Assembly (NCBI GenBank): GCA_024642265.1
Contig: JAHEBL010000002.1
Location: 1,833-65,832 of the forward strand
Direction of reading: 5' to 3'
Origin: Haliea sp.
Lineage (GTDB): Bacteria > Pseudomonadota > Gammaproteobacteria > Pseudomonadales > Halieaceae
Length of the DNA: 64,000 nucleotides
A model generated the notes under the pieces. The model ran no database searches. It was not told the DNA's origin and was given only the letters and a program-made list of their open reading frames with translations. A program made the translations under genes and the position numbers. Numbering within the stretch: the first letter of the stretch is position 1; each line of letters begins with the position of its first letter. This document shows positions 1 through 64,000 of the stretch, in pieces.

Positions 1-37
1 TGAAGCAGATGTTGTTGACCGATATCCTGGGATGCAT
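1..37 (-). CDS. Partial protein, possible TIM-barrel sugar-phosphate isomerase/epimerase-like (5' end only)
   Basis: An ATG at position 37 on the minus strand opens a frame that runs off the left edge and reads MHPRISVNNICF. An AGGAGG Shine-Dalgarno lies about 12 nt upstream, just after the stop of the sulfotransferase gene, so this looks like the next gene of the same minus-strand operon. The peptide resembles the first beta strand of xylose-isomerase-like TIM-barrel proteins, but twelve residues are too few to assign a family. Only the start site is supported. Confidence 0.45.
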   Translation of the reverse strand, partial: MHPRISVNNICF

Positions 38-69
38 GTCGTGGTTTTCCCTCCTGCCGGCGTTGTTAG

Positions 70-1239
70 CTAGCGCTGCTCGATATCGAGGCCGAAGCGT
101 TCCCGGTAAGGCGCGAATTCCCGGTGCAAAGCCTCGATATCCGCGCCGATCAGATCCGTGGAGTAAGTGAATTTGCCGTGCCGGTTCCCCGGATTGTCCT
201 GCAGGTAGCCGAGCATGGCCTGCCGCGCCTGCGCTGTCATGGTGAGGCCGGAAAATTCGTAGAATCTTGCGATGGTGCCGACCGGGTCGGCGACGAAATC
301 CGGGTAGCGCACGTGCAGGATGCGCGGGTCGTCCAGCAGCGGATTGGCCAGGGTGTCCCGGATGCCGGCGCGGGTTGCCGCCAGGTGCATGGCGGCCTGC
401 TCCTGCGGGTCGACGCGGCCGGAAAACGCCCGGGTCAGCGCGATCGCCATGGCAATGCGCGAGGCCGTCACCTGGACCGGGTCGCGGTGCGTCCAGACCA
501 ACCGCGCATCGGGATAGGCGTCAAAAAAAGCGCGCAGGCGCGGACCGTGAAAGCCCTTCAGCGCCCAGCGTTTGCCCGGGCGGCCATGCTGGCAGTGCTG
601 TAGCATCATCTTGTGGATACGGTACTGGGCCGGCGGGTCGGTTGGCAGGCCCCCGACAAACATGCCAATCGGCGCCCGCCACCAGGCGGTCGGCGTCATC
701 ACCCGGAAGTCGAAGGCCCAGCTGCGCTCACACTCCGGCAGGCCGTCGCCGAGCATGTCGTTGTAGGGATGAATCCGCAGCCAGTCCGGCGCCATGGCGT
801 TTATTTCACGCCAGTCGGCATCGGCCTGCGCCCGCCGCGGATCGTCTGCACCGGCCAGCCCGGGCGGTGGCGACGGGTACATCACTTCCCAGAAACGCAG
901 CGACCGGTTGGCGGGATCCGCCGCCAGCAGCGCGTGCAGCAAGGTGGTGCCGGAACGGGGCTCGCCGGTGGCGAACAGGGGCGTCTCGATGACTTCATCG
1001 GCGATACCGGGATAGCGCTGGTGGTCGTCAAAAAAATGCAGACGCGAGCTCAGCAGCCAATGGCAGACCCCGGCGGCCGCCCGCTGGCCCGCCTCGTCCA
1101 GCTTGAGTTTGCGCAGCTGCTCGACGGCCAGGGCGAAGCGGTCCCTGAAGGTGTCGTCACCGTAATCCGCCAGGCCGGTTTCGGCCTCTGCCTCGCGGAG
1201 CAGCGCGTCGGCGTCCAGGCTGTGATTTGCGCTCGTCAC
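70..1239 (-). CDS. Sulfotransferase family protein (PAPS-dependent)
   Basis: This 389-aa cytosolic protein should transfer the sulfuryl group of 3'-phosphoadenosine-5'-phosphosulfate to a small acceptor alcohol. The 5'-phosphosulfate-binding loop GEPRSGTTLLHALL is at residues 92-105, and a typical 3'-phosphate region (RLVWTHRDPVQVTAS) follows in the middle of the protein. Translation begins at a GTG directly after the TAA of the LLM oxidoreductase gene, with no spacer, so the two are probably translationally coupled. It is one of three distantly similar sulfotransferases here (also 20884-22035 and 34781-35911), all of the same bacterial type with an N-terminal helical segment before the PAPS loop. 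The acceptor is unknown. Sterol, terpenoid or lipid hydroxyls are plausible from the neighbours, which is inference. Confidence 0.88.
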   Translation of the reverse strand: MTSANHSLDADALLREAEAETGLADYGDDTFRDRFALAVEQLRKLKLDEAGQRAAAGVCHWLLSSRLHFFDDHQRYPGIADEVIETPLFATGEPRSGTTLLHALLAADPANRSLRFWEVMYPSPPPGLAGADDPRRAQADADWREINAMAPDWLRIHPYNDMLGDGLPECERSWAFDFRVMTPTAWWRAPIGMFVGGLPTDPPAQYRIHKMMLQHCQHGRPGKRWALKGFHGPRLRAFFDAYPDARLVWTHRDPVQVTASRIAMAIALTRAFSGRVDPQEQAAMHLAATRAGIRDTLANPLLDDPRILHVRYPDFVADPVGTIARFYEFSGLTMTAQARQAMLGYLQDNPGNRHGKFTYSTDLIGADIEALHREFAPYRERFGLDIEQR

Positions 1240-2361
1240 TTATGCCTGCCCGCACAGCCTGAGTAATTCATCCTCGGCCTCACGCACTTTGGCGGCGGAC
1301 CTCGCACCGAATTTCAGTCCCGCCATGCCGCCGTAGTCGAGGATTTTCGGTACACGCAGGCCGGCGTCAACATAGCCCTTGATCTGGCCGGCGACCTGTT
1401 TCGGGGAACCGTGTGGGATCACTGCAAGAATCGCCTCGGGCTCCACTTTTGCCAGCATTGCGAGAATCCGTTCCCGGGTGAGTACGCCCGGGTCAATGTC
1501 CTGGAAGCCGCCCCAGTCTTCTCCCATGGGGTGATCAAAGCCAAACGCCTTCAGCGCGGGCGCGGATATCTGCAACACCCAGGATTTGACCAGCGGCGCT
1601 TCCAGTATCTCCGCCAGCTCGTCGTCGTCGCCGATCAGGCAGGTCATGATGAAAGCCGGCACGATCGCCGACGGGTCGCGCCCGGCCTGTTCCGCCGCCT
1701 CGTGGATGACGGCGAGTTTCTGCGCATACTCTTCCGGCGACCAGGCGCCGGCGGGCCACCAGCCATCGGCGTACTGCCCGGTGAGCCGGAGCATCCGCGG
1801 GCCGCTGGCACCGATCCAGATCGGCGGAAACCGGCCCTGGTAAGGTTCGGTATCCAGCCGGGCATGCTGCAGGCGGTAGAACTCGCCCTCGAAATCGACC
1901 GGACCCTCGCTGTCCCACAACAGCCGGATCACTTTCAGTGATTCTTCGAAGCGGCTGACCGGCCGGGAAAAATCGAAGCCGTAAGGCACGGTATTTTCCG
2001 CCTCGCCGCTGCCCAGCCCGAGAATGAAACGCCCCCCGGAGAGGTGGTCGATGGTCAGCGCGGTCTGCGCCAACTGCGATGGATGCCGGCGCACCGTATC
2101 GACCACGCTGGTGGCGATGGGCACGCTACGGGTGAGCGCGGCGGCGGCAGCCGCCACCGCCATGCCATCGAGGTGCCGGTGCGGTGAGGGGGACACCGTC
2201 GCCAGGTCGGTGAACTCCGGCGTCCAGATCGAATCGGGCCAGAAACTGACCATGTGATCCGGCAGCCATACCGAGTGGTAGCGACCGCTGTCGAGCAGCT
2301 CCAGTTGGCTGAAGTCCAGCGGCAGTGTGGTGCGCAAAAATGCGGCGGGATGAACTTTCAT
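1240..2361 (-). CDS. LLM class (luciferase-like) flavin-dependent oxidoreductase
   Basis: This 373-aa protein has the luciferase-like monooxygenase / F420-dependent reductase TIM-barrel pattern. The segment LSGGRFILGLGSGEAEN is the usual LLM signature and PIWIGASGPRMLRLTG is the later conserved strand. Such enzymes use FMN or F420 with a reduced nicotinamide partner to oxidise or reduce a ketone, aldehyde or related substrate. The ATG at 2361 is preferred because GAGAGG lies 6-7 nt before it; a GTG at 2388 would add nine residues. It sits between a SnoaL-like gene and a sulfotransferase in a minus-strand run. A second LLM gene (32808-33725) also neighbours a sulfotransferase. Cofactor and substrate cannot be read from the sequence. 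Confidence 0.88.
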   Translation of the reverse strand: MKVHPAAFLRTTLPLDFSQLELLDSGRYHSVWLPDHMVSFWPDSIWTPEFTDLATVSPSPHRHLDGMAVAAAAAALTRSVPIATSVVDTVRRHPSQLAQTALTIDHLSGGRFILGLGSGEAENTVPYGFDFSRPVSRFEESLKVIRLLWDSEGPVDFEGEFYRLQHARLDTEPYQGRFPPIWIGASGPRMLRLTGQYADGWWPAGAWSPEEYAQKLAVIHEAAEQAGRDPSAIVPAFIMTCLIGDDDELAEILEAPLVKSWVLQISAPALKAFGFDHPMGEDWGGFQDIDPGVLTRERILAMLAKVEPEAILAVIPHGSPKQVAGQIKGYVDAGLRVPKILDYGGMAGLKFGARSAAKVREAEDELLRLCGQA

Positions 2362-2408
2362 CGTGACCCTCTCACTGTGGTGACTCACACCGTAATGGCA
2401 CGGCCGTT

Positions 2409-2819
2409 TCAGCCTCGTGGTTCAGTCATATCGATGCGCAGGCGCGTCAGTTTCAGCGTCTTGATTCGCCAGCATGCATCGCTCTTGTCATAGGTCTCGA
2501 TATAGTGACCATAACCATGCAACTCGCGGCCGTCGGGCCAGCGCAGCATGTCCTCCATCGCCCAGATGCCATTGGCCGTAGTCGCGGAGGTCAGTTCGAT
2601 CTCAGGCATATGGCCGTGGTGGACGGTCACTACCTCGCCGATGGCCTGCTGCAAAAAGCGTATGCAGTCGTCACCGCCGGCGATGACGCTGCCACCGGAG
2701 TCGGTCGAATCCATCACCACGTCATCGCACAACACCTGCCGCATGGCCGCCCAGTCCTTGCTGTCCATGGTGCGGAAATAGCGCGCCTTGAGTTGCTTTA
2801 TGGCTTCGATGTCATCCAC
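2409..2819 (-). CDS. Nuclear transport factor 2 / SnoaL-like family protein
   Basis: About 136 aa if translation starts at the GTG at 2819, 4 nt beyond the stop of the DapB-like gene. The residues that follow (DDIEAIKQLKARYFRTMDSK) are the standard first helix of SnoaL-like alpha+beta cone proteins, and the length matches the family. A longer in-frame extension to 2987 overlaps the upstream gene and looks like noise. Relatives act as small isomerases, dehydratases, or small subunits of ring-hydroxylating dioxygenases. The spacing implies co-transcription with the dehydrogenase upstream and the LLM oxidoreductase downstream. The substrate is unknown. Confidence 0.8.
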   Translation of the reverse strand: MDDIEAIKQLKARYFRTMDSKDWAAMRQVLCDDVVMDSTDSGGSVIAGGDDCIRFLQQAIGEVVTVHHGHMPEIELTSATTANGIWAMEDMLRWPDGRELHGYGHYIETYDKSDACWRIKTLKLTRLRIDMTEPRG

Positions 2820-2823
2820 GGAA

Positions 2824-3900
2824 TCAGGCCAGCCTGGCAATGACTTGCGGCAACTCCGCGGTGGTGACAATGCCCGGCGGCGCGGCGCAGACGTAGGGCA
2901 CGGCGTTGACGGCCCGATGGGCCGTGTACCCGCCCATCTGCTCGGCGACATTGCCCCCGAGCCTGGGCATTTCAATACGGATATCAAAGGGCGTATCGCC
3001 CTCCACGGTCACGTGCCAGCCGGTCTCACCGAGTTTCCAGCCGGGTTCTATCTCGGTGGCACAAAACCAGTTGGCGCGAAATCGCAGCAGGGGCTTGCCG
3101 TTGCGCATCCCCGCCACGGTGATCCGTTGGGCTGCTACCGTCCCCTTTTCCAGGAAGGCACCGGCGGCGATCTCGATGCGGCGTGCAGCCACCGCTGTTT
3201 CGCCACTGGCCTCCACGCTGTCCAGTTCCAGCGACAGGCTGTCGGCCAGCATCGACAGCGACTGCTCAAAGCACTGGGCCATGTGCGCCAGCAGGTTGGG
3301 GTCGAACTCGCCCCCGGCGGGCCTGCCGTAGCCCATGACATCGAAGATCATCTCGGTAGAACAGGATTCGGGGATATAGGCGAACTCGTCGATGGTGAGA
3401 CAGTCCAGGCGGCGAGCCACCGAGGTCAGCACCAGCGGCAGGGCTTCTGTGATGAAACCCGGGCTGCTGCCGGTAGCGTGCAGGGTCGACCGGCCCTTGC
3501 GGCAGGCAGACTCCGTGCGCTCGCGCAGTTGCGGGTCCATCTTTTTCGGGTAGAAGAACTCGCCGCGGGTGGTAACGATATTGATCCCGGCTTCGAGCAG
3601 GCGACAGATATCGTCGATGTTGTACCCCTCCTGCATGTACATCACGCAGTCGGGTTGCAGCGAAACAATGTCATCGATATTGCGTGTTGCAGTCACACCC
3701 ACTGGTTGCATGCCGCACAGCTCGCCCGCATCCCTGCCCGCCTTTGCTTCGGAATGCACGTGCAGACCCACCAGTTGCAGGGTGGGATGATCGATAAGCG
3801 CCCGCAGGCTCTTGCTGCCAACCTTGCCGGTCGCCCATTGGACCACCCGGTAGCGCTGGTCCAGGACGGGTTGGTCGGCTTCACCTGTTTGAGTATTCAT
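2824..3900 (-). CDS. DapB-like NAD(P)H-dependent amino/keto-acid dehydrogenase family protein
   Basis: This 358-aa protein begins with a Rossmann dinucleotide-binding segment (VVQWATGKVGSKSLRAL, residues about 19-35), as in the dihydrodipicolinate reductase N-terminal family and 2,4-diaminopentanoate dehydrogenase. The conserved ATGSSPGFITEALPL follows around residue 142. These proteins are common in catabolic clusters of mycobacteria and marine gammaproteobacteria and usually lack a defined substrate. AGGAG lies 5 nt before the ATG. The gene heads the minus-strand run that continues through the SnoaL-like, LLM and sulfotransferase genes, and is divergent from the SDR at 4001. Confidence 0.8.
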   Translation of the reverse strand: MNTQTGEADQPVLDQRYRVVQWATGKVGSKSLRALIDHPTLQLVGLHVHSEAKAGRDAGELCGMQPVGVTATRNIDDIVSLQPDCVMYMQEGYNIDDICRLLEAGINIVTTRGEFFYPKKMDPQLRERTESACRKGRSTLHATGSSPGFITEALPLVLTSVARRLDCLTIDEFAYIPESCSTEMIFDVMGYGRPAGGEFDPNLLAHMAQCFEQSLSMLADSLSLELDSVEASGETAVAARRIEIAAGAFLEKGTVAAQRITVAGMRNGKPLLRFRANWFCATEIEPGWKLGETGWHVTVEGDTPFDIRIEMPRLGGNVAEQMGGYTAHRAVNAVPYVCAAPPGIVTTAELPQVIARLA

Positions 3901-4000
3901 CGCGGCTCCTGGTTGATGTGCGCCGGAAAATCCTAGACGATGGCGCCGGACAATGAAACCTCACGGCCAATAATATTTCCCGAACACGGAGTAAACGAGG

Positions 4001-4771
4001 ATGCAGCAGGACAGCCCGGGATTTTCCCTGAGCGGCAGGCTCGCGCTGGTCACCGGCGGCGCCAGCGGCATCGGCGCTGGCATTGCCGCGAGCTTCGCCC
4101 GGTCGGGGGCTACCGTGGTGATCGCCGATATCGACCTGGACGGTGCTGCGCGCGTGGCGCAGGAACTGGTCGCTGCGGGATGCAGCGCATCGGCCCGACG
4201 GCTTGACCTCGGGGACGAAAAATCGATCGTCGATGCCTGTGCAGACGTCGTCGACCGGTACGGCGCACCCTGGGTACTGGTTAACAATGCCGGCCTGCAG
4301 GATCGCGAGTCCTTTCTCGAGGGCACGGCCGGGGAGTGGGACCGGATGAACCGGGTCAACGCCCGGGGTCCTTTCCTGATGACCCGTGAGATCGGCCGCG
4401 CGATGGTGGCAGCCGGCGGCGGTGGCCGCATCGTCAACATCGGCTCGGCGGTCCTGCGCGGGAGCATCGTCCACGGCCTGGCGGCCTACGCCGGATCCAA
4501 GGGCGCCCTGCTGGGGCTCAGCGGCGCGCTCGCCTTCGAACTGGCCGAACACGGCATCACCGTCAACACCGTATTGCCGGGCGGGGTCGCCACCCCGGGA
4601 GCGATCGCCGCCAAGGGACCGCCGGCCGCCGGACCGGGCCGCCGGCCACCGCCACTGGGCGTGTGCGAACCGGCAGATATTGCCGCCGCGGCACTGTTCT
4701 TCGCCTCCCCCGCCGCCGGCAGGATCACCAACCAGGTGCTGGCGGTCGATGCCGGCTTCTCCGTGACCTGA
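4001..4771 (+). CDS. SDR family oxidoreductase
   Basis: A 256-aa classical short-chain dehydrogenase. The cofactor motif TGGASGIG is at residues 18-25, NNAG at 95-98, and the catalytic Ser149 with Tyr163-x3-Lys167 lies in YAGSKG. It should interconvert an alcohol and a ketone with NAD(P)H. GGAG lies 9 nt before the ATG. It precedes the P450 gene by about 110 nt on the same strand, but a separate palindromic promoter region lies between them, so it may not be co-transcribed. The likely role is oxidation of a hydroxyl produced by one of the nearby oxygenases, which is inference. Confidence 0.92.
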   Translation: MQQDSPGFSLSGRLALVTGGASGIGAGIAASFARSGATVVIADIDLDGAARVAQELVAAGCSASARRLDLGDEKSIVDACADVVDRYGAPWVLVNNAGLQDRESFLEGTAGEWDRMNRVNARGPFLMTREIGRAMVAAGGGGRIVNIGSAVLRGSIVHGLAAYAGSKGALLGLSGALAFELAEHGITVNTVLPGGVATPGAIAAKGPPAAGPGRRPPPLGVCEPADIAAAALFFASPAAGRITNQVLAVDAGFSVT

Positions 4772-4830
4772 CAGGTCTGCTCAGTCGCCGGTGCCAGTAA
4801 TCGCCAAATACCCCTTGACGCTCATTCTAT

Positions 4831-4854
4831 TTGATGTCAACTTAATGACACCAA
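4831..4854 (+). promoter_or_regulatory. 24-bp palindromic operator upstream of the P450
   Basis: TTGATGTCA-N6-TGACACCAA is an inverted repeat with 8 of 9 matching positions per arm and spacer ACTTAA. It ends 30 nt before the ATG at 4884. A nearly identical palindrome lies at 54689-54712, also ending 30 nt before a start codon, and both continue with TTTA. The TetR gene at 6453-7079 is one candidate regulator; no binding data are available. Confidence 0.7.
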
Positions 4855-4883
4855 TTTAAAAGACCGAGTGGTGTGGTGTGGCA

Positions 4884-6443
4884 ATGACCTCAAGTACAGC
4901 TGTCGATCCCGTTTATTTCGACCCCTACCAGGTCGATATCACCCGAAATCCCTACCCCGTGTACCAGCGGATGCGCGACGAGGCGCCGCTGTACTACAAC
5001 GCGGAGCATGACTTTTACGCCCTGAGCCGGTACGACGATGTCCGCCCCGGCCACGCGGACCATGCGACCTTCAGCTCGGCACGCGGCGGCATCCTCGAGA
5101 TCATCAAGCAGAACCCGCAGTTGCCACCGGGCATGTTCATTTTCGAAGACCCGCCCCTGCACACAGCCCATCGCAGTATCATTGCGCGCCTGTTTTCACC
5201 TCGCAGAATGCGCGATCTCGAACCCATGGTGCGCGGTTTCACGGTGAGCACACTGGACAAACTCGTCGGCCGCAGGGAATTCGATATCATCGCCGACATC
5301 GGCGCGGAAATTCCGATGCGCGTCATCGGTGCGCTGCTGGGCATCCCCGAGGAAGACCAGCAGACCGTGCGCCAGAATGCGGACGACCGGCTCAGGACCG
5401 AGGCCGGCAAGCCGATCGACTACTCCGTAACGTCCATCGGTGAAATGGGGGGCTTCGAGGAGTACATCGACTGGCGGGAGAAAAACCCGTCCGATGATGT
5501 GATGACCGAGTTTCTGAACGTTGAATTCGTGGATGAAACAGGGGCCAAGCGCAAGCTTACAAGAGAAGAAATCCTGACCTTCTGCAACGTCCTGGCCGGC
5601 GCCGGCAACGAGACCACCAATCGCCTGATCGGCTGGAGTTCCAAGGTGCTCGCCGAAAACCCCGACCAGCGCCGCCTGCTCATCGAGGATCCGTCGCTCA
5701 TTCCCGATGCCGTCGAGGAAATACTGCGCTACGAACCACCCGGGCCCTTCACCGCGCGCTACGTCACCAGTGACGTCGAGTACTACGGGCAGAAAGTCCC
5801 CGCCGGCAGCACGATGATGTTCATGCTGGCCGCCGCCAATCGCGACGAGCGCCGCTTTCCCGATCCCGACCGCTTCGAAATTCGCCGCGACAGGGCGCCG
5901 CACATGACCTTCGGTTACGGTATCCACACCTGCCCTGGCAATGTGCTGGCCAGGCTGGAGGGCCGGATTTTCCTGGAGGAGATGCTCAAGCGCTTCCCCG
6001 AGTGGAATATCGACATGGATCGCGCCGAACTGTCCTGCACCTCCACCGTGCGCGGCTGGGAGACGCTGCCGGCCTATATCGGCGCCAAGCCCCAGCCCCG
6101 TGCCGCCGCACCCGCCCGCACCCCGGTATCGCCCGTGACTGACCCGGCCTCGCTCGCGGGCAGCTGGACCGTCACCGTCGAGGGCCCTACCGGTGCCATG
6201 CCCAGCACCCTGGAAATCACGCACGAGAACGGCCACCTGAGCGGTGTCCAGACCGGCGACGGCGTCGCCACCCCGGTTGAGGAAATTCAGTTCGCCAACG
6301 GTGAGATCGTCTGGACCAACAAGATAGCCAAGCCCCTGAAAATGAACCTGACCTTCACCGGCACGGTGGACGGAGACACCATGGCGGGAAAAGTGAAGGC
6401 CGGATTTATGGGTAAATTCCCCTTCAGCGGGAAGCGGAACTAG
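4884..6443 (+). CDS. Cytochrome P450 with an extra C-terminal beta-rich domain
   Basis: A 519-aa soluble bacterial P450. Residues 1-400 carry the I-helix oxygen-activation segment LAGAGNETTN, the K-helix EEILR and the heme loop FGYGIHTCPG with Cys350 as axial ligand. After an Ala/Pro-rich linker (about 404-420) comes a domain of roughly 95 residues (GSWTVTVEGPTG ... KPLKMNLTFTGTVDGD ... GKFPFSGKR) that normal CYPs lack. A homologous domain ends the Mo hydroxylase at 49665-52445. The ATG at 4884 is chosen over the GTG at 4878 because the operator-to-ATG distance then equals that at the PQQ gene. It needs a ferredoxin and reductase; candidates are at 56817-58392. It is convergent with the TetR gene. 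Substrate unknown. Confidence 0.93.
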   Translation: MTSSTAVDPVYFDPYQVDITRNPYPVYQRMRDEAPLYYNAEHDFYALSRYDDVRPGHADHATFSSARGGILEIIKQNPQLPPGMFIFEDPPLHTAHRSIIARLFSPRRMRDLEPMVRGFTVSTLDKLVGRREFDIIADIGAEIPMRVIGALLGIPEEDQQTVRQNADDRLRTEAGKPIDYSVTSIGEMGGFEEYIDWREKNPSDDVMTEFLNVEFVDETGAKRKLTREEILTFCNVLAGAGNETTNRLIGWSSKVLAENPDQRRLLIEDPSLIPDAVEEILRYEPPGPFTARYVTSDVEYYGQKVPAGSTMMFMLAAANRDERRFPDPDRFEIRRDRAPHMTFGYGIHTCPGNVLARLEGRIFLEEMLKRFPEWNIDMDRAELSCTSTVRGWETLPAYIGAKPQPRAAAPARTPVSPVTDPASLAGSWTVTVEGPTGAMPSTLEITHENGHLSGVQTGDGVATPVEEIQFANGEIVWTNKIAKPLKMNLTFTGTVDGDTMAGKVKAGFMGKFPFSGKRN

Positions 6444-6452
6444 TCAACAGCC

Positions 6453-7079
6453 CTACGGTTTATTGTCGCTGGCCACAGCGTCCTGGATCAGGGATGTAAA
6501 CCAGCTTATCACGCGGGAGAACTGGTCAGTATCGAGGCCCCAGGCAAGCTTCAGGCGATCCTGGGTAGCCGGTTGCCACAGCATATCGAGTATTCCCGCC
6601 AACATCGCCTGCTCCCGTTGTGACCAGGCGGGCGTCGCCTCCGCCACCGCGTCTACCAGCGCCTGTTTGCGCAATTCATCCATCCGGCTCTGGGACGGAT
6701 CGACGGTGATGTCGGGCGCGACCGCAAACGAAGACATGTACCGGAACATATTGATCACGACGTCATCGAAATCCGCCAGACTCAACTTGCCCAGGTCGAC
6801 ACCGGACTGCGCAACCAGCTCCTGCAGCACGGCATCGCGCAGGGCACGCTCCGAGGCAAAATGCCGGTGCACGGTGCGCTCGCTGACCCCGGCTCGTTCG
6901 CCCACGGCTTTTGCAGTCAGGTTTTTCCAGTCCCAGGACGGAAAGCTGTGGACCAGTTCGGTACCCGCGGCGATGATACGCTCCCGGGTTTCGGCAGCCT
7001 GTCGCTTTCGCAATGGGCTGTGGTAGCGGCGTTTTTCGCCGGTCACCTCACCCGAGGTTCTGTCAGTCTGCGATGTCAT
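6453..7079 (-). CDS. TetR/AcrR family transcriptional regulator
   Basis: A 208-aa protein with an N-terminal TetR helix-turn-helix: RERIIAAGTELV starts helix 1 near residue 33 and ERAGVSERTVHRHFASERAL is the recognition region near residues 60-80. The C-terminal half is the divergent ligand-binding domain. TetR proteins of this type repress neighbouring catabolic genes until an effector binds. It lies tail-to-tail with the P450 gene (10-nt gap) and head-to-head with the wax-ester synthase. Its target could be the palindrome at 4831-4854, its own promoter, or the 7080-7350 region. None of these contains an obvious second copy of the 4831 palindrome. Confidence 0.9.
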   Translation of the reverse strand: MTSQTDRTSGEVTGEKRRYHSPLRKRQAAETRERIIAAGTELVHSFPSWDWKNLTAKAVGERAGVSERTVHRHFASERALRDAVLQELVAQSGVDLGKLSLADFDDVVINMFRYMSSFAVAPDITVDPSQSRMDELRKQALVDAVAEATPAWSQREQAMLAGILDMLWQPATQDRLKLAWGLDTDQFSRVISWFTSLIQDAVASDNKP

Positions 7080-7227
7080 TGTTGTTTACTGGCCCGCCTG
7101 TCCCGGTTACCCATACTACCAGAGCCCAACTGCATCGGTCACAACTCATCGCAATAAGTCTGCGTGAAGCCGCCTGTTTCAAACCCTTGAGCCAGTCAGG
7201 AAATGCCGGATCCGGTCAGCGGTTTGC

Positions 7228-7268
7228 TTGATTCACATCAAGTCGGTTCAGCCATGCCGGGCTATTTT
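7228..7268 (+). promoter_or_regulatory. FNR/Anr-type box with class II promoter layout
   Basis: TTGATTCACATCAA at 7228-7241 matches the FNR/Anr consensus TTGAT-N4-ATCAA exactly, and the flanking C/G extends the palindrome to 16 bp. A -10-like TATTTT lies at 7263-7268, predicting a start near 7275, so the box centre falls at about -41, the class II FNR activator position. The promoter would drive the wax-ester synthase at 7354. The rest of 7080-7350 shows no coding signal. Confidence 0.72.
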
Positions 7269-7353
7269 AGTAAGGGACCGGGCAGTTACACTGGCAGCTG
7301 ATAATAACCGGCAAGACGAGATTCGGGGCCACAGTCTCCAGCGGAGCATCGGC

Positions 7354-8778
7354 ATGCAGAGATTACGCGGTAGCGACGCCTATGCGATATACAGCGATAC
7401 GCCGACCTCGCCGTTCATCACCCTGAAGGCGGCAATCTACCGACCAACTGACGAAAAAGACCACCCTGATCGCGAAGCGATAAAGGGTTTTATAACTCGC
7501 GCCATTGCTAAAGTCGGTCCGGCCCGGGCAGGGCTGGGTATCATCAGGGTGCCCCTGGATCTGCATCACCCGGTCTGGGTGCAACTTCCGGATTTTAGGG
7601 CGGACGATCACATTCACGAAGCAGTGTTGCCTTCGCCGGGCGGCAAGGCGCAGCTCTGCGACTTTCTTTCCGACCTGGTGGCGAAGCCGCTCGACATGAG
7701 TCGGCCGCTGTGGGAGATCTGGGTGGTTGACGGACTCGAAGGCGGCAGGACAGCCATTGTTTTCAAGGTACACCACGCGTTGGTAGACGGCAAAACCCTG
7801 GCCAGACTGATTGAGCAGGCACACTCCGACGGCAAAGGGGTGTCCAGTGAACAGCCAGAGGCTATACCCGGAAAAGAGCCCCTACCCGGCAAATCCCGGT
7901 TGATCAGTGACGCACTGATCGATCTTGCCAAAAGCTACACGGTTGAACTTCCCCACTATTATCGCTATCTGCAGCGGGCCCGGCGCCACGCCGCCGCTGT
8001 CAGGGAGTCGGGGGGAAACCTCGTCAAACCTTTTTCTGCGCCTTTCACCCTGCTCAACGTCGCCAGGGCAAGCAGCACCCGCATCTACCGCTACGAGAGC
8101 ATTTCATTACCAGACTTCAAGATCCTGGCCAGGCAGTTCGACTGTACGATCAACACCCTGGTGATCGGGGTCTGTTCAGAAGCTCTGCGGCGTTATTTGC
8201 AGGAACTCGACGCGCTGCCATCCGAATCGCTTATAACGGCTATGCCGGTCGGTGATCCGTCCGCAACCAGGCTCGAGCAGTTACTGGGCAGCGGCATCCA
8301 CAACAACAACCTGGCAGTTGCCATCCTGCCGCTGTACCAGAACATAACCGACTTCGGCCAGCGCTTGCGCGCGATAAAGGATGCCTCCAAAGCCGCCATC
8401 GATCATGTGTTGCATGAGGAGGGAAGGCGCTTTGACAATTACCTTGATTTCCTGCCCGGCACCGCGATTCGGGCAATGAACGCCGCCATCATTCGTCGAC
8501 AGAAAAAGAAGCTGAAACCCCACGCCAACCTGGTTATTTCCAATGTGCCCGGCCCGCGCAAGACGCTGTATGCACTGGATGGCCGCCTGCAGATGGAAGA
8601 GCTGTTGTCCGTCGGTAACCTTATGGATAACGGACACCTCAACATCACCGTGTGGAGCTACGTGGACAAGCTGTGCTTCTCATTTCTTTTCCGCAAGGAC
8701 GCGCTGCCGGATCCCGACAATCTGGTTACCCATTTGCACAATGTGGTAGCAGAATTACAGCACGCCCGGGCGAACTGA
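7354..8778 (+). CDS. Wax ester synthase/diacylglycerol acyltransferase (WS/DGAT)
   Basis: A 474-aa bifunctional acyltransferase that esterifies fatty alcohols or diacylglycerol with acyl-CoA to make neutral storage lipid at the inner membrane or lipid-body surface. The family opening LRGSDAYAIYSDTPTSPF is at the N terminus, the catalytic HHALVDG motif at residues 140-146, and the late NVPGPRKTLYALDG motif near the C terminus. The ATG at 7354 is preferred because it matches the family start and lies downstream of the predicted transcription start. An in-frame ATG at 7228 would begin inside the FNR box. A second WS/DGAT is at 35914-37398. The promoter layout suggests induction at low oxygen, which is inference. 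Confidence 0.92.
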   Translation: MQRLRGSDAYAIYSDTPTSPFITLKAAIYRPTDEKDHPDREAIKGFITRAIAKVGPARAGLGIIRVPLDLHHPVWVQLPDFRADDHIHEAVLPSPGGKAQLCDFLSDLVAKPLDMSRPLWEIWVVDGLEGGRTAIVFKVHHALVDGKTLARLIEQAHSDGKGVSSEQPEAIPGKEPLPGKSRLISDALIDLAKSYTVELPHYYRYLQRARRHAAAVRESGGNLVKPFSAPFTLLNVARASSTRIYRYESISLPDFKILARQFDCTINTLVIGVCSEALRRYLQELDALPSESLITAMPVGDPSATRLEQLLGSGIHNNNLAVAILPLYQNITDFGQRLRAIKDASKAAIDHVLHEEGRRFDNYLDFLPGTAIRAMNAAIIRRQKKKLKPHANLVISNVPGPRKTLYALDGRLQMEELLSVGNLMDNGHLNITVWSYVDKLCFSFLFRKDALPDPDNLVTHLHNVVAELQHARAN

Positions 8779-8781
8779 TAT

Positions 8782-8799
8782 CGCGGGGCCCGCCCCGCG
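8782..8799. terminator. GC-rich hairpin between convergent genes
   Basis: CGCGGGGC-CC-GCCCCGCG is a perfect 8-bp stem between the converging stop codons of the wax-ester synthase and the acyl-CoA synthetase. It has no U-tract on either strand, so intrinsic termination is possible but unproven. Confidence 0.45.
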
Positions 8800-8815
8800 G
8801 TGACTTACATTGCCA

Positions 8816-10627
8816 TCAAAAATGCAGCTCGCCGCTCGCTATGCGCGACCGCGTTTCCGCGTCCAGAGGCCGATATAGGTGGCGGGCATCGTCGCGGAAC
8901 AGGATGACGTCCTCAGTGGCGGCAGGATCGTAGCCCTGCTTCTGCAGTTCAACCTTGCGCAGCTTGAGAGTTCCGGTAAGTTCCGCGCTCTGCTGGAGCC
9001 GCAGGAATGCCGGCCGCGCATAGGACGGCAGCACTTCCGCCAGGCCGTGGAACAGCGCCTCGCCGTCGAGTCGGGTCTGCGGTTCCATCACCAATGCCGC
9101 CATCCCGACTCGACCGTCCCCACCGGGCACCTCGACGCCGTAGACTGCGCACAAGTGCACCCCCGGCTGGGCCATGACGGCCTCGGCGACTTCCTGGGTG
9201 GATACGTTTTCGCCTTTCCAGCGGAACGTGTCGCCGACACGGTCCACAAAATAGTAAAAACCCTCGTCATCCCGGTAAAGCAGGTCGCCGGTGCGGAACC
9301 AGGCATCACCCGCCTCGAACACGTCGCGCAGTATCTTTTGCTCGGTGGCCTCCCTCGAGGTATAGCCCTCGAAGCGCCCCGCTGCTGACCGACCCTCGGC
9401 GATGCGTCCGAGCAGTTCGCCCGGTTCGCCAGGCCCGCAGGGCTGGCAACGGCCGTCGGCACTGCGCACAAGGTCGCCGAGCCCGGTATCAAAGCGCGCC
9501 AGTGCTACCTTGATACCAGGAAATGGCTTACCGACGGCACCCGTGCGGCCCGCCAGGTTCAGCATCGCCACGTTGGATTCGGTGGCACCGTAAAACTCCA
9601 CGATCTGGTTGACGCCAAACCGCTCGCGGAACGTTTTCCACACGTCCGGCCGCAAACCGTTGCCGATGGCAAATCGCAGTCGATGCCTCTGCTCCAGCGG
9701 CTGGGGAGGCTGGTTGACCAGGTAACGGCACAACTCACCAATATACTGGAACGCGGTGGCGTCGTGCCGCGCGACTTCCTCCCAGAAATGCCGTGCACTG
9801 AAGTGCCTCGACAGGGCAAGCGTGGCGCCGTTGCGCAGTACGGCGTTGACACACATAACGCCGCCGGAGGTATGGTAGAGCGGCAGCGGGCAATACAGCA
9901 CGTCACGAGAATGCATTCCCGCGAGCGTCGCATAGATGCCACCCCCCATGAACCGGGTGTGACTGAGCCGCGCCGCCTTGGGCAGGCCCGTTGTTCCCGA
10001 TGTATAGATGTAGAACAGGGGATCTGCGCCGCGCAGGTCTGCGCGCACACTGCGCGGTGGATTATCACTGCGCAGGGCTGCGATCTGGGCATCGAGCGAC
10101 TGTGCGCCAGGCAGTCCTGCCTGCTGTTGCGCCGCTGGATCGTCCACGGTGAACACTGCTATACCCGCCGGTGCATGCTCCAGCGACTGCCAGGTCCCGA
10201 TACACTCTGCGCCAAGCAGCACGCGGTCACAACCGGCGGCCTGCAGCGAATGGGACAGGGCTTCTGCGCGCAGGTGGGTATTCAGCAATGCTGTTACAGC
10301 GCCGATCTTTGCCAGCCCCAGCCACATGGCCAGGTATTCCGGGCGGTTTTCCATCAACAGGCCGACCACTGTGCCCCGGCCAATACCCTGCCCCAGCGCC
10401 CAGTGCGCCACCCGGTTGGCCAGGGCATTGACCTGCGCGTAGCTGCACTGCCGGTCCTCGAACAGCACAAGCGGCGCGTCACCCCTGCGCTCTACCGCAT
10501 GTTCCAGCAGGTCGCCTGCGGTAAACCGGCCGGTAGGTCCCGAGCGAACCAGTTCCGGCAACAGCCGCAGGAACCGGCCGGCTACCGTCAAGCGCGAGGG
10601 GCTACCACCTGCAATGTCCCGTTCCAT
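8816..10627 (-). CDS. Long-chain/very-long-chain acyl-CoA synthetase (AMP-forming)
   Basis: A 603-aa adenylate-forming enzyme that activates fatty acids to acyl-CoA via acyl-AMP. The P-loop-like motif YTSGTTGLPKAA lies near residue 215, FYGATESN near 348, and a C-terminal RTGDLLYRDDEGFYYFVDR hinge region near 445. The arrangement resembles the FATP/FadD6-type very-long-chain synthetases. It starts 17 nt after the DUF1329 gene on the same strand and probably belongs to that operon, supplying acyl-CoA for the adjacent lipid-handling genes and the convergent wax-ester synthase. Confidence 0.9.
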   Translation of the reverse strand: MERDIAGGSPSRLTVAGRFLRLLPELVRSGPTGRFTAGDLLEHAVERRGDAPLVLFEDRQCSYAQVNALANRVAHWALGQGIGRGTVVGLLMENRPEYLAMWLGLAKIGAVTALLNTHLRAEALSHSLQAAGCDRVLLGAECIGTWQSLEHAPAGIAVFTVDDPAAQQQAGLPGAQSLDAQIAALRSDNPPRSVRADLRGADPLFYIYTSGTTGLPKAARLSHTRFMGGGIYATLAGMHSRDVLYCPLPLYHTSGGVMCVNAVLRNGATLALSRHFSARHFWEEVARHDATAFQYIGELCRYLVNQPPQPLEQRHRLRFAIGNGLRPDVWKTFRERFGVNQIVEFYGATESNVAMLNLAGRTGAVGKPFPGIKVALARFDTGLGDLVRSADGRCQPCGPGEPGELLGRIAEGRSAAGRFEGYTSREATEQKILRDVFEAGDAWFRTGDLLYRDDEGFYYFVDRVGDTFRWKGENVSTQEVAEAVMAQPGVHLCAVYGVEVPGGDGRVGMAALVMEPQTRLDGEALFHGLAEVLPSYARPAFLRLQQSAELTGTLKLRKVELQKQGYDPAATEDVILFRDDARHLYRPLDAETRSRIASGELHF

Positions 10628-10644
10628 TTCCTGTATATCGGCGA

Positions 10645-12030
10645 TCAGCGTTTCACGTTTTTGCGCAGGTAGGCCGATGTAAAGTAGCTCATGTCCCGAT
10701 AGGGACCGCTGTAATCAAATGGTTTCTGCTCGAACTGGGAAAAACTGATCACATAGTGCCCGGAAGGAAGGTCGTGGAAGATTTGCGCGTGTTTTTCGTA
10801 ACACTCGATATCGTACTGGTATTCGGAGAGCAGGAAACCGACTCGCCACAAATTGTCACGGCTGTCGAAATTTTCTGACATCACAGGGTTCCAACTGTCC
10901 TCGTCGACATACCAGCGGCGCTTTTTGTAGATATGACGCTTGCCGGGCGCCAGCTTCGCTTCCACCACCCAGACCCGGTGTTTTTCGAACCGTATATAGT
11001 TCGGGTTGATGTGGTTGACGGTCAGGCGATCGTCCAGTGTCCCGATAGCCAGGTCGTTGAACCCGTAGTTGTGATACGGGATATAGATCTCGCGTTTGCC
11101 CAGTAACTCGTAGGTATAGCGATCAAAGGCGCCGTTAAATCCTTTCTGGTCATCGGAGGTCTGCAGGCCGCCGGGTCCTGTAGGATTGTCATAGCCTATT
11201 GCCGGCGCCTTGCGCACGCGCCGTATATCCGGACGGTAGATCCACGCATTGCGCTTGGACGCCTGGAAATCGATGGGCTCCTGCACAACAATGGCTTCAC
11301 CCTTCTTCCTTGGCGGGGCCGTGTAAGTTGTGTAGGTCAGGCCTATTCTATCGCCCACGACTTCTTCTGTGGTCGGAATCGGATTCTCGGGGTTATTGAA
11401 GGGAATAGACTGGGTAAACTCGGAAACTTCCAGGGAGCGCTCGCCGTTGGCAAACACGCCGTAGAGTTCCACATTACCCTGGGCTGAATGGTGACAGTAG
11501 TTGGTGCGCGTATTCCACAGCACCTGTTCCGCATTTGTCGGAATTGGAAATGCAATACCGCCGGTGTAGGCACTGAGTGATTCCACTCCATTCGACAGGA
11601 TGGTGTTCCTGGCGTTCCATGCCGCCTTTTCTATCATCCGCTGCGAGTAGTTGAAATCCCTGTGGGCAGGATAGACGTCCATGCGGAACGTCGGATAGCG
11701 CTCGAGCAGCGCGACTTCGCCCTCGGTGAGGAAATCCTTGTATTCCTGCAGGTTCTCCCCCGTGATTGAAAACCGGGGTTTTTCCTCCGGGTAAGGGTTG
11801 GGCAACTCGGCGGGGTGACCGGCGTATTTGACTCCGGGAGGCACGCCTGTCCATTTACCGGACCAGGCCGGTATGCTGCCGTCTGCATTGCCGGCCACCT
11901 CGCCGCCAAAGGGCGTGAGATCCTTGCCCAAACGTGCGGCTTCCTCTTCGGAAACCTTGGCCTGGACCAGGCTTGCTGCCAGCAGCAATGACGCGAGCGC
12001 CGTAATCATAGTCAGTCGGGGGTGTTGCAT
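10645..12030 (-). CDS. DUF1329 (LolB/LolA-like) periplasmic protein
   Basis: A 461-aa exported protein. The start at 12030 follows AGGAG by 9 nt and opens a signal peptide (LTMITALASLLLAASLVQA). The mature N terminus VSEEEAARLGKDLTPFGGE and the body (EYKDFLTEGEVALLERYP ...) are typical of DUF1329. This family is thought to share the curved beta-sheet fold of lipoprotein and lipid carriers (LolA/LolB superfamily) and is nearly always encoded beside DUF1302. A role as periplasmic lipid carrier between the RND pump and the DUF1302 barrel is inferred from this pairing. There is no lipobox. It is followed by an acyl-CoA synthetase and preceded by DUF1302, about 100 nt away. Confidence 0.9.
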   Translation of the reverse strand: MQHPRLTMITALASLLLAASLVQAKVSEEEAARLGKDLTPFGGEVAGNADGSIPAWSGKWTGVPPGVKYAGHPAELPNPYPEEKPRFSITGENLQEYKDFLTEGEVALLERYPTFRMDVYPAHRDFNYSQRMIEKAAWNARNTILSNGVESLSAYTGGIAFPIPTNAEQVLWNTRTNYCHHSAQGNVELYGVFANGERSLEVSEFTQSIPFNNPENPIPTTEEVVGDRIGLTYTTYTAPPRKKGEAIVVQEPIDFQASKRNAWIYRPDIRRVRKAPAIGYDNPTGPGGLQTSDDQKGFNGAFDRYTYELLGKREIYIPYHNYGFNDLAIGTLDDRLTVNHINPNYIRFEKHRVWVVEAKLAPGKRHIYKKRRWYVDEDSWNPVMSENFDSRDNLWRVGFLLSEYQYDIECYEKHAQIFHDLPSGHYVISFSQFEQKPFDYSGPYRDMSYFTSAYLRKNVKR

Positions 12031-12130
12031 ATCAGGTATCTCCTGTGGAAATGGTCGGCTCGCTACGGCTACTGTCTTTTTCAAGGCCTACAGACGGTGA
12101 CGATGTCAGTAGCCGATAACACGAGACTCT

Positions 12131-13774
12131 TTAAAACTTGTATTTTGCGCTCAGAGTAACGTTGTCCCTGTCTGCCAGGATCGGCTCGCCGGGATCATCA
12201 TTACCGAAATAAAATGAGTATTTCGCCTCGAATTCCCAGTTGTCCAGGTAAAGGGCCTTGGCCCCCACCGAAGCCCATTTCTGGCCTTCAATGAGAGAAT
12301 TCTGCAGAACCGATGCGCCATAGCCGTCCACATCCTGTCGCCAGCTGAGGGGAATCTCGAGATCCATGCCCGGGAGGACGGAGTAATAGGACAGGGATGC
12401 ATTGAGACGGTAGCCCCATGCATCCTCGGTAATGCCATAGGGGGCATCTTCCCTCTCGCTCTTCCCCAGGTTATTGGTCTGGTAGATCGCTTCGGCGGTC
12501 AGCGTGAACCGCTCAGCCAGCCAGGGTAATGCCGTATAGACATCGAGCATGCCCAGTATCAGCTGCTGGTATTCTCCCCGCACAGTGCTGGCTCGGATGC
12601 GATTTCCCTCGGCATCGACGTATTCGCTGCGGTCGACGAAAGGCCCATTATCCACATAGACCAGGTCTGCATAGACGGAGGCTTCCCCCCAGGTGGTGTT
12701 GACGCCGAACTGCCATACATCGATGCTATCCAGGTAAATTTCCCGGCTGTAGGAATTTTTCAGATTGCCGTCGCCGGTGAGCACATAGTTGGTGATATCA
12801 CCGGCGTTCAGAAATAACTCAATGCCAGGCGTATTGGCATTGGAGCGGCTGCGACTGACCGAGAAGGTCGTTCCATAGTCCGTTACATAGCGCAACAGCA
12901 GCCCCCACTGGTCTTCGTAGCCGGGCTTATCCTCACTGATAACAGGGGCGGTAACTCCATCGGTAAGTATCACACGCTCGGCGCCGGGGCCGGTGTCTGC
13001 CGGACTCAGGAAGCTTCCCACACCCGGCAGCGTCGACTTTTCCCACTCCAGTTTGTAGTAGGCCTCTGAGCTGATATTGTCAGTGAAATTCCACTTCACA
13101 TCGAACGCGCCCGTGGGAAGGAATATCTCCTTCGCTTCAACCCCCGGGGAGAGTGCGACACCTGCGTCCAACGGATTCTGCAGCGCGTTGACGCCCTGAT
13201 AAAGGAGCGCCTCGCCCCAGGCGATCACCTGGCGACCCAGGCGGACACTGCCCGCCTGGGATTCAAGATCTATATCATAGTTTACGAACGCTTCCAGCAG
13301 ACGCAGCCGCTTGCCGTGCTCGTCCAGTGTGTCGTCCGGGAAATCCCCGCGCTTTACCGTACCGAAATTGGGAATGGCACCGTTGTAGGTGAGATAGTTT
13401 TCCTCCGACAGATCACTTCTCTTGTCTTCATAAACATAGTCATAGAGCCCGTCGGTGCGAACGAAAAACGACAGATTCTCGCGTTTGCCCGCGAATTCCA
13501 GGATGAAGCTGCCCTTGGCTGAGGTCATGCTTCCGTCGTCAAAATTGTTGTTTCCGTCGTTGTAATTCAAGTTGTCAGGGTCGGTGCTGAGCTTCTTGTC
13601 CCGTGACTCGGTGCGCCATTGCGCGGCCCCCGTCAAAGAGGTGTCGAGATCGAGCTGCCAATCGCCGGCATCGAAAGTCAGGGCCATGGCAGTAGTCGAT
13701 AGCGCGCTGCCGGCAATCCAGGCGGCGCCAGCCACGAGTACGGCGATCGTTTTCTGTTTGTGTATTTTCTGCAT
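12131..13774 (-). CDS. DUF1302 outer-membrane beta-barrel protein
   Basis: About 547 aa. An AGGAAAG 9 nt upstream supports the ATG at 13774; an alternative ATG at 13795 overlaps the RND stop (ATGA) and would lengthen the signal region by seven residues. The signal peptide ends at TTAMA. The mature protein alternates aromatic and polar residues and ends in ADRDNVTLSAKYKF, a C-terminal Phe beta-signal used for outer-membrane barrel assembly. DUF1302 proteins are porin-like barrels linked with DUF1329. In this operon it is the likely outer-membrane end of a lipid or hydrophobic-compound transport route. Confidence 0.9.
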   Translation of the reverse strand: MQKIHKQKTIAVLVAGAAWIAGSALSTTAMALTFDAGDWQLDLDTSLTGAAQWRTESRDKKLSTDPDNLNYNDGNNNFDDGSMTSAKGSFILEFAGKRENLSFFVRTDGLYDYVYEDKRSDLSEENYLTYNGAIPNFGTVKRGDFPDDTLDEHGKRLRLLEAFVNYDIDLESQAGSVRLGRQVIAWGEALLYQGVNALQNPLDAGVALSPGVEAKEIFLPTGAFDVKWNFTDNISSEAYYKLEWEKSTLPGVGSFLSPADTGPGAERVILTDGVTAPVISEDKPGYEDQWGLLLRYVTDYGTTFSVSRSRSNANTPGIELFLNAGDITNYVLTGDGNLKNSYSREIYLDSIDVWQFGVNTTWGEASVYADLVYVDNGPFVDRSEYVDAEGNRIRASTVRGEYQQLILGMLDVYTALPWLAERFTLTAEAIYQTNNLGKSEREDAPYGITEDAWGYRLNASLSYYSVLPGMDLEIPLSWRQDVDGYGASVLQNSLIEGQKWASVGAKALYLDNWEFEAKYSFYFGNDDPGEPILADRDNVTLSAKYKF

Positions 13775-13791
13775 AGTCGACTTTCCTGTTT

Positions 13792-16200
13792 TCATGGACG
13801 CCGCCCGACCCACTGGGAGGGTGTCGGGCCCTGCGGGTTATCGGGCAATTGGATGGGTTCCGCAAAATTCTGCGGTTTGACCAGAAAGTGAGCCAGGGCC
13901 GGCAGTAACCACAGGGCACCGACCATGTTCCACAGGAACATGAAGGTCAGCAGGATGCCCATATCCGCCTGGAATTTGATGGGGGACAATAGCCAGGTGA
14001 CCACGCCCAGGCCCAGCGCGAAGCCGGTAAACGCTACCGCCCTGCCCGTCGTTGACAGAGTCTGGTAGTAGGCTTCCTGCATTGGCAGGCCCTGTGTGAG
14101 GTAGTGGGTGAGACGGTTATAGATGTAAATACCGTAGTCCACACCGACACCGACACCCAGAGCCACTACCGGCAGCGTGGCAACCTTCAGGCCGATGCCC
14201 AGGTAGGCCATCAGCGCCTGACACAGCACAGTGGTAAGACCCAGGGGAACTAGAATGCAGATTACCGCGACTGTGCTGCGAAAACTCAGGAATACCAGCG
14301 CCGCTACCACGCCGTAGACAAGAATGAGTATCTGGCCCTGGGCAACGGCTATTTCCTGGTTGGTAGCCGCTTCGACACCGGCATTGCCGGCTGCCAGGGC
14401 GAAGTGCACCTGCTCGTTTCCATACTTTTTCTGGAAGGATTGCACCGCCTTCACCACCGTGTCGATGGTATTGGCCTTGTGGTCCTCGAGAAACATTATG
14501 ACCATGGCCAGACTGCAATCCCGGTTCATAAGCCCCGGAGGCACGTTCTGCAGGCCGCCGTCAATGGAACGCTGGCGCCGCGGCAGGGTGTTCCAGCGCG
14601 GATTGCCCTCATTGAATGCCGTGGCGGTCAGCCTGACCACATCCGCCATGGAGACAACGGAGTCAACGCCGGGCACATTTTCCATGTACCAGTCGAACTT
14701 GTCGATCAACCTGATATTTTTATAGAGTCCGCAGGACTGTAGCGGCGTTTCGACCATGACAACCAGGATATCGGAGCTGACCGCGAAATGGCTGGTAATA
14801 AACGTATTGTCGAGGTTGTAACGGGAGTCCGGGCGCAGCTCCGGTGCACCTGCATCGAGGTCGCCGACCTTCATCTGCTGGCCACCGGCGATCCCGATGC
14901 CGTAGCCCAGCGCAGCGATCGCGATGGAGATCACTGCCACTTTGCGGGTGGCGCACAATGACAACACCGACCACAGCTTGTGGCGCTGCCGGGGATCTAT
15001 CCGCATGTGCCGAATGCCGTTATCACTGATACCGATGTAGGACATAATCACCGGCAGCAGGAACAGGTTGGTAAAAATAATACAGGCCACGCCGATACTG
15101 GCAGCGATGCCCAGTTCCTGGATAACCCCGATATCGATCACCAGCAGGGTGATAAAACCAATGCCATCGCTAATGAGGGCCGTCATGCCCGCGATATACA
15201 GGCTGCGGAAGGCGAGTCGGGCGGCCAGCAACGCTCCGGTATGCTCCTGCGATTGCAAGGCAATGGCGTTGATAACCTGGACGCCGTGGCTGACACCGAT
15301 GGCCAGCACCAGGAAAGGCACAAGGATGGAGAAAGCGTTGAGTCCGAAGCCCGCCAGGTGAAGCAGCCCCAACTGCCAGATAACCGCCAGGATCGAACAA
15401 AACAGCGGCGCGACGGTAGCGCGCAGGCAGCGAGTATAGATGTACAGCAGAAAGAACGTGACTACCAGCGTCGCGGCCGCATACAGAACAATCGCCCCGA
15501 TGCCTTCCAGCAGGTCGCCGACCACTTTGGGGAAGCCCACGATGTGGATAGTGATATTGTCGTTTTGATAGCTCTGGCGCACCAGTTTTTCGAGCTGGCG
15601 GGAGAATTCCAGGTAATTGAGCTGCTCGCCGGTGGCGGGATCCCTGTCGTAGATTGGAACCTCGATGATGGTTGACTTGAAATCGTTTGCCACCATGCTG
15701 CCGATGGTGTTCGAGCGCGTCAGGTTTACGCGCAGTTGCTGCAGCGATTGATTTGACCCGTCGTAATTCGACGGTATCACCGACCCCGTGTCGAACCCCT
15801 CCTCCGTGACCATGGTCCAACGGGTATCGGGGCTCCAGAGGCTCTTCAAACCGTTCTTGTCCACGCCGGGAATATAGAAGATCTCGTCGGCAATCTGGCC
15901 CAGGGTGGAGAGGTATTCGTCGTTGAAAATATCACCTTCTTTTACGGCGACGGCAACTTTAAGGCTGGCCCCACTTGCCCGCAGGTCTCCCATATGCTCA
16001 TTCATCTTCTGGATGAACGGGTGATCCTGCGGCAGCATCTTGGCAAAGCTGGCATCGGGTCGCAGTTGGGCGGCCTGGTAGGCCAGGAAGATGGTGATCA
16101 GTGTGAACGCGACCAGCACCATCCGGCGCGAACCAAAAATCACGCGCTCGGGTAGACTGGTGTCCTCCACAGCGGGGTATCGCAGCTCATCCGTGCCCAT
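13792..16200 (-). CDS. RND/MMPL-family transporter
   Basis: About 802 aa with the MMPL layout: one N-terminal membrane helix (VLVAFTLITIFLAYQAAQL), a large periplasmic loop, a block of helices around residues 230-400, then the same pattern repeated, ending after the second block. The second block contains VALGVGVGVDYGIYIYNRL, a conserved GxxxD-type proton-relay region. The size and lack of MFP/TolC partners resemble HpnN-type lipid exporters rather than drug pumps. The ATG at 16200 with AGAGGA upstream is favoured over an earlier frame start that overlaps the previous gene. It is tightly linked (7-nt gap) to the YCF48-like gene and the DUF1302 gene. Confidence 0.9.
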   Translation of the reverse strand: MGTDELRYPAVEDTSLPERVIFGSRRMVLVAFTLITIFLAYQAAQLRPDASFAKMLPQDHPFIQKMNEHMGDLRASGASLKVAVAVKEGDIFNDEYLSTLGQIADEIFYIPGVDKNGLKSLWSPDTRWTMVTEEGFDTGSVIPSNYDGSNQSLQQLRVNLTRSNTIGSMVANDFKSTIIEVPIYDRDPATGEQLNYLEFSRQLEKLVRQSYQNDNITIHIVGFPKVVGDLLEGIGAIVLYAAATLVVTFFLLYIYTRCLRATVAPLFCSILAVIWQLGLLHLAGFGLNAFSILVPFLVLAIGVSHGVQVINAIALQSQEHTGALLAARLAFRSLYIAGMTALISDGIGFITLLVIDIGVIQELGIAASIGVACIIFTNLFLLPVIMSYIGISDNGIRHMRIDPRQRHKLWSVLSLCATRKVAVISIAIAALGYGIGIAGGQQMKVGDLDAGAPELRPDSRYNLDNTFITSHFAVSSDILVVMVETPLQSCGLYKNIRLIDKFDWYMENVPGVDSVVSMADVVRLTATAFNEGNPRWNTLPRRQRSIDGGLQNVPPGLMNRDCSLAMVIMFLEDHKANTIDTVVKAVQSFQKKYGNEQVHFALAAGNAGVEAATNQEIAVAQGQILILVYGVVAALVFLSFRSTVAVICILVPLGLTTVLCQALMAYLGIGLKVATLPVVALGVGVGVDYGIYIYNRLTHYLTQGLPMQEAYYQTLSTTGRAVAFTGFALGLGVVTWLLSPIKFQADMGILLTFMFLWNMVGALWLLPALAHFLVKPQNFAEPIQLPDNPQGPTPSQWVGRRP

Positions 16201-16207
16201 CGATTGC

Positions 16208-17377
16208 CTAATTCCTCTTGTCCAGTACGCCAGATAGCCGGCTGCTACCACCTTCGCCGGTTACCACGAACCTTCTGTCGCTCAGGGCGATCACCCCATG
16301 CAGGCCCCGGTCGGTACCCGTGTCCAGCGGGGAGAAGTCGTCGCCGTCATCCTCTGTGCTGACTGCGGCGCCGTTCTGCCCTACAAACACCAGTGTGCCG
16401 CCAGCGGTACTGGTGGCGCCGAACAGGCTGCTGCGGGTTTTTGAATCGAGCTGCTGCCAGCTCCGCCCACGGTCTACTGAGCGGTAGATGGTGCCCAACA
16501 GGCCGTAGGCGAATACACTGTCACTCTCCGGATTGACCAGCAGGCCGAAAAAGCTGCCCTCGAAACCGGTTTCCACTGCCTGCCAGGATTCACCACCGCT
16601 GGTGGAAAAAAAGACTGTGCCCCACTCCGAGGCGAGGTACAGGGTGCCGGACGAGTCGCCCACCACGCCATTCAGGTGCGGTTCTTCCGAACTATTGAGT
16701 GTGTAACCGGCATCCTCCCAGGACCGGCCGCCATTCGATGTGTGCAACAGCGAACCGAAGGCACCGGACGCCCAGCCATGCTCTTCACTGGCGAACCAGA
16801 CATCCATCAGCGGCGGGGCGTATACCGGCTCATCCATGACTTCCCGCGCCAGCGCCAGGGCGCTCTTTGCTTCCTCGAGCTCACCCGGCAGATCAGCCTG
16901 CTCAACCGCTGGAACCGCGGCCAGCCGCTGCTGCAGTTCACGAATTTCCCCCTCGGCGCGCGCGACCCGTTCTTCATTGATCAGGGCCTGGTCACTCACG
17001 CCATCGCGCTGGAGCACCCAGTTCACGCCGCCATCAGTAGTGGCCAGGATATTGCCATCGTGTCCCACCGCCCAGCCGCTGGACCCGGATATAAAGAATA
17101 CCCGCGTCAACATCACTGAAGTCGGTACCTTGGCCTGTATCCAGGATTTCCCCCTGTCCTGGGAGTAGAGAATATGACCACGCTCCCCTACTGCTACCAG
17201 GCGATCACCTGCGACCGCGATGTCCAGCAGAAGTGAAGTAGCTGCCCTGGGCATGATGAGCGCGTAATCCGTGGGTGCGGGCCAAGCCCGCGAGGCGAAC
17301 ATCGACAGGCAGCCAAGGAGCAAGAGCGCTCCTTCGCACCACAACAGGCATGATCCTGGCCGACCGGTATCTTTCAT
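16208..17377 (-). CDS. YCF48/BNR-repeat beta-propeller protein, exported
   Basis: A 389-aa protein starting at the ATG of an ATGA overlap with the upstream hydrolase stop. A hydrophobic segment (LLLLGCLSMFASRAWPA) acts as signal peptide. The rest carries propeller repeats of the form GxxGxIxxSxDxGxxW (GHILYSQDRGKSWIQ, GNILATTDGGVNWVL, GSLLHTSNGGRSWED and more). A helical insertion (about residues 140-180, EEARAEGEIRELQQ-like) interrupts the propeller. YCF48 homologues assist assembly of membrane complexes. Here the protein probably scaffolds the RND/DUF1302/DUF1329 assembly in the periplasm, which is inference from its invariant position next to the pump. Confidence 0.85.
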   Translation of the reverse strand: MKDTGRPGSCLLWCEGALLLLGCLSMFASRAWPAPTDYALIMPRAATSLLLDIAVAGDRLVAVGERGHILYSQDRGKSWIQAKVPTSVMLTRVFFISGSSGWAVGHDGNILATTDGGVNWVLQRDGVSDQALINEERVARAEGEIRELQQRLAAVPAVEQADLPGELEEAKSALALAREVMDEPVYAPPLMDVWFASEEHGWASGAFGSLLHTSNGGRSWEDAGYTLNSSEEPHLNGVVGDSSGTLYLASEWGTVFFSTSGGESWQAVETGFEGSFFGLLVNPESDSVFAYGLLGTIYRSVDRGRSWQQLDSKTRSSLFGATSTAGGTLVFVGQNGAAVSTEDDGDDFSPLDTGTDRGLHGVIALSDRRFVVTGEGGSSRLSGVLDKRN

Positions 17378-19644
17378 AGCGTGCCGGACTGGCGCCACCT
17401 GTCGATACTTGCCAACGGCTGGATACGGCCACCATCGACCGCCCGCGCCACATTGTCGTTGACGAACTCGGTGATGGCCCCCGTCACCTTGCGGGCGTTG
17501 CTGCCGCCTCCCCGGGTAACGGAAAGTATGAGGAAATGCGGGTCGATCAGGTCGTCCGAGGGTTCGTTCTCGTCGCGGTCCAGCAGCAGCAGGGACGCCG
17601 GCACCGCAAGATCCCGCTCACGCGTTACGTTCTCTTTCTCCAGTCGCCGCGCCAACAGGTACTCATGCTCCTGGGTATGACGCGGCGCGGATACCATCAG
17701 GTCGTCCCGGTGGACAATAACCAGGCACGGGATATCGTATTTCACGATCGCGTCCAGCGCTTTCAGGTGACGCCGCTGGAATTCGAGGGGGTCGTGCAGC
17801 GCAGCGTTGACTTCCTTGAGCACACCGTAGAAAGACACTTTTTTCAGTACCCTGTCACTCAGCAGGCGCTGCCCATAGGGTGCCTCCTCTTGCTTCATCA
17901 GCTTTTGCAGATCCAGCCGGGTCGCCAGCTGGCGAACACCGACATTGAGGGCATTAACGACGCCTTCGAAGCCGCGCATCCTGATCAGTCTCGACAGCGG
18001 GACCGGCACCGAGACCAGGTTCCTGCGATGTTCCTCGTTGAGTTCGAGACGACCGTCATCGGCCAGCCGGTATATTTCCTGCGGGCTGGCCGACACATGC
18101 TGCTCTTTTGTGCGCCTGCGCCTGCTCCTGAATTTTTCGATGCTCGGGGTAATATGGCGAAAGTCGCTGGGAGCCCACGTGGCTATATGGATAATCCCGG
18201 CAGTTTGCAACGCTTCGATCAGGCGCCGGTCCTGGGCTTTGAGCTGGTCGATATCCGGCAGTTCCTGGTCGTAGTCGTCGAGCACGGACAGCAGCAGGTG
18301 ATCGGCAATGCTCCCTGCGAAGGAGTGGCAACAGACCGGCGTGGGTCGCCGCGAGCGCCAGTTCTGCAGGATCATCTTCCTCAGGGTGTTGGCATAGTGG
18401 GGAAACACGTCGGCGTCGGGCAAGGTCTTGGCGTACTTGCCGCGGCGCAGGGCGGACACCCGCCAGGCGCTGGGCAGCCTGATCAGCAGGTTGATGTAGC
18501 TGTAAAGGCCCATGAAGCCGTGGACCAGCAGGATATGTATTCCCCCCGGTTCATCGCCCTCGCGCACTTCCGAGCGGATCTCGACCGGCTGGCCCCTTTC
18601 CTCATAACGAAAAACACCCTCCTCGAACATGAGAGCGCGGTTATCGGCAAATATGTAGACTTTTTCTGCAATGGGGCGGGTTTCGCGCAACATGCGGATG
18701 GGGGTTTCCATCACGGTTTGCTCAAAACTGGCGCTGTCTTCCATCTCAAAGCGACCCAATGCCCTGAGCTTGAGACTCCCGGAAACAATCAGCGAAACAC
18801 AGGTGGCCGCGGTGAGCACACCCCGATTCAGTGCCACGCTGACAGCGCCGCTGGGATGCTCGACAACCATCACGCCGGGTTTCCTGGTTGCCAGCTCCGG
18901 TGTGTAGGGCGGGAATGCGCCGATGCCACCGTTCCTGCCAAAACCACTGATGACCAGGTGCAGGGAGAGCGATGGACCCAGCAGTCGGCGCAGGGTGCCC
19001 TGGTAATCGCGGGCGACCTTGCGGGCGACTTCCAGCGCCTGCTTCCGCTTGCCCTGCCTGAGCAGCGCGTCCACCTCGCTGGCATCTATGGGATAGGTCA
19101 TCACCTCCGCGATCCGCCTTATGATCGCAGCGCGCGATGCGCCGCGCGCGAGCTTCAGCTTTTGCGCGAGCTCCCCGGCACCCTCGCTGGCAATGAGTTT
19201 CTTCGCCAGCGGCACGATAAATGTGTCCAGCAGTGACTCCCTGGTGCCCTGCCAATCTTTTTCTTTACAGGTCTCCTCGAGAAAAAAAAAGCGAACGTGA
19301 TCCAGCCACGCAAAATCGTGGAAATGGAATTTGAGCAGCGCCTTGTACTCGTTCTTGACCGTGTTGCCCCCGCCCACGCCGATGGCGAAATGCCGACGCT
19401 TGAAGGCTATATCATCCTGGCTTCGCCCCACTGTCAGCCAGGCCTGGTACTTCTCCATTGCGACCTGGGCAGCATGCCGACCCGCCGCCCTGATATCCGG
19501 ACTGATCCCCAGGTGAAAGCCGGTCTGTTCCTGCACCAACAGCGGTTTGTCGTCCCGTCGCTTGCGCCTTGCGAGGGCGGGCAGAAAAGCGGAGCACGCC
19601 GGGGCCGAATCGAGCAATGGTACTGAATCCAGAATTTCCAACAT
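17374..19644 (-). CDS. Chimeric protein: 6-phosphogluconolactonase/NagB-like domain plus alpha/beta hydrolase
   Basis: A 756-aa cytosolic protein without a signal peptide. The start at 19644 has AGGAG 8 nt upstream; an ATG 6 nt earlier is too close to it. Residues about 45-300 follow the 6-phosphogluconolactonase/glucosamine-6-phosphate isomerase pattern: GVGGGNTVKNEY (89-100), HVRFFFLEETC (116-126), LHLVISGFGRNGGIG (228-242). The lactonase DGH motif is NGG here, so sugar-phosphate chemistry may be lost. Residues about 368-700 resemble an alpha/beta hydrolase (ILLVHGFMGLY, candidate nucleophile Ser441 in CHSFAG, late HRDD and APRH). It is first in the operon with the propeller, RND pump and barrel genes, and may prepare or release the exported lipid. 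Function unknown. Confidence 0.75.
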   Translation of the reverse strand: MLEILDSVPLLDSAPACSAFLPALARRKRRDDKPLLVQEQTGFHLGISPDIRAAGRHAAQVAMEKYQAWLTVGRSQDDIAFKRRHFAIGVGGGNTVKNEYKALLKFHFHDFAWLDHVRFFFLEETCKEKDWQGTRESLLDTFIVPLAKKLIASEGAGELAQKLKLARGASRAAIIRRIAEVMTYPIDASEVDALLRQGKRKQALEVARKVARDYQGTLRRLLGPSLSLHLVISGFGRNGGIGAFPPYTPELATRKPGVMVVEHPSGAVSVALNRGVLTAATCVSLIVSGSLKLRALGRFEMEDSASFEQTVMETPIRMLRETRPIAEKVYIFADNRALMFEEGVFRYEERGQPVEIRSEVREGDEPGGIHILLVHGFMGLYSYINLLIRLPSAWRVSALRRGKYAKTLPDADVFPHYANTLRKMILQNWRSRRPTPVCCHSFAGSIADHLLLSVLDDYDQELPDIDQLKAQDRRLIEALQTAGIIHIATWAPSDFRHITPSIEKFRSRRRRTKEQHVSASPQEIYRLADDGRLELNEEHRRNLVSVPVPLSRLIRMRGFEGVVNALNVGVRQLATRLDLQKLMKQEEAPYGQRLLSDRVLKKVSFYGVLKEVNAALHDPLEFQRRHLKALDAIVKYDIPCLVIVHRDDLMVSAPRHTQEHEYLLARRLEKENVTRERDLAVPASLLLLDRDENEPSDDLIDPHFLILSVTRGGGSNARKVTGAITEFVNDNVARAVDGGRIQPLASIDRWRQSGTL

Positions 19645-19773
19645 CGTCATTTCTCCTGGCTGCTCCACGGGCTTTGGAATGCCCGCCGCCTGCCGTCGGA
19701 CCGGGGCAGGCAGACTGCAGGCGCACCCCGGCCCCGCTGCGGGCGCGGCGACCGGGGCGTTACTGTTATTAAA

Positions 19774-19848
19774 CACCACTGTTGATGAGCCTAGGCAAAT
19801 CCGGGAACGCTTGCAATCGCCCAATGCGGGTTGTTTGTTCTAGATCAA
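19774..19848. promoter_or_regulatory. Upstream region of the hydrolase/RND operon with two candidate operator sites
   Basis: CACCACTGTTG at 19774-19784 differs by one base from the CAACACTGTTG core found at 26214-26224 and 47529-47539. At 19835-19848, TTGTT-CTAG-ATCAA matches the FNR/Anr consensus at 9 of 10 defined positions. Both lie within the 284-nt gap between the AraC stop and the hydrolase start. No convincing -35/-10 pair was found, so the assignment is tentative. Confidence 0.4.
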
Positions 19849-19928
19849 GTATGTCTGTGGAAGAGGAGCTGCCGGGGTGCGCAGTATTCGAAAAAGGCCT
19901 GTGACGGGATTACGACATCACGGTGAAA

Positions 19929-20795
19929 TCAACCGCAGCGCTGCCTGAACTGGCCGGGGGTCTCTCCGGTGGCGCGACGAAAGGCAAAGCAGAAACTGGA
20001 AGGTGATGCGAAGCCCAGGGTGTAGGCGATCGACTTGACGCTCTGGTCCGCGCGCAACAACTGCCTGGCCTGCTCGACCCGGCTGTCGGCCACGTAATCA
20101 CCGATTGAGCAGTCGCGACTGATGCGGAATCCGCGGGTGAGCTGCCGCACCGAAAGCCGGCACAGGCCGGCCAGCTCGGCCAGGGTGGCGGGTGGACCCC
20201 GCTCGCGCAGCCGTTCGTCGATGATCCGCAGGCGCCAGGGGGCAAGCCCACGACTGCTCTGGCGTTCACTGTGCGCGTTACAGTAGCGTCCCAGTTCGAT
20301 GGCCAGTTGCGCGGCTATCAGTTCCACCAGCATTTCACTGGCGAATCCCGGGCTGCGCGCCTCCTGGGCCAGGCGCAGCATCAGTGAGCGAATGTTACCC
20401 TCGCGGATATCCAGGCCCGCTAGCAGTCCCTGCTCGGTCCACCTCAATTCGCCTTCAAACCAGTCACCCAGGGTGTCCGGACAGAGCTGGCAGACTATCG
20501 AGGACTGCTGGCAACAGCCATCGCTCACGGCCTGCATGGACTCTCCGGGGGGGACCAGGAAGATACTGCCAATGGGCTCGAACCGGCGCGAGTGCCAGCG
20601 GGCCGGGTAACAGGCCCTGGCATTGCCCGGACGGGGTGTCAGGCACAGGTCCACCCGGTAACGGTCCTTGTCGTGGAACACGTTATCCACCGGTTTGGGG
20701 AACTGGAAACGGACCAGCTGCGCGGTCGCGACCGGGACGTGCAACTCGCCCTCGACCATCATCACGTGCTCCGCGGGGCCTGTCACACCGGCCAT
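19929..20795 (-). CDS. AraC family transcriptional regulator
   Basis: A 288-aa regulator. The C-terminal third holds the double helix-turn-helix of AraC/XylS proteins: LAELAGLCRLSVRQLTRGF near residue 205-223 and VKSIAYTLGFASPSSFCFAF near 253-272, with a closing GETPGQFRQ. The N-terminal part is a divergent cupin-like sensing domain (SIFLVPPGESMQAVSD). GGGAG lies 7 nt before the ATG. It follows the second sulfotransferase on the same strand (88-nt gap) and precedes the hydrolase/RND operon in the same direction. It could activate either that operon or the SDR/alcohol dehydrogenase operon at 22256. Confidence 0.9.
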   Translation of the reverse strand: MAGVTGPAEHVMMVEGELHVPVATAQLVRFQFPKPVDNVFHDKDRYRVDLCLTPRPGNARACYPARWHSRRFEPIGSIFLVPPGESMQAVSDGCCQQSSIVCQLCPDTLGDWFEGELRWTEQGLLAGLDIREGNIRSLMLRLAQEARSPGFASEMLVELIAAQLAIELGRYCNAHSERQSSRGLAPWRLRIIDERLRERGPPATLAELAGLCRLSVRQLTRGFRISRDCSIGDYVADSRVEQARQLLRADQSVKSIAYTLGFASPSSFCFAFRRATGETPGQFRQRCG

Positions 20796-20883
20796 GCCCG
20801 ATCTCCCTGGTTACGCCCCGAGGGGCTGCTCAGGGCATACTATAACCAAGCCCGCGGTGATACTGAACCGGTATCGGAAGCCC

Positions 20884-22035
20884 TCAACCCTCCCGCTCCA
20901 CCTCGTAGCGGCTCAGGTAGCGCTCGAACAGGGATTCGACGGCGGCCTGGTCGAGGCCGTACTGCGCCAGCTTGTACTCGTGCTTGCCAAATTTGTCCTG
21001 GGGGTTGTCTGCGAGCCAGGCGCGCATGCCGGCTTCCGCCTCCTGGGTGAACTCGTCGCCGAGGGAGGCGTACAGCCGGCGCATGGTTTCGATCGGCTCG
21101 CGGGTCAGCTCACGGTAGTGCACATCGACCATGCGATCCTCTCCCAGGGTGTCGCGAGCGTCCATGATGCGTTCGGCGTGCTGCTGGGCCTGCCAGGCGC
21201 AGTTCTGCCCGATCCACTGGGGGTCCGGCTGCGTGGTGTGAGCCTGGTGGGCGAGGGAAATAATGCTGCAGAACGAGCCCATGGCGGTGAGCGGATCCCG
21301 GTGTGTCCACACCAGCCGGGCATCGGGGTACACCTTCAGCAGGGTGTGGAGCCACAACGCGTGAGAGGGCATCTTCAGGTTCCAGCACCCGGGCGCCTCG
21401 GCCTGCAGCAGTTGCAGGAAGCGCTTGTGGTATTCATAGGCCGAGGTCATGTCGGTGCTGAACAGCCAGTCGCGGTAGTTGGGCAGCTTGCCGCGCGACT
21501 CCCACATCAGGGTCTTGAAATCGTGCGCCATGATGTACACACATTCGTTGGGATAGATCGCGGAGCTGCGATAGTACTTGCCCATCTCCGGGCGGGCCGC
21601 CAGCATCTGGCGCTCCATTTCCAGACGGGCCAGCGCACGCGGGTCGGTATACAGCGCGGCGCTGGTCGGAGGCGGCACCGGATCGTCGATTTCCCAGGTG
21701 AGCGGGGAGCGCCTGGCGGGGTCGGCCGCCAGCAGGTTGCTGAGCAGGGTGGTGCCCGTGCGGGGAATACCGAACACGAACACCGGCCGTTCGATCGGGC
21801 GCTGCAGCAGATGCGGGTGCTGGTCGAGGTAAGCGGTTACCTTGAGGCGGTTGGCCAGCGCCTGCACCACGGCGCCGGCGATGCGTTCGAGGGCAGCCTC
21901 CGGTGGCTTACCGGCATTGACATCGGCCAGGAAGATGTCCAGCCCCTCCCGGAAACTGTCGCTGTCAAAGCGCTCCAGCGACGTGGCCTTCTGTGCCTGT
22001 GCGATCAAGTCCGGGGCAACCAGGTTCCTGCTCAT
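20884..22035 (-). CDS. Sulfotransferase family protein (PAPS-dependent)
   Basis: A 383-aa homologue of the other two sulfotransferases in the window. The PAPS loop IPRTGTTLLSNLL is at residues 90-102 and the 3'-phosphate region is ARLVWTHRDPLTAMGS. A long in-frame extension upstream (to 22392) is antisense to the SDR and rejected; the ATG at 22035 with GAGG 9 nt before fits the family N terminus (SRNLVAPDLIAQAQ). It is divergent from an SDR/alcohol dehydrogenase/alkylsulfatase-like operon, so sulfation and desulfation genes share an intergenic region. The acceptor is unknown. Confidence 0.88.
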   Translation of the reverse strand: MSRNLVAPDLIAQAQKATSLERFDSDSFREGLDIFLADVNAGKPPEAALERIAGAVVQALANRLKVTAYLDQHPHLLQRPIERPVFVFGIPRTGTTLLSNLLAADPARRSPLTWEIDDPVPPPTSAALYTDPRALARLEMERQMLAARPEMGKYYRSSAIYPNECVYIMAHDFKTLMWESRGKLPNYRDWLFSTDMTSAYEYHKRFLQLLQAEAPGCWNLKMPSHALWLHTLLKVYPDARLVWTHRDPLTAMGSFCSIISLAHQAHTTQPDPQWIGQNCAWQAQQHAERIMDARDTLGEDRMVDVHYRELTREPIETMRRLYASLGDEFTQEAEAGMRAWLADNPQDKFGKHEYKLAQYGLDQAAVESLFERYLSRYEVEREG

Positions 22036-22167
22036 CGTTATCATCCTCGCGCGCACTGATTCTGAGTAGCCCGACATCTTGGCACGGCCCGGCGTTGACT
22101 GGCAACGCCGCCGGCGACAGGATGTCCCGGCATCGCCAGCAAGTCCCGTTGTCGATACTCCCGGCGG

Positions 22168-22196
22168 TTGAGCGGCATGCCGCGCTCTCCTACACT
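22168..22196 (+). promoter_or_regulatory. Candidate sigma70-like promoter with palindrome in its spacer
   Basis: TTGAGC (22168-22173), a 17-nt spacer and TACACT (22191-22196) form a plausible promoter for the SDR operon starting at 22256. The spacer contains a perfect 12-bp palindrome GCGGCATGCCGC (22172-22183), a typical place for a repressor operator. A second inverted repeat GGCGTT-N7-AACGCC lies upstream at 22091-22109. Confidence 0.5.
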
Positions 22197-22255
22197 GGGG
22201 GATCATCATGCACGCCCGGCGCGCGGCGCAGCCGCGACAGGCACTGGAGGATTTT

Positions 22256-23044
22256 ATGAGCAAGGGATTATTCGACCTGGGCGGCAAGGTGGCGCTGGTC
22301 ACCGGCGGCAACGGCGGTATCGGCCTGGGCTTTGCCATGGGCATCGCGCGGCAGGGCGGCAGTGTGGCCATCTGGGCGCGCAACGAGGACAAGAATGCCG
22401 CTGCCCGGGCGCAACTGGAGGACGCGGGCGCAGCGCGGGTGGAAACTTACCAGGTCGATGTCTCGTCCGAGGAGCAGATCATCGCGGGTTACGACAAGCT
22501 GCTGAGCGACTTTGGCCGGATCGACTGTGTTTTCGCCAACTCCGGCGGGGCGCCCCGCCACAATTCGGTGCTCGACATGCCGACCGCTGACTGGCACAGC
22601 TTTCTCGATGTCGCCCTGCACGGCGCATTCTTCACCCTGCGCGAGGGCGCGCGGCACATGGTGGCGCGGGCCGAGGCCGGTGAGCCCGGCGGCAGCCTGG
22701 TTGCCTGCGGCAGCCTGTCGCTGTTCCAGGGCCTGCCCGGCAAACAGAACTACGCTGCCTCCAAGGCCGGTGTCGCCGCGATCATCCGCTGCATGGCGGT
22801 GGAGTTCGGCAAGTACAATATCCGCGCCAACGTTGTGGCCCCGGGGCTGATCATGACGCCGATGATGGGCGGCGAGCAAAACGAGAAGGCCCTGGCCGAG
22901 ATGATGGGACCACGAACCCCTCTCCAGCGTGTGGGATATCCCGAGGATTTCGAGGGCATTGGTGCCTACCTGTGCAGCGACGCGTCCTCGTTCATGACCG
23001 GCGAAACCATTACGATCGACGGCGGCTACATGGTCAGGCCCTGA
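22256..23044 (+). CDS. SDR family oxidoreductase
   Basis: A 262-aa classical short-chain dehydrogenase: TGGNGGIGLGFA cofactor motif near residue 15, ANSG in place of NNAG, and YAASKAG as catalytic Tyr-x3-Lys. The C terminus TGETITIDGGYM is typical of FabG-like SDRs. The ATG at 22256 has GGAGG 5 nt upstream; an earlier ATG at 22208 is less likely. It is the first gene of a plus-strand operon with a zinc-type alcohol dehydrogenase and a metallo-hydrolase. The likely reaction is NAD(P)-dependent oxidation of a secondary alcohol. Confidence 0.92.
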   Translation: MSKGLFDLGGKVALVTGGNGGIGLGFAMGIARQGGSVAIWARNEDKNAAARAQLEDAGAARVETYQVDVSSEEQIIAGYDKLLSDFGRIDCVFANSGGAPRHNSVLDMPTADWHSFLDVALHGAFFTLREGARHMVARAEAGEPGGSLVACGSLSLFQGLPGKQNYAASKAGVAAIIRCMAVEFGKYNIRANVVAPGLIMTPMMGGEQNEKALAEMMGPRTPLQRVGYPEDFEGIGAYLCSDASSFMTGETITIDGGYMVRP

Positions 23045-23070
23045 TGGCCGGGCACAAGGAGGACAAAGGC

Positions 23071-24087
23071 ATGCGCTTACTGAAGATTCACGGTGTCGGC
23101 GACGCTCGACTGGACGATTACCAGCGGCCGCCCGCCGGTCCCACCGACGTGGTGGTGAAAATGAAGGCCTGCGGCATCTGCGGCAGTGACCTCTCCTATA
23201 TCAAGATCGGCGGCATCCCCACTCCCGGCACGATCACCGCTCTGGGCCACGAGGGTGCGGGTGAAGTTCTTGAAGTGGGCGCCGAGGTGGAGGGGATCTC
23301 AGTCGGTGATGCAGTGGTCGTCAACCCCATGATGACGCCGGGCAATATCGGCAGCGGTGGCCCCGAGGGCGCCTTTACCGAGGAGCTGCTGGTGCGTGAG
23401 GCCCGACTGGGTGCTTCCATACTGCCAATCCCCCCGGGCATTTCCTATGAAATTGCGGCTATGGCGGAGCCGCTGGCGGTGGCGATGCACGGCGTCAACA
23501 GGGCCGAGGTCACGGCCGGCGACAAGGTCGTGGTATTCGGTTGCGGCCCCATCGGCCTGGGCATGGTGTTGTGGCTGGTCGATCGCGGCGTCACCGACGT
23601 GGTGGCCCTGGACCTCGCGCCGGAACGTCGCGAACGGGCCATGGCCCTAGGGGCGAGGGCGGCGCTGGATCCCACCGCGGTGGATCTGCGGGCCGAGTTG
23701 GCGAAGCTGCACGGCGAGGTGCCCTCCTACGGTCGGGTGGGCGTTGGCACCGATGCGTTTATCGACGCCGCCGGCGCGCCCAACATCCTTGCCGACGTGG
23801 TCGCTATGGCCAGGTATCACTCGCGCATGGTGATCACCGCGGCCCATATGAAACCCATCGAATTCCCCGTCGGTCGCATGCTGACCAGTGAGATGACCAT
23901 CACCACAGCGATGGGTTATCCCACGGAAATGCCGGAGGTTATCGCCGCCATGCCCAGGTTAAAGGAGCAGATTGCCGGCATGATCAGCCACCGCTTGCCG
24001 CTGAGCGAGGTGGTTGAGGGACTCAAGATTGCCGCCACGCCACAGTCCTGCAAAGTCATGATCGACTGCGATGAGAGCACAGCGTGA
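23071..24087 (+). CDS. Zinc-dependent alcohol dehydrogenase family protein (threonine/sorbitol dehydrogenase-like)
   Basis: A 338-aa medium-chain dehydrogenase. Catalytic-zinc motifs CGICGSD and GHEGAGEVLEVG are near residues 34-70, and the Rossmann motif VVFGCGPIGLGMVLWL is near 150-168. The four-cysteine structural-zinc lobe is absent (the region reads NPMMTPGNIGSGGPEGAF), as in several MDR subgroups. The ATG at 23071 follows AAGGAGG by about 9 nt; an ATG at 23044 overlapping the SDR stop is an alternative. Its stop overlaps the GTG of the next gene (GTGA). It probably oxidises an alcohol in the same pathway as the SDR. Confidence 0.9.
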   Translation: MRLLKIHGVGDARLDDYQRPPAGPTDVVVKMKACGICGSDLSYIKIGGIPTPGTITALGHEGAGEVLEVGAEVEGISVGDAVVVNPMMTPGNIGSGGPEGAFTEELLVREARLGASILPIPPGISYEIAAMAEPLAVAMHGVNRAEVTAGDKVVVFGCGPIGLGMVLWLVDRGVTDVVALDLAPERRERAMALGARAALDPTAVDLRAELAKLHGEVPSYGRVGVGTDAFIDAAGAPNILADVVAMARYHSRMVITAAHMKPIEFPVGRMLTSEMTITTAMGYPTEMPEVIAAMPRLKEQIAGMISHRLPLSEVVEGLKIAATPQSCKVMIDCDESTA

Positions 24088-25334
24088 ACACGAAAAAAGA
24101 CGATGACAAACCCATGCTCGCCGCCCTTGTACAGGCCGGGGAGCAGCAGACCGAAGCCGTCGCCATCACCGACTTTGTCCACATGGTGAAGGATATTTCC
24201 AACGCCTACCTGGTGAACACCAGCGACGGCGACATCATGGTCAACACCGGCTTCGTGACCAGCACCGAGCGCAACAGGGCCCTGTTCGAGCCGGTTCGCA
24301 GCGGCCCGCTTAACGCGATTTTCCTGACCCAGGGCCATCCCGACCATTACGGCGGGGTTCCCGCCCTCGCCGAAGCCGGGACCCGGGTGATCGCCGGGCG
24401 CGGGTTTACCGACACCTGCGAGTTCTTTCGCATGCTGGACCCCTACCTGCGCCGGCGTTCCGGCAAACTCTGGACCGGCACGATCAAGAATCGCGAGCAG
24501 CTGGTGATACCCACCGTGGTGCCCGATCTGGAGGTTGACGGCAACTACAGCATGGCGCTGGGCAACCGGCAGTTTGAAGCGATAGCCACGCCCGGCGGCG
24601 AGGCCCCGGACTCAATCGTGGTGTGGATGCCCCGGGAGAAGATCGTTTTCACCGGTAACCTGTTCGGTCCCGTCTTCATGTCGATGCCAAACCTCTGCAC
24701 CCTGCGGGGTGACAAGCCCCGCTCCGCCGCCCGCTACCTCGATTCACTCGATACCGTGCGCCAGCTCGGCGCCGATCTGTTGATCACCGGGCACGGTGAG
24801 CCCATACGCGGTGCGGCGCAAATCCGCGCCGATCTCGACAAGCTGCACGAGGCGGTCTCCTGGATCCACCAGGCCACTGTCGAGGGCATGAATGCCGGTG
24901 TGGATGTGCACACCCTGATGCGGGAGATCCATTTACCCGAACACCTCGCTATCGGCGAATACCACGGCAAGGTGTCCTGGGCGGTCAGAACGATCTGGGA
25001 AGAGTACTCCGGCTGGTTTCACTTCGACTCCACCACGTCCCTGTACGCCGTGCCGAGATCGAGTGTCGATGGCGACCTGGTGGAGCTGGCCGGGGGAGCG
25101 GAACCGCTGGCGGCGCGGGCGCGGGAAAAACTGGCGCAGGGATCGGCCCTGGAAGCCTTGCACCTGCTCGATGTCGCCCTGGGGGCCGAGCCGGCGCAAG
25201 CGACAGCCCTGGGCGTAAAAAAAGACGCCCTTCAGCTGCTGCTGGCAGAATCGGGCGGCAATAACCTCAGCGAGGTGATGTGGTTGAAGTCCGAGATCGC
25301 AGCCGTCGAAGCGGCGCTCGGACGGGAGGACTGA
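24084..25334 (+). CDS. MBL-fold metallo-hydrolase, alkylsulfatase-like
   Basis: A 416-aa metallo-beta-lactamase-fold protein beginning at a GTG that overlaps the alcohol dehydrogenase stop. The metal motif reads TQGHPDHYGG, with Gln where most family members have the first His of HxHxDH. A later ITGHGEPI supplies another His. The C-terminal part (WEEYSGWFHFDSTTSLYAVP onward) resembles the dimerisation domain of SdsA-type alkyl sulfatases. It may cleave a sulfate ester, which is notable beside a sulfotransferase, but hydrolysis of another ester or thioester is possible. Confidence 0.82.
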   Translation: MNTKKDDDKPMLAALVQAGEQQTEAVAITDFVHMVKDISNAYLVNTSDGDIMVNTGFVTSTERNRALFEPVRSGPLNAIFLTQGHPDHYGGVPALAEAGTRVIAGRGFTDTCEFFRMLDPYLRRRSGKLWTGTIKNREQLVIPTVVPDLEVDGNYSMALGNRQFEAIATPGGEAPDSIVVWMPREKIVFTGNLFGPVFMSMPNLCTLRGDKPRSAARYLDSLDTVRQLGADLLITGHGEPIRGAAQIRADLDKLHEAVSWIHQATVEGMNAGVDVHTLMREIHLPEHLAIGEYHGKVSWAVRTIWEEYSGWFHFDSTTSLYAVPRSSVDGDLVELAGGAEPLAARAREKLAQGSALEALHLLDVALGAEPAQATALGVKKDALQLLLAESGGNNLSEVMWLKSEIAAVEAALGRED

Positions 25335-25338
25335 CCCC

Positions 25339-25359
25339 GCCGCGCTGTTTCAGCGCGGC
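25339..25359. terminator. Perfect GC-rich hairpin at convergent gene ends
   Basis: GCCGCGCTG-TTT-CAGCGCGGC is a 9-bp perfect stem with a 3-nt loop, overlapping the stop codon of the minus-strand SDR and lying just after the plus-strand hydrolase stop. It lacks a U-tract. A bidirectional transcription barrier is likely but inferred. Confidence 0.5.
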
Positions 25360-26129
25360 TGCATCCGGATCGCGCCGTCCAGGCGCACGGTCTCTCCGTT
25401 GACGTAACCGTTGCGAATCAATTCCAGCGCCATGCTGGCGTACTCCGAGGCGTCGCCCATGCGCTTGGGAAACGGCACCATCGCACCCAGCGCCTGCTTC
25501 ATTTCGGGGGTGGCGCGCGCCATCGCGGGCGTATCGAAGATGCCCGGCTGGATGGTGTTCACCCGGATACCTTCACGGGACAGGTCGCGCGCGATGGTCA
25601 GGGTCATACCGACGATCGCCGCCTTGGCGGCCGAGTAGGCGGCCTGCCCCATCTGCCCTTCGGTCGCGGCTGCCGAGGCGGTATTCACCATACTGCCGCG
25701 CTCGCCGTCAATTGGCTCCAGTGTCATCATGCCCGCGGCAGCGCGGGTGATGCAGCGGAAAGTACCTACCGTGTTGAGCTTCAGCACCCATTCGAACTTG
25801 TCGCTGGGAAAGATGTTGATCTCGCCTGTGTTCTTGTCGCGGCGGGCCGTGGGGATGGCGTTGCCGCCGCCGGCGCAACACACCAGGACCCGCTCCTGCC
25901 CATTGGCGGCCCGCGCTGTTGCAAAGGCGCCATCGACGCTGTCGTCGGACAGCACGTCGCACTGGGCGAAGGTCGAGCCCGTTTCCGCCGCCGCTCGCGC
26001 GCCGGTTTCCTCGTTGAGATCGAAGATGGTAACCCTGGCGCCCAGCGCGCGCAGCGCCTTTACAGTGGCCAGCCCGAGTCCGGATGCACCACCGGTCACT
26101 ACCGCTGCGACTGAGGAATCTATCTTCAT
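25350..26129 (-). CDS. SDR family oxidoreductase (3-hydroxyacyl-CoA dehydrogenase type II-like)
   Basis: A 259-aa SDR resembling HSD17B10/type II 3-hydroxyacyl-CoA dehydrogenases: VVTGGASGLGLATVKAL at the N terminus, CCAGGGNA for the NNAG element, NTASAAATEGQMGQAAYSAAKAA for the Ser and Tyr-x3-Lys residues, and PFPKRMGDASEYASMALEL near the end, typical of this subgroup. It may oxidise a 3-hydroxyacyl-CoA in beta-oxidation-like degradation. It is divergent from the CoA-transferase, and its promoter carries the CAACACTGTTG operator also found before the thiolase gene. Confidence 0.9.
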   Translation of the reverse strand: MKIDSSVAAVVTGGASGLGLATVKALRALGARVTIFDLNEETGARAAAETGSTFAQCDVLSDDSVDGAFATARAANGQERVLVCCAGGGNAIPTARRDKNTGEINIFPSDKFEWVLKLNTVGTFRCITRAAAGMMTLEPIDGERGSMVNTASAAATEGQMGQAAYSAAKAAIVGMTLTIARDLSREGIRVNTIQPGIFDTPAMARATPEMKQALGAMVPFPKRMGDASEYASMALELIRNGYVNGETVRLDGAIRMQPR

Positions 26130-26187
26130 GTTTTTCTCCCGGTTTATTGTGGATGCGCGCCGTGACTGCCGCCCTCGGAGGCGTCAG

Positions 26188-26238
26188 TTTATACCGCAGG
26201 GCGCATTACTATGCAACAGTGTTGTTGATATGTATAAT
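26188..26238. promoter_or_regulatory. Divergent promoter with shared CAACA(C/G)TGTTG operator
   Basis: For the SDR (minus) the -35 is TTGCAT (26216-26211), the spacer 17 nt, and the -10 TATAAA (26193-26188). For the CoA-transferase (plus) a perfect -10 TATAAT is at 26233-26238. An 11-bp palindrome CAACAGTGTTG at 26214-26224 overlaps the SDR -35 and would also cover the CoA-transferase -35 zone, so one repressor could block both genes. The same operator-to-promoter geometry recurs at 47503-47539. Confidence 0.65.
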
Positions 26239-26300
26239 GATTCGCCAAAAGCAAGACAGCCTGCTTACGACTCGAGCCGGCGACGCAAACTGGAGCAATT

Positions 26301-27527
26301 ATGACACAGGTAATGAAAGGGGTACGGGTCCTGGAAGTGGCGCAGATGACCTTTGTCCCTGCCGCCGGTGCGATTCTCGCGGACTGGGGGGCGGACGTCA
26401 TCAAGATAGAGCACCCGCTGCGCGGTGACTCCCAGCGCGGCTTCGTCAACATGGGCGGTGTCAAGGTCAACCCCAAACGCAGCCCCTTCGTGGAACACCC
26501 CAACCGTGGCAAGCGCAGCGTCGGCGTCGATATCACCAAGCCCGAGGGTATCCAGGTTATCTACGAGCTGGCCAGGACCGCGGACGTGTTCCTCACCAAT
26601 TACCTGCCCCGGCAGCGCCAGAAATTCAAGTTCGACCTGGAGCACATCCGCGCGGCGAACCCGAATATCATCTACGCCCGCGGCAGCGCCTATGGCGACA
26701 AGGGGCCGGAGCGCGATGTCGGCGGTTTCGACGGCACCGCGTTCTGGAACCGCAGCGGTGTCGCCACCGCCATGTCACCGCCCGAACTGCCTGGCCCCAT
26801 ATCACAGGGGATCCCCGCCTTCGGCGATTCCATCGGTGGCATGAATATCGCGGGCGGGATCTCCGCTGCACTGTTCCACCGGGAGCGCACCGGCGAAGCG
26901 CTGGAGCTGGACGTCTCCCTGCTCAGCAGCGCGTGGTGGGCGGCGGGTACCTCGATCGACATGGGCATCGACTGCGGGCAGGTCTCGCGCAACCGTATGC
27001 CGACCTCCGGCGGTAACCCCGGCAACCCTTTCATGGGTAATTACACCACCTCGGACGGCGGCACCATCAACATGTGCACCCTTACCCCGGGGCCGCATAT
27101 CCGCAATGTGTTCGAACACCTGGGGTTGCCCGAGGCAGCCGACGATGAGCGTTTCGCCACCGTCGAGGCCCTGATGCAGAACTGGCAGGCCGCCAGCGAC
27201 CTGATACGCGACAAATTCGCAGAGAAGCCATTCGATTACTGGCGCACGCACCTGAAAACCATGTCCGGCCAGTGGGCCCCGGTTCTCGACCTGCTCAGTA
27301 TTGCCCAGGACGAGCAGGCCCTGGCCAACGACATGCTGTTCGAGGTCGAGGCCGCTGATGGTGGCGAGCCGGTTAAACTGGTGCGGGGCCCGGTGCAGTT
27401 CAATCACGAACCCACCAGGACCACCCGCGCCCCCGAGGCATCGGAGCATACGGAGCTGGTGCTGATGGAAATGGGGATGGAGTGGGATATGATTGAGCAA
27501 CTGAAAGAAAAGGGCGCGATAGCCTGA
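26301..27527 (+). CDS. Family III CoA-transferase (CaiB/BaiF)
   Basis: A 408-aa class III CoA-transferase that moves CoA between carboxylates through an aspartyl anhydride intermediate. The opening VMKGVRVLEVAQMTFVPAAG and the segment IKIEHPLRGDSQRG are characteristic. The catalytic Asp is probably in GGFDGTAFWNRSG near residue 147. It heads a plus-strand operon with a 96-aa protein (28-nt gap) and an acyl-CoA ligase, giving two alternative ways to load CoA on one substrate. Steroid or terpenoid side-chain acids are possible substrates by context only. Confidence 0.92.
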   Translation: MTQVMKGVRVLEVAQMTFVPAAGAILADWGADVIKIEHPLRGDSQRGFVNMGGVKVNPKRSPFVEHPNRGKRSVGVDITKPEGIQVIYELARTADVFLTNYLPRQRQKFKFDLEHIRAANPNIIYARGSAYGDKGPERDVGGFDGTAFWNRSGVATAMSPPELPGPISQGIPAFGDSIGGMNIAGGISAALFHRERTGEALELDVSLLSSAWWAAGTSIDMGIDCGQVSRNRMPTSGGNPGNPFMGNYTTSDGGTINMCTLTPGPHIRNVFEHLGLPEAADDERFATVEALMQNWQAASDLIRDKFAEKPFDYWRTHLKTMSGQWAPVLDLLSIAQDEQALANDMLFEVEAADGGEPVKLVRGPVQFNHEPTRTTRAPEASEHTELVLMEMGMEWDMIEQLKEKGAIA

Positions 27528-27554
27528 TTTCACCCTAGTTTTTGCGAGAGAGCC

Positions 27555-27845
27555 ATGAAACCTGGAACAAGACTGAAAAGCGCAGTGTGCGACACCGAAG
27601 TGATGGTGATCCGCGGCGGTGATGGCGCCATCGAATGTGGCGGCGCCCCCATGGCCGAGGACAAGCCGGCTGCCGGCGGCGAGCCTGCAGCTGAATTCGC
27701 CGGGGGCACGCTGATGGGCAAGCGCTACGTCGACGAGGCGGGCACAATAGAGCTGCTCTGCGTGAAACCCGGCAAGGGGTCGCTGTCGGTCGATGGCGCC
27801 GCGCTGCGAACCAAGGACGCCAAAACACTGCCCTCATCCGACTGA
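27555..27845 (+). CDS. Small conserved-type protein with three cysteines, unknown function
   Basis: A 96-aa acidic protein located between the CoA-transferase (28 nt upstream) and the acyl-CoA ligase (9 nt downstream). Cysteines occur in KSAVCDTEV (residue 12), AIECGGAPM (28) and IELLCVKPG (74). The middle (about 31-50) is Ala/Gly/Glu-rich and probably a flexible linker, leaving two short beta-rich parts. I believe similar small proteins accompany acyl-CoA ligases in other bacteria, but I cannot confirm it here. It may be a ligase accessory factor or metal-binding protein. The frame has the same codon bias as its neighbours, supporting a real gene. Confidence 0.72.
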   Translation: MKPGTRLKSAVCDTEVMVIRGGDGAIECGGAPMAEDKPAAGGEPAAEFAGGTLMGKRYVDEAGTIELLCVKPGKGSLSVDGAALRTKDAKTLPSSD

Positions 27846-27853
27846 CCCAGTCG

Positions 27854-29344
27854 ATGAATATTGCACTATTGCTGCAGATGGCAGCCGATACCGACCCCGG
27901 GCGTATCGCCCTGGTCTGTGACGGCCGGCGCTGGTCCTACGGCGCCCTGCAGGCGGCGGCCAGGGGCGCTGCCGCGAATATCGTGGCGGGTGGCTGCGCG
28001 CACGTTGCGCTGCTGGATGAAAGCAGCGAGGCTGCACCCATCGCCCTGTTCGGGGCCGCCCTTGCCGGCGTCCCCTACGTCCCGCTCAACTACCGCCTGG
28101 CCGATACCGACCTCGCCGCCCTGCTGCAGCGGATTGCCCCGGCCTGCGTGATCGGCGACATCGACCGTGTCCAGCGCCTGGACCCGGAGGGCGGGCATAC
28201 CTGCCTGGGCAGGGACGCATTTGTCGCCGCTGCCGAGGCCGCCGCCGATGGCGCCTCCGATGAGGAACGCGAGGGCGAGGGCATCGCCGCCCAGATTTTT
28301 ACCAGCGGCACCACCGCCGCCCCCAAGGCCGCCCTGCTGCGTCACTCCAACCTGCTCGGTTATATCCTGGGCACCGTGGAATTCTGCTCGGCGGCAGAGG
28401 ACGACGCCCAGCTGGTCTGTGTTCCGCCCTACCATATCGCCGGGATCTCCGCGCTGCTCAGCTCGATCTATGCCATGCGCCGGCTGGTCCTGCTGCCCGC
28501 CTTCGACCCCGATGACTGGCTTGAGCTCGTCGCTACGGAGAAGGTCACCAACGCCTTCCTGGTGCCCACCATGCTGGCGCGTATCATCGAGCGCATCGAC
28601 GCCGGCGCGCCCGCCGCGCTGGACTCCTTGCAAGCTATTGCCTACGGCGGCGGGCGCATGCCGCTGGAGCTCATTCGGCGTGCCCTGGACCTGTTCCCCA
28701 CCGCCAGCTTCACCAACGCCTACGGCCTGACCGAAACCAGTTCCACCATCGCCCTGCTGGGGCCGGAAGAACATCGCCTGGCCCAGACCTCCGACGATCC
28801 TGCGGTGCGGGCGCGTCTGGGCTCGGTCGGCCGACCGTTGCCCACGGTGGAACTCGAGATACGCGACGAGGAGGGCCGGCCGCTATCTGCGGGTGAGCGC
28901 GGGGAAATCTACGTCCGCGGCGAGCAGGTCTCCGGCGAGTACCGGGAACGGAGCGCGCTGGATGCAGAGGGCTGGTTTCCCACCCGGGACGCCGGCTGGC
29001 TGGATGAGGAGGGCTACCTGTTTCTCACCGGGCGCGCGGACGACGTCATCGTGCGCGGCGGTGAAAACATCTCGCCCGGGGAAATCGAGGATGTACTGAT
29101 GACCCACCCGGCCATCGTCGACGCAGCGGCGGTGGGTGTGCCCTCGGTGGAATGGGGTGAAGCGGTGGGCGTCGCAGTGGTCGTGAAGCCGGGGCCGGAA
29201 ACCCCCGGTGATGAGGAACTGCGCGCCCTCGTCAAGGACCGCCTGCGCTCCTCCCGGGTACCCGAGCGCATCGTCAGACTGCAGGCACTGCCCTACAACG
29301 AGATGGGCAAGCTGTTGCGACGCAAGGTACGCGAGGTTTTTTGA
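27854..29344 (+). CDS. Class I adenylate-forming acyl-CoA ligase
   Basis: A 496-aa AMP-dependent synthetase/ligase. The phosphate-binding loop is FTSGTTAAPKAALLRHSN near residue 150, TNAYGLTETSS near 287, the hinge is LFLTGRADDVIVRGGENISP near 390-410, and the catalytic lysine is in NEMGKLLRR near the end. It converts a carboxylic acid, ATP and CoA to an acyl-CoA. The N terminus is short compared with long-chain FadD enzymes, suggesting a medium-chain or cyclic acid. It is co-directional with the CoA-transferase and the 96-aa protein. Confidence 0.92.
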   Translation: MNIALLLQMAADTDPGRIALVCDGRRWSYGALQAAARGAAANIVAGGCAHVALLDESSEAAPIALFGAALAGVPYVPLNYRLADTDLAALLQRIAPACVIGDIDRVQRLDPEGGHTCLGRDAFVAAAEAAADGASDEEREGEGIAAQIFTSGTTAAPKAALLRHSNLLGYILGTVEFCSAAEDDAQLVCVPPYHIAGISALLSSIYAMRRLVLLPAFDPDDWLELVATEKVTNAFLVPTMLARIIERIDAGAPAALDSLQAIAYGGGRMPLELIRRALDLFPTASFTNAYGLTETSSTIALLGPEEHRLAQTSDDPAVRARLGSVGRPLPTVELEIRDEEGRPLSAGERGEIYVRGEQVSGEYRERSALDAEGWFPTRDAGWLDEEGYLFLTGRADDVIVRGGENISPGEIEDVLMTHPAIVDAAAVGVPSVEWGEAVGVAVVVKPGPETPGDEELRALVKDRLRSSRVPERIVRLQALPYNEMGKLLRRKVREVF

Positions 29345-29481
29345 GCACTACCACAGGAGCGGTTCAGCGGTCGCACACGGGGCCGCTGTATAGCGCACTG
29401 GCCAGACCGATCTCCAGGAGTAAAGCGACAAGCCCACCAGGTAGGTGCCGATCAAAGTTGCCCCGGTAAGGCTGAAGAAAA

Positions 29482-30567
29482 ATGAAGAACTGGAAGAGTA
29501 GAAAGATCCTTGTCCTGCTGTTGCTCGCAGTGCTGGGATTTGGTCTGTGGTCTTATAGGTGGACCTACACAGATCACGGGCGACTGGACTACAAGGCCGC
29601 GCTCAGCCTTCACCTGCTCAGCTTCGAGCGCAAGCTGAAGCCGCGGCCGGAGTCGGACTTCGAAATCGATATGCCGGTCAACCTGGCATTCGGTCTCAGT
29701 ATGCTGATGCCGCGGGACGAGGTGGCGCGGGTAGAGGATCGCACGATCGACGGCCCGGAATCTGCCTTGCCGATCCGCATCTACTGGCCTCGGGTGGGAG
29801 CAGGCGACGAGAGCGTCACCACAACACCGCCGGTCATCGTCTATTTTCACGGTGGCGGTTTCGTGGTGGGCGACATCGATATTTTCGACCCGCTGGCGCG
29901 CTCCCTGGCAAACCACACCCGCTCCATCGTCATTTCAGTCGATTACCGCCTCGCCCCGGAGCACCCCTACCCGGCGGCAGTGAACGATGCCTATGCGGCA
30001 CTCCTGTGGGCTGCCGATAACGCGCAATCACTGGGCGGCGATCCCGGCCGGCTTGTCGTCGCGGGTGACAGCGCCGGCGGAACGCTTGCTACGGTCACCG
30101 CCCTGCGAGCCCGGGACGAAAACGGCCCCCGCATCGCCTACCAGGTACTTTATTACCCCGGCGTCGACTTTATTACGACTTACCCGAGTACGGAAAAATT
30201 CGGCGAGGGGTACGGTCTGCCCGCCAGGGCCACCCATGCGATGAGAGAGGCCTACATGGGAGGTGAGGCTGACAGAAAGCATCCCTACCTGTCGCCGCTG
30301 TTCGCGGCAAGCCTCCAGCGATTACCACCGGCATTGATCGTCACGGCGGGATTCGATCCCCTGACCGACAGCGCCAGAGCCTACGCGGAAAAATTGCGGG
30401 GGGATGGGGTCGCAGTCACGGCCATACACTACCCGGGCATGATTCACGGCTTCATGGGCATCGTGTTCTTCGACCAGCAGCAGGACGCTCTGGAAAAGAC
30501 TGCCGAGGCGCTCGATTCAGCCTGGCGCAGCGACAGCGGCGCCCGTGATACCGGCGCCGGCTCCTGA
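29482..30567 (+). CDS. Alpha/beta hydrolase, hormone-sensitive-lipase family, membrane-anchored
   Basis: A 361-aa esterase. Residues 8-25 (ILVLLLLAVLGFGLWSYR) form a signal anchor, so the catalytic domain is probably periplasmic. The oxyanion motif HGGGF is near residue 122, the nucleophile elbow GDSAGG near 195, and the final His is in GMIHGFMGI near 327, the standard HSL order. It likely hydrolyses short or medium acyl esters. It follows the acyl-CoA ligase by 137 nt with no clear promoter and may be the last gene of that operon. Confidence 0.9.
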   Translation: MKNWKSRKILVLLLLAVLGFGLWSYRWTYTDHGRLDYKAALSLHLLSFERKLKPRPESDFEIDMPVNLAFGLSMLMPRDEVARVEDRTIDGPESALPIRIYWPRVGAGDESVTTTPPVIVYFHGGGFVVGDIDIFDPLARSLANHTRSIVISVDYRLAPEHPYPAAVNDAYAALLWAADNAQSLGGDPGRLVVAGDSAGGTLATVTALRARDENGPRIAYQVLYYPGVDFITTYPSTEKFGEGYGLPARATHAMREAYMGGEADRKHPYLSPLFAASLQRLPPALIVTAGFDPLTDSARAYAEKLRGDGVAVTAIHYPGMIHGFMGIVFFDQQQDALEKTAEALDSAWRSDSGARDTGAGS

Positions 30568-30630
30568 GCCTGTCGAATACCCTGCGACACCACATCGATG
30601 GTACGGGTGCCAGCCAATACCCGCAAAGCA

Positions 30631-32766
30631 CTATTCGACAACAACCCGGACTCTTTCCAGGTTGCGGACCAGCGCAAACGGCGTATTGGTGTCACCCTCT
30701 CGCTGCGAGGCCACTTTCAGGGTCACGAAATAGGTCCCGGGAGCGCTGAAACTGTGTTGTGTTTTCAGTGTCAGGGTCTCTCCCGCGGCCTTGTTCAGTG
30801 CCACCGGAACGGAAAAACCTCCGCTACCGTCCAGGTCCCATGCGGCTTCCACGATCTGGCCGGTGCCCCTGGGCACCTCGATACTCGCCAGCAATGTGAC
30901 CGGCTCACCAACAGCCACCTCGGCCCGTTTTGAGCCGTTGGCATCCAGCCGGATGACCGGCTGTATCCCACCGCGCGCGTTGGCGTCGGCGGGCATCTTT
31001 ACCTGCCCGTCCACAACCTCATAGTTTGTCGTCGCAGGCGGTTCGACCCCTTTTTCGACCCAGGCACTGAGATCGCGCAGGGCCTGTTGCAGAACCCCCA
31101 GGTAGCTGACAGTCCGGGTCGGCTCCAGCTGCTGGCCGCGGTCCCCGTGATTGGCGCGGTCGGTATACCACAGGCGAAAATGCGTGTTTGTGTCTGCGCC
31201 GAAACGGGTTTCCACCTGGCGGCGATACCAGTCCCCCTGCCAGGGGTAGGCCTCCGTGTCGTGCAGGTTGGACAGCACGATCATTTTGCCCTTGAAATCC
31301 CCGGTCGGAACGGTTCCGGCCGCCGCCATGGTAAAGAGCGGCCCCAGGATAAGCGGGCGTTGCGGATAGAGGGGCTTGCCCTCCCCGTCCCTGAACTGGT
31401 CCCAGACAGGGTAGCCCTCCGCGGGCACCTGGTGGCGGTGATAGGTTTGCGAGGCGAGGAAATTCAGGTTATTGATCTCCACTTCGTCGCCCACTTTCAG
31501 TTGCGCCAGCACGGCACTGGCCTCGTCGCCCACCAGCAGGTAGTTGCCCACAAGCTCCCTGGTAGCCAGCAGCGTCTGCCCGCTCGCCGCGCCGCTCCTG
31601 ACAAATATATCGGAGCCAAGAATTTCATTGTCCGGAACGCTTGCCAGCTCGATCGCCATGGGTTGCTTGTAGGAGGCATCGCCTATCATGTCCTTGAATG
31701 CATCGTCGGCCAGCCCCTTCGACGACCCACCCTGCATGGCCCTCTTCAGTCCCGACTGCTCGGCATCCTCCGCCGTGACCAGGCTTTTGACCGAGGTGCG
31801 ATGCGTGATCGAGGCGGCCTTGAGTGATAGCGGCGGTTCGAAGCCCTCATAACCGGCTTTGGACCAGAAATCCTCGGAAAAATAGCCCGGGTCGGCCATG
31901 AGCACACCGGCAAAGAGCGCCGCAAAGCCGTGCAGGTCGAGCCTGTCATGGACGTACCAGGCTGCCAACGGAAAGCCCATCTTCGTCACTTCGGTGAACG
32001 CTGCGGCCTCCTCATCCGTAAGGCCGGCATAGGGGTCCGTTTGCGAGCCGACATCGAGCGCATCGGCTATCCCGGGCAGCTTGTGCTTCAGCACGCGCAG
32101 GGCGTATGAGCGCACGGTAAATACGTTGGGGATGGCCATAGGCGAACCGATCACGTAGGGCACGGCGCCATCCCACACACCCTCGGTATTTTCCATGCCA
32201 CCGGCGGTGCGGTAAGCGCCACCGCTACCGCCGAAGGCATAGCCGTAGGGCCGCTGGCAGCCGTACATCTGCGCGGCCACTATCCGCGAATACTGTGCGG
32301 CGGCCGCGTTGGCCCGATAGGCGGATATAGTGGGATCGACATTGGCACCCGGCTTGCCGGTCTGGCTTCTGCCCCCGCCGTTGGTCTCTATGAAGTAGGC
32401 GCCGCTATCGATTGAGAAACCAATTTTGTCGTCCTCCCCGGAACTGCCCTGGGAGACCAGTTCACTCATCGGCACGGGCGTGATGTATTGGAAAAAACGT
32501 CCCCGGTACTGGTCTTTGGGGGGAAAGTAATAGGAAAAGCGTGTCTCGGTCCCTTCAAATCCGCCGTGCACATAACGATGCCTGACCGGCTCGGAGCGCC
32601 ATTCGTCCAAATCCACATAGGCTTTGGTGAAAAGCGGATCTTCCTGCATAGCGACCTCTATAGTGCCTGTCACCTCACACTCGCTTGCGGCAACGGGTAC
32701 GGAATTACCCGGCAGCGGGCTCAGTAATAACCATAACAAGGCTGATCGCCAGGCGACAAGGGACAT
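30631..32766 (-). CDS. Secreted alpha/beta hydrolase with C-terminal PKD-like domain
   Basis: About 711 aa. A signal peptide (WRSALLWLLLSPLPGNSVPVAA) starts at the ATG at 32766. The central region is an atypical alpha/beta hydrolase of the tannase-like kind: YAFGGSGGAYRT holds the candidate nucleophile Ser, and WYTDRANHGD near residue 550 may hold the catalytic His. The last ~90 residues (RAEVAVGEPVTLLAS ... PGTYFVTLKVASQREGD) look like a PKD/Ig-like beta domain. It is the last gene of the WS/DGAT-sulfotransferase operon. Extracellular or periplasmic ester hydrolysis feeding storage-lipid synthesis is a reasonable inference. Confidence 0.72.
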   Translation of the reverse strand: MSLVAWRSALLWLLLSPLPGNSVPVAASECEVTGTIEVAMQEDPLFTKAYVDLDEWRSEPVRHRYVHGGFEGTETRFSYYFPPKDQYRGRFFQYITPVPMSELVSQGSSGEDDKIGFSIDSGAYFIETNGGGRSQTGKPGANVDPTISAYRANAAAAQYSRIVAAQMYGCQRPYGYAFGGSGGAYRTAGGMENTEGVWDGAVPYVIGSPMAIPNVFTVRSYALRVLKHKLPGIADALDVGSQTDPYAGLTDEEAAAFTEVTKMGFPLAAWYVHDRLDLHGFAALFAGVLMADPGYFSEDFWSKAGYEGFEPPLSLKAASITHRTSVKSLVTAEDAEQSGLKRAMQGGSSKGLADDAFKDMIGDASYKQPMAIELASVPDNEILGSDIFVRSGAASGQTLLATRELVGNYLLVGDEASAVLAQLKVGDEVEINNLNFLASQTYHRHQVPAEGYPVWDQFRDGEGKPLYPQRPLILGPLFTMAAAGTVPTGDFKGKMIVLSNLHDTEAYPWQGDWYRRQVETRFGADTNTHFRLWYTDRANHGDRGQQLEPTRTVSYLGVLQQALRDLSAWVEKGVEPPATTNYEVVDGQVKMPADANARGGIQPVIRLDANGSKRAEVAVGEPVTLLASIEVPRGTGQIVEAAWDLDGSGGFSVPVALNKAAGETLTLKTQHSFSAPGTYFVTLKVASQREGDTNTPFALVRNLERVRVVVE

Positions 32767-32807
32767 ATCCGGGTACCTGCAAAAATGTAAACGGCTTCCA
32801 CGATGCA

Positions 32808-33725
32808 TCAGAGTGACGCAACTTTCGCGAGGACCTCTTCCGCATAACGCGATGCATTATCGCACCACTCGCTCCTCGTTTTGCCCTCGAAATGCGATGC
32901 GGCGCCGACCACGCCCAGGGCCTTGTACTCCCCGATACGGTCGAGCACGGCCTGCGCTTCCCAGGACTCCCCCGGTTCCATAATGCTGGCGAGGAAGACG
33001 ACCGGGGGGTCCTCGCGGCCGATCCTCTCGCAGTGCTCGTGCATGTAATCTATGCCGGCGACCAGATCCTCCTTACCCACCATCGAGCGGGTGCGTGTCG
33101 TGCTGGTCGGGGCATGGCCGGTAAAGAAAGGATTCCAGCCATCCGCCAACTCCACCGCGCGCCGAATAGCGCGCTTTGCATTGCCGCCGACGTAAACCGG
33201 TGGATGGGGTTTCTGCACAGGCGCCGGACGCATTCGGCTGCCGCGTGCGCTGTAGCCAGTACCCTCGAAGTCAAATTCCTCGCCCGTCCAGGCCAGTTTC
33301 ATGGCCCGCAGGTATTCATCAAAAAGATCATTGCGCTGTTCGAAATCCACACCCAGTGCAAAGTACTCACCCTTCATGTAACCGGCGCCCATGCCAAGGG
33401 TCAGGCGGCCCCCGGAAAACACATCCAGGGTCGAGGCGGCCCGCGCGGTAATAAACGGGTTGCGGTAAGTCGCCACCAGAATACCCGTCTGCAAGCGCAG
33501 TGTAGTCGTGTGCGCGGCGACCATGCTGAGCATGACAAACGGGTCCTGGGCATCGTGGCCGCCGGCATCACGCCAGCGCGCAGTGGGACAGGGGTGGTCG
33601 GTGACATTGCCGGCGTTGAAGCCAAGTTTTTCAACGTGCCGGGAAATCTGGGCGACCGCTTCCTGCGTGAGGAATTCGTCCGCCTGCGCGGTCTGGTCAA
33701 AAGGCAAGGTCACATTGATTTTCAT
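32808..33725 (-). CDS. LLM class F420-dependent-type oxidoreductase
   Basis: A 305-aa luciferase-like protein with the family phrases GNVTDHPCPTARW, LRLQTGILVATYRNPF, VFSGGRLTLGMGAGYM and KPHPPVYVGGNAKRAI, closely matching the TIGR03619-type F420-dependent subgroup. The ATG overlaps the upstream gene's stop (ATGA), indicating coupling. The cofactor may be F420 or FMN. It lies within the operon that also codes a sulfotransferase, a lipocalin-like protein and a WS/DGAT, parallel to the LLM-sulfotransferase pair at 70-2361. Confidence 0.9.
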   Translation of the reverse strand: MKINVTLPFDQTAQADEFLTQEAVAQISRHVEKLGFNAGNVTDHPCPTARWRDAGGHDAQDPFVMLSMVAAHTTTLRLQTGILVATYRNPFITARAASTLDVFSGGRLTLGMGAGYMKGEYFALGVDFEQRNDLFDEYLRAMKLAWTGEEFDFEGTGYSARGSRMRPAPVQKPHPPVYVGGNAKRAIRRAVELADGWNPFFTGHAPTSTTRTRSMVGKEDLVAGIDYMHEHCERIGREDPPVVFLASIMEPGESWEAQAVLDRIGEYKALGVVGAASHFEGKTRSEWCDNASRYAEEVLAKVASL

Positions 33726-34777
33726 GAGTTGGATTTCCCTGTGTTTGGGATGATTTTATCCGGCGTCGACGAGCGCTCGACCATACCGCAGGCTTCCTCG
33801 CCGTCCCAGCGGTAGCGTGCGTGGGCTTGCTGCACAATGGGGAAGTCGGCGGGCAGGACCGCACTGCCCTTATTAACGGAACGGGTATTGATAAACGTCA
33901 CCCCCTCGACGGACACCGCCCCTTGCGCCGTTTCCAGCACGAATGACACATTGTCACCGCTGGTCTGCAATCGATCCAGCCACGGAACAACATCCGCCCG
34001 GGCCACCTTTAATTCACCGCTGCCATCGAAGATATAACCCTCGTTGTAGCTGGGCTCGCCGTCACTGCGGGGTGGATAGGTGTTGAAGCCAAAGGCCTTG
34101 CCGCTGGGAAAGACGGCCGACTGCCAGCAGTGGCCGGCGAAACCGGCCAGGCGACGCACGCCCTGGCGGCGAATTCTGAGGCCCGTACCGGTCAGTGTGA
34201 TGTTGCGCCGCCCCACCCGAAGCGCGCCGCGGGCGCGAAACAATTGCTCGTAACGGGGGCTCATGAACTCACCCTGTTGACCCGCCAGTGCCGCTTTTGC
34301 CTGCGGCAACAGGGACCCCGGTACCCAGGGCGGCGCCGCCATCGTCATCTCGATATCAAACTCGACCGCAACCGGTTCCGGGCTGTTTAGCAGCTGCCCC
34401 CTGGCCAGGTGCAGCGCAGTGGTTTCCGGGGCACTGCCGCGAAAAGACGCCGTCCAGCACCGGAAGGGCTCGACGCACTGGAATCGCAGGGGACCGGCGC
34501 CGCGTATTGTCGATCGGCCATTGTCGTCGCCCGAAGGCAGCGGCGGGTGGCTCTCGCGGAAACTGATCACCCGGCCATCAGCAAAGGCAATATCGAGCCA
34601 GATATCGTGGGCGTCCCAGTCCCGCGCCAGGGCCTCGATGCCGATGCGCATGCCCAGGCTGGCATCGGCGGACTCGATCCAGACATTGACTGCATCACGC
34701 ATTTCGGGATCTTCCGGGCGCCCGGCCAGTACAAACTCGCTTGTCTCATCCAGTCCGCCGGACAAATCGAGTGCCAT
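33722..34777 (-). CDS. Lipocalin/AttH-CrtC-like beta-barrel protein (DUF7064-like), unknown function
   Basis: A 351-aa protein without signal peptide, rich in alternating beta strands. The ending RYRWDGEEACGMVERSS and the internal LTGTGLRIRRQGVRRLAGFAG resemble the DUF7064/AttH-type calycin proteins, related to hydroxyneurosporene synthase CrtC and steroid-binding AttH. I make that link from pattern memory, so the family name is tentative. It may bind or hydrate a terpenoid or steroid. It starts 3 nt after the sulfotransferase stop and overlaps the LLM oxidoreductase start by 4 nt. Confidence 0.6.
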   Translation of the reverse strand: MALDLSGGLDETSEFVLAGRPEDPEMRDAVNVWIESADASLGMRIGIEALARDWDAHDIWLDIAFADGRVISFRESHPPLPSGDDNGRSTIRGAGPLRFQCVEPFRCWTASFRGSAPETTALHLARGQLLNSPEPVAVEFDIEMTMAAPPWVPGSLLPQAKAALAGQQGEFMSPRYEQLFRARGALRVGRRNITLTGTGLRIRRQGVRRLAGFAGHCWQSAVFPSGKAFGFNTYPPRSDGEPSYNEGYIFDGSGELKVARADVVPWLDRLQTSGDNVSFVLETAQGAVSVEGVTFINTRSVNKGSAVLPADFPIVQQAHARYRWDGEEACGMVERSSTPDKIIPNTGKSNS

Positions 34778-34780
34778 GGG

Positions 34781-35911
34781 CTAAACCCTTCCCGTCCAGT
34801 CTTTCATGCACTGGGAGTAGTCGGCAAACAGCGCGCGCACCTGTTCCGAATCGACGCCGTAATCTTCCGCTTTCTTCGAGATACCTGGCTCGCGACTGGC
34901 GGCGTTTTCCCGCCACCAGTCGGCCATGCCTCGGGCGAACGCCGCTTTAACCGGCTCGCCGAGCCAGTCATAGAGCCTGTTCACCTCGCCGATCGGGTCC
35001 TCGTGCATGGCGCGGAAATGAATATCGAAAAATCGCGCGTTGTTGTTTCCCCGGTCGCGGAACGCCATTGCCCTTGCCATACCCCCGGACCACTGCTGAA
35101 TGTTCATTTCAGCGAGGTAGCCTGTATCCATGTGGTCGGTAAACCGACCGACGATATCGGCATAGACATCGATCACCGACAGCATGACTTCGCCCGGGTC
35201 CCGATGGGTCATGACAAAGCGGGCATCGGGGAAAGCCGCATCGAGGTAATCAAGGTAAATCAGGTGGGTCGGCGCTTTGAGGCGCCACGGTTTGGCGGGT
35301 CGGCGCCATTGCAGAAGTTTCAGCACCCTGCGTTCGTACTGATAGGTGGATGTCAAATCGGCGTCATACAACCATTTCGAGTAGGACGGTATCTGCGCAA
35401 ATGCCTGGAAAATGTGCGATTTGAAATCCAGTGCCATCAGGTCCTGGCATTCTGCGGGGGCGCTCTCTCCCCCGGGAGTATGGGGCTTCCAGCCAGCGAC
35501 CTTTTCAGCCTCGGTAATCGCCTGGCTGCCGCCTGCGCCCCTCACAGCCGGTGGCGGGCAGGGACTGGCGGCCTCACTGCGCAACAGCGAACGGGCATCG
35601 GGATCCCGGGCCAGAAGAAAGGAGAGCGCTGTCGAACCGGTGCGAGGCAGGCTGAGGCCAATAAGTGGCCTGACGACTTCCTCGTCATTTATTTCCGGGT
35701 AACGTCGATACCAGTCCTCGACCTGCAGCCGCTGTTTCAGGTGGCCAATAATACGTTCACGCAGGACGTGTTCGCCACTGGCATTCAAGCGTGCTTCCCG
35801 GTTGATCGAATTGACCAGAATTTCCAGGCCTTCGCAGAAGGAGTCGAGGCCAAAATCACTGAGCCCGGTGTCGTCCCGGGCAAGGCACAGCAGTGCTTGA
35901 TAGCTTTCCAC
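34781..35911 (-). CDS. Sulfotransferase family protein (PAPS-dependent)
   Basis: A 376-aa third sulfotransferase. The PAPS loop is LPRTGSTALSFLLA at residues 88-101, and ARFVMTHRDPGEVMLSV is the 3'-phosphate region. A GTG start lies 2 nt after the stop of the WS/DGAT gene, so translation is probably coupled. It is in an operon with wax-ester synthase, an LLM oxidoreductase and hydrolase genes, so a lipid alcohol or sterol acceptor is plausible. No signal peptide, cytosolic. Confidence 0.88.
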   Translation of the reverse strand: MESYQALLCLARDDTGLSDFGLDSFCEGLEILVNSINREARLNASGEHVLRERIIGHLKQRLQVEDWYRRYPEINDEEVVRPLIGLSLPRTGSTALSFLLARDPDARSLLRSEAASPCPPPAVRGAGGSQAITEAEKVAGWKPHTPGGESAPAECQDLMALDFKSHIFQAFAQIPSYSKWLYDADLTSTYQYERRVLKLLQWRRPAKPWRLKAPTHLIYLDYLDAAFPDARFVMTHRDPGEVMLSVIDVYADIVGRFTDHMDTGYLAEMNIQQWSGGMARAMAFRDRGNNNARFFDIHFRAMHEDPIGEVNRLYDWLGEPVKAAFARGMADWWRENAASREPGISKKAEDYGVDSEQVRALFADYSQCMKDWTGRV

Positions 35912-35913
35912 GT

Positions 35914-37398
35914 TTACTTACGGGCGGCTGTCCTGCGCCGGGTAGCGGTCTTTTTTCGGGCGGGCGATTTCTTCGCTGCGGGGGCCTTGCGCCGCCGTTT
36001 CGCTGCCGGGCGACGGCTCTTGGCCGGCTCAAGCGTGGCCTCCAGTTCAGCCAGTGCGCCCTCGAGATAATCGAGCAGGCGCTGCATTTTCGGCACGCTC
36101 TTGCGGCAGGCGATCAGGCCAAAATCGACAAAATCATGGCGGCTGACCACGGTGATATTCAGCGCACCGCTGTCGATATTGAGCGAAATCGGATAAAGCC
36201 CGGTCAGCCTGGCACCCTGCCAGTACATGGTTTTGCGGGGTCCGGGAACATGGGAGATCACCACGTTGCCCAGCGCATTGTCCTTGCCCAGCCCGATCAT
36301 GGAACCCAGGTGCCCGGGAATCATGATCGCTGCGGTGTAGGCCATCACCTGTCCCGCGGATAGCCGTTCCAGCCGCTCCTTGTTGTAATCCATGCCGCTC
36401 TTGATGGCGCGCAGGCGCTCCCCGGGTTCCCGGATATCCGTGGCCAGGGTGGTCATGGTAAACGCCACTTCGTTGCCCGCGTCACTGCCCGGGCGACGCA
36501 CCGACACAGGTACCGCGCCCGTCATGGACCGCTCCGGCAATTCACCCAGTTCCGCCAGGTACTGCCGCAGCGCGCCACCACACATGGCGAGCACAACGTC
36601 GTTCAGTGTGGCGTCATAGGCCTCGGCCACCTTGCGCATCCGCGCGGTGGCATAGGACTGGCCGGCAAAGCGTCGGGTGGCGCTGACTTTCTGGTTGAAA
36701 ATGGTCTTCGGTGCCTGCCCGAACATGGCCAGGTCGGGATTTCCGGACCTGAAGTCACTCCAGGTACCGAACAGCTCGCGCACAACCGGTACAATCGAGT
36801 TCAGGCCTTCACCGGCCAGTCTCGCCAGCGCCGGCAGGGTATCCCTGGCCGGGTTTGGCACGGGCAGGGACTGCGCCCCGGACTTTGATGTTTCCACCTC
36901 CCAGGGCGGGGGCAGTTTCTTCGACTCGGCGGCGCTGCTGGACATGGACTTCAGCAGCAGGCGCATGCCGGCCAAGCCGTCAACCAGCGAGTGGTGTATT
37001 TTCATATAGACGGCAATACGCCCGTCCTCCAGCCCGGAAATCAGATGCATACGCCACAGGGGGTACTCCCGGTCCAGATGGCTGCTGTGCACCCTCGACA
37101 CCATCTCGAGCAGCTCCCGGATACGCCCCGGGTGGGGCAATGAGGTGTGCGCGAAGTGCTGGTCCAGGTCGAAATCCAGGTCCTCTTCCCAGTAGTGCAG
37201 GCCCCTGCGTTCAATCAGCCGGCGATTGAACGGCGCTGCGGCCCTGGTTGACTGGCGCAATCGCGCGGCCAGTTGCTCGGCAAAATGTTTGCCCGCCCTG
37301 GGTGGCGGCTCGAACAGCATCAGTATACCGATGTGCAGCGGGGTCCTCCTGCTCTCGAGTCGCAGGAAGGCGTCATCAAGAAGACCTAGCTTTTTCAT
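35914..37398 (-). CDS. WS/DGAT acyltransferase with Lys/Arg-rich histone-like tail
   Basis: A 494-aa wax-ester synthase/diacylglycerol acyltransferase. The catalytic HHSLVDG is at residues 135-141, the late motif VPGPRKTMYWQGARL near 425, and NITVVSRHDFVDFG near 447. Residues about 458-494 form a tail in which about half the residues are Lys or Arg, in AAK/RRR/PARKK repeats like those of histone H1, AlgP and the phasin PhaF. Normal WS/DGAT proteins lack this. It could bind DNA or phospholipid and tether lipid bodies to the nucleoid. The gene leads a tight five-gene operon. Confidence 0.92.
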   Translation of the reverse strand: MKKLGLLDDAFLRLESRRTPLHIGILMLFEPPPRAGKHFAEQLAARLRQSTRAAAPFNRRLIERRGLHYWEEDLDFDLDQHFAHTSLPHPGRIRELLEMVSRVHSSHLDREYPLWRMHLISGLEDGRIAVYMKIHHSLVDGLAGMRLLLKSMSSSAAESKKLPPPWEVETSKSGAQSLPVPNPARDTLPALARLAGEGLNSIVPVVRELFGTWSDFRSGNPDLAMFGQAPKTIFNQKVSATRRFAGQSYATARMRKVAEAYDATLNDVVLAMCGGALRQYLAELGELPERSMTGAVPVSVRRPGSDAGNEVAFTMTTLATDIREPGERLRAIKSGMDYNKERLERLSAGQVMAYTAAIMIPGHLGSMIGLGKDNALGNVVISHVPGPRKTMYWQGARLTGLYPISLNIDSGALNITVVSRHDFVDFGLIACRKSVPKMQRLLDYLEGALAELEATLEPAKSRRPAAKRRRKAPAAKKSPARKKTATRRRTAARK

Positions 37399-37492
37399 TT
37401 TATCGCTATACCTGTCGTCACTAGTGCGGGGGGCCGGGCAGCGTAGCCGGGATCGGGAAAGACTAAGCCGAACGAAGCATCAGGGTCGTCAC

Positions 37493-37521
37493 AGTATTGC
37501 GAGGTATCTGAAAGCGGTCAA
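37493..37521 (-). promoter_or_regulatory. Candidate sigma70-like promoter for the second WS/DGAT operon
   Basis: On the minus strand TTGACC (37521-37516), a 17-nt spacer and AATACT (37498-37493) lie about 95 nt before the ATG at 37398. They match the consensus at 5 and 4 of 6 positions. The rest of the 190-nt gap between the GMC and WS/DGAT genes shows no coding signal. Confidence 0.5.
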
Positions 37522-37584
37522 CCGTTACACCGGTAATATATGGCGCAGCGGCAGACTCTCAAGTCCCGGGTTTACCGATAACTC

Positions 37585-37612
37585 CAGCTCAGATACTGCC
37601 GGCCCTGAGCTG
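37585..37612 (-). other. Stem-loop straddling the end of the GMC gene
   Basis: CAGCTCAG-N12-CTGAGCTG is a perfect 8-bp inverted repeat covering the last codons and stop of the GMC oxidoreductase. No U-tract follows on the minus strand, so it may act as an mRNA 3'-end stabiliser or a weak terminator. Confidence 0.4.
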
Positions 37613-39301
37613 TTCCACCGCGTAGTCACACGCGCGGGCGGTGAACGCCATATAGGTCAGTGACGGATTTACACAGGACGACGAGGTCATGAAGGACCCG
37701 TCGGTCACGAACAGGTTGGGCACATCGTGGGCCTGGTTCCAGCGGTTGAGCACCGCCTGCCCAGGATCGTCGCCCATGCGGGCTGTACCCATTTCATGAA
37801 TGCCCTCGCCGGGCACCGACAACGCTTCGGTGCTGCCCATGGGGATGGCAAATGCCGCCCCGGCCGCCTTGACGATACGCTGGGCCTGCGCCTGCATATC
37901 CCGGGCCATGGCGTACTCGTTATCGCTCCACTGGAAATCGAAGGCCACCTGGGGAATACCGAAACGGTCCTTTTTCGCCTTGCTCAGGTAGAGCCGGTTA
38001 TTGGCGTTGGGCAGGCATTCACCGAAGCCTGCCACATACCAGGTCCAGGCAGCTGCCGGCTTGCGCAGTTTATCCTTGAGGGCCGCGCCAAATCCGCGTG
38101 AGTTGAACTGCATCATCCAGTCGCCGCGCATCGTCATGGTCTGGTAACCATAGCCGCGGACAAAATCCAACTCACTGCTCTGTTCACCCACGTTGCGGAA
38201 CCGGGGTATATACAGGCCGGTGGGGCGATTGCCGTAATAGTAGGAATCGGCGTCATCAGTAAACATGCCCACCGCACCAATTCGAAGAAAATGATCCATC
38301 AGGTAATGGCCCAGGACACCGCTGCGATTGGCCAGTCCGTCGGGAAAGGCACCGGAAGCGGAGTTGAGCAATATCTGGGTGCTGGCGACGGTGGAGGCGC
38401 ACAGAAACACCAGCCTCCCGGAGTAACTGCGGCGCTTCCCGCTCTGGCCGTCAATCACATGGACCTTGCTGATCTTTCCCTGCGCATCATCGTACTCCAG
38501 GCGATCTACCACCTGGTTGGCTTTCAGCGTCAGCCTGCCAGTGGCTCTGGCCGCCGGCAGCGTGGAACTCTGGGAGCTGAAGTAACTCCCGGTCGAACAG
38601 CCCCGCTCGCAGGGACCGCAGTAGTGGCAGGCAGATCGCCCCGGCAGGTCCTCGGTCAGAATCGCGGTGCGCGCATTGGTCAGGGTGATTTCGGGAACGG
38701 CTTTTACCAGGCGATCCTTGATAGTGTGCTCCAGGCCATACCACTCCATGGGCTTCTGGAAATCACCGTCCGGAAGTTGTGGCAGCCCCTCTTTCCTGCC
38801 GTTGACGCCGATGAATTTCTCCACGTGGCTGTACCACGGCGCGATCTCGTCATAGCTCACCGGCCAGGGCAGGCCGCGGCCATCGGCCTTGTTGGCATTG
38901 AAATCCTGTTCGCTCCAGCGATAGGTCTGGCGCCCCCACATCAGTGATTTGCCGCCCACCGCCGCGCCCCGATACCAGCTGAAAGGCCTGCCTTCATCCA
39001 TCGCGTAGGGGTTTTCGCTGTCGTTGTTCCAGAACTGTCGATTCGCAGAACTGAACGCGTAGGACGTGCTCTGCACCTCGTAATCCCTGGCGTTGCGATC
39101 GCGTTCGGGCTTGCCCTGATAGGGCAGCTTCCAACTCGGCGCGTGTTCACCCAGATAACCGGTGCCGTGGGGCAGGTCGCGACCGCGCTCCAGCACGAGC
39201 ACCGTCAGGCCTCGCTCAGTCAACTCCTTTGCTGCCCAGCCGCCGCTGATTCCGGACCCGATAACGATCGCATCGAAATCGTAGTGTTGATCAGACCCCA
39301 T
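37589..39301 (-). CDS. GMC-family FAD-dependent dehydrogenase, gluconate/fructose dehydrogenase large-subunit type
   Basis: A 570-aa flavoprotein. The FAD site is AIVIGSGISGGWAAKEL at the N terminus, and HEMGTARMG with VNPSLTYMAFTARACDY closes the GMC fold. A cysteine cluster CHYCGPCERGC near residue 223 resembles the iron-sulfur motif of membrane-linked gluconate-2- and glucose-dehydrogenase large subunits. With the subunit-3-like gene just upstream (11-nt gap), it should form a periplasmic alcohol or sugar-type dehydrogenase passing electrons to a cytochrome not found in the window. The substrate may be a sterol or cyclic alcohol rather than a sugar. Confidence 0.9.
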   Translation of the reverse strand: MGSDQHYDFDAIVIGSGISGGWAAKELTERGLTVLVLERGRDLPHGTGYLGEHAPSWKLPYQGKPERDRNARDYEVQSTSYAFSSANRQFWNNDSENPYAMDEGRPFSWYRGAAVGGKSLMWGRQTYRWSEQDFNANKADGRGLPWPVSYDEIAPWYSHVEKFIGVNGRKEGLPQLPDGDFQKPMEWYGLEHTIKDRLVKAVPEITLTNARTAILTEDLPGRSACHYCGPCERGCSTGSYFSSQSSTLPAARATGRLTLKANQVVDRLEYDDAQGKISKVHVIDGQSGKRRSYSGRLVFLCASTVASTQILLNSASGAFPDGLANRSGVLGHYLMDHFLRIGAVGMFTDDADSYYYGNRPTGLYIPRFRNVGEQSSELDFVRGYGYQTMTMRGDWMMQFNSRGFGAALKDKLRKPAAAWTWYVAGFGECLPNANNRLYLSKAKKDRFGIPQVAFDFQWSDNEYAMARDMQAQAQRIVKAAGAAFAIPMGSTEALSVPGEGIHEMGTARMGDDPGQAVLNRWNQAHDVPNLFVTDGSFMTSSSCVNPSLTYMAFTARACDYAVEQLRAGSI

Positions 39302-39312
39302 AAGCTGCTCCG

Positions 39313-39939
39313 CTAGCTTATAAACATGTATGGTGCCCAGGCGCTTTCATCCGGCGCCAGGGGCAGGTTGCCGTCAAATCGCATGGGCATCATATTGGTA
39401 CGCAGCACCTGGCTGGCACCCACTTCCGAGGTAAAAAATCCCCAGATCGTGAGTTCCTTCACCATGCAGATAAACGGCGCATCACTGATAAACGGTCGCC
39501 GGATATTGCCCTGGCTATACCAGGGGGAGTCAGCCGCGGCAGCCTCCATGGTTTCGAGAATGACCAGCTGCTGCTGCGCTTCCAGCAGGTCGAATGACTT
39601 GCCATGGTCCTGTGGGATCCGTGTCTCCATATCCGCCAGCCCGGCACTGAACAGCGCCCGCTCCTGGTCGTTTAGCCAGTCGGCCACCATCAGTTCGATG
39701 AAATGGGGCACACCGGCTTCGATGGCACCCGGCGTGTCGGTTGCGGGAATGGTGGCCTCGGCCATGGCAGCGATGATCTTGCGCTGCTGGTGGCTGAAAA
39801 AATCGCTCTTTGCACGGGCGTAGTCGGGCGCCGTCGCCAGGTAGACCAGTTGCTCATCGGTGAGCGCAAAGCCCAGTTTGCTGGCAGTTGCACCGCTCAC
39901 CAATAGGGCGGCGCACTGCAGGAGTTCCCGTCGGTTCAT
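39313..39939 (-). CDS. Gluconate 2-dehydrogenase subunit 3 family protein
   Basis: About 208 aa from the ATG at 39939, which has GGAG 8 nt upstream; the longer frame to 40230 is not supported. The N terminus MNRRELLQCAALLVSGATAS is a Tat-like leader. The body (QRKIIAAMAEATIPATDTPGA) matches the small subunit of gluconate/fructose dehydrogenases, which helps export the cofactor-loaded large subunit. The large subunit itself lacks a signal, so it is probably hitch-hiked through Tat with this protein. Confidence 0.88.
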   Translation of the reverse strand: MNRRELLQCAALLVSGATASKLGFALTDEQLVYLATAPDYARAKSDFFSHQQRKIIAAMAEATIPATDTPGAIEAGVPHFIELMVADWLNDQERALFSAGLADMETRIPQDHGKSFDLLEAQQQLVILETMEAAAADSPWYSQGNIRRPFISDAPFICMVKELTIWGFFTSEVGASQVLRTNMMPMRFDGNLPLAPDESAWAPYMFIS

Positions 39940-40054
39940 CTTGTTATCTCCAATCCGCCCGGGCCACAGAGGCCGCTCCCGGATAGTCCTGAAAAGCTGT
40001 GTTCTCCCCGAAAAGTGTATCCTATCCAGCTCCGGGCCAATAACCAGATAACGA

Positions 40055-41041
40055 TTAAGCAGCCTGGCGGGGAGCGGGCCTGTCGGCAGGCCCCGATCGC
40101 ATCGCGTCAAGTATCCGCGCACAGGCCAGCCCGGTGTGGAAGTCCGGTCCCGTCTGCTGTCCGGCTTTGACAGCCTCGCAGACTTTCGCCAGCCAACGCT
40201 GCTGGGCCTGTTGCACGGGATTGGTATCACTGGCAGCGGGGAACTGCTGCGGTTCCTGCTGTGGCCGCATCAGGACCAGTCCCACATTGTGCGTCAGCTG
40301 GAGGACACCGTCGCTGCCCAGCAGGCAGATCTGCGAGGGCAGGTCCACCGCGCTGGAGCAGCCCGTATCCAGCGATGAAGTCACACCGCTGCGCAGCTTG
40401 AACCAGGCGGTGAAGGCATCTTCGGCAGTGGCAGCGTGCAGCTGACCATCTACCTCCCCGCGCCCCGGCCGCGCCACGACATCGGTTCTCGGCAGGCAGC
40501 TGACGGCGTCGATCTCGCCGAACAGCCAGTGCAGGCTATCGACGTGGTGGCTGGCAAATGCGCCAATCCACCCGCCACCCTTGTCCCTTTCGAATAACCA
40601 GCCATGCGGTGCCCTGCGACCGCTGGACAGAAACATGCTGCAGGAAAAGTGCAACGGATTGCCGATAGCACCGTCGTCCAGCAGCTGTTTCAACTGCTCC
40701 CGCAGGGGATCGCAGCGAAATTCGAAATTGAGGAAATGCGGCACGCCCGCTGCGGTTACCAGCTCGAGCATCGCCCGGGCTTCGTCGGCATTCCTGCCGA
40801 AGGGTTTGTCGCACAACACCGCGCAGCCGCGGGACACAGCAAGTTTCACATGTTCCAGATGGAGAAAAGGCGGTGAATGGACGGACACCAGGTCGCAGGG
40901 CGCTGCCAGCGCCTGCTCCAGCGCGATGGTGTCGCGCGCGGAAACGAGCCGGACCTCGCAGCCCAGTGCCTCAAAAGCCGGCGCCACCGTGCGACGCCCG
41001 AACCCGGTACCGATCACCACAACTTTCAGGCTTGCACTCAA
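40055..41041 (-). CDS. Gfo/Idh/MocA family oxidoreductase
   Basis: A 328-aa NAD(P)-dependent dehydrogenase with VVVIGTGFGRRTVAPAFEAL as dinucleotide-binding site and CDKPFGRNADEA as the conserved [DE]KP loop near residue 97. The start is a TTG at 41041, supported by a strong GGAGG about 7-9 nt upstream; no closer ATG exists. Family members oxidise sugars, inositols or other cyclic polyols. Its neighbours (TauD, a PanE-like reductase, arylsulfatase) do not fix the substrate. Confidence 0.88.
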   Translation of the reverse strand: MSASLKVVVIGTGFGRRTVAPAFEALGCEVRLVSARDTIALEQALAAPCDLVSVHSPPFLHLEHVKLAVSRGCAVLCDKPFGRNADEARAMLELVTAAGVPHFLNFEFRCDPLREQLKQLLDDGAIGNPLHFSCSMFLSSGRRAPHGWLFERDKGGGWIGAFASHHVDSLHWLFGEIDAVSCLPRTDVVARPGRGEVDGQLHAATAEDAFTAWFKLRSGVTSSLDTGCSSAVDLPSQICLLGSDGVLQLTHNVGLVLMRPQQEPQQFPAASDTNPVQQAQQRWLAKVCEAVKAGQQTGPDFHTGLACARILDAMRSGPADRPAPRQAA

Positions 41042-41070
41042 AGTGGATCCTCCTCCTTGCCCCGCCAGCG

Positions 41071-41916
41071 TCAGGCGATAGCCTCGTGACCTTTCAGGGT
41101 CGTTCTGTGCATGACCCGACCCGCGGCGCTGTCGTAAGGATAGGAGCGATGCAGCAGTCCCGGATTGTTGAAAATGACCAGGTCACCTTGCTGCCAGTGG
41201 TGGCGATAGGTGAACCGGTCCTGGGTACACCAATCCAGCAGCTCCTGGAGCAGTGCCCTGCCCTCCTCCTCCGGCAGGCCGACGATACTGTCCGCAGTCG
41301 CGCCGATCAGCAGCGACGTTCTGCCGTCCTGTTGGTGCCACACCAGGGGATGTTCCGTCAGGGGAAACACCGCGTCCCATCGCGCATAGTCCTGTTCGGT
41401 CGGCCGCTCATAGAGTTTGCGCCCCACCGCGGCGAGACAGTGTTTCACGCGCAGGTTTTGCAGTTGCTGCTTGCGCGCCTGCGGCAGGGCCTCGTAAGCG
41501 GCAAACAGGCTGGCAAACCCGGTGTCCCCGCCCTCCCGGGGCGGGTTCTCGCACTTCAGTAGTGTCGCTTTTCCGGGCACCCGGTAAGAGGTGCCGTCCA
41601 TATGCCAGAAGTCGTTGCCCTTGACGTACTCCAGCTGGGTCTTGTCGTCCTTGTCCAGGGATATCCGATAGACACCCTTGTTACTGGGCGCGGAGCCATC
41701 CGCGGTAGCCCTGACCTCTTCCTTCTCACCCAATGAGCCGCTGAGGGCGACGATCTGGTCATCATTCAGGTGTAGCTGCGGAAAGACCAGCACGCCGTAG
41801 GTGTTCAATGCCGCCAGAATCTGTGCGGGGATGCCCTCCCCGATCATATCGTCTGCCGCGATGTAAACATTGGCTCCGATACTGGGCGTTATCGGCTCGA
41901 TGCGGATCACTGTCAT
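41071..41916 (-). CDS. TauD/TfdA family Fe(II)/2-oxoglutarate-dependent dioxygenase
   Basis: A 281-aa dioxygenase. The iron ligands are in FWHMDGTSYR (HxD, residues about 107-109) and GLLHRSYPYD (distal His), followed by GRVMHRTTL with the oxoglutarate-binding Arg. Such enzymes hydroxylate alpha-carbons next to sulfonate, sulfate or aryloxy groups, causing their release. A role on an alkyl sulfate or sulfonate would fit the neighbouring arylsulfatase, which is inference. AGGA lies 8 nt before the ATG. Confidence 0.9.
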   Translation of the reverse strand: MTVIRIEPITPSIGANVYIAADDMIGEGIPAQILAALNTYGVLVFPQLHLNDDQIVALSGSLGEKEEVRATADGSAPSNKGVYRISLDKDDKTQLEYVKGNDFWHMDGTSYRVPGKATLLKCENPPREGGDTGFASLFAAYEALPQARKQQLQNLRVKHCLAAVGRKLYERPTEQDYARWDAVFPLTEHPLVWHQQDGRTSLLIGATADSIVGLPEEEGRALLQELLDWCTQDRFTYRHHWQQGDLVIFNNPGLLHRSYPYDSAAGRVMHRTTLKGHEAIA

Positions 41917-41930
41917 AACATTTGTCCTAT

Positions 41931-42968
41931 CTATCCCCGGGTCCGATGCGCTTCAGCTCTGCGCTGCAGCAGGGAGCGGGTCGCGACCATCGCCTGCCCT
42001 GCCCGATCGCCGGCCGCGACACAGTTCTCCAGTATCTGGACGTTCTGCGCCAGCACCTTGCCACCGTGGTGGCAGCGATTGAAAGCGGTATAACCCATGG
42101 GAGTGGCATCGCGGTCGGTGGCCCGCATTTTTTTGGCCAGGCTGGCATCAGTCAGCAATAGTGACAACAGCTTGCCCGTCAGGCCAAACCGTTTCAGGCG
42201 CAGGATCTCGCGCTGGGAACGGCAGCACAGGCGCCACAATTCCCCATCGGCCAGCAGGGATTCCGTACCCTGCCAACCGTTGATCGCGCTGGCCAGGATA
42301 AAAGGGGAAAACATGCTGGTGGTCGCCTCGTAGATACCGGCTGGAATCAACTGACAGGTCGATACGCCACTGCGGTCGTAAGCCCGGGCGAACGCCTTTG
42401 CGGCGGCGCCGGGTCGGGCAGCCAGTATAAAACCGACACGATCGGGAAAGCTGAGATAGGCGATATCCGCACTGTCGTGCGTCCGGGCATATTCAGCGGG
42501 CGGCTGCGGTGTATCCGGGCCACCCACCTGGTAGGCGAACATTTTCATGGTCCCCTGCAGCAGCCGGCCGCGGTCCAGGCCAGTCGTCCCCTGCACGTGC
42601 TCGTACAGGCCAATGCCCACGCCGCAGATCACCAGCTTAGCGTCGGTGTCGGCCAGCGCCACGCCCAGGGCCTGCAGGGTGGCAACCCCCTGCTCACTGC
42701 GGCAGGTGGCGCCGTCGAGGGTCAGCAGTACGTAATCGAAGGATTGCCCCTGTAACTGCGCGGGATCGGTCAACACGCGACAGGTGTCGAGTTCTTTCAC
42801 ACTGTGATCGTTATAGTGGTAGAGCTTCTGGGGGCGGCACAGGGCCTGCTCCCGATGCGGACGCACCAGCAGGCTGATCCGGGCACCGCCAAGTTGCAGG
42901 TGATAGGCGCAGGTCAGTCCCAGGGCCCCGGCACCCACCACCAGGATATGCGGCTCAGCCAGGCTCAA
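41931..42968 (-). CDS. Ketopantoate reductase-like (PanE/ApbA) NAD(P)-dependent reductase
   Basis: A 345-aa protein with the ApbA/PanE opening HILVVGAGALGLTCAYHLQLGGA and LTLDGATCRSEQG in the region of the N-terminal domain end. It is longer than the usual 300-aa PanE, and the C-terminal domain is divergent, so 2-dehydropantoate is not necessarily the substrate. The TTG start overlaps the arylsulfatase stop (TTGA). It belongs to the minus-strand run from the thiolase to the Gfo/Idh/MocA gene. Confidence 0.78.
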   Translation of the reverse strand: MSLAEPHILVVGAGALGLTCAYHLQLGGARISLLVRPHREQALCRPQKLYHYNDHSVKELDTCRVLTDPAQLQGQSFDYVLLTLDGATCRSEQGVATLQALGVALADTDAKLVICGVGIGLYEHVQGTTGLDRGRLLQGTMKMFAYQVGGPDTPQPPAEYARTHDSADIAYLSFPDRVGFILAARPGAAAKAFARAYDRSGVSTCQLIPAGIYEATTSMFSPFILASAINGWQGTESLLADGELWRLCCRSQREILRLKRFGLTGKLLSLLLTDASLAKKMRATDRDATPMGYTAFNRCHHGGKVLAQNVQILENCVAAGDRAGQAMVATRSLLQRRAEAHRTRG

Positions 42969-45382
42969 TGCTCGCCCCTGGGCGCAACAACGCCCTGCGG
43001 CATCCTGACCCGCACCTCGACTTTTTTGATCTCACCGGTGAAAACACCCTCGTCCCGGTAGGCCTGCGACACCGGCACCCGGGTATCGCGACCGGTATCG
43101 AAGGTCTCGCCCAGCCCGGCCATCATCAATGCGCGTTGCGCGACCGGCCCGCGGGCCACCTGGTTCCCGTCCACCGCAATCGTGATCTCGCCCCCCTTGC
43201 CGGTGATAGCAAAATCAAAGCGCAGGGTGTGGCTGCCGGCGGTCAGCGGCGCGGGGCCCGCCACGCGGGACTGCCCGCCAGGCAGCGGCGACAGCGCCGT
43301 GCAGGCCACCGGCACACCGCCCTCCAGATAGAAACTCCAGCCACCGAACTGGCTGCCAGCCGCGACGATAACGCCGTCGGCGCCGGCTGCGGGAATTTCC
43401 ACCTCAGCCTCGAGCGTGAAAGGCAGTGAAAAGAGAGGGGGTGCGGAACCCATGGGTACACTGATGCCTGCGCCCCAGTACACATAAAGCGGTCTCATTG
43501 CGCCCAGGGGCCCCGCCGATCCCATTTTCACAGCCCGGTACATGCCGCCGCTGTTCTGGATGGGGTAGACGTTGTTGCGGCGCGCCTCGGCGTCGAACAC
43601 GGCCTGCAAGTCCCGCAGGCGCTCCGGTTCACTGGCCGCCAGGTCATGGGCCTGGCTGAAATCCGAGTGCAGGTCGTACAGCTCCCACTGATAGGTGGAG
43701 ATATCGCTGCCCGCCCCCGCTTTGCCAATTTCCCAGGGCATGTTGCGGGGGGTGGTACTGGCCAGCCAGCCGTCGTGGTAGATACCGCGATTACCGTTGA
43801 TTTCATAATACTGGGTCTGGCGCGGCGACGGCGCCGCTCCCGCGCTGAAACTGTACACCATGCTGACGCCGTCGATCGCCTGCTGGGTGATACCGTCCAC
43901 TTCCACCGGCGCTTTTATCCCGGTCACGTCCAGCAGGGTGGGCATGATATCGATGACGTGGTGATACTGGTCCCGGATTGCACCCTGCGCGGCAATGCGC
44001 CGGGGCCAGTACACCACCAGCGGGTTGCGCACTCCACCCAGGTGTGAGGCGATCTGCTTCACCCAGGGAAAGGGCGTGCTGGTGGCGTAGGCCCAGCCCA
44101 CCGGGTAACCCTCATAGGTGTCCGGGCCGCCCAGCACGTCCAGGTTCTCTGCCAGCCACCGGATGTCCATTTCGTGCTCACCGTCACTGGTGGACAGGTG
44201 CGCCAGTTCGTTCAGGGTACCCCCGGGGCCGCCCTCACCGCTGGCGCCGTTGTCGCCCTCGATAAACATCACCAGGGTATTGTCCGCCAGCCCCATGCGC
44301 CGGACCTCGTCCAGCAGGCGGCCGAATTGCGCGTCCTGGTAGGCGAGCATGGCGGCAAATACTTCCATGAAGCGCGCGTAGACTGTCTTTTCGTCGTCGG
44401 ACAGGCTGTCCCAGGCCGGGATCTGCTCCGGCCGCGGGGCCATGTCAACGTCCCCGGGGACGATGCCCATGGCCTTCTGCCGGGCGAGGATGTCATCGCG
44501 CAAGGCATCCCAGCCCGCGTCGAACTGGCCGCGAAAGCGTGCAATCCACTCGGCGGGCGCCTGGTGCGGCGCGTGGGCGGAGCCCGGCGCGTAGTAAATG
44601 AAAAAGGGCCTGTCCGGCGCGGCCGCCCGCTGGTTGTGCAGCCAGTTGATGGCGCGGTCGGCCAGGTCCCGGTCCAGGATGTAGTCGGGGTCCTTGCCCG
44701 ATGGGTACACCGGCCGTGTGTTCTCGTACAGGGCCGGCCGGAACTGGTCACTGTCACCGCCGACAAAGCCGTAGAAGTAATCGAAGCCGCGGCCGGTGGG
44801 CCACTGGTCGAAGGGTCCGGCCACCGAGCGCTGCTCGTTGGGCACGTTGTGGTCCTTGCCGAACATGGCGGTGCTGTAGCCGTTGTCGCGCAGGATGCGG
44901 GCGATGGTGGCCGCGCTGGGTGGGATAGTCGAGGTGTAGCCGGGGTACGGTGAGACCATTTCCACCACCGCGCCCGCACCCACCGCATGGTGATTGCGGC
45001 CGGTCAACAGGGCAGCGCGGGTGGGCGAGCAGACCCCGGTGGTGTGGAAGCGGTTGTAGCGCAGGCCCTGCTGTGCCAGCCGGTCCAGGTTGGGGGTTGG
45101 CACCGGTCCGCCGAAGGTGCTGGCGGCGGCAAAGCCGACATCGTCGGTCATCACCAGCAGAATATTGGGTGCCTCCCCGGGCGCTTTTATCCGGACCGGC
45201 AGAACCGCCGTTGACTCCGCCTCGGTGGGACCCAACTGGCCCGGGAAAGGCAGCGGCGGTCGCGGCAAGACGCTGCCGTCCTGCGGAGCCGCCGGCTGCG
45301 CCCCGGCGAGGGACGCCAGCGACAGCAGCAATGCCCCCAGCCAGGCGATAGTTGCACCAGTTGCAACTCTTTGCATAGGCAT
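42965..45382 (-). CDS. Arylsulfatase (formylglycine sulfatase), exported
   Basis: About 805 aa from the ATG at 45382 (AGGAG 9 nt upstream). A signal peptide covers residues 1-28. The metal-binding NILLVMTDDVGF lies at 73-84, and CSPTR with Cys118 is the sulfatase signature whose Cys is converted to formylglycine. Downstream GRNHH and GKDHN motifs are also conserved. The C-terminal 200 residues form an extra beta-rich domain. It should release sulfate from aryl or other sulfate esters in the periplasm. The formylglycine-generating enzyme is not in this window. Confidence 0.93.
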   Translation of the reverse strand: MPMQRVATGATIAWLGALLLSLASLAGAQPAAPQDGSVLPRPPLPFPGQLGPTEAESTAVLPVRIKAPGEAPNILLVMTDDVGFAAASTFGGPVPTPNLDRLAQQGLRYNRFHTTGVCSPTRAALLTGRNHHAVGAGAVVEMVSPYPGYTSTIPPSAATIARILRDNGYSTAMFGKDHNVPNEQRSVAGPFDQWPTGRGFDYFYGFVGGDSDQFRPALYENTRPVYPSGKDPDYILDRDLADRAINWLHNQRAAAPDRPFFIYYAPGSAHAPHQAPAEWIARFRGQFDAGWDALRDDILARQKAMGIVPGDVDMAPRPEQIPAWDSLSDDEKTVYARFMEVFAAMLAYQDAQFGRLLDEVRRMGLADNTLVMFIEGDNGASGEGGPGGTLNELAHLSTSDGEHEMDIRWLAENLDVLGGPDTYEGYPVGWAYATSTPFPWVKQIASHLGGVRNPLVVYWPRRIAAQGAIRDQYHHVIDIMPTLLDVTGIKAPVEVDGITQQAIDGVSMVYSFSAGAAPSPRQTQYYEINGNRGIYHDGWLASTTPRNMPWEIGKAGAGSDISTYQWELYDLHSDFSQAHDLAASEPERLRDLQAVFDAEARRNNVYPIQNSGGMYRAVKMGSAGPLGAMRPLYVYWGAGISVPMGSAPPLFSLPFTLEAEVEIPAAGADGVIVAAGSQFGGWSFYLEGGVPVACTALSPLPGGQSRVAGPAPLTAGSHTLRFDFAITGKGGEITIAVDGNQVARGPVAQRALMMAGLGETFDTGRDTRVPVSQAYRDEGVFTGEIKKVEVRVRMPQGVVAPRGEH

Positions 45383-45407
45383 TGGCAGCGTCTCCTGTTG
45401 CTGGAAA

Positions 45408-46151
45408 TCAGTCGAACTCGAAGGCCTCGAGCCCCTCGGCGATGGCGACCACGAAGCGCGCCGCGTCCGCACCGTTGATGACCCGGTGGTCGTAACTCAG
45501 CGACAGGGGCAACAGCTGGCGCAAGGCCGGGTTGCCCTGCTCATCGGGCAGGAACTGGCTGCGGGTGCGGCAGATGCCCAGGATGGCGACCTCCGGCGCG
45601 TTGATGATGGGGCTGAAGCCGGTGCCGCCGATATGACCCAGCGAGGACAGGGTAAAGCAGCCGCCGGACATCTCGGTCATGGCCAGGCCCTTGGTGCGCG
45701 CCTTTTCCGAGATCGCCGCGATCTCCGAGGTGATCTCCTGGGTGTCCTTCCTGTCACAATCGCGCAGCACCGGTACCAGCAGCCCCGTGGGCACATCGAC
45801 GGCGAAGCCGATGTTGTAGTACTGCTTGGCATAGCAGGTTGCGCCATCGGCGCTGAGGGAACAGTTGAACTGGGGATAGCGTTGCAGGGCGGCAACCGCG
45901 GCTTTCACCAGGGCCGGCAACAGGGAGCGCTTGCGGTCCGGGTGCGCCGCGTTCCACGCGAGGCGACGCTGTTCGAAGTGGGTGATATCGGCGTCATCGT
46001 GATGGGTGACATGGGGAATGGAGCACCAGTTGCGCTCCATCACCCGTCCCACGTGATGCTGGATACGGCCGACTTTCTTTTCCTCGACCGGTCCGTATAC
46101 CGAAAAGTCTTCCACGGGCCATGGCAGCATGGCGGCAGCTTTGTCACTCAT
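45408..46151 (-). CDS. Stand-alone 2-oxo-acid dehydrogenase E2 catalytic domain
   Basis: A 247-aa protein consisting only of the acyltransferase core of an E2 (VEDFSVYGPVEEKKVGRIQ at the start, IPHVTHHDDADIT near 45-57, SLSYDHRVINGADAARF at 217-233). There is no lipoyl domain and no E1-binding domain. The catalytic His222 is present, but the usual Asp of DHRxxDG is Asn226, which is unusual. It may catalyse another acyl-CoA transfer, like chloramphenicol-acetyltransferase-type relatives. It sits between thiolase (42 nt away) and arylsulfatase, suggesting a role in CoA-thioester metabolism. Confidence 0.88.
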   Translation of the reverse strand: MSDKAAAMLPWPVEDFSVYGPVEEKKVGRIQHHVGRVMERNWCSIPHVTHHDDADITHFEQRRLAWNAAHPDRKRSLLPALVKAAVAALQRYPQFNCSLSADGATCYAKQYYNIGFAVDVPTGLLVPVLRDCDRKDTQEITSEIAAISEKARTKGLAMTEMSGGCFTLSSLGHIGGTGFSPIINAPEVAILGICRTRSQFLPDEQGNPALRQLLPLSLSYDHRVINGADAARFVVAIAEGLEAFEFD

Positions 46152-46192
46152 GTTCTGGTCTCTGTCCTTGCGTTACCCGGGCGCGGTCGGTC

Positions 46193-47446
46193 TCAGACCC
46201 GCTCGATTATGATGGCGGGCGCCATGCCGCCGGCGGCACACATGGTCACCAGCCCGCGCTGCAGGTCGCGTCGCTCGAGTTCATCCAGCACGGTGCCGAT
46301 CAACACCGCGCCGGTCGCGCCGATGGGGTGTCCCAGGGCGATGGCGCCGCCGTTGACGTTGATCTTGTCGCGATCGATGTTGAGGTCGCGGATGAACTTT
46401 TCCACCACGACCGCAAACGCCTCGTTGACCTCCCACAGGTCGATGTCCTGCACCGTGAGCCCGGCCCTGGCCAGGATCTTGCGGGCCGCGGGGACCGGCC
46501 CGTTCAGCATGAGGGTGGGGTCGTCACCGATATTGGCAGCGGCAATCACCCGGGCACGGGGCTTTAGGCCATGGTCACGGGCATAGCCCTTTGAGGCCAT
46601 CAACAGGGCGGCGGCCCCGTCCACCACGCCGGAAGAACTGCCGGCATGATGGAAATGCTGTATTTTGAGGTCCGGGTAGCGCTGGTTGATCAGCTGGCGG
46701 AAGGTCGTCCCGCTGCTGTCCGCCGGCATATCCGCCACCTTGGCAAAACTGGGTTCCAGCCCCGCCAGGTCCGCAGCCGTGGTTTGGGGGCGGGGATATT
46801 CCTCCTTGTCCAGCAGGAGCTTGCCGTCGTCATCCACCACCGGTATCAGCGACCTGTCGAAGCGCCCCTCGGCGATGGCGCGGGCGGCGCGCTGCTGGCT
46901 CTCCAGGGAAAAGGCGTCCAGTGCTTCACGGCTGATGCCTTCCATGGTGGCGATGGCGTCGGCGCACAGACCCTGGTGTGACTGCGGGTGCTTTTTCTGC
47001 AGCCTCTCGTTGCCCGTCCCGATGCCCAGTCTCGGCAGTCCGGCCTGCATCTCCTGCATGGCAACGGACGTGATATGCGACATCATCTCCGTGCCGCCCG
47101 CAATAAGAAGATCCTCGAAGCCGGCTTTGAGCTGGCCGGCAGCAAAGTTGGTGGCGGTGATGCCGCTGCCGCAGAAACGGTCCAGGGTGACACCGCTGGC
47201 GCGGATATCGAAGCCGGCATCCAGCGCCGCCATGCGGCCCATATCACCCCCCTGCTTGCCCTTCTGGGCGCTGGTGCCCCAGATGACGTCGTCCACCTGG
47301 GCGGTATCGATATCGTTGCGGTCCCGCAGGGCGCGCAGCACCGTGGCCGCCAGGTGCTGCGGGTGAACATCCGCCAGGGCACCCTTGCCCGGTTTGCCGA
47401 TACCGCGCGGCGTGCGGACGGCGTCGATGATGTATGCTTCGGACAT
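46193..47446 (-). CDS. Acetyl-CoA C-acyltransferase (thiolase)
   Basis: A 417-aa degradative-type thiolase. The nucleophile Cys92 is in LDRFCGSGITATNF, the catalytic His in GGAIALGHPIGATGA and the second Cys in VTMCAAGGMAP. GAGGA precedes the ATG at 47446 by about 8 nt. It should cleave 3-ketoacyl-CoA in beta-oxidation or in side-chain or ring breakdown. Its promoter contains the CAACACTGTTG operator shared with the SDR/CoA-transferase intergenic region, suggesting co-regulation with those acyl-CoA genes. Confidence 0.93.
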   Translation of the reverse strand: MSEAYIIDAVRTPRGIGKPGKGALADVHPQHLAATVLRALRDRNDIDTAQVDDVIWGTSAQKGKQGGDMGRMAALDAGFDIRASGVTLDRFCGSGITATNFAAGQLKAGFEDLLIAGGTEMMSHITSVAMQEMQAGLPRLGIGTGNERLQKKHPQSHQGLCADAIATMEGISREALDAFSLESQQRAARAIAEGRFDRSLIPVVDDDGKLLLDKEEYPRPQTTAADLAGLEPSFAKVADMPADSSGTTFRQLINQRYPDLKIQHFHHAGSSSGVVDGAAALLMASKGYARDHGLKPRARVIAAANIGDDPTLMLNGPVPAARKILARAGLTVQDIDLWEVNEAFAVVVEKFIRDLNIDRDKINVNGGAIALGHPIGATGAVLIGTVLDELERRDLQRGLVTMCAAGGMAPAIIIERV

Positions 47447-47502
47447 TGTATTTTCCTCGAGCTGGCCGGCCGGCGGATGCAACCGGGAATTGTGGTGCGA
47501 AA

Positions 47503-47539
47503 ACTATAACTGCCCGCCCAGTTTTATTCAACAGTGTTG
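47503..47539 (-). promoter_or_regulatory. Thiolase promoter with shared CAACACTGTTG operator
   Basis: On the minus strand the -35 is TTGAAT (47531-47526), the spacer 17 nt and the -10 TATAGT (47508-47503). The 11-bp operator at 47529-47539 starts 3 nt inside the -35, exactly as at the SDR promoter (26188-26224). Outside the core both sites also share CATAT upstream and ATA downstream. The remaining bases of the gap up to the GH3 stop show no gene. Confidence 0.62.
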
Positions 47540-47567
47540 TCTATATGCAACAACGATCCGACTGCTG

Positions 47568-49565
47568 TCATGCAGTATAGGACACGCGCTGCACCAGGCG
47601 GATATCCCGGGAAGAGGCGGCCAGGGCGATCTCGTAGTCGCCGTCGTCCACCTGCCAGCACCGGGCCTGCGGGCAGTAATAGGCCAGGGCCCGCACCGGC
47701 AGCTCGAAGGACACCGTGGTGCTCTCCCCCGCCCGCAGGAATACCCTGCGAAACGCTTTCAGTTCCCGCGGCGGGCGCGGCAGGGAGGGCGCACAGGCGC
47801 CCACATACAACTGCACCACCTCGCTGCCGTCGCGCTCGCCGGCATTGCTCAGCCGGAACGAGAGTTGCAGGCTGCCCTGCCCGCGCCACTCGCCGCTCTC
47901 TGGCGCCAGAGTGCTGTACTCGAAGCAGGTGTAGGACAGGCCGTGGCCAAAGGGAAAGAGCGGCTCGATGCCCTCGCGGTCGAAGTGGCGGTAGCCGACG
48001 AAGATGTCCTCCTCGTAGTGCACCGTGTCCTCATCGCCGGGGAAACGCCGCGGGTCGCGGTGGGCCGGGCTGTCCGCCAGCGTCCGGGGAAAGGTGACCG
48101 GCAGTTTGCCGCCCGGGTTGACCTCGCCGAACAGCACGTCGGCGATGGCCCTGCCACCCTCCATTCCGGGATACCAGGCCATCACGATGGCAGGGATCTC
48201 GTCGACCCAGGGCATGGCCAGCGGGCTGCCGCTGACCAGCACCACGATGGTATTGGCGTTCTGCGCCAGTGTCTCGCGGATCAGGGCCGTCTGCTCTGCC
48301 GGCAGTTCCAGGTCGGCCCTGTCCCGGCCCTCGAAATCGCCGCCGACACGGTGGCCCAGTCCCACCACGACCACCGCCGCATCGGCACCGCGCGGATCGC
48401 TGACGATCTCGCAGTCTCTGCCCACGAGCTGGCGCAGGCCCTCGAGTGGGGTGATTTCATAGGGCGACCACACCCCGGCGCTGCCGCCGTACAGGGGGCG
48501 ACAGTTGCGTTTGGCCGCGCGCTGCCCGAGCACCGCGAGGCGGCGAATGCGCTGCCTGTCCAGGGGCAGCACACCGCCGTCATTTTTCAGCAGGGTAATG
48601 CCCTGCTCCGCCATGCGCCGCGCCAGTTGCTGATGCCCGGGGGTGTTGCGCTTGCCAGGCGGGTGACCGGCGTCGGGGCTGGTGCGCAACCAGACGCGCA
48701 GCAGTGGCCGCAGGCCCGCATCCAGCTCCACCTCGGTAAAGGCGCCCGCCTCGTATTCCCGCTTCAGCCTGGAGTGCCGGTAGCGCGAGCCCCTGCCCGG
48801 CATTTCCAGGTTGAGGCCGGCCTCCAGGCAACTGGCGCCGCTGCGGGTGCGCCGGGCGGCAAACCAGTCCGATACCACAAACCCGGTAAAACCATATTCC
48901 CTGCGCAGAATCTCATCCAGCAGGGTTTTGCTTTCACAGGCCGGGACGCCATTGACGGCATTGTAGGCCGCCATCACGGACCACACGTCCGCCTCGCGCA
49001 CGGCGGCCTCGAACACCGGCAGGTAGATTTCGCGCAGCGCCCGCTCGCTCACCCGGGAGCTGTTCTTCATGCGGTGGGTCTCCTGGTTATTGGCGGCGTA
49101 GTGCTTCACGCAGGCCGCCACCCCGGTAGACTGGATCCCCCTGATCGCCTCCACCGCGAGCCGGCTGTTGAGCTCCGGGTCTTCGGTAAAATACTCGAAA
49201 GTGCGGCCGTTGAGCGGCGTGCGGCAGATATTGACCGCCGGCCCGAGAATCACCTGGGCTCCCACCGCCCGCGCCTCCAGCGCCAGGGCCTCGCCAAATT
49301 CGCGGGCCAGCTCCGGGTTCCAGCTGGCGCCCAGGGCGATGCCGGTTGGAAATGCGGTAGCGCGCCGCAGGGCGGAGTGATAACCCACCCCCCGCGGGCC
49401 GTCAGACAGCTTCATGGGCTTGAGCCCCAGCCGGGCAAGGCCCCGGGTTTTGAACAGGCTCCTGCCCGCCAGCAGGGATAACTTTTCATCCAGGGTCATC
49501 GCCTGCAGCAGCGCCTGCACCCGGCTGTCCAGTTCGTCTGCCTGCCCTGCCGCCTGTTCTTCCAT
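47568..49565 (-). CDS. Glycoside hydrolase family 3 (beta-glucosidase-like)
   Basis: About 665 aa from the ATG at 49565 (GGGAG 7 nt upstream), with no signal peptide, so cytosolic. The N-terminal TIM-barrel carries GYHSALRRATAFPTGIALG and the nucleophile Asp in FVVSDWFAARRT. A second alpha/beta domain (VVVGLGHRVGGDFEGRDR) and a C-terminal fibronectin-III-like domain (YVGACAPSLPRPPRELKAF) complete the usual GH3 order. It hydrolyses terminal beta-glucosides or related glycosides, perhaps glycosylated sterols or aromatics. It is isolated between the thiolase and the Mo-hydroxylase operon. Confidence 0.92.
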   Translation of the reverse strand: MEEQAAGQADELDSRVQALLQAMTLDEKLSLLAGRSLFKTRGLARLGLKPMKLSDGPRGVGYHSALRRATAFPTGIALGASWNPELAREFGEALALEARAVGAQVILGPAVNICRTPLNGRTFEYFTEDPELNSRLAVEAIRGIQSTGVAACVKHYAANNQETHRMKNSSRVSERALREIYLPVFEAAVREADVWSVMAAYNAVNGVPACESKTLLDEILRREYGFTGFVVSDWFAARRTRSGASCLEAGLNLEMPGRGSRYRHSRLKREYEAGAFTEVELDAGLRPLLRVWLRTSPDAGHPPGKRNTPGHQQLARRMAEQGITLLKNDGGVLPLDRQRIRRLAVLGQRAAKRNCRPLYGGSAGVWSPYEITPLEGLRQLVGRDCEIVSDPRGADAAVVVVGLGHRVGGDFEGRDRADLELPAEQTALIRETLAQNANTIVVLVSGSPLAMPWVDEIPAIVMAWYPGMEGGRAIADVLFGEVNPGGKLPVTFPRTLADSPAHRDPRRFPGDEDTVHYEEDIFVGYRHFDREGIEPLFPFGHGLSYTCFEYSTLAPESGEWRGQGSLQLSFRLSNAGERDGSEVVQLYVGACAPSLPRPPRELKAFRRVFLRAGESTTVSFELPVRALAYYCPQARCWQVDDGDYEIALAASSRDIRLVQRVSYTA

Positions 49566-49664
49566 TGACGCGCTCCCGTTAATCCCCGACACCTGCACAA
49601 TCACTGCAGCGCGGGCATTCTACGGCATCGGTCGCATCCAGGGGTAATTGGCGCGAGCAGCGGC

Positions 49665-52445
49665 TCAGGCGCGCTGCCCCGTCACCTTGGCGGAGCCGAA
49701 GATTCCCATCTTGCACTTGCCCGCGATTTTGTCGCCCGTCACCGCCAGGGTGTACTTCAGGGTGATCTTCATCGGCTTGTCGACCTTGAGGTCGAACTTC
49801 AGGTTGGCGCCATCCACGCTGCCGGTGAAATCCATCTGTCCCTCGGGACTGCTGAGGTAGCCCGCCAGCGCCTGCCCGCGGGTCTCGAAGTGGCCGGTCA
49901 TTTCCTGCGGGCCCATCGGCGTGGACAGCACCATTTTCCAGTCGCCATCCACCAGGGCTTCCGCGGTCGGCGCGGCGGCGGGTTGCGGTGCTTGCGGTGC
50001 GGATTCGGCAGCCGCGCTCACCGGCACCGTTACCGGATGATCGGCGATAAAATGGTGCTGATCATCGACGGTTTTGGCGCTGAGGTCGCGCCCCTCGATA
50101 AGGCTGAGCAGCTTGGTCGGTGTGAGCGGCAGGTCCACCGGGACTTCGCCGAAGGGCGCCAGGGCATCCGCGATGGCGTTGACCAGCGTGGGCGCGCCGA
50201 TAATCGCGCCGCCCTCGCCGCAGCCGCGCATCCCGCCCACCGACTGCGACGCGGTGCCGGCGTGCACAAACTCGAACTCCGGGATATCTGCAATCGCCGG
50301 CAGGTGGTAGTCCTTGTAGGTTGCCGCCAGCGGATTGCCGCGCGCGTCGAAGCGCACCTCTTCCAGCAGCACCATGCCGATCGCCTGGGCCAGGCCGCCG
50401 GCGATCTGCCCCTCCACCACGGCCGGGTTGATGACGTTGCCGCAGTCCTCCGAGGAAATCCAGCGCAGTATCCTGACGAAGCCGGTGTCGGCATCCACTT
50501 CGACCACGCAGGCATTGGCTGCGCTGCTGAAGGTCATCGGCGGCGGCTGGTAGCGGTACTGGGCCTCCAGCCCGGCCTCGAAGCCGGGCGGCAGGCGATC
50601 CGGTTCGCCGTAGGCGATACAGGCGATATCGGCGAAGGGGCGGCATTTATCCGGCGCGCCGTCGACGCGCACCATGCCCTCGTCGATCACGATGGCGTCC
50701 ACGCTGGTGTCCAGCAGGTGGGCGGCGAGCTGCCTGAATTTCGCCGCCAGCAGGTCGGCGGCCATGATGGCGGCACCACCGGCGATGACCCCCTGGCGAC
50801 TGCCCGCCGCCCCGGGGGAGAAGCCGCCGCGCGAGCTGTCACCCTCGAACACGGTCACGTCCTCGTAGGGCACGCCCAGCCGGTCAGCAAAAATCTGCGC
50901 CATGGTGGTCGCCGTGCCGTGGCCCTGGGAATGGGTGCTCATGGTAGCGGTGACCTTGCCGGTCGGCTCGATGCGAACCTGCGCCAGCTCGCCGGTCATG
51001 GTGGTGATCGCGCCGGCGGCCCCGGTGGGCTCGATATAGGTGGCAATGCCCAGGCCCAGGTAGCGGCCCTCCTTGCGGGCCGCGGCCTGCTCCCGGCGAA
51101 AGGCGGCGACGTCAAATGCCGCCAGCAGCTTCTCCAGGCACTCGGCCGGCGTGATGTCCTCCAGCGGCAGATCCATGCAGGAGGTGGTGGGCTGGTCCTG
51201 CAGGGTGACCAGGTTGCGGCGGCGCAGCTCGATGGGGTCGATGCCGATGCGGCGGGCCGCGACATCCAGCGCGGTTTCCCGGATCAGCGATTCCATCGCC
51301 CAGGGCCCGCGGTAGGCCGCGTATCCGATCGTGTTGCTGTACCAGCCCCGCGTGAGGAAGCCGTAGCGGGGCATCCTGTAGGCCGCCCAGACGAACATAT
51401 GGACGGCGATATTGCACTCCGACAGCTGCGGGAAAGCGCCGTTGTTGACGCTGTAGTCGCCGTGGGAGGCGAGCAGCCTGCCATCGTCATCCAGCGCCAC
51501 CTGCAGCACCATTTCCTGCTCGCGCGCCTGGTTCGCGGCGATCAGGTTCTCGTAGCGGTCCTCGATCCACTTGAGGGGCCGGTTGAACATCAGCGCCGCC
51601 AGGATGACGGCGGTCTCCTCTTTCCAGGGATGGTTCTTGAGGCCGAAGCCGCCACCCACGTCCTTGGCAATCACGCGGATCGCGCCCGGCGGCAAACCGA
51701 GGGCCAGGGAAACCCAGCGTGCCACCAGGTGCGGGCTCTGGCAGGTGATATAGAGTGTCAGCTCCTCGGCGCCCTCACGGCTTACCACCACGCCCCGGGT
51801 TTCCATCGGCGATTGCGAAATGCGCTGGTGTACGACCCTGTGGCGGATCAGGTGGGGCGCGCCCTCCAGCAGCGCCTGCAAGTCCTCATCGATCTCCTGC
51901 TCACCCATTTCCGCCGCGATGTTGTCATCGCAACCGGGATGCACCGGCGGACCGCTGCGGGCGTCGTCGATGGTGACCACCGGGTCCTCCTCGGCGTAGT
52001 CCACCACCACCAGCGAGGCCGCGTCCTCGGCAATGGGACGGCTGTCGGCAATAACCAGTGCTACCGGTTCGCCGACATAAGCCACCCGGCCGTTGGCCAG
52101 CGGGGTCGTCTCGACCTCCGGTGAGACCAGGTAAAAGCTGAGCATGTCGACATTGAAATGCGCCAGGTCCTGCTGGGTGTAAATCGCATGCACACCCGGC
52201 ACATCGCGCGCCACGTCCAGGTCGATGCCGAGAATCCTGCCGCGGGCGATGGGGCTGCGCACAAAGGCGACATGCAGCATGCCGGGCAGCGCGATGTCGT
52301 CGACAAACTGGCCGCGGCCGGTCAGCAGGCGTGCATCCTCCTTGCGCCGGACCCGTTGCCCGATATAGCGGCCGCTGCCTGCGTGCGGCCTGCCTGCCGG
52401 CTCAGCGCCGGCGTTGGCACCGGCGCGCCTGTCCGGGGCGTTCAC
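49665..52445 (-). CDS. Molybdenum hydroxylase large subunit (CoxL/xanthine dehydrogenase-like) with C-terminal domain
   Basis: A 926-aa molybdopterin subunit. The N-terminal hammerhead IGQRVRRKEDARLLTGRGQF and GGGFGLKNHPWKEE are typical. The loop equivalent to the CO-dehydrogenase AYxCSFR is AAYRGPWAME, so it is not a form I CO dehydrogenase. The catalytic Glu is in RGCGEGGAIIGAP near residue 740. After an Ala/Pro-rich linker (about 795-832) comes a ~94-residue domain (GDWKMVLSTPMGP ... KPMKITLKYTLAVTGDKIAG ... GQRA) homologous to that on the P450. It likely hydroxylates an aromatic or cyclic substrate. It is the last gene of a 4-nt-overlap operon. Confidence 0.9.
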   Translation of the reverse strand: MNAPDRRAGANAGAEPAGRPHAGSGRYIGQRVRRKEDARLLTGRGQFVDDIALPGMLHVAFVRSPIARGRILGIDLDVARDVPGVHAIYTQQDLAHFNVDMLSFYLVSPEVETTPLANGRVAYVGEPVALVIADSRPIAEDAASLVVVDYAEEDPVVTIDDARSGPPVHPGCDDNIAAEMGEQEIDEDLQALLEGAPHLIRHRVVHQRISQSPMETRGVVVSREGAEELTLYITCQSPHLVARWVSLALGLPPGAIRVIAKDVGGGFGLKNHPWKEETAVILAALMFNRPLKWIEDRYENLIAANQAREQEMVLQVALDDDGRLLASHGDYSVNNGAFPQLSECNIAVHMFVWAAYRMPRYGFLTRGWYSNTIGYAAYRGPWAMESLIRETALDVAARRIGIDPIELRRRNLVTLQDQPTTSCMDLPLEDITPAECLEKLLAAFDVAAFRREQAAARKEGRYLGLGIATYIEPTGAAGAITTMTGELAQVRIEPTGKVTATMSTHSQGHGTATTMAQIFADRLGVPYEDVTVFEGDSSRGGFSPGAAGSRQGVIAGGAAIMAADLLAAKFRQLAAHLLDTSVDAIVIDEGMVRVDGAPDKCRPFADIACIAYGEPDRLPPGFEAGLEAQYRYQPPPMTFSSAANACVVEVDADTGFVRILRWISSEDCGNVINPAVVEGQIAGGLAQAIGMVLLEEVRFDARGNPLAATYKDYHLPAIADIPEFEFVHAGTASQSVGGMRGCGEGGAIIGAPTLVNAIADALAPFGEVPVDLPLTPTKLLSLIEGRDLSAKTVDDQHHFIADHPVTVPVSAAAESAPQAPQPAAAPTAEALVDGDWKMVLSTPMGPQEMTGHFETRGQALAGYLSSPEGQMDFTGSVDGANLKFDLKVDKPMKITLKYTLAVTGDKIAGKCKMGIFGSAKVTGQRA

Positions 52446-52942
52446 GCGGCGCCTCCGTCAACGGTTTCGCCCGTATCTGCTGCAACCAGTTTCCTCACCG
52501 CGCGCCGGATACCCTGGTAGCCTGTGCAGCGGCACAGGTGCCCCGACATCGCATCGATGAGCTGTTCCTCGGTGGGGCGCTTGCCTTCACCGGTCAGCGC
52601 CGCCATCGTCATCACGATACCCGGCGTGCAGAAACCACACTGCAGCCCGTACTCCTGCGCCATGGTCTCCTGTACCGGGTGCAGCGCACCCCCGGGCTCG
52701 GCGAGTCCCTCCACCGTCGTGATGTCGGCTCCGTGTGCCTGCACCGCCAGCATCAGGCAGCTGCGCACCGCCTTGCCATCGACGATCACCGTGCAGGCGC
52801 CGCACACGCCGTGGTCGCAGCCGACGTGCACCCCGGTGTAGCCGGCGTCCTCGCGCAGAAAATCCGACAGCGACACACGCGCCTCGACATCGGCGGTGTG
52901 GCGCAATCCGTTGATGGTCAATTCGATCGTATGCTTGCTCAT
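52442..52942 (-). CDS. Molybdenum hydroxylase [2Fe-2S] subunit (CoxS-like)
   Basis: A 166-aa small subunit with both [2Fe-2S] sites: the plant-type cluster CDHGVCGACTV with the fourth Cys in RSCLMLA, and the all-alpha cluster CGFCTPGIV with CRCTGY. It passes electrons from the Mo centre to FAD. Its start overlaps the FAD subunit stop by 4 nt and its stop overlaps the large subunit start by 4 nt. Confidence 0.95.
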   Translation of the reverse strand: MSKHTIELTINGLRHTADVEARVSLSDFLREDAGYTGVHVGCDHGVCGACTVIVDGKAVRSCLMLAVQAHGADITTVEGLAEPGGALHPVQETMAQEYGLQCGFCTPGIVMTMAALTGEGKRPTEEQLIDAMSGHLCRCTGYQGIRRAVRKLVAADTGETVDGGAA

Positions 52943-53808
52943 GCAGCCTCCGTGACGTTCAGTGCCTCGCGCAGGGTGCGGGCAAACAGGCGGGTGCCGA
53001 CGGTGCGCCGGTAGTCGGCGCTGGCCTGGGCATCGTCGAAGGGCGCGGTGTCGGCGATGGCACTTTCCGCCACCGCCTGTGGATCGATCTCAGCCAGCGA
53101 CTGGCCCGACAACAGCTGCTCAGCCGTTTTTGCGCGCATCGGCGTCGGCCCCATGGCAAACCAGGCCAGCCCTGCCCTGGCGACCTTGCCCGAATCGATG
53201 GCGAGGGCGCCAACCAGGCCGACCAGGGCGAAATCGCCCGGGCGCTGAGCCAGTTCGCAAAACAGGGTGACGTGACCCAGGGACCACTCGGGGAAGCGGA
53301 TGCCGGTCACCAGCTCGTCCGGCTCCAGCACGGTCATATAGGGCCCGATGTAGAACTCCGCGGCGGGGACCTGCCGGGTGCCGCGCACCGAGCGCACCTC
53401 AATAGTGGCCTTGAGCGCTACCGCCGCAGCGGGCAGTTCCGCCGCGGGTTCGCCCAGGGCGATGGAGCCGCCGACCGTGCCGCGATTGCGGGTGTGGTGA
53501 TGCCCGACATGGCGCAGGGCCTGGACCAGCACCGGCAGGTCGTGCGCCAGCACCTTGTTGTCGATGGCATCGCACTGGCGCGTCATGGGCCCGATCCGGA
53601 TGCCGCCGTCGACCCGGGTCACGCCCTTGAGCTCGGCGATATTGGCAAGGTCGACCAGGATGAATGGCTGGCTCATGCGCAGGTTGAGCAGCGGCATGAG
53701 GGTCTGCCCACCGGCCAGCACGGTTGCGCCGCCGTGCGCCTCTGCCAGGACAGCGCAGGCCTCCTCGATCGAGGACGGCGCGACGTAATCGAACGGCGCT
53801 GGCTTCAT
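52939..53808 (-). CDS. Molybdenum hydroxylase FAD-binding subunit (CoxM-like)
   Basis: About 289 aa from the ATG at 53808. FAD-binding motifs VLAGGQTLMPLLNLR and NRGTVGGSIALGEPAAELP match CoxM/xanthine dehydrogenase medium subunits. The much longer in-frame reading to 54501 has no domain similarity upstream and is antisense-like noise. The ATG overlaps the CoxG-like gene's stop (ATGA). It transfers electrons from the iron-sulfur subunit to an external acceptor. Confidence 0.93.
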   Translation of the reverse strand: MKPAPFDYVAPSSIEEACAVLAEAHGGATVLAGGQTLMPLLNLRMSQPFILVDLANIAELKGVTRVDGGIRIGPMTRQCDAIDNKVLAHDLPVLVQALRHVGHHHTRNRGTVGGSIALGEPAAELPAAAVALKATIEVRSVRGTRQVPAAEFYIGPYMTVLEPDELVTGIRFPEWSLGHVTLFCELAQRPGDFALVGLVGALAIDSGKVARAGLAWFAMGPTPMRAKTAEQLLSGQSLAEIDPQAVAESAIADTAPFDDAQASADYRRTVGTRLFARTLREALNVTEAA

Positions 53809-54548
53809 CGCTCCCGGGCCTCCAGCAGTCGTTTCAACAGCCCGCTGTCGAGCATCACCACCGGTGTCGCCGTGCGCCGGCCGTACTCGAACGCGGTCGC
53901 CGCCACCACGATCAACAGCATACCGATGGCAAGTCCGGCCCAGAGTGTGTCGCCGGGGCCGGGGCCGTGACCGAACAGGAAACCGCAGCCCGCGGCGATC
54001 ACCAGCGCCAGGATCCAGGCGATAGGGAAGCCACCGGCGGGTGCGGCCGCAGGTGCGCCCACTGCAGCCGGAGCGGGCGCGGGTACGGGCACCGGCTCGA
54101 CCACTTTCTTGCCGCTGACGATTTCCCCGAAACTGGTGAAGAATTTGCCGGCAAAGTGTTTGGCGGTGGCATCGATGATCGGGCCACCCAGCTGCGCCAT
54201 GCGACCCTCCACCAGGGCGTCGACGTTGTAGGAGATCCGGGTGCCGCCGGCAACCTCGTCCAGCCGCACTTTGGCGTTGCCTTTCATCGACCCGGCGATA
54301 CCGCCGTTGCCCTGCAGTACGAGGGTATAGCTGTTGGGGGGATTGAGGTCGGTCAGGGTCACCGAACCCTTCATGCGGGCGCCGATCGGGCCCACCTTGA
54401 CGTCCACCGTCGCGAGAAAGCGATCGTCCGCCTCCTTTTCCAGGTGCTGGTGGCCCGGCAGGCTGGCAGCGAGGATGTCGGGATCGTTGAGCGCTTCCCA
54501 CACGCGCTGGCTCGGGGCCTCTATCAGTTGCTCTCCTACCAATTGCAT
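53805..54548 (-). CDS. CoxG-like SRPBCC protein with C-terminal membrane helices
   Basis: A 247-aa protein starting at the ATG at 54548 (GGAGG 10 nt upstream). Residues 1-150 are a START/SRPBCC domain of the CO-dehydrogenase subunit G family (GEQLIEAPSQRVWEALNDP ... ARMKGSVTLTDLNPP). An Ala/Pro linker leads to two hydrophobic helices (FPIAWILALVIAAGCGFLFG and TLWAGLAIGMLLIVVAATAF), so it may anchor the Mo hydroxylase to the inner membrane. It is the first gene of the operon. Confidence 0.9.
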   Translation of the reverse strand: MQLVGEQLIEAPSQRVWEALNDPDILAASLPGHQHLEKEADDRFLATVDVKVGPIGARMKGSVTLTDLNPPNSYTLVLQGNGGIAGSMKGNAKVRLDEVAGGTRISYNVDALVEGRMAQLGGPIIDATAKHFAGKFFTSFGEIVSGKKVVEPVPVPAPAPAAVGAPAAAPAGGFPIAWILALVIAAGCGFLFGHGPGPGDTLWAGLAIGMLLIVVAATAFEYGRRTATPVVMLDSGLLKRLLEARER

Positions 54549-54688
54549 CTCGTATGATCCTCCGGGGACTGGAACAGCGTCGGATAATGATAGCGCGGGC
54601 CTGCGGCGACCGGACATGCCTTTTCCGGCAGCGCGGAGTGGCAGCCTGGCAACCCCGCCGCGGAGCTTGCAGTTTACCGCCTCGCGAT

Positions 54689-54712
54689 TTTGTGTCAGCA
54701 TTATGACACCAA
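54689..54712 (+). promoter_or_regulatory. 24-bp palindromic operator upstream of the PQQ dehydrogenase
   Basis: TTTGTGTCA-N6-TGACACCAA with spacer GCATTA is the second copy of the palindrome at 4831-4854, ending 30 nt before the ATG at 54742. Downstream bases TTTA are also identical. The rest of the 193-nt gap between CoxG and the PQQ gene has no other recognised element. Confidence 0.7.
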
Positions 54713-54741
54713 TTTATCAGGCTACAAGTCCGGAATTATCC

Positions 54742-56730
54742 ATGAGAGCAATCCCCATTGACCGCGCCCGCATCGTGGCGAGACGCCTGTTCGCCTCACT
54801 CCTGTGCGGCGCTGCAATTTCCGGCCAGCCGGCAGCAGCCGCCAATTCGGTAGCGGGCCAGTACGAGGCTAACACCAAGTATTCCCCACTGACCGGGATC
54901 GACAAAGGCAATGTCGCGGAGCTCGAACTCGCCTGGGAATACCACACCGGGGAAGTACCGCCCGAGGGCGCAGCCAACGCGCTGTACGCCTTTGAAGACC
55001 AACCCAGCCTGATCGAGGGCAGCCTGGTGGTCTGCTCCATATCCCGGCGCGTCATTGCCCTGGACCCGGCCACGGGCGCGGAGCGCTGGACCTACGATCC
55101 GCAGACCCCTGCCCAGGACGGTGGCTCCATCTACCAGAAATGCCGGGGCGTCAGCCACTGGGTCGATCGCGAGGCGGCCGCGGGTGCAGCGTGTCGGTCC
55201 CGCATCATTCTGGGAACCCTGGACTACCGCCTGGTAGCCATCGACGCCCGCACGGGCAAACCCTGCGAGGACTTCGGTGAAGCGGGCGTGGTCACCATGG
55301 CGCCGAGCAAGCCCATCCTGTTCTCCGCCGAGCTGGTGGCCGGCTCCAGCCCCGCGGTGGTGAACGATGTCATCGTGGTCAGCTCCGCCGTGGCCGACAA
55401 CCAGCGGGTGGATGCTCCCAGCGGACGGGTGCTGGCATTTGATGCGCGTTACGGCAAGCCTCTTTGGGAATTTGACCCGGTGCCGCGCGACCCCGCGGAC
55501 CCCGCGTCACGCACCTGGTCGCGCGGCTCCGGTACAGGCTTTGGCGGCGGCAACGTCTGGTCATCCATGGCAGTCGATCCGCAGCTGGACCTGGTCTACC
55601 TGCCGACGACCAGCTCCTCCAGCGATTTTTACGGCGGCGACCGGGTGGGAGACAATCTCTACACAACGTCCATAGTAGCTCTTGAAGGGGCTACCGGCAG
55701 GGTCGCCTGGCACTACCAGCTTGTTCACCACAACGTCTTCGACTACGACATCCCGACCCATCCCCTGCTGGTCGATTACCCTCACGAGGGCAGGATGGTG
55801 CCGGCCCTGGTGCAGAACACCAAGATGGGGCTGATCTTCGTCTTCGACCGCAAGACCGGTGAGCCGCTGGTCCCGATCGAGGAGCGACCGGTGCCCCAGG
55901 AGGGCAAGGTGCCCGGCGAAGTTCTCTCCCCGACGCAGCCGTTCCCGGTTGGCATGCCGGCCGTCGTGAAACAGGGCTTCTCGCTGGAGGACGTCGGCGG
56001 CTTCACCCCGATCGACCGCTGGTTATGCCGCAGGAAGGCGCAGCAGTACCGCTACGGACCCATCTACACCCCACCCAGTGAGCAGGGCACGATATTCTCA
56101 CCCTCTTCCGGCGGCGGCCCGAACTGGGGCGGCGGTGCCTATGACCCCGCCAGCCACATCATGGTAGTACCCTCCAACCGCGTACCCACAGTGCTCACCC
56201 TGATACCCGCGGCACAAGCCGGGGACGACGGCGGCGAACAGCGCATCGAGGGCGGCGGCGCCATGACCTTTGCGGTAAAAGAATCACCCTGGGTGGTCAG
56301 GGTGGAACCGCTGATGTCGCCTCTCGGCGCGCCCTGCTCCGAGCCGCCCTGGGCGGGACTGACCGCGGTGGACATCGTGAAGCGCAAGATCCTGTGGGAT
56401 GCCCCCCTGGGGGATATCGGCAAAATGCTGTCGCTGCCTTTTTCCCTCGAGTACGGCCTGCCCGGCGCCGGCGGCGCGTTGGTGACGGCCGGCGGCCTGG
56501 TCTTTATCGGCTATACCCTGGACGACCAGCTGCGCGCCTTCGACCTGCACACGGGTGAAGTCCTGTGGCAGACTGACCTGCCGGCGGCCGGCACCTCGGT
56601 ACCGGTGAGCTATGAGATCGACGGCGAGCAGTACATCTATATGCCCGCGGGCGGGCACAGCATGTACGGCTCCACCCTGGGCGATTCCGTGCTGGCCTAT
56701 AAACTGAAGAAACCGGGGCGGACTCCCTGA
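54742..56730 (+). CDS. PQQ-dependent dehydrogenase (membrane-glucose-dehydrogenase-like propeller), exported
   Basis: About 662 aa with a signal peptide (LFASLLCGAAISGQPAAAA). The eight-bladed quinoprotein propeller is recognised from EANTKYSPLTGIDKGNVAEL, the KCRGVSHW motif, GSGTGFGGGNVWSSMAVDP and LVHHNVFDYDIPTHPLLVD, all close to glucose dehydrogenase patterns. There is no CxxCH heme domain and no N-terminal membrane domain of the Gcd type, so electrons must leave to a separate carrier. The frame's earlier extension to 54334 is rejected. It could oxidise an alcohol made by the P450, which shares its operator. PQQ synthesis genes are not present. Confidence 0.9.
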   Translation: MRAIPIDRARIVARRLFASLLCGAAISGQPAAAANSVAGQYEANTKYSPLTGIDKGNVAELELAWEYHTGEVPPEGAANALYAFEDQPSLIEGSLVVCSISRRVIALDPATGAERWTYDPQTPAQDGGSIYQKCRGVSHWVDREAAAGAACRSRIILGTLDYRLVAIDARTGKPCEDFGEAGVVTMAPSKPILFSAELVAGSSPAVVNDVIVVSSAVADNQRVDAPSGRVLAFDARYGKPLWEFDPVPRDPADPASRTWSRGSGTGFGGGNVWSSMAVDPQLDLVYLPTTSSSSDFYGGDRVGDNLYTTSIVALEGATGRVAWHYQLVHHNVFDYDIPTHPLLVDYPHEGRMVPALVQNTKMGLIFVFDRKTGEPLVPIEERPVPQEGKVPGEVLSPTQPFPVGMPAVVKQGFSLEDVGGFTPIDRWLCRRKAQQYRYGPIYTPPSEQGTIFSPSSGGGPNWGGGAYDPASHIMVVPSNRVPTVLTLIPAAQAGDDGGEQRIEGGGAMTFAVKESPWVVRVEPLMSPLGAPCSEPPWAGLTAVDIVKRKILWDAPLGDIGKMLSLPFSLEYGLPGAGGALVTAGGLVFIGYTLDDQLRAFDLHTGEVLWQTDLPAAGTSVPVSYEIDGEQYIYMPAGGHSMYGSTLGDSVLAYKLKKPGRTP

Positions 56731-56763
56731 TATCATTCGCTGTCTTGACTAATTTCCGGCAGC

Positions 56764-56782
56764 TAGTCAACATAGTTGATTA
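56764..56782 (+). promoter_or_regulatory. Palindrome upstream of the ferredoxin reductase operon
   Basis: TAGTCAAC-ATA-GTTGATTA has 7 of 8 matching positions and lies 35 nt before the ATG at 56817. Its core CAAC-N3-GTTG is of the same type as the sites at 26214 and 47529. A -35-like TTGACT is at 56745-56750, but no good -10 was found. Confidence 0.45.
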
Positions 56783-56816
56783 ATCGCAAACTGCGCACAA
56801 CGGGCAGGAGTATTTT

Positions 56817-58040
56817 ATGAACAGTGAGCACGCGGTCATCGTCGGCGCCAGTCATGCGGCGGGGCAACTGGGCGCCAGCCTCCGGCAGGGCGGCTGGGAA
56901 GGCAGGATCTCCATCGTGGGAGAAGAGGCCATCGCCCCCTACCAGCGACCGCCGCTGTCAAAGGCCTACCTGGCCGGCGAAAAACACAGCGATGAGCTGT
57001 TGATCCGACCGGCGACTTTCTATGAAAAATCCGGAATCGACCTGGTGCTGGGGAGCCGCGTGACCGGGTTGGATTGCCGCGCGAAGACAGTCACCCTGCA
57101 CGACGGCGCCATCATTCCCTACAGTAAACTGGCCCTCACTACCGGTGCCCGGGTGCGTACGCTGTCGCTGCCCGGCCACGACCTGGACGGTGTGTTCTAC
57201 CTGCGCGACCTGGCGGACGTGGACAGCATCCGCGGCTTCGTCGGTCCCGGGAAATCGGCCGTCATCATCGGCGGCGGCTATATTGGCCTGGAAACCGCGG
57301 CGTCCATGCGCAAACTCGGAATGGAAGTGACCGTACTGGAAGCGCTGCCCCGGGTACTCCAGCGCGTGACGGCACCCGAAGTATCCGCTTTTTACAGCCG
57401 GGTGCACGGTGAGGAGGGAGTCAGGATCATCACCGACGCCGCGGTGGACTCACTCGAGGGCAGCGGCAGTATTGAGTCGGTTAAACTGGCGGACGGGACC
57501 AGCCTGAAGGCCGATATCGTGGTAATCGGTGTGGGGGTAATGCCCGCCACGGAACTGGCGGAAGCCGCTGGCCTGGCGGTGGACAACGGCATCGTGGTCG
57601 ACGAATTTGCCCGGACGTCCGACCCGGACATCGTGGCGGCCGGGGACTGCACCAACCACTACAACCCGATTTACGATCGCCGCCTGCGCCTGGAGTCCGT
57701 CCAGAACGCAACCGACCAGGCCAAGACGGCGGCCAGTACGCTGTGCGGCAAGCTCGAAGCCTACCATGCCCTGCCCTGGTTCTGGTCCGACCAGTACGAC
57801 CTCAAACTGCAGATAGCCGGCCTGTCGCAGGGCTTCGACCGGGTGGTGTTACGCGGCCGGAGCGACAGCGGCAGAAGTTTTGCGGCATTTTATTTCAGCG
57901 GCGATCGCCTGCTGGCGGTGGATGCCATCAACAAGCCCAAGGAATTCATGATGGTCCGCCGGGCGCTGACCACAGGCATGACCGCAGATCCGGGAAAACT
58001 GGCAGACGAGGCGGTCGATATCCAACAGGCGTTCGCATAA
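56817..58040 (+). CDS. FAD/NAD(P)-dependent ferredoxin reductase
   Basis: A 407-aa putidaredoxin-reductase-type flavoprotein. HAVIVGASHAAGQLGASL binds FAD, VIIGGGYIGLETAASMRK binds NAD(P)H, and IVAAGDCTNHYNP is the second FAD motif. GGAG lies about 9 nt before the ATG. It is followed 31 nt later by a [2Fe-2S] ferredoxin. The pair can supply electrons to the P450 at 4884 or the Rieske dioxygenase at 60247-62020; which one cannot be told from sequence alone. Confidence 0.93.
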   Translation: MNSEHAVIVGASHAAGQLGASLRQGGWEGRISIVGEEAIAPYQRPPLSKAYLAGEKHSDELLIRPATFYEKSGIDLVLGSRVTGLDCRAKTVTLHDGAIIPYSKLALTTGARVRTLSLPGHDLDGVFYLRDLADVDSIRGFVGPGKSAVIIGGGYIGLETAASMRKLGMEVTVLEALPRVLQRVTAPEVSAFYSRVHGEEGVRIITDAAVDSLEGSGSIESVKLADGTSLKADIVVIGVGVMPATELAEAAGLAVDNGIVVDEFARTSDPDIVAAGDCTNHYNPIYDRRLRLESVQNATDQAKTAASTLCGKLEAYHALPWFWSDQYDLKLQIAGLSQGFDRVVLRGRSDSGRSFAAFYFSGDRLLAVDAINKPKEFMMVRRALTTGMTADPGKLADEAVDIQQAFA

Positions 58041-58071
58041 CATAGCGACAACATTCACAGGAATTTAAAGC

Positions 58072-58392
58072 ATGCCATCAGTCACCTTTATCAGCCACGA
58101 CGGTAGAGAACAGGAAGTCCACGTACCCGTCGGTACCACGGTGATGCACGCCGCCATCGATAACGGCGTCAGCGGCATACTCGCCGACTGTGGCGGCGCC
58201 TGCAGCTGCGCCACCTGCCACTGCTTCGTCGATGAGACCTGGACCGCGAGAGTCGGCGGGGCAGACGAGGTGGAAGCGCAGATGCTGGACTTTGTGATCG
58301 ACCCCCAACCCAACAGCCGCCTGAGCTGCCAGATCACGATTACCGACGAACTCGATGGTCTTGTCGTCAGGCTGCCCGCCAGCCAGTTCTGA
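58072..58392 (+). CDS. [2Fe-2S] ferredoxin, adrenodoxin/putidaredoxin type
   Basis: A 106-aa ferredoxin with cluster ligands Cys40, Cys46, Cys49 and Cys86 in the pattern C-x5-C-x2-C...C (DCGGACSCATC, RLSCQ). Two additional cysteines, Cys44 and Cys51, flank the cluster loop, which is unusual. It is between the ferredoxin reductase and an MFS transporter gene and should be the electron carrier for an oxygenase in the window. Confidence 0.95.
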   Translation: MPSVTFISHDGREQEVHVPVGTTVMHAAIDNGVSGILADCGGACSCATCHCFVDETWTARVGGADEVEAQMLDFVIDPQPNSRLSCQITITDELDGLVVRLPASQF

Positions 58393-58438
58393 CCTGGCCC
58401 GCCGCGGCATCACCGGTTTCGCCTAGAGGATCAACGCC

Positions 58439-59809
58439 ATGACGAAACCGCCAGAAGGCGCATCAGCCTGGAACCCCGCAACGCCCTACCCCGCCCCTGC
58501 CGTGGGCTGGTATGCAACGATCCTGCTGGCCTTCCTGTACTGGCTGTCGATACTCGACCGCTTCATCATTTCCCTGCTGGTCGACCCCATCAAGCGCGAC
58601 ATGGACATCAGCGATGTGCAGTTCGGCCTGTTGCACGGCTTTGCCTTTGCCATCACCTATGCCCTGTTCGGGCTGATAGCCGGGGCGCTGGCGGATCGCG
58701 CCAATCGCCGCTGGGTGATCTTTGCCAGCGTCGGGATCTGGTCCCTGGCCACCGCCGCCTGCGGTATGGCCCAGCATTTCTGGCAATTGCTGCTGGCACG
58801 GGTGGGTGTGGGGGTCGGCGAGGCCGGCCTGAACCCCAGCGCCACCTCGATGCTTGCCGACCTGTTCCCGCGCGACCGACTGACCTCGGCCATGGCGGTC
58901 TATACCATCGGCGCCACGGTGGGCTCCGGGACGGCCTACCTGCTGGGTGGCCTGATCGTGGACCTGGTGTCGCAGGTACAGAGTTACACACTGCCGCTGG
59001 TCGGCGAGATCCGCTCCTGGCAGGCGGTGTTTTTCATTCTGGGTATTCCCGGCGCACTGCTGGCTTTTATCGTCTTTACCATCCCCGAGCCGGTGCGCAG
59101 GAACCGGCGCAAAGCGCTGGAACAAACCCCGTTCTGGCGCGGAGTGGGCAAGGCGTACCGGGAACTGTTGGAGTTCATGGGTTCACGCAAGCGGTTTTTT
59201 GCCTGCCACTACGCCGGCTTCGGCATCGCCTCCGCGGTTATATCCGGCGCTGGCGCCTGGTATCCGGCCCACATGGGACGGACGTACGGCTGGAGCGCCG
59301 GCGAGATCGGCCTCACCCTGGGCGTTGCCATCGTGATCGGCGGTATCAGCGGCAAGCTGCTGTGCGGCCACATGGTCGATGCGATGTACCGACGCGGTTT
59401 TCGGGATGCCCAGTTCCGCTGGTACGCGGCCTGCCTGGTGGTCGCCACGCCCATCGGGATCGCCGCCACGACCAGTGCCGACCCCTGGATGTTCCTGGTG
59501 GGCATCGCCATCTTCCTGATGCTGCTGTCGCCGGTGGCGGCCTGCTACGCCGCGGCGCTGAACCTGGTGACCCCCAACGAGTTGCGCGGCACAGGCATGG
59601 CGTTCTTCGCATCCACAGCGGGACTGATCGGTATGGGCTCGGGACCTCTGCTGATTGCCGCAGCATCCGACTATCTTTACGGCGGCCCCGCGGACATCGG
59701 CCTGGGAATGGCCACGGTATTCGGGGTTTTCTGCCCTGTCGCGGCGGTGTTGCTGGCACTTGGGTTTCGCGCCATGCGCGAGGCCATGGCGGAAGCGGAA
59801 AACCCGTAG
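58439..59809 (+). CDS. MFS transporter (spinster-like)
   Basis: A 456-aa transporter with about twelve membrane helices and the MFS loop ALADRANRRWVI after helix 2. The start YWLSILDRFIISLLVDPIKR is characteristic of spinster-like bacterial MFS proteins, often encoded in aromatic or sterol degradation clusters. It is 46 nt after the ferredoxin stop, so probably in the same transcript. It may import the aromatic or lipid substrate or export an intermediate. Confidence 0.92.
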   Translation: MTKPPEGASAWNPATPYPAPAVGWYATILLAFLYWLSILDRFIISLLVDPIKRDMDISDVQFGLLHGFAFAITYALFGLIAGALADRANRRWVIFASVGIWSLATAACGMAQHFWQLLLARVGVGVGEAGLNPSATSMLADLFPRDRLTSAMAVYTIGATVGSGTAYLLGGLIVDLVSQVQSYTLPLVGEIRSWQAVFFILGIPGALLAFIVFTIPEPVRRNRRKALEQTPFWRGVGKAYRELLEFMGSRKRFFACHYAGFGIASAVISGAGAWYPAHMGRTYGWSAGEIGLTLGVAIVIGGISGKLLCGHMVDAMYRRGFRDAQFRWYAACLVVATPIGIAATTSADPWMFLVGIAIFLMLLSPVAACYAAALNLVTPNELRGTGMAFFASTAGLIGMGSGPLLIAAASDYLYGGPADIGLGMATVFGVFCPVAAVLLALGFRAMREAMAEAENP

Positions 59810-59844
59810 AGCCTCCGTCCCCACGGATTTACAGGAGTATTATC

Positions 59845-60084
59845 ATGATCGGAATGGGCGAGGGCGAATGCCCCTTCAAATTCAACTTCGATCCCGCCAC
59901 CTTCAAGGTGGGTGACACTGTCAGCTACCGGGTGCCGTCACTGGGTGACTTCCCCTTTGCCGCAGAGATCAAGGCGGTGTACGAGGATTACATCGAAATC
60001 AGCGACTACGGCGAGCCCGACAAGCGAGTGCGGGCCACCCGTGAAAGCAACCCGGTGGTTTCGGACGCCGACGCCCTGGGTTGA
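59845..60084 (+). CDS. 79-aa acidic protein of unknown function
   Basis: The ATG at 59845 has AGGAG 8 nt upstream, and the gene follows the MFS gene by 35 nt. The protein starts MIGMGEGECPFKFNFDPATF and continues VGDTVSYRVPSLGDFPFAAE, IKAVYEDYIEISDYGEPDKR, RATRESNP, suggesting a small SH3/KOW-like beta barrel. No family is recognised. It is likely the last gene of the reductase/ferredoxin/MFS operon. Confidence 0.7.
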   Translation: MIGMGEGECPFKFNFDPATFKVGDTVSYRVPSLGDFPFAAEIKAVYEDYIEISDYGEPDKRVRATRESNPVVSDADALG

Positions 60085-60085
60085 A

Positions 60086-60220
60086 GCCGGCGCTCACTAC
60101 TTCCGGGACCAGACCGAATTCCAGGGCCTGCTGGGCGCTACCCTGTTTGTTGAGCAGCAGGAACTCCGAGGCGCGCCTGGTTCCCAGCCGCCTGGGCAGG
60201 CGGTCGCTTATTTCCGCGTC
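60086..60220 (-). pseudogene. Remnant of an enoyl-CoA hydratase (crotonase) C-terminal region
   Basis: On the minus strand, codons from about 60220 to 60086 read GDAEISDRLPRRLGTRRASE followed by FLLLNKQGSAQQALEFGLVP and EVVSAG. This follows the crotonase pattern (LPRxxGxxxAxELLLxxxxxSAxEAxxxGLVxxVV). The preceding part of such a protein is absent: upstream codons belong to the Rieske small subunit. It is therefore a decayed fragment, not a working gene. Confidence 0.6.
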
Positions 60221-60246
60221 GCCGCACAGTCCGTGTTGGCACGACC

Positions 60247-60750
60247 TCAAAGAATAATGCTGATGCGCCCGTGGGGACGCAGACCATCCATGTCCAGATG
60301 GCAGCGCTTACTCCGGATTTTCAAGCCCTGCTCTGTTCGAGCCAGTCGATAGTCGTAGCGGCCGATGAACGCATCGGTCACGCCGTCCTTGGATCGGTAG
60401 CAGACAAACGCGGCCTCAACAGCCATTTCGGTAGCCGTGAGCTCCAGTATCCGGATATTACTCACCAGGTGACGCAATCTCGAACGGGGAAACTCGGAGT
60501 GAGCGGTTTTTTTGCCAAGCCGCAACACCCGTTCGTTCAGGCGCTGGCGATCATCCGCTATATAGTAAAGTGAATTTTCCGGCGTGGAATTCTCATCCAG
60601 GTCGGTGGGAGGCACCTGATACTCTGCGTCCTGCGTGTACAGATCCAGCCACTTGTCGAGTTGCCAGCTATCGAGCAGGGCCGCCTCCAGGAACAGAAAT
60701 TGCTGAACCTGAAAGTAGACATCCGGCCCGGGTGAAGTATGTTCAGGCAT
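60247..60750 (-). CDS. Aromatic-ring-hydroxylating dioxygenase small (beta) subunit
   Basis: A 167-aa SnoaL-like beta subunit of Rieske oxygenases: [20 protein letters not shown] at the N terminus, [17 protein letters not shown] after it, and [20 protein letters not shown] later. Its ATG overlaps the large subunit's stop by 8 nt, so the two are made together. It stabilises the alpha3beta3 oxygenase; the substrate site is in the alpha subunit. Confidence 0.93.
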
Positions 60751-62020
60751 TGTTTACCTCCTCTCGAATGCCCGCCAGGCGGCGATCCCATTCGCGCCAG
60801 AACACCCTCATCTGATGCTCGTCGTCAAAGGAGGGCTTCTCCTTCGCCATCCCCTTGGAAATATCGTTCCACGGCGCCAGGTCACCCGCCCTGAATCCTG
60901 CCTGGCATTTTTCAAGTGCCTCCACGTCATCCGGAGTGGCGAAACCACCCGGGCCGAGGAACTCCAGAAAGTTGAACAACCGAAACTTGCGTCGCCAGTC
61001 ATTTTCTCCCTTCGCCGCAAGAGCCCAGGCGTTGATCATCATGTAATCCGGGCGGACGGGATAGAATGTGCGAATGGTGATCGCCATGATATCGTTGATC
61101 ACGAGGTTGGGGAAAATAACCATATTCCTGTTTTTATGCGCAACCTGATCCGCGCGCTCAGGCCCGAGGCGCGCGACGAGTTCGGCATATACGCTCTCTA
61201 TCTCCTGCTTTCCTTCATCGCCCCACATGGGTATCCACTGCGCGACGGGTCGCCCCCAGGGCGCGGTGTACTCCAGCACTGCATGACCGTTTCCGAGGTC
61301 GTGGGCATAACCCGCCAGCCTCGTCTCCGACAACCCGCCATTGGTATTCATCAGGTAGTCCAGGTAGGTGGCGTGGGTTGACTCGGCGTGATAACCGTCA
61401 AAGCTGTTCTCCACCAGTAGTTTCCAGTTAGCCCGGATGGCGTATTCCTGGGTGCCGCCAACCAGTTCCATACCCTCGGGCGAGTGCCCGGAGATCAAAT
61501 CGAGATAATCCTTCGCTCCGGCCAGATAGTCCGGAAGTGGCTCTACGGAATCGTCGAAGCATACAAAGTAGAATCCCGCATACTGATCCAGCCGGGGCAC
61601 TTCCCGCAGATTAACCTGGCCGCATTCATTAAAATTCTTGCTGTAGGAAGCCGCCCCGGCCAGATTTATCAGTTCGCCATCATCCCTGAACACCCAGCCG
61701 TGATACATACACTGGAAGCTCTTTTTCTTGCCCTTCTTCTCACGGCAAACCGTCGCGCCACGGTGAGGGCAGACATTCAGAAAGGCGCGAACCGTTCCCT
61801 CCCGGTCTTTGTTGAAGATCAGGTCCCGGTCGGCAACCGTACGGGTGACAAAGCTGCCCGCCTCCTCCAGTTCCGAAGCGTGCCCAAGATACAGCCAGCA
61901 GCGGTCGAAGATAGCCTTGCGTTCCGCTTCAAAAACACCCTTCTCGGTAAAGGCCCGCCGGGGCACTCGAAATCTCAGACCCTGCTGGTCATCCTCAATC
62001 GCCGGAATGCATTCTGTCAT
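60743..62020 (-). CDS. Rieske non-heme iron dioxygenase large (alpha) subunit
   Basis: A 425-aa alpha subunit. The Rieske cluster ligands are Cys84/His86 in [11 protein letters not shown] and Cys104/His107 in [10 protein letters not shown]. The mononuclear iron His pair is in [16 protein letters not shown]. The ATG at 62020 follows a GTG at 62023; either could be used. The enzyme would make a cis-dihydrodiol from an aromatic compound. It is divergent from the class II aldolase and extradiol genes, forming a meta-cleavage-like cluster. Redox partners at 56817-58392 are candidates. Confidence 0.94.
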
Positions 62021-62131
62021 CACTGCTCTCTTCTGGGAAAGTTAAATACCGTGTACATGGATTGTATTTGCAAAAATATCAGCTTTGGATTAATGTGTAA
62101 AGCCTCATTCTCACACTGAGGAAACACCCGG

Positions 62132-62833
62132 ATGACGATCGACAAGACCCCGGTTCCCGACGGGGTCCAGCTGAAACTCCGACTGGCGGCCAGAGCCCTC
62201 GGTAATGCGGGGCTGGTTCACGCCTATGGACACTGCAGCGTGCGCCTGGACGAGACCCGGTTTCTGGTCTGCGCCCCACAGCCGATGAAGACAATTGCGC
62301 CGGGGGAAAACGGCACGGTTGTCCCGGTGACGGGCGGTCTGCCCGACGGCGTGCTGGGAGAGGTCAGGATACACCAGCAGATCTACGCTCAACGCCCCGG
62401 GGTCGGCGCCGTCTGTCGCATCATGCCTCCGGCCGTCATGGCACTGTCTACGCAGGGTTTAACACCCAGATCCCGGCACGGATTATCAGCGTATTTTGCC
62501 AACGACATACCGCTCTGGGACGATCCCGCTCTGCTGCGAAACGACGCGGCCGCGGCTCGCCTGGCTGAAGCCCTGGGCCACAGGCTGGCGATCGTGATGC
62601 GCGGCAACGGGGCAGTGGTGGTCGGTGACAACCTGGAACAGGCGGTAACCTACAGTTGGTTCCTGGAAGACAGCGCAAGGCTTGAACTGTCTGTTCGCCA
62701 GAGTGGGCTCAACCCGGATGCCGGCCTGCTGTCAGCGGATGAACTGGCCGCGCGCCAGGTCACAACAGGCGGGGTGTTCGAGCGCATGTGGCGCTACCTC
62801 AGCCACGGCGACCCGGAAAACCGACAGGTATAG
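62132..62833 (+). CDS. Class II aldolase/adducin-like protein lacking metal ligands
   Basis: A 233-aa member of the class II aldolase/adducin family (NAGLVHAYGHCSVRLDETR start, GEVRIHQQIYAQRPG core). Glu77 is kept, but the two metal His of the usual HxH are Arg96 and Met98 (VCRIMPP), and the third His is Asn159 (MRGNGAVVVG). Pathways for p-cumate use a related protein (CmtD type) to decarboxylate a ring-cleavage product, so a decarboxylase role is possible; a metal-free mechanism or loss of activity are alternatives. It precedes the extradiol gene, with its own promoter region between them. Confidence 0.85.
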   Translation: MTIDKTPVPDGVQLKLRLAARALGNAGLVHAYGHCSVRLDETRFLVCAPQPMKTIAPGENGTVVPVTGGLPDGVLGEVRIHQQIYAQRPGVGAVCRIMPPAVMALSTQGLTPRSRHGLSAYFANDIPLWDDPALLRNDAAAARLAEALGHRLAIVMRGNGAVVVGDNLEQAVTYSWFLEDSARLELSVRQSGLNPDAGLLSADELAARQVTTGGVFERMWRYLSHGDPENRQV

Positions 62834-62840
62834 ATAACGA

Positions 62841-62870
62841 TTGACAGCATCGAATTTTTAACTTTCTAAT
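62841..62870 (+). promoter_or_regulatory. Candidate sigma70-like promoter for the extradiol/SDR operon
   Basis: A perfect -35 TTGACA (62841-62846), an 18-nt spacer and TCTAAT (62865-62870, 5 of 6) lie 34 nt before the ATG at 62904. The surrounding bases are notably AT-rich, unlike the coding sequence. Confidence 0.6.
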
Positions 62871-62903
62871 GCGTTTACACTGTTTTTATATAGGATGAAT
62901 TTC

Positions 62904-63815
62904 ATGTCCGCACCATTTCTCTACGATCATCTTGGTTACGTCGCCCTAGGTACCCCGAAGCTGGATGAGTCAATAAGCTTCTACCGGGATCTCATGGGAC
63001 TGCACCTGGTCGACCAGCAGCCCGGTAAACACGTCGTTTTTCGCTGCAGCGACAGGCACGCCGACCTGGTCCTGTGCGCTCACCGCGAACCCGGCCTGCT
63101 CCGTGTCGGTATGAAAGTGAAGGACCGGGGGGAACTGGAAAATGCCGAGCGACATCTCGAACACAAGGGCTACCATCTCGAGCCGCTCTCTTCCGAGCAC
63201 AGGGATCTGTTCGGCACAGGCACCGGCTTCAGTGTCATGGAGCCGCGAACCGGTTTGATGTTTGATTTCTTCGACAGTGTCCGCAAGGCCCAGACGCCCT
63301 TCACACCCACCCTCACCCAGATACAGCGCCTGGGCCACGTGGTCATCCGGACCCGGGAACTCGACCCGGTCTGCGAGACCCTGAAGAGCGACTTCAATTT
63401 TGTGGTTTCCGACTACGTCGAGGACAAGGCGGCCTGGATGCGCTGCTACCCCAACCCGCTGCATCACAGCTTCGCGGTGGTTCGGGATGACAGCGAGGGC
63501 CTGCACCATGTCAATTTCATGGTCAGTGAGATCGACGACATTGGCAAGGCGCGCAATCGCCTGATCAAGGCCGGGACCGAAATTGTCTTCGGTCCCGGTC
63601 GGCACAAGCCCTCCGGCAGTGTTTTCCTCTACTTCAACGACCCCACGGGCATGACGATGGAATTCAGCTATGGGATGGAGGAATTTCCGGTTGAAGGCGC
63701 CCGGCAACCCCGCAAGCTGGAAAATTCGGCCCAGACAATGGATCAGTGGGGCGGCCTGCCCGAACCCGCGTTCGCCCGGGGCGGTCGGATTATCCGGTCG
63801 GTAACAGGACAATGA
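62904..63815 (+). CDS. Extradiol ring-cleavage dioxygenase (VOC family, BphC/CmtC-like)
   Basis: A 303-aa two-domain VOC dioxygenase starting at the ATG at 62904 (an ATG at 62895 is possible). The iron ligands are all present: His145 in RLGHVVIRT, His202 in LHHVNFMV and Glu253 in TMEFSYG. It should open a catechol-type ring in meta position. Its stop overlaps the following SDR start by 4 nt (ATGA). With the Rieske dioxygenase, the SDR and the aldolase-like protein it completes the logic of a meta-cleavage pathway. Confidence 0.92.
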   Translation: MSAPFLYDHLGYVALGTPKLDESISFYRDLMGLHLVDQQPGKHVVFRCSDRHADLVLCAHREPGLLRVGMKVKDRGELENAERHLEHKGYHLEPLSSEHRDLFGTGTGFSVMEPRTGLMFDFFDSVRKAQTPFTPTLTQIQRLGHVVIRTRELDPVCETLKSDFNFVVSDYVEDKAAWMRCYPNPLHHSFAVVRDDSEGLHHVNFMVSEIDDIGKARNRLIKAGTEIVFGPGRHKPSGSVFLYFNDPTGMTMEFSYGMEEFPVEGARQPRKLENSAQTMDQWGGLPEPAFARGGRIIRSVTGQ

Positions 63816-64000
63816 GTCTCGATGGCCGGGTCGCCATAGTGACCGGCGCGGGCCAGGGTATCGGCCTTTCCGTCGCGCAGGCGCTCCACGGAGCCGGCGC
63901 GTCGTTGGTATTGGCCGACCTTGACGACCAGGCTCTGCAGTCTGCGCAGGGGCAATTTTCACAACCAGCCAGGGTAACTGTCCTGGCCGGCGACCTGTCC
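63812..64000 (+). CDS. SDR family oxidoreductase, partial (possible cis-dihydrodiol dehydrogenase)
   Basis: The gene starts at the ATGA overlap with the extradiol dioxygenase and runs off the right edge after 63 codons. VAIVTGAGQGIGLSVAQAL is a classical SDR cofactor motif and LVLADLDDQAL the next strand. By position it could be the dehydrogenase that rearomatises the dihydrodiol from the Rieske dioxygenase. The active-site Tyr/Lys lie outside the window. Confidence 0.9.
   Translation, partial: MSLDGRVAIVTGAGQGIGLSVAQALHGAGASLVLADLDDQALQSAQGQFSQPARVTVLAGDLS

Follow-up and report, generated by a model that had tools for sequence, protein, structure and literature searches.

A 24-bp palindrome shared by a cytochrome P450 gene and a PQQ dehydrogenase gene in Haliea sp. 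as the probable operator of a small TetR-type regulon

Two loci and a common palindrome

The window, by which we mean the whole 64,000-nucleotide stretch of Haliea sp. DNA analysed here, carries two loci, 50 kb apart, that share a 24-bp palindrome, M1. Their principal features are these:

4831-4854, plus strand: M1, candidate operator of the P450 gene, TTGATGTCA-ACTTAA-TGACACCAA; kept upstream of orthologues in 13 genomes
4884-6443, plus strand: cytochrome P450, 519 aa (Pfam p450, E=1.5e-25), with a C-terminal extension of ~110 aa
6453-7079, minus strand: TetR-family regulator, candidate reader of M1 (TetR_N 27.0 bits, Pfam gathering cut-off 24); convergent with the P450 gene
53805-54548, minus strand: coxG-type gene (Pfam COXG, E=1.8e-29), the first divergent gene across M1 from the PQQ dehydrogenase
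54689-54712, plus strand: M1, candidate operator of the PQQ dehydrogenase gene, TTTGTGTCA-GCATTA-TGACACCAA
54742-56730, plus strand: PQQ-dependent dehydrogenase, 662 aa (Pfam PQQ, E=1.5e-211)
56817-58040, plus strand: ferredoxin reductase (Pfam Pyr_redox_2 and Reductase_C)
58072-58392, plus strand: 2Fe-2S ferredoxin (Pfam Fer2)
58439-59809, plus strand: MFS transporter, the last gene in the PQQ cluster; identical gene order in genome G004

Leftward from the PQQ-side M1, the coxG-type gene and a xanthine-dehydrogenase-family (xdh-type) operon run divergently to the PQQ dehydrogenase. The P450 of the window has no adjoining redox-partner gene, which makes the PQQ unit, with its reductase and ferredoxin, the natural source of candidate partners; the two proteins, which the preliminary description did not mention, are plausibly its electron donors. 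The C-terminal extension of the P450 (window 6108-6440, ~110 residues) has no Pfam match and is common to the orthologues in G003, G004, G010 (C55) and Ch67, the others stopping near residue 405. A ferredoxin gene adjoins the P450s of G010 (C12), G151 and G153, which are without the extension and stop near residue 405.

The M1 consensus is TTGGTGTCA-N6-TGACACCAA, with which each window site agrees at 17 of 18 arm positions. TTTA directly follows both sites, and the two 24-bp inverted repeats reported in the preliminary description are present at their assigned positions. Allowing up to three mismatches, not one match arose in 100 dinucleotide-preserving shuffles of the window, and the whole genome (4,197,594 bases in 242 contigs, an assembly that is 97.69% complete) holds just two sites, both of them in the window, both intergenic and each upstream of a gene. 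The motif is therefore not scattered through the genome, a pattern that the preliminary description had named as counting against it. The same description had attached weight to the equal distance between M1 and the two start codons. This distance is indeed 29 nt at both window sites (ATG at 4884 and 54742), but it is not conserved: M1 stands 16-36 nt before the start codons of P450 and PQQ dehydrogenase orthologues, for which reason we regard the equality as incidental, and certain other M1 genes lie farther off (~70 nt for a third P450 gene of G010, more than 100 nt for the xdh-type gene of G002 and the reductase gene of G153). We have accordingly rejected equal spacing as a signal. What is fixed instead is the distance from M1 to an upstream TTGAC or TTTAC element, together with a T within the spacer.

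Conservation of M1 across genomes

In a family sample of 140 Halieaceae genomes, P450 relatives (E ≤ 1e-60) occur in 12, and M1 lies just 5' of a P450 gene of at least 56% identity in nine (G000, G002, G003, G004, G010, G147, G151, G152, G153); no M1 was found at the second P450 copies of G002 (59%) and G003 (58%) or at copies of 37-44% identity. Exact matches to a degenerate M1 pattern are confined to the same nine of the 140 genomes, a result that speaks for specificity and not discovery, because the pattern was drawn from those very sites. Additional sites stand in G004 5' of both the PQQ dehydrogenase gene and an inserted ecdysteroid-kinase-like gene, in G002 upstream of the FAD subunit of an xdh-type operon, in G153 in the space from the TetR gene to the ferredoxin reductase gene, and in G010 (Mangrovimicrobium sediminis, 99% complete), where three sites precede P450 genes, the third encoding a P450 of only 27% identity. 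The ecdysteroid-kinase-like gene of G004 (L028:12109-13266, Pfam EcKL), preceded by an M1 of its own, separates the PQQ dehydrogenase from the coxG-type gene and is missing from the corresponding place in the window.

A wider scan with TTGAC-N11-degenerate M1 against contigs of 84,980 species returned 13 matches in 12 stretches, 11 of them before a P450 orthologue, one before a PQQ dehydrogenase orthologue and one unrelated (Syntrophaceae). Seven of these stretches belong to family genomes from which the pattern came and five are new; in four of the new ones (five matches) M1 precedes a P450 or PQQ gene. The carriers outside the 140-genome sample are the gammaproteobacterial MAGs Ch67 and DeMMO5_2, a Solimonas MAG and Pseudonocardia eucalypti, an actinobacterium, and a pattern search of these four genomes found M1 confined to the P450/PQQ-associated genes described here. 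In Ch67 and DeMMO5_2 the P450 and PQQ dehydrogenase genes are adjacent, each with its own M1; the second DeMMO5_2 site has one deviating base and was missed by the pattern and recovered by a weight matrix. The Solimonas locus (L159) is compact, comprising TetR, P450, M1, a coxG-like gene (recognized by eye), xdh genes, a second M1, an xdhC-type gene and the PQQ dehydrogenase. Pseudonocardia eucalypti has the arrangement TetR-M1-P450, its M1 lying immediately past the TetR stop codon, and this looks like the result of inter-phylum transfer. The Pseudonocardia palindrome (L148, L160) is longer, CAGAATTGGTGTCA-N6-TGGCACCAATTCTG.

In total, M1 precedes P450 orthologues in 13 genomes that are partly related to each other (nine Halieaceae, two other gammaproteobacterial MAGs, the Solimonas MAG and Pseudonocardia eucalypti) and the PQQ dehydrogenase in five of the 13 (G000, G004, Ch67, DeMMO5_2 and Solimonas, in the last by way of the xdhC-type gene). 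The proposal, made from the window alone, that the P450 and the PQQ dehydrogenase form one regulon gains support from this comparison, which takes in the adjacent P450 and PQQ genes in L138 and L141 and the compact Solimonas locus, where the TetR gene also lies. We left out of the count, as background, two-mismatch matches in G028, G090, G100, G107, G111, G125, G146 and G157, further matches in G028 and in G054 and G057, the last two outside the family, as well as 38 one-mismatch matches in 28 genomes without a site-bearing P450 and one in G002 (C713); a reversed control pattern gave 28 one-mismatch matches in genomes outside the nine, against 38 for M1. Inspection of the gene context of the excluded matches in G146 and G157 found no adjoining P450 relative.

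Promoter elements overlapping the palindrome

When 22 M1 sites are aligned in gene orientation, TTGAC occupies the positions 16 to 12 bases 5' of the palindrome at 15 of them and TTTAC at three more; neither is found at the xdh-type site of G002, the third P450 of G010, the reductase site of G153 and the xdhC/PQQ site of Solimonas. A 17-base spacer places the next hexamer inside the palindrome, where it reads CANNNT (once CGNNNT). Its last T is present at all 22 sites, and a 23rd site agrees, whereas the mirror column is A in just 11 of 22. TTGAC and the centre T were obligatory in the pattern that retrieved five of the 22 sites (two in L138, one each in L141, L143/L159 and L148/L160); with these five set aside, TTGAC is found at 10 of 17 sites, TTTAC at three and the centre T at all 17, one of which, the G153 reductase site, first surfaced through a pattern containing the T. 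A TG precedes the putative -10 hexamer at nearly all sites, and a TG in this position is a feature of extended -10 promoters. The corresponding elements in the window would be:

4815-4820, plus strand: putative -35 hexamer TTGACG of the P450 promoter, 10 bp 5' of M1
4838-4843, plus strand: putative -10 hexamer CAACTT within M1, after a 17-bp spacer and preceded by TGT, assigned from conservation
54673-54678, plus strand: putative -35 hexamer TTTACC of the PQQ promoter, spaced as at the P450 site; TTTACC also stands at two G004 sites
54696-54701, plus strand: putative -10 hexamer CAGCAT within M1, assigned from conservation in the alignment

At both window sites a consensus promoter scan reported minus-strand candidates and nothing on the plus strand, so this is an assignment from conservation. 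The T/A asymmetry within an otherwise symmetrical element fits a -10 hexamer laid over an operator and suggests that M1 overlaps the promoter core, an overlap that predicts repression. It is possible to draw the promoter differently, with the left M1 arm as the -35 element and the AT-rich stretch past the right arm as the -10, a placement that accounts for neither the upstream TTGAC nor the centre T.

Two further readings of M1 bear on these observations. M1 could be the site of an activator, such as a CRP/FNR-type dimer. CRP sites have five-base half sites with an N6 spacing, and TGTCA-N6-TGACA shares it; however, M1 lies over the presumed -10 and not 5' of the -35, a position that suits a repressor, a global regulator would be expected to have many sites where this genome has two in 4.2 Mb, and a scan of 49 window ORFs gave no CRP-type match, so that we hold an activator to be improbable. 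Alternatively, the palindromes could be products of chance, or promoter sequence that is conserved though no dedicated regulator reads it. In favour of this, part of the conservation (TTGAC and the centre T) would belong to the promoter and not to an operator. The reading is very hard to reconcile with an arm symmetry that several gammaproteobacterial lineages and an actinobacterium retain, or with the placement of 12 of the 13 database matches before the same two gene families, and we consider it barely credible.

The candidate regulator and the proposed switch

The TetR-family protein encoded at 6453-7079 had been named in the preliminary description as the nearest candidate regulator. Its orthologues (E ≤ 1e-15) occur in eight of the 140 family genomes, all of them M1 carriers, and in none of the 131 family genomes without M1 (Fisher p=3e-12, relatedness ignored); at E ≤ 1e-20, none was found in 368 other sampled genomes of the class. 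Each of the four M1 genomes outside the 140 has one orthologue, with profile E-values of 1e-80 to 1e-93, the Pseudonocardia protein having itself been a row of the search profile. TetR_N scores of three orthologues are 35.9 (Pseudonocardia), 24.0 (G161) and 21.9 (Solimonas, below the cut-off of 24). The TetR gene adjoins an M1-bearing target in nine of 12 genomes (G000, G002 across a contig break, G003, G004, G147, G152, G153, Solimonas and Pseudonocardia); it adjoins a ferredoxin reductase-ferredoxin-PQQ operon in G151 and G153, and a thiolase gene, away from M1, in Ch67 and DeMMO5_2. Orthologues are thus present in 12 of the 13 M1 genomes, and the regulator does not accompany the operator everywhere: in Mangrovimicrobium sediminis (G010) no orthologue was found at E ≤ 0.01, and none by profile at E ≤ 1e-6, despite three M1 sites. 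Co-occurrence (12/13) and adjacency (9/12) therefore speak for the original nomination and G010 speaks against it. We regard the 6453 protein as the best candidate reader of M1, and rather probably the true one. M1 as its autoregulatory site was considered and rejected, since the palindrome is absent from the promoters of all 12 TetR genes.

A second palindromic motif, CAACAnTGTTG, complicates this assignment. In the window it is exact at 26214-26224, between divergent SDR and CoA-transferase genes, and at 47529-47539, before a thiolase gene, and has one mismatch at 56768-56778, before the ferredoxin reductase. The same thiolase, SDR/CoA-transferase and ferredoxin reductase promoters bear it in several family genomes, as do related promoters in Ch67, DeMMO5_2 and Solimonas, which points to another regulator acting on this catabolic cluster. 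Five relatives (G003, G147, G151, G152, G153) have the PQQ dehydrogenase downstream of a ferredoxin reductase whose promoter carries CAACAnTGTTG (exact in two, one mismatch in three); only G153 of these five also has M1 at the reductase promoter.

M1 could accordingly be a real operator read by a regulator encoded elsewhere, with the 6453 protein reading CAACAnTGTTG and controlling the wider catabolic cluster. G010, which retains M1 without the TetR, would fit such an arrangement, as would the presence of CAACAnTGTTG not only at cluster promoters but also in the intergenic region beside the TetR gene in six of 12 genomes (exact in G002, G151 and G153, one mismatch in G147, G152 and G161). Against it, with the TetR gene located elsewhere (the window, L130, L131, L135), the motif keeps its place at the promoters of the thiolase and the ferredoxin reductase; in the intergenic stretches searched next to the TetR gene of five genomes (G000, G003, G004, Solimonas and Pseudonocardia) it is absent at up to two mismatches; and Pseudonocardia has the TetR-M1-P450 arrangement with no CAACAnTGTTG within the 20 kb examined. 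We consider this division of roles unlikely, though it is the likeliest of the alternatives.

We posit, with a confidence of about 70%, that M1 serves as operator in a small regulon of its own, in which release of a TetR-family repressor would induce the P450 and the PQQ unit together. The M1 sites, their conservation, the gene content and the co-occurrence of the TetR gene are read directly from the sequences; the switch built on them would operate as follows. A dimeric TetR-family repressor, most likely the 6453-7079 protein, would bind the 24-bp M1, which is predicted to cover the -10 of a sigma70-type promoter whose -35 would lie 10 bp upstream. Because M1 appears to cover the -10 region, RNA polymerase would be kept off both promoters, leaving the P450 gene and the PQQ dehydrogenase-ferredoxin reductase-ferredoxin-MFS unit repressed. 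A compound of the pathway would release the repressor, and release would induce together the P450, the proteins that probably pass electrons to it and the presumably periplasmic dehydrogenase, which could oxidise an alcohol product. Other bacteria have this switch too, along with the two genes and the likely repressor, and joint activation of the two oxidation steps is therefore probable.

Repressors of this kind are familiar from other P450 systems. In Pseudomonas putida the camphor P450 operon, with its ferredoxin and reductase partners, is repressed by the TetR-family protein CamR, and the partner genes adjoin the P450. The present case resembles it in its TetR-family candidate repressor, its apparently catabolic P450 and its probable ferredoxin and reductase partners; here, in contrast, the reductase and ferredoxin lie 50 kb off in the PQQ unit and would be tied to the P450 by the common operator. 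Another parallel is Bm3R1/FatR of Bacillus, a TetR-family repressor dedicated to the CYP102 P450 and encoded by a gene linked to it, whose 18-bp palindrome lies between the start site and the Shine-Dalgarno sequence and occurs once per genome (PMC3814354). Likeness extends to a palindrome near the P450 promoter, few sites per genome and a linked TetR gene (PMC3814354). In contrast, M1 is a different, 24-bp palindrome, seemingly over the -10 and common to a second, unlinked gene; no M1 is seen at the regulator's own promoter; and the window P450 appears to need separate redox partners where CYP102 is self-sufficient. The case would probably belong with the known TetR repressor-P450 regulons typified by FatR and CamR, set apart from them by a different operator, the probable promoter overlap and the second unlinked target. 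A literature search by title and the start of the abstract found nothing on the M1 system, and the listed papers containing the arm string bear unrelated titles. The 6453 protein also has a weak helix-turn-helix likeness to the gamma-butyrolactone receptors ScbR and AvaR1 (NCBIfam E=0.00021; PDB AvaR1 E=3.8e-5); membership was rejected, the score being 21.5 against an NCBIfam cut-off of 150 bits and the match spanning about the first 90 residues.

If the proposed regulon is real, an orphan P450 is tied across 50 kb to its probable electron-transfer proteins and a dehydrogenase, with a testable regulator named; the inducer would offer a route to the substrate of a pathway, as yet uncharacterised, of Halieaceae and other bacteria, and M1 would serve as a sequence tag for this P450 subfamily in other genomes. 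More tentatively, at somewhat less than even odds, M1 and the TetR gene may have travelled between gammaproteobacteria and actinobacteria as a portable TetR-operator-P450 cassette, its operator capturing varied partner promoters from lineage to lineage while other lineages shifted the PQQ and ferredoxin genes to the CAACAnTGTTG circuit. Two-step oxidation would then stay co-regulated through repeated rewiring of the regulon. The captured promoters would be those of the PQQ dehydrogenase, the xdh-type hydroxylase, the ferredoxin reductase and a kinase.

An AraC-type regulator is encoded at window 19929-20795, within the same catabolic cluster, and an AraC-type gene of Solimonas (L159:7297-8358) lies near two CAACAnTGTTG sites. 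With such genes both in the window's cluster and near the Solimonas motif sites, AraC proteins are possible readers of CAACAnTGTTG.
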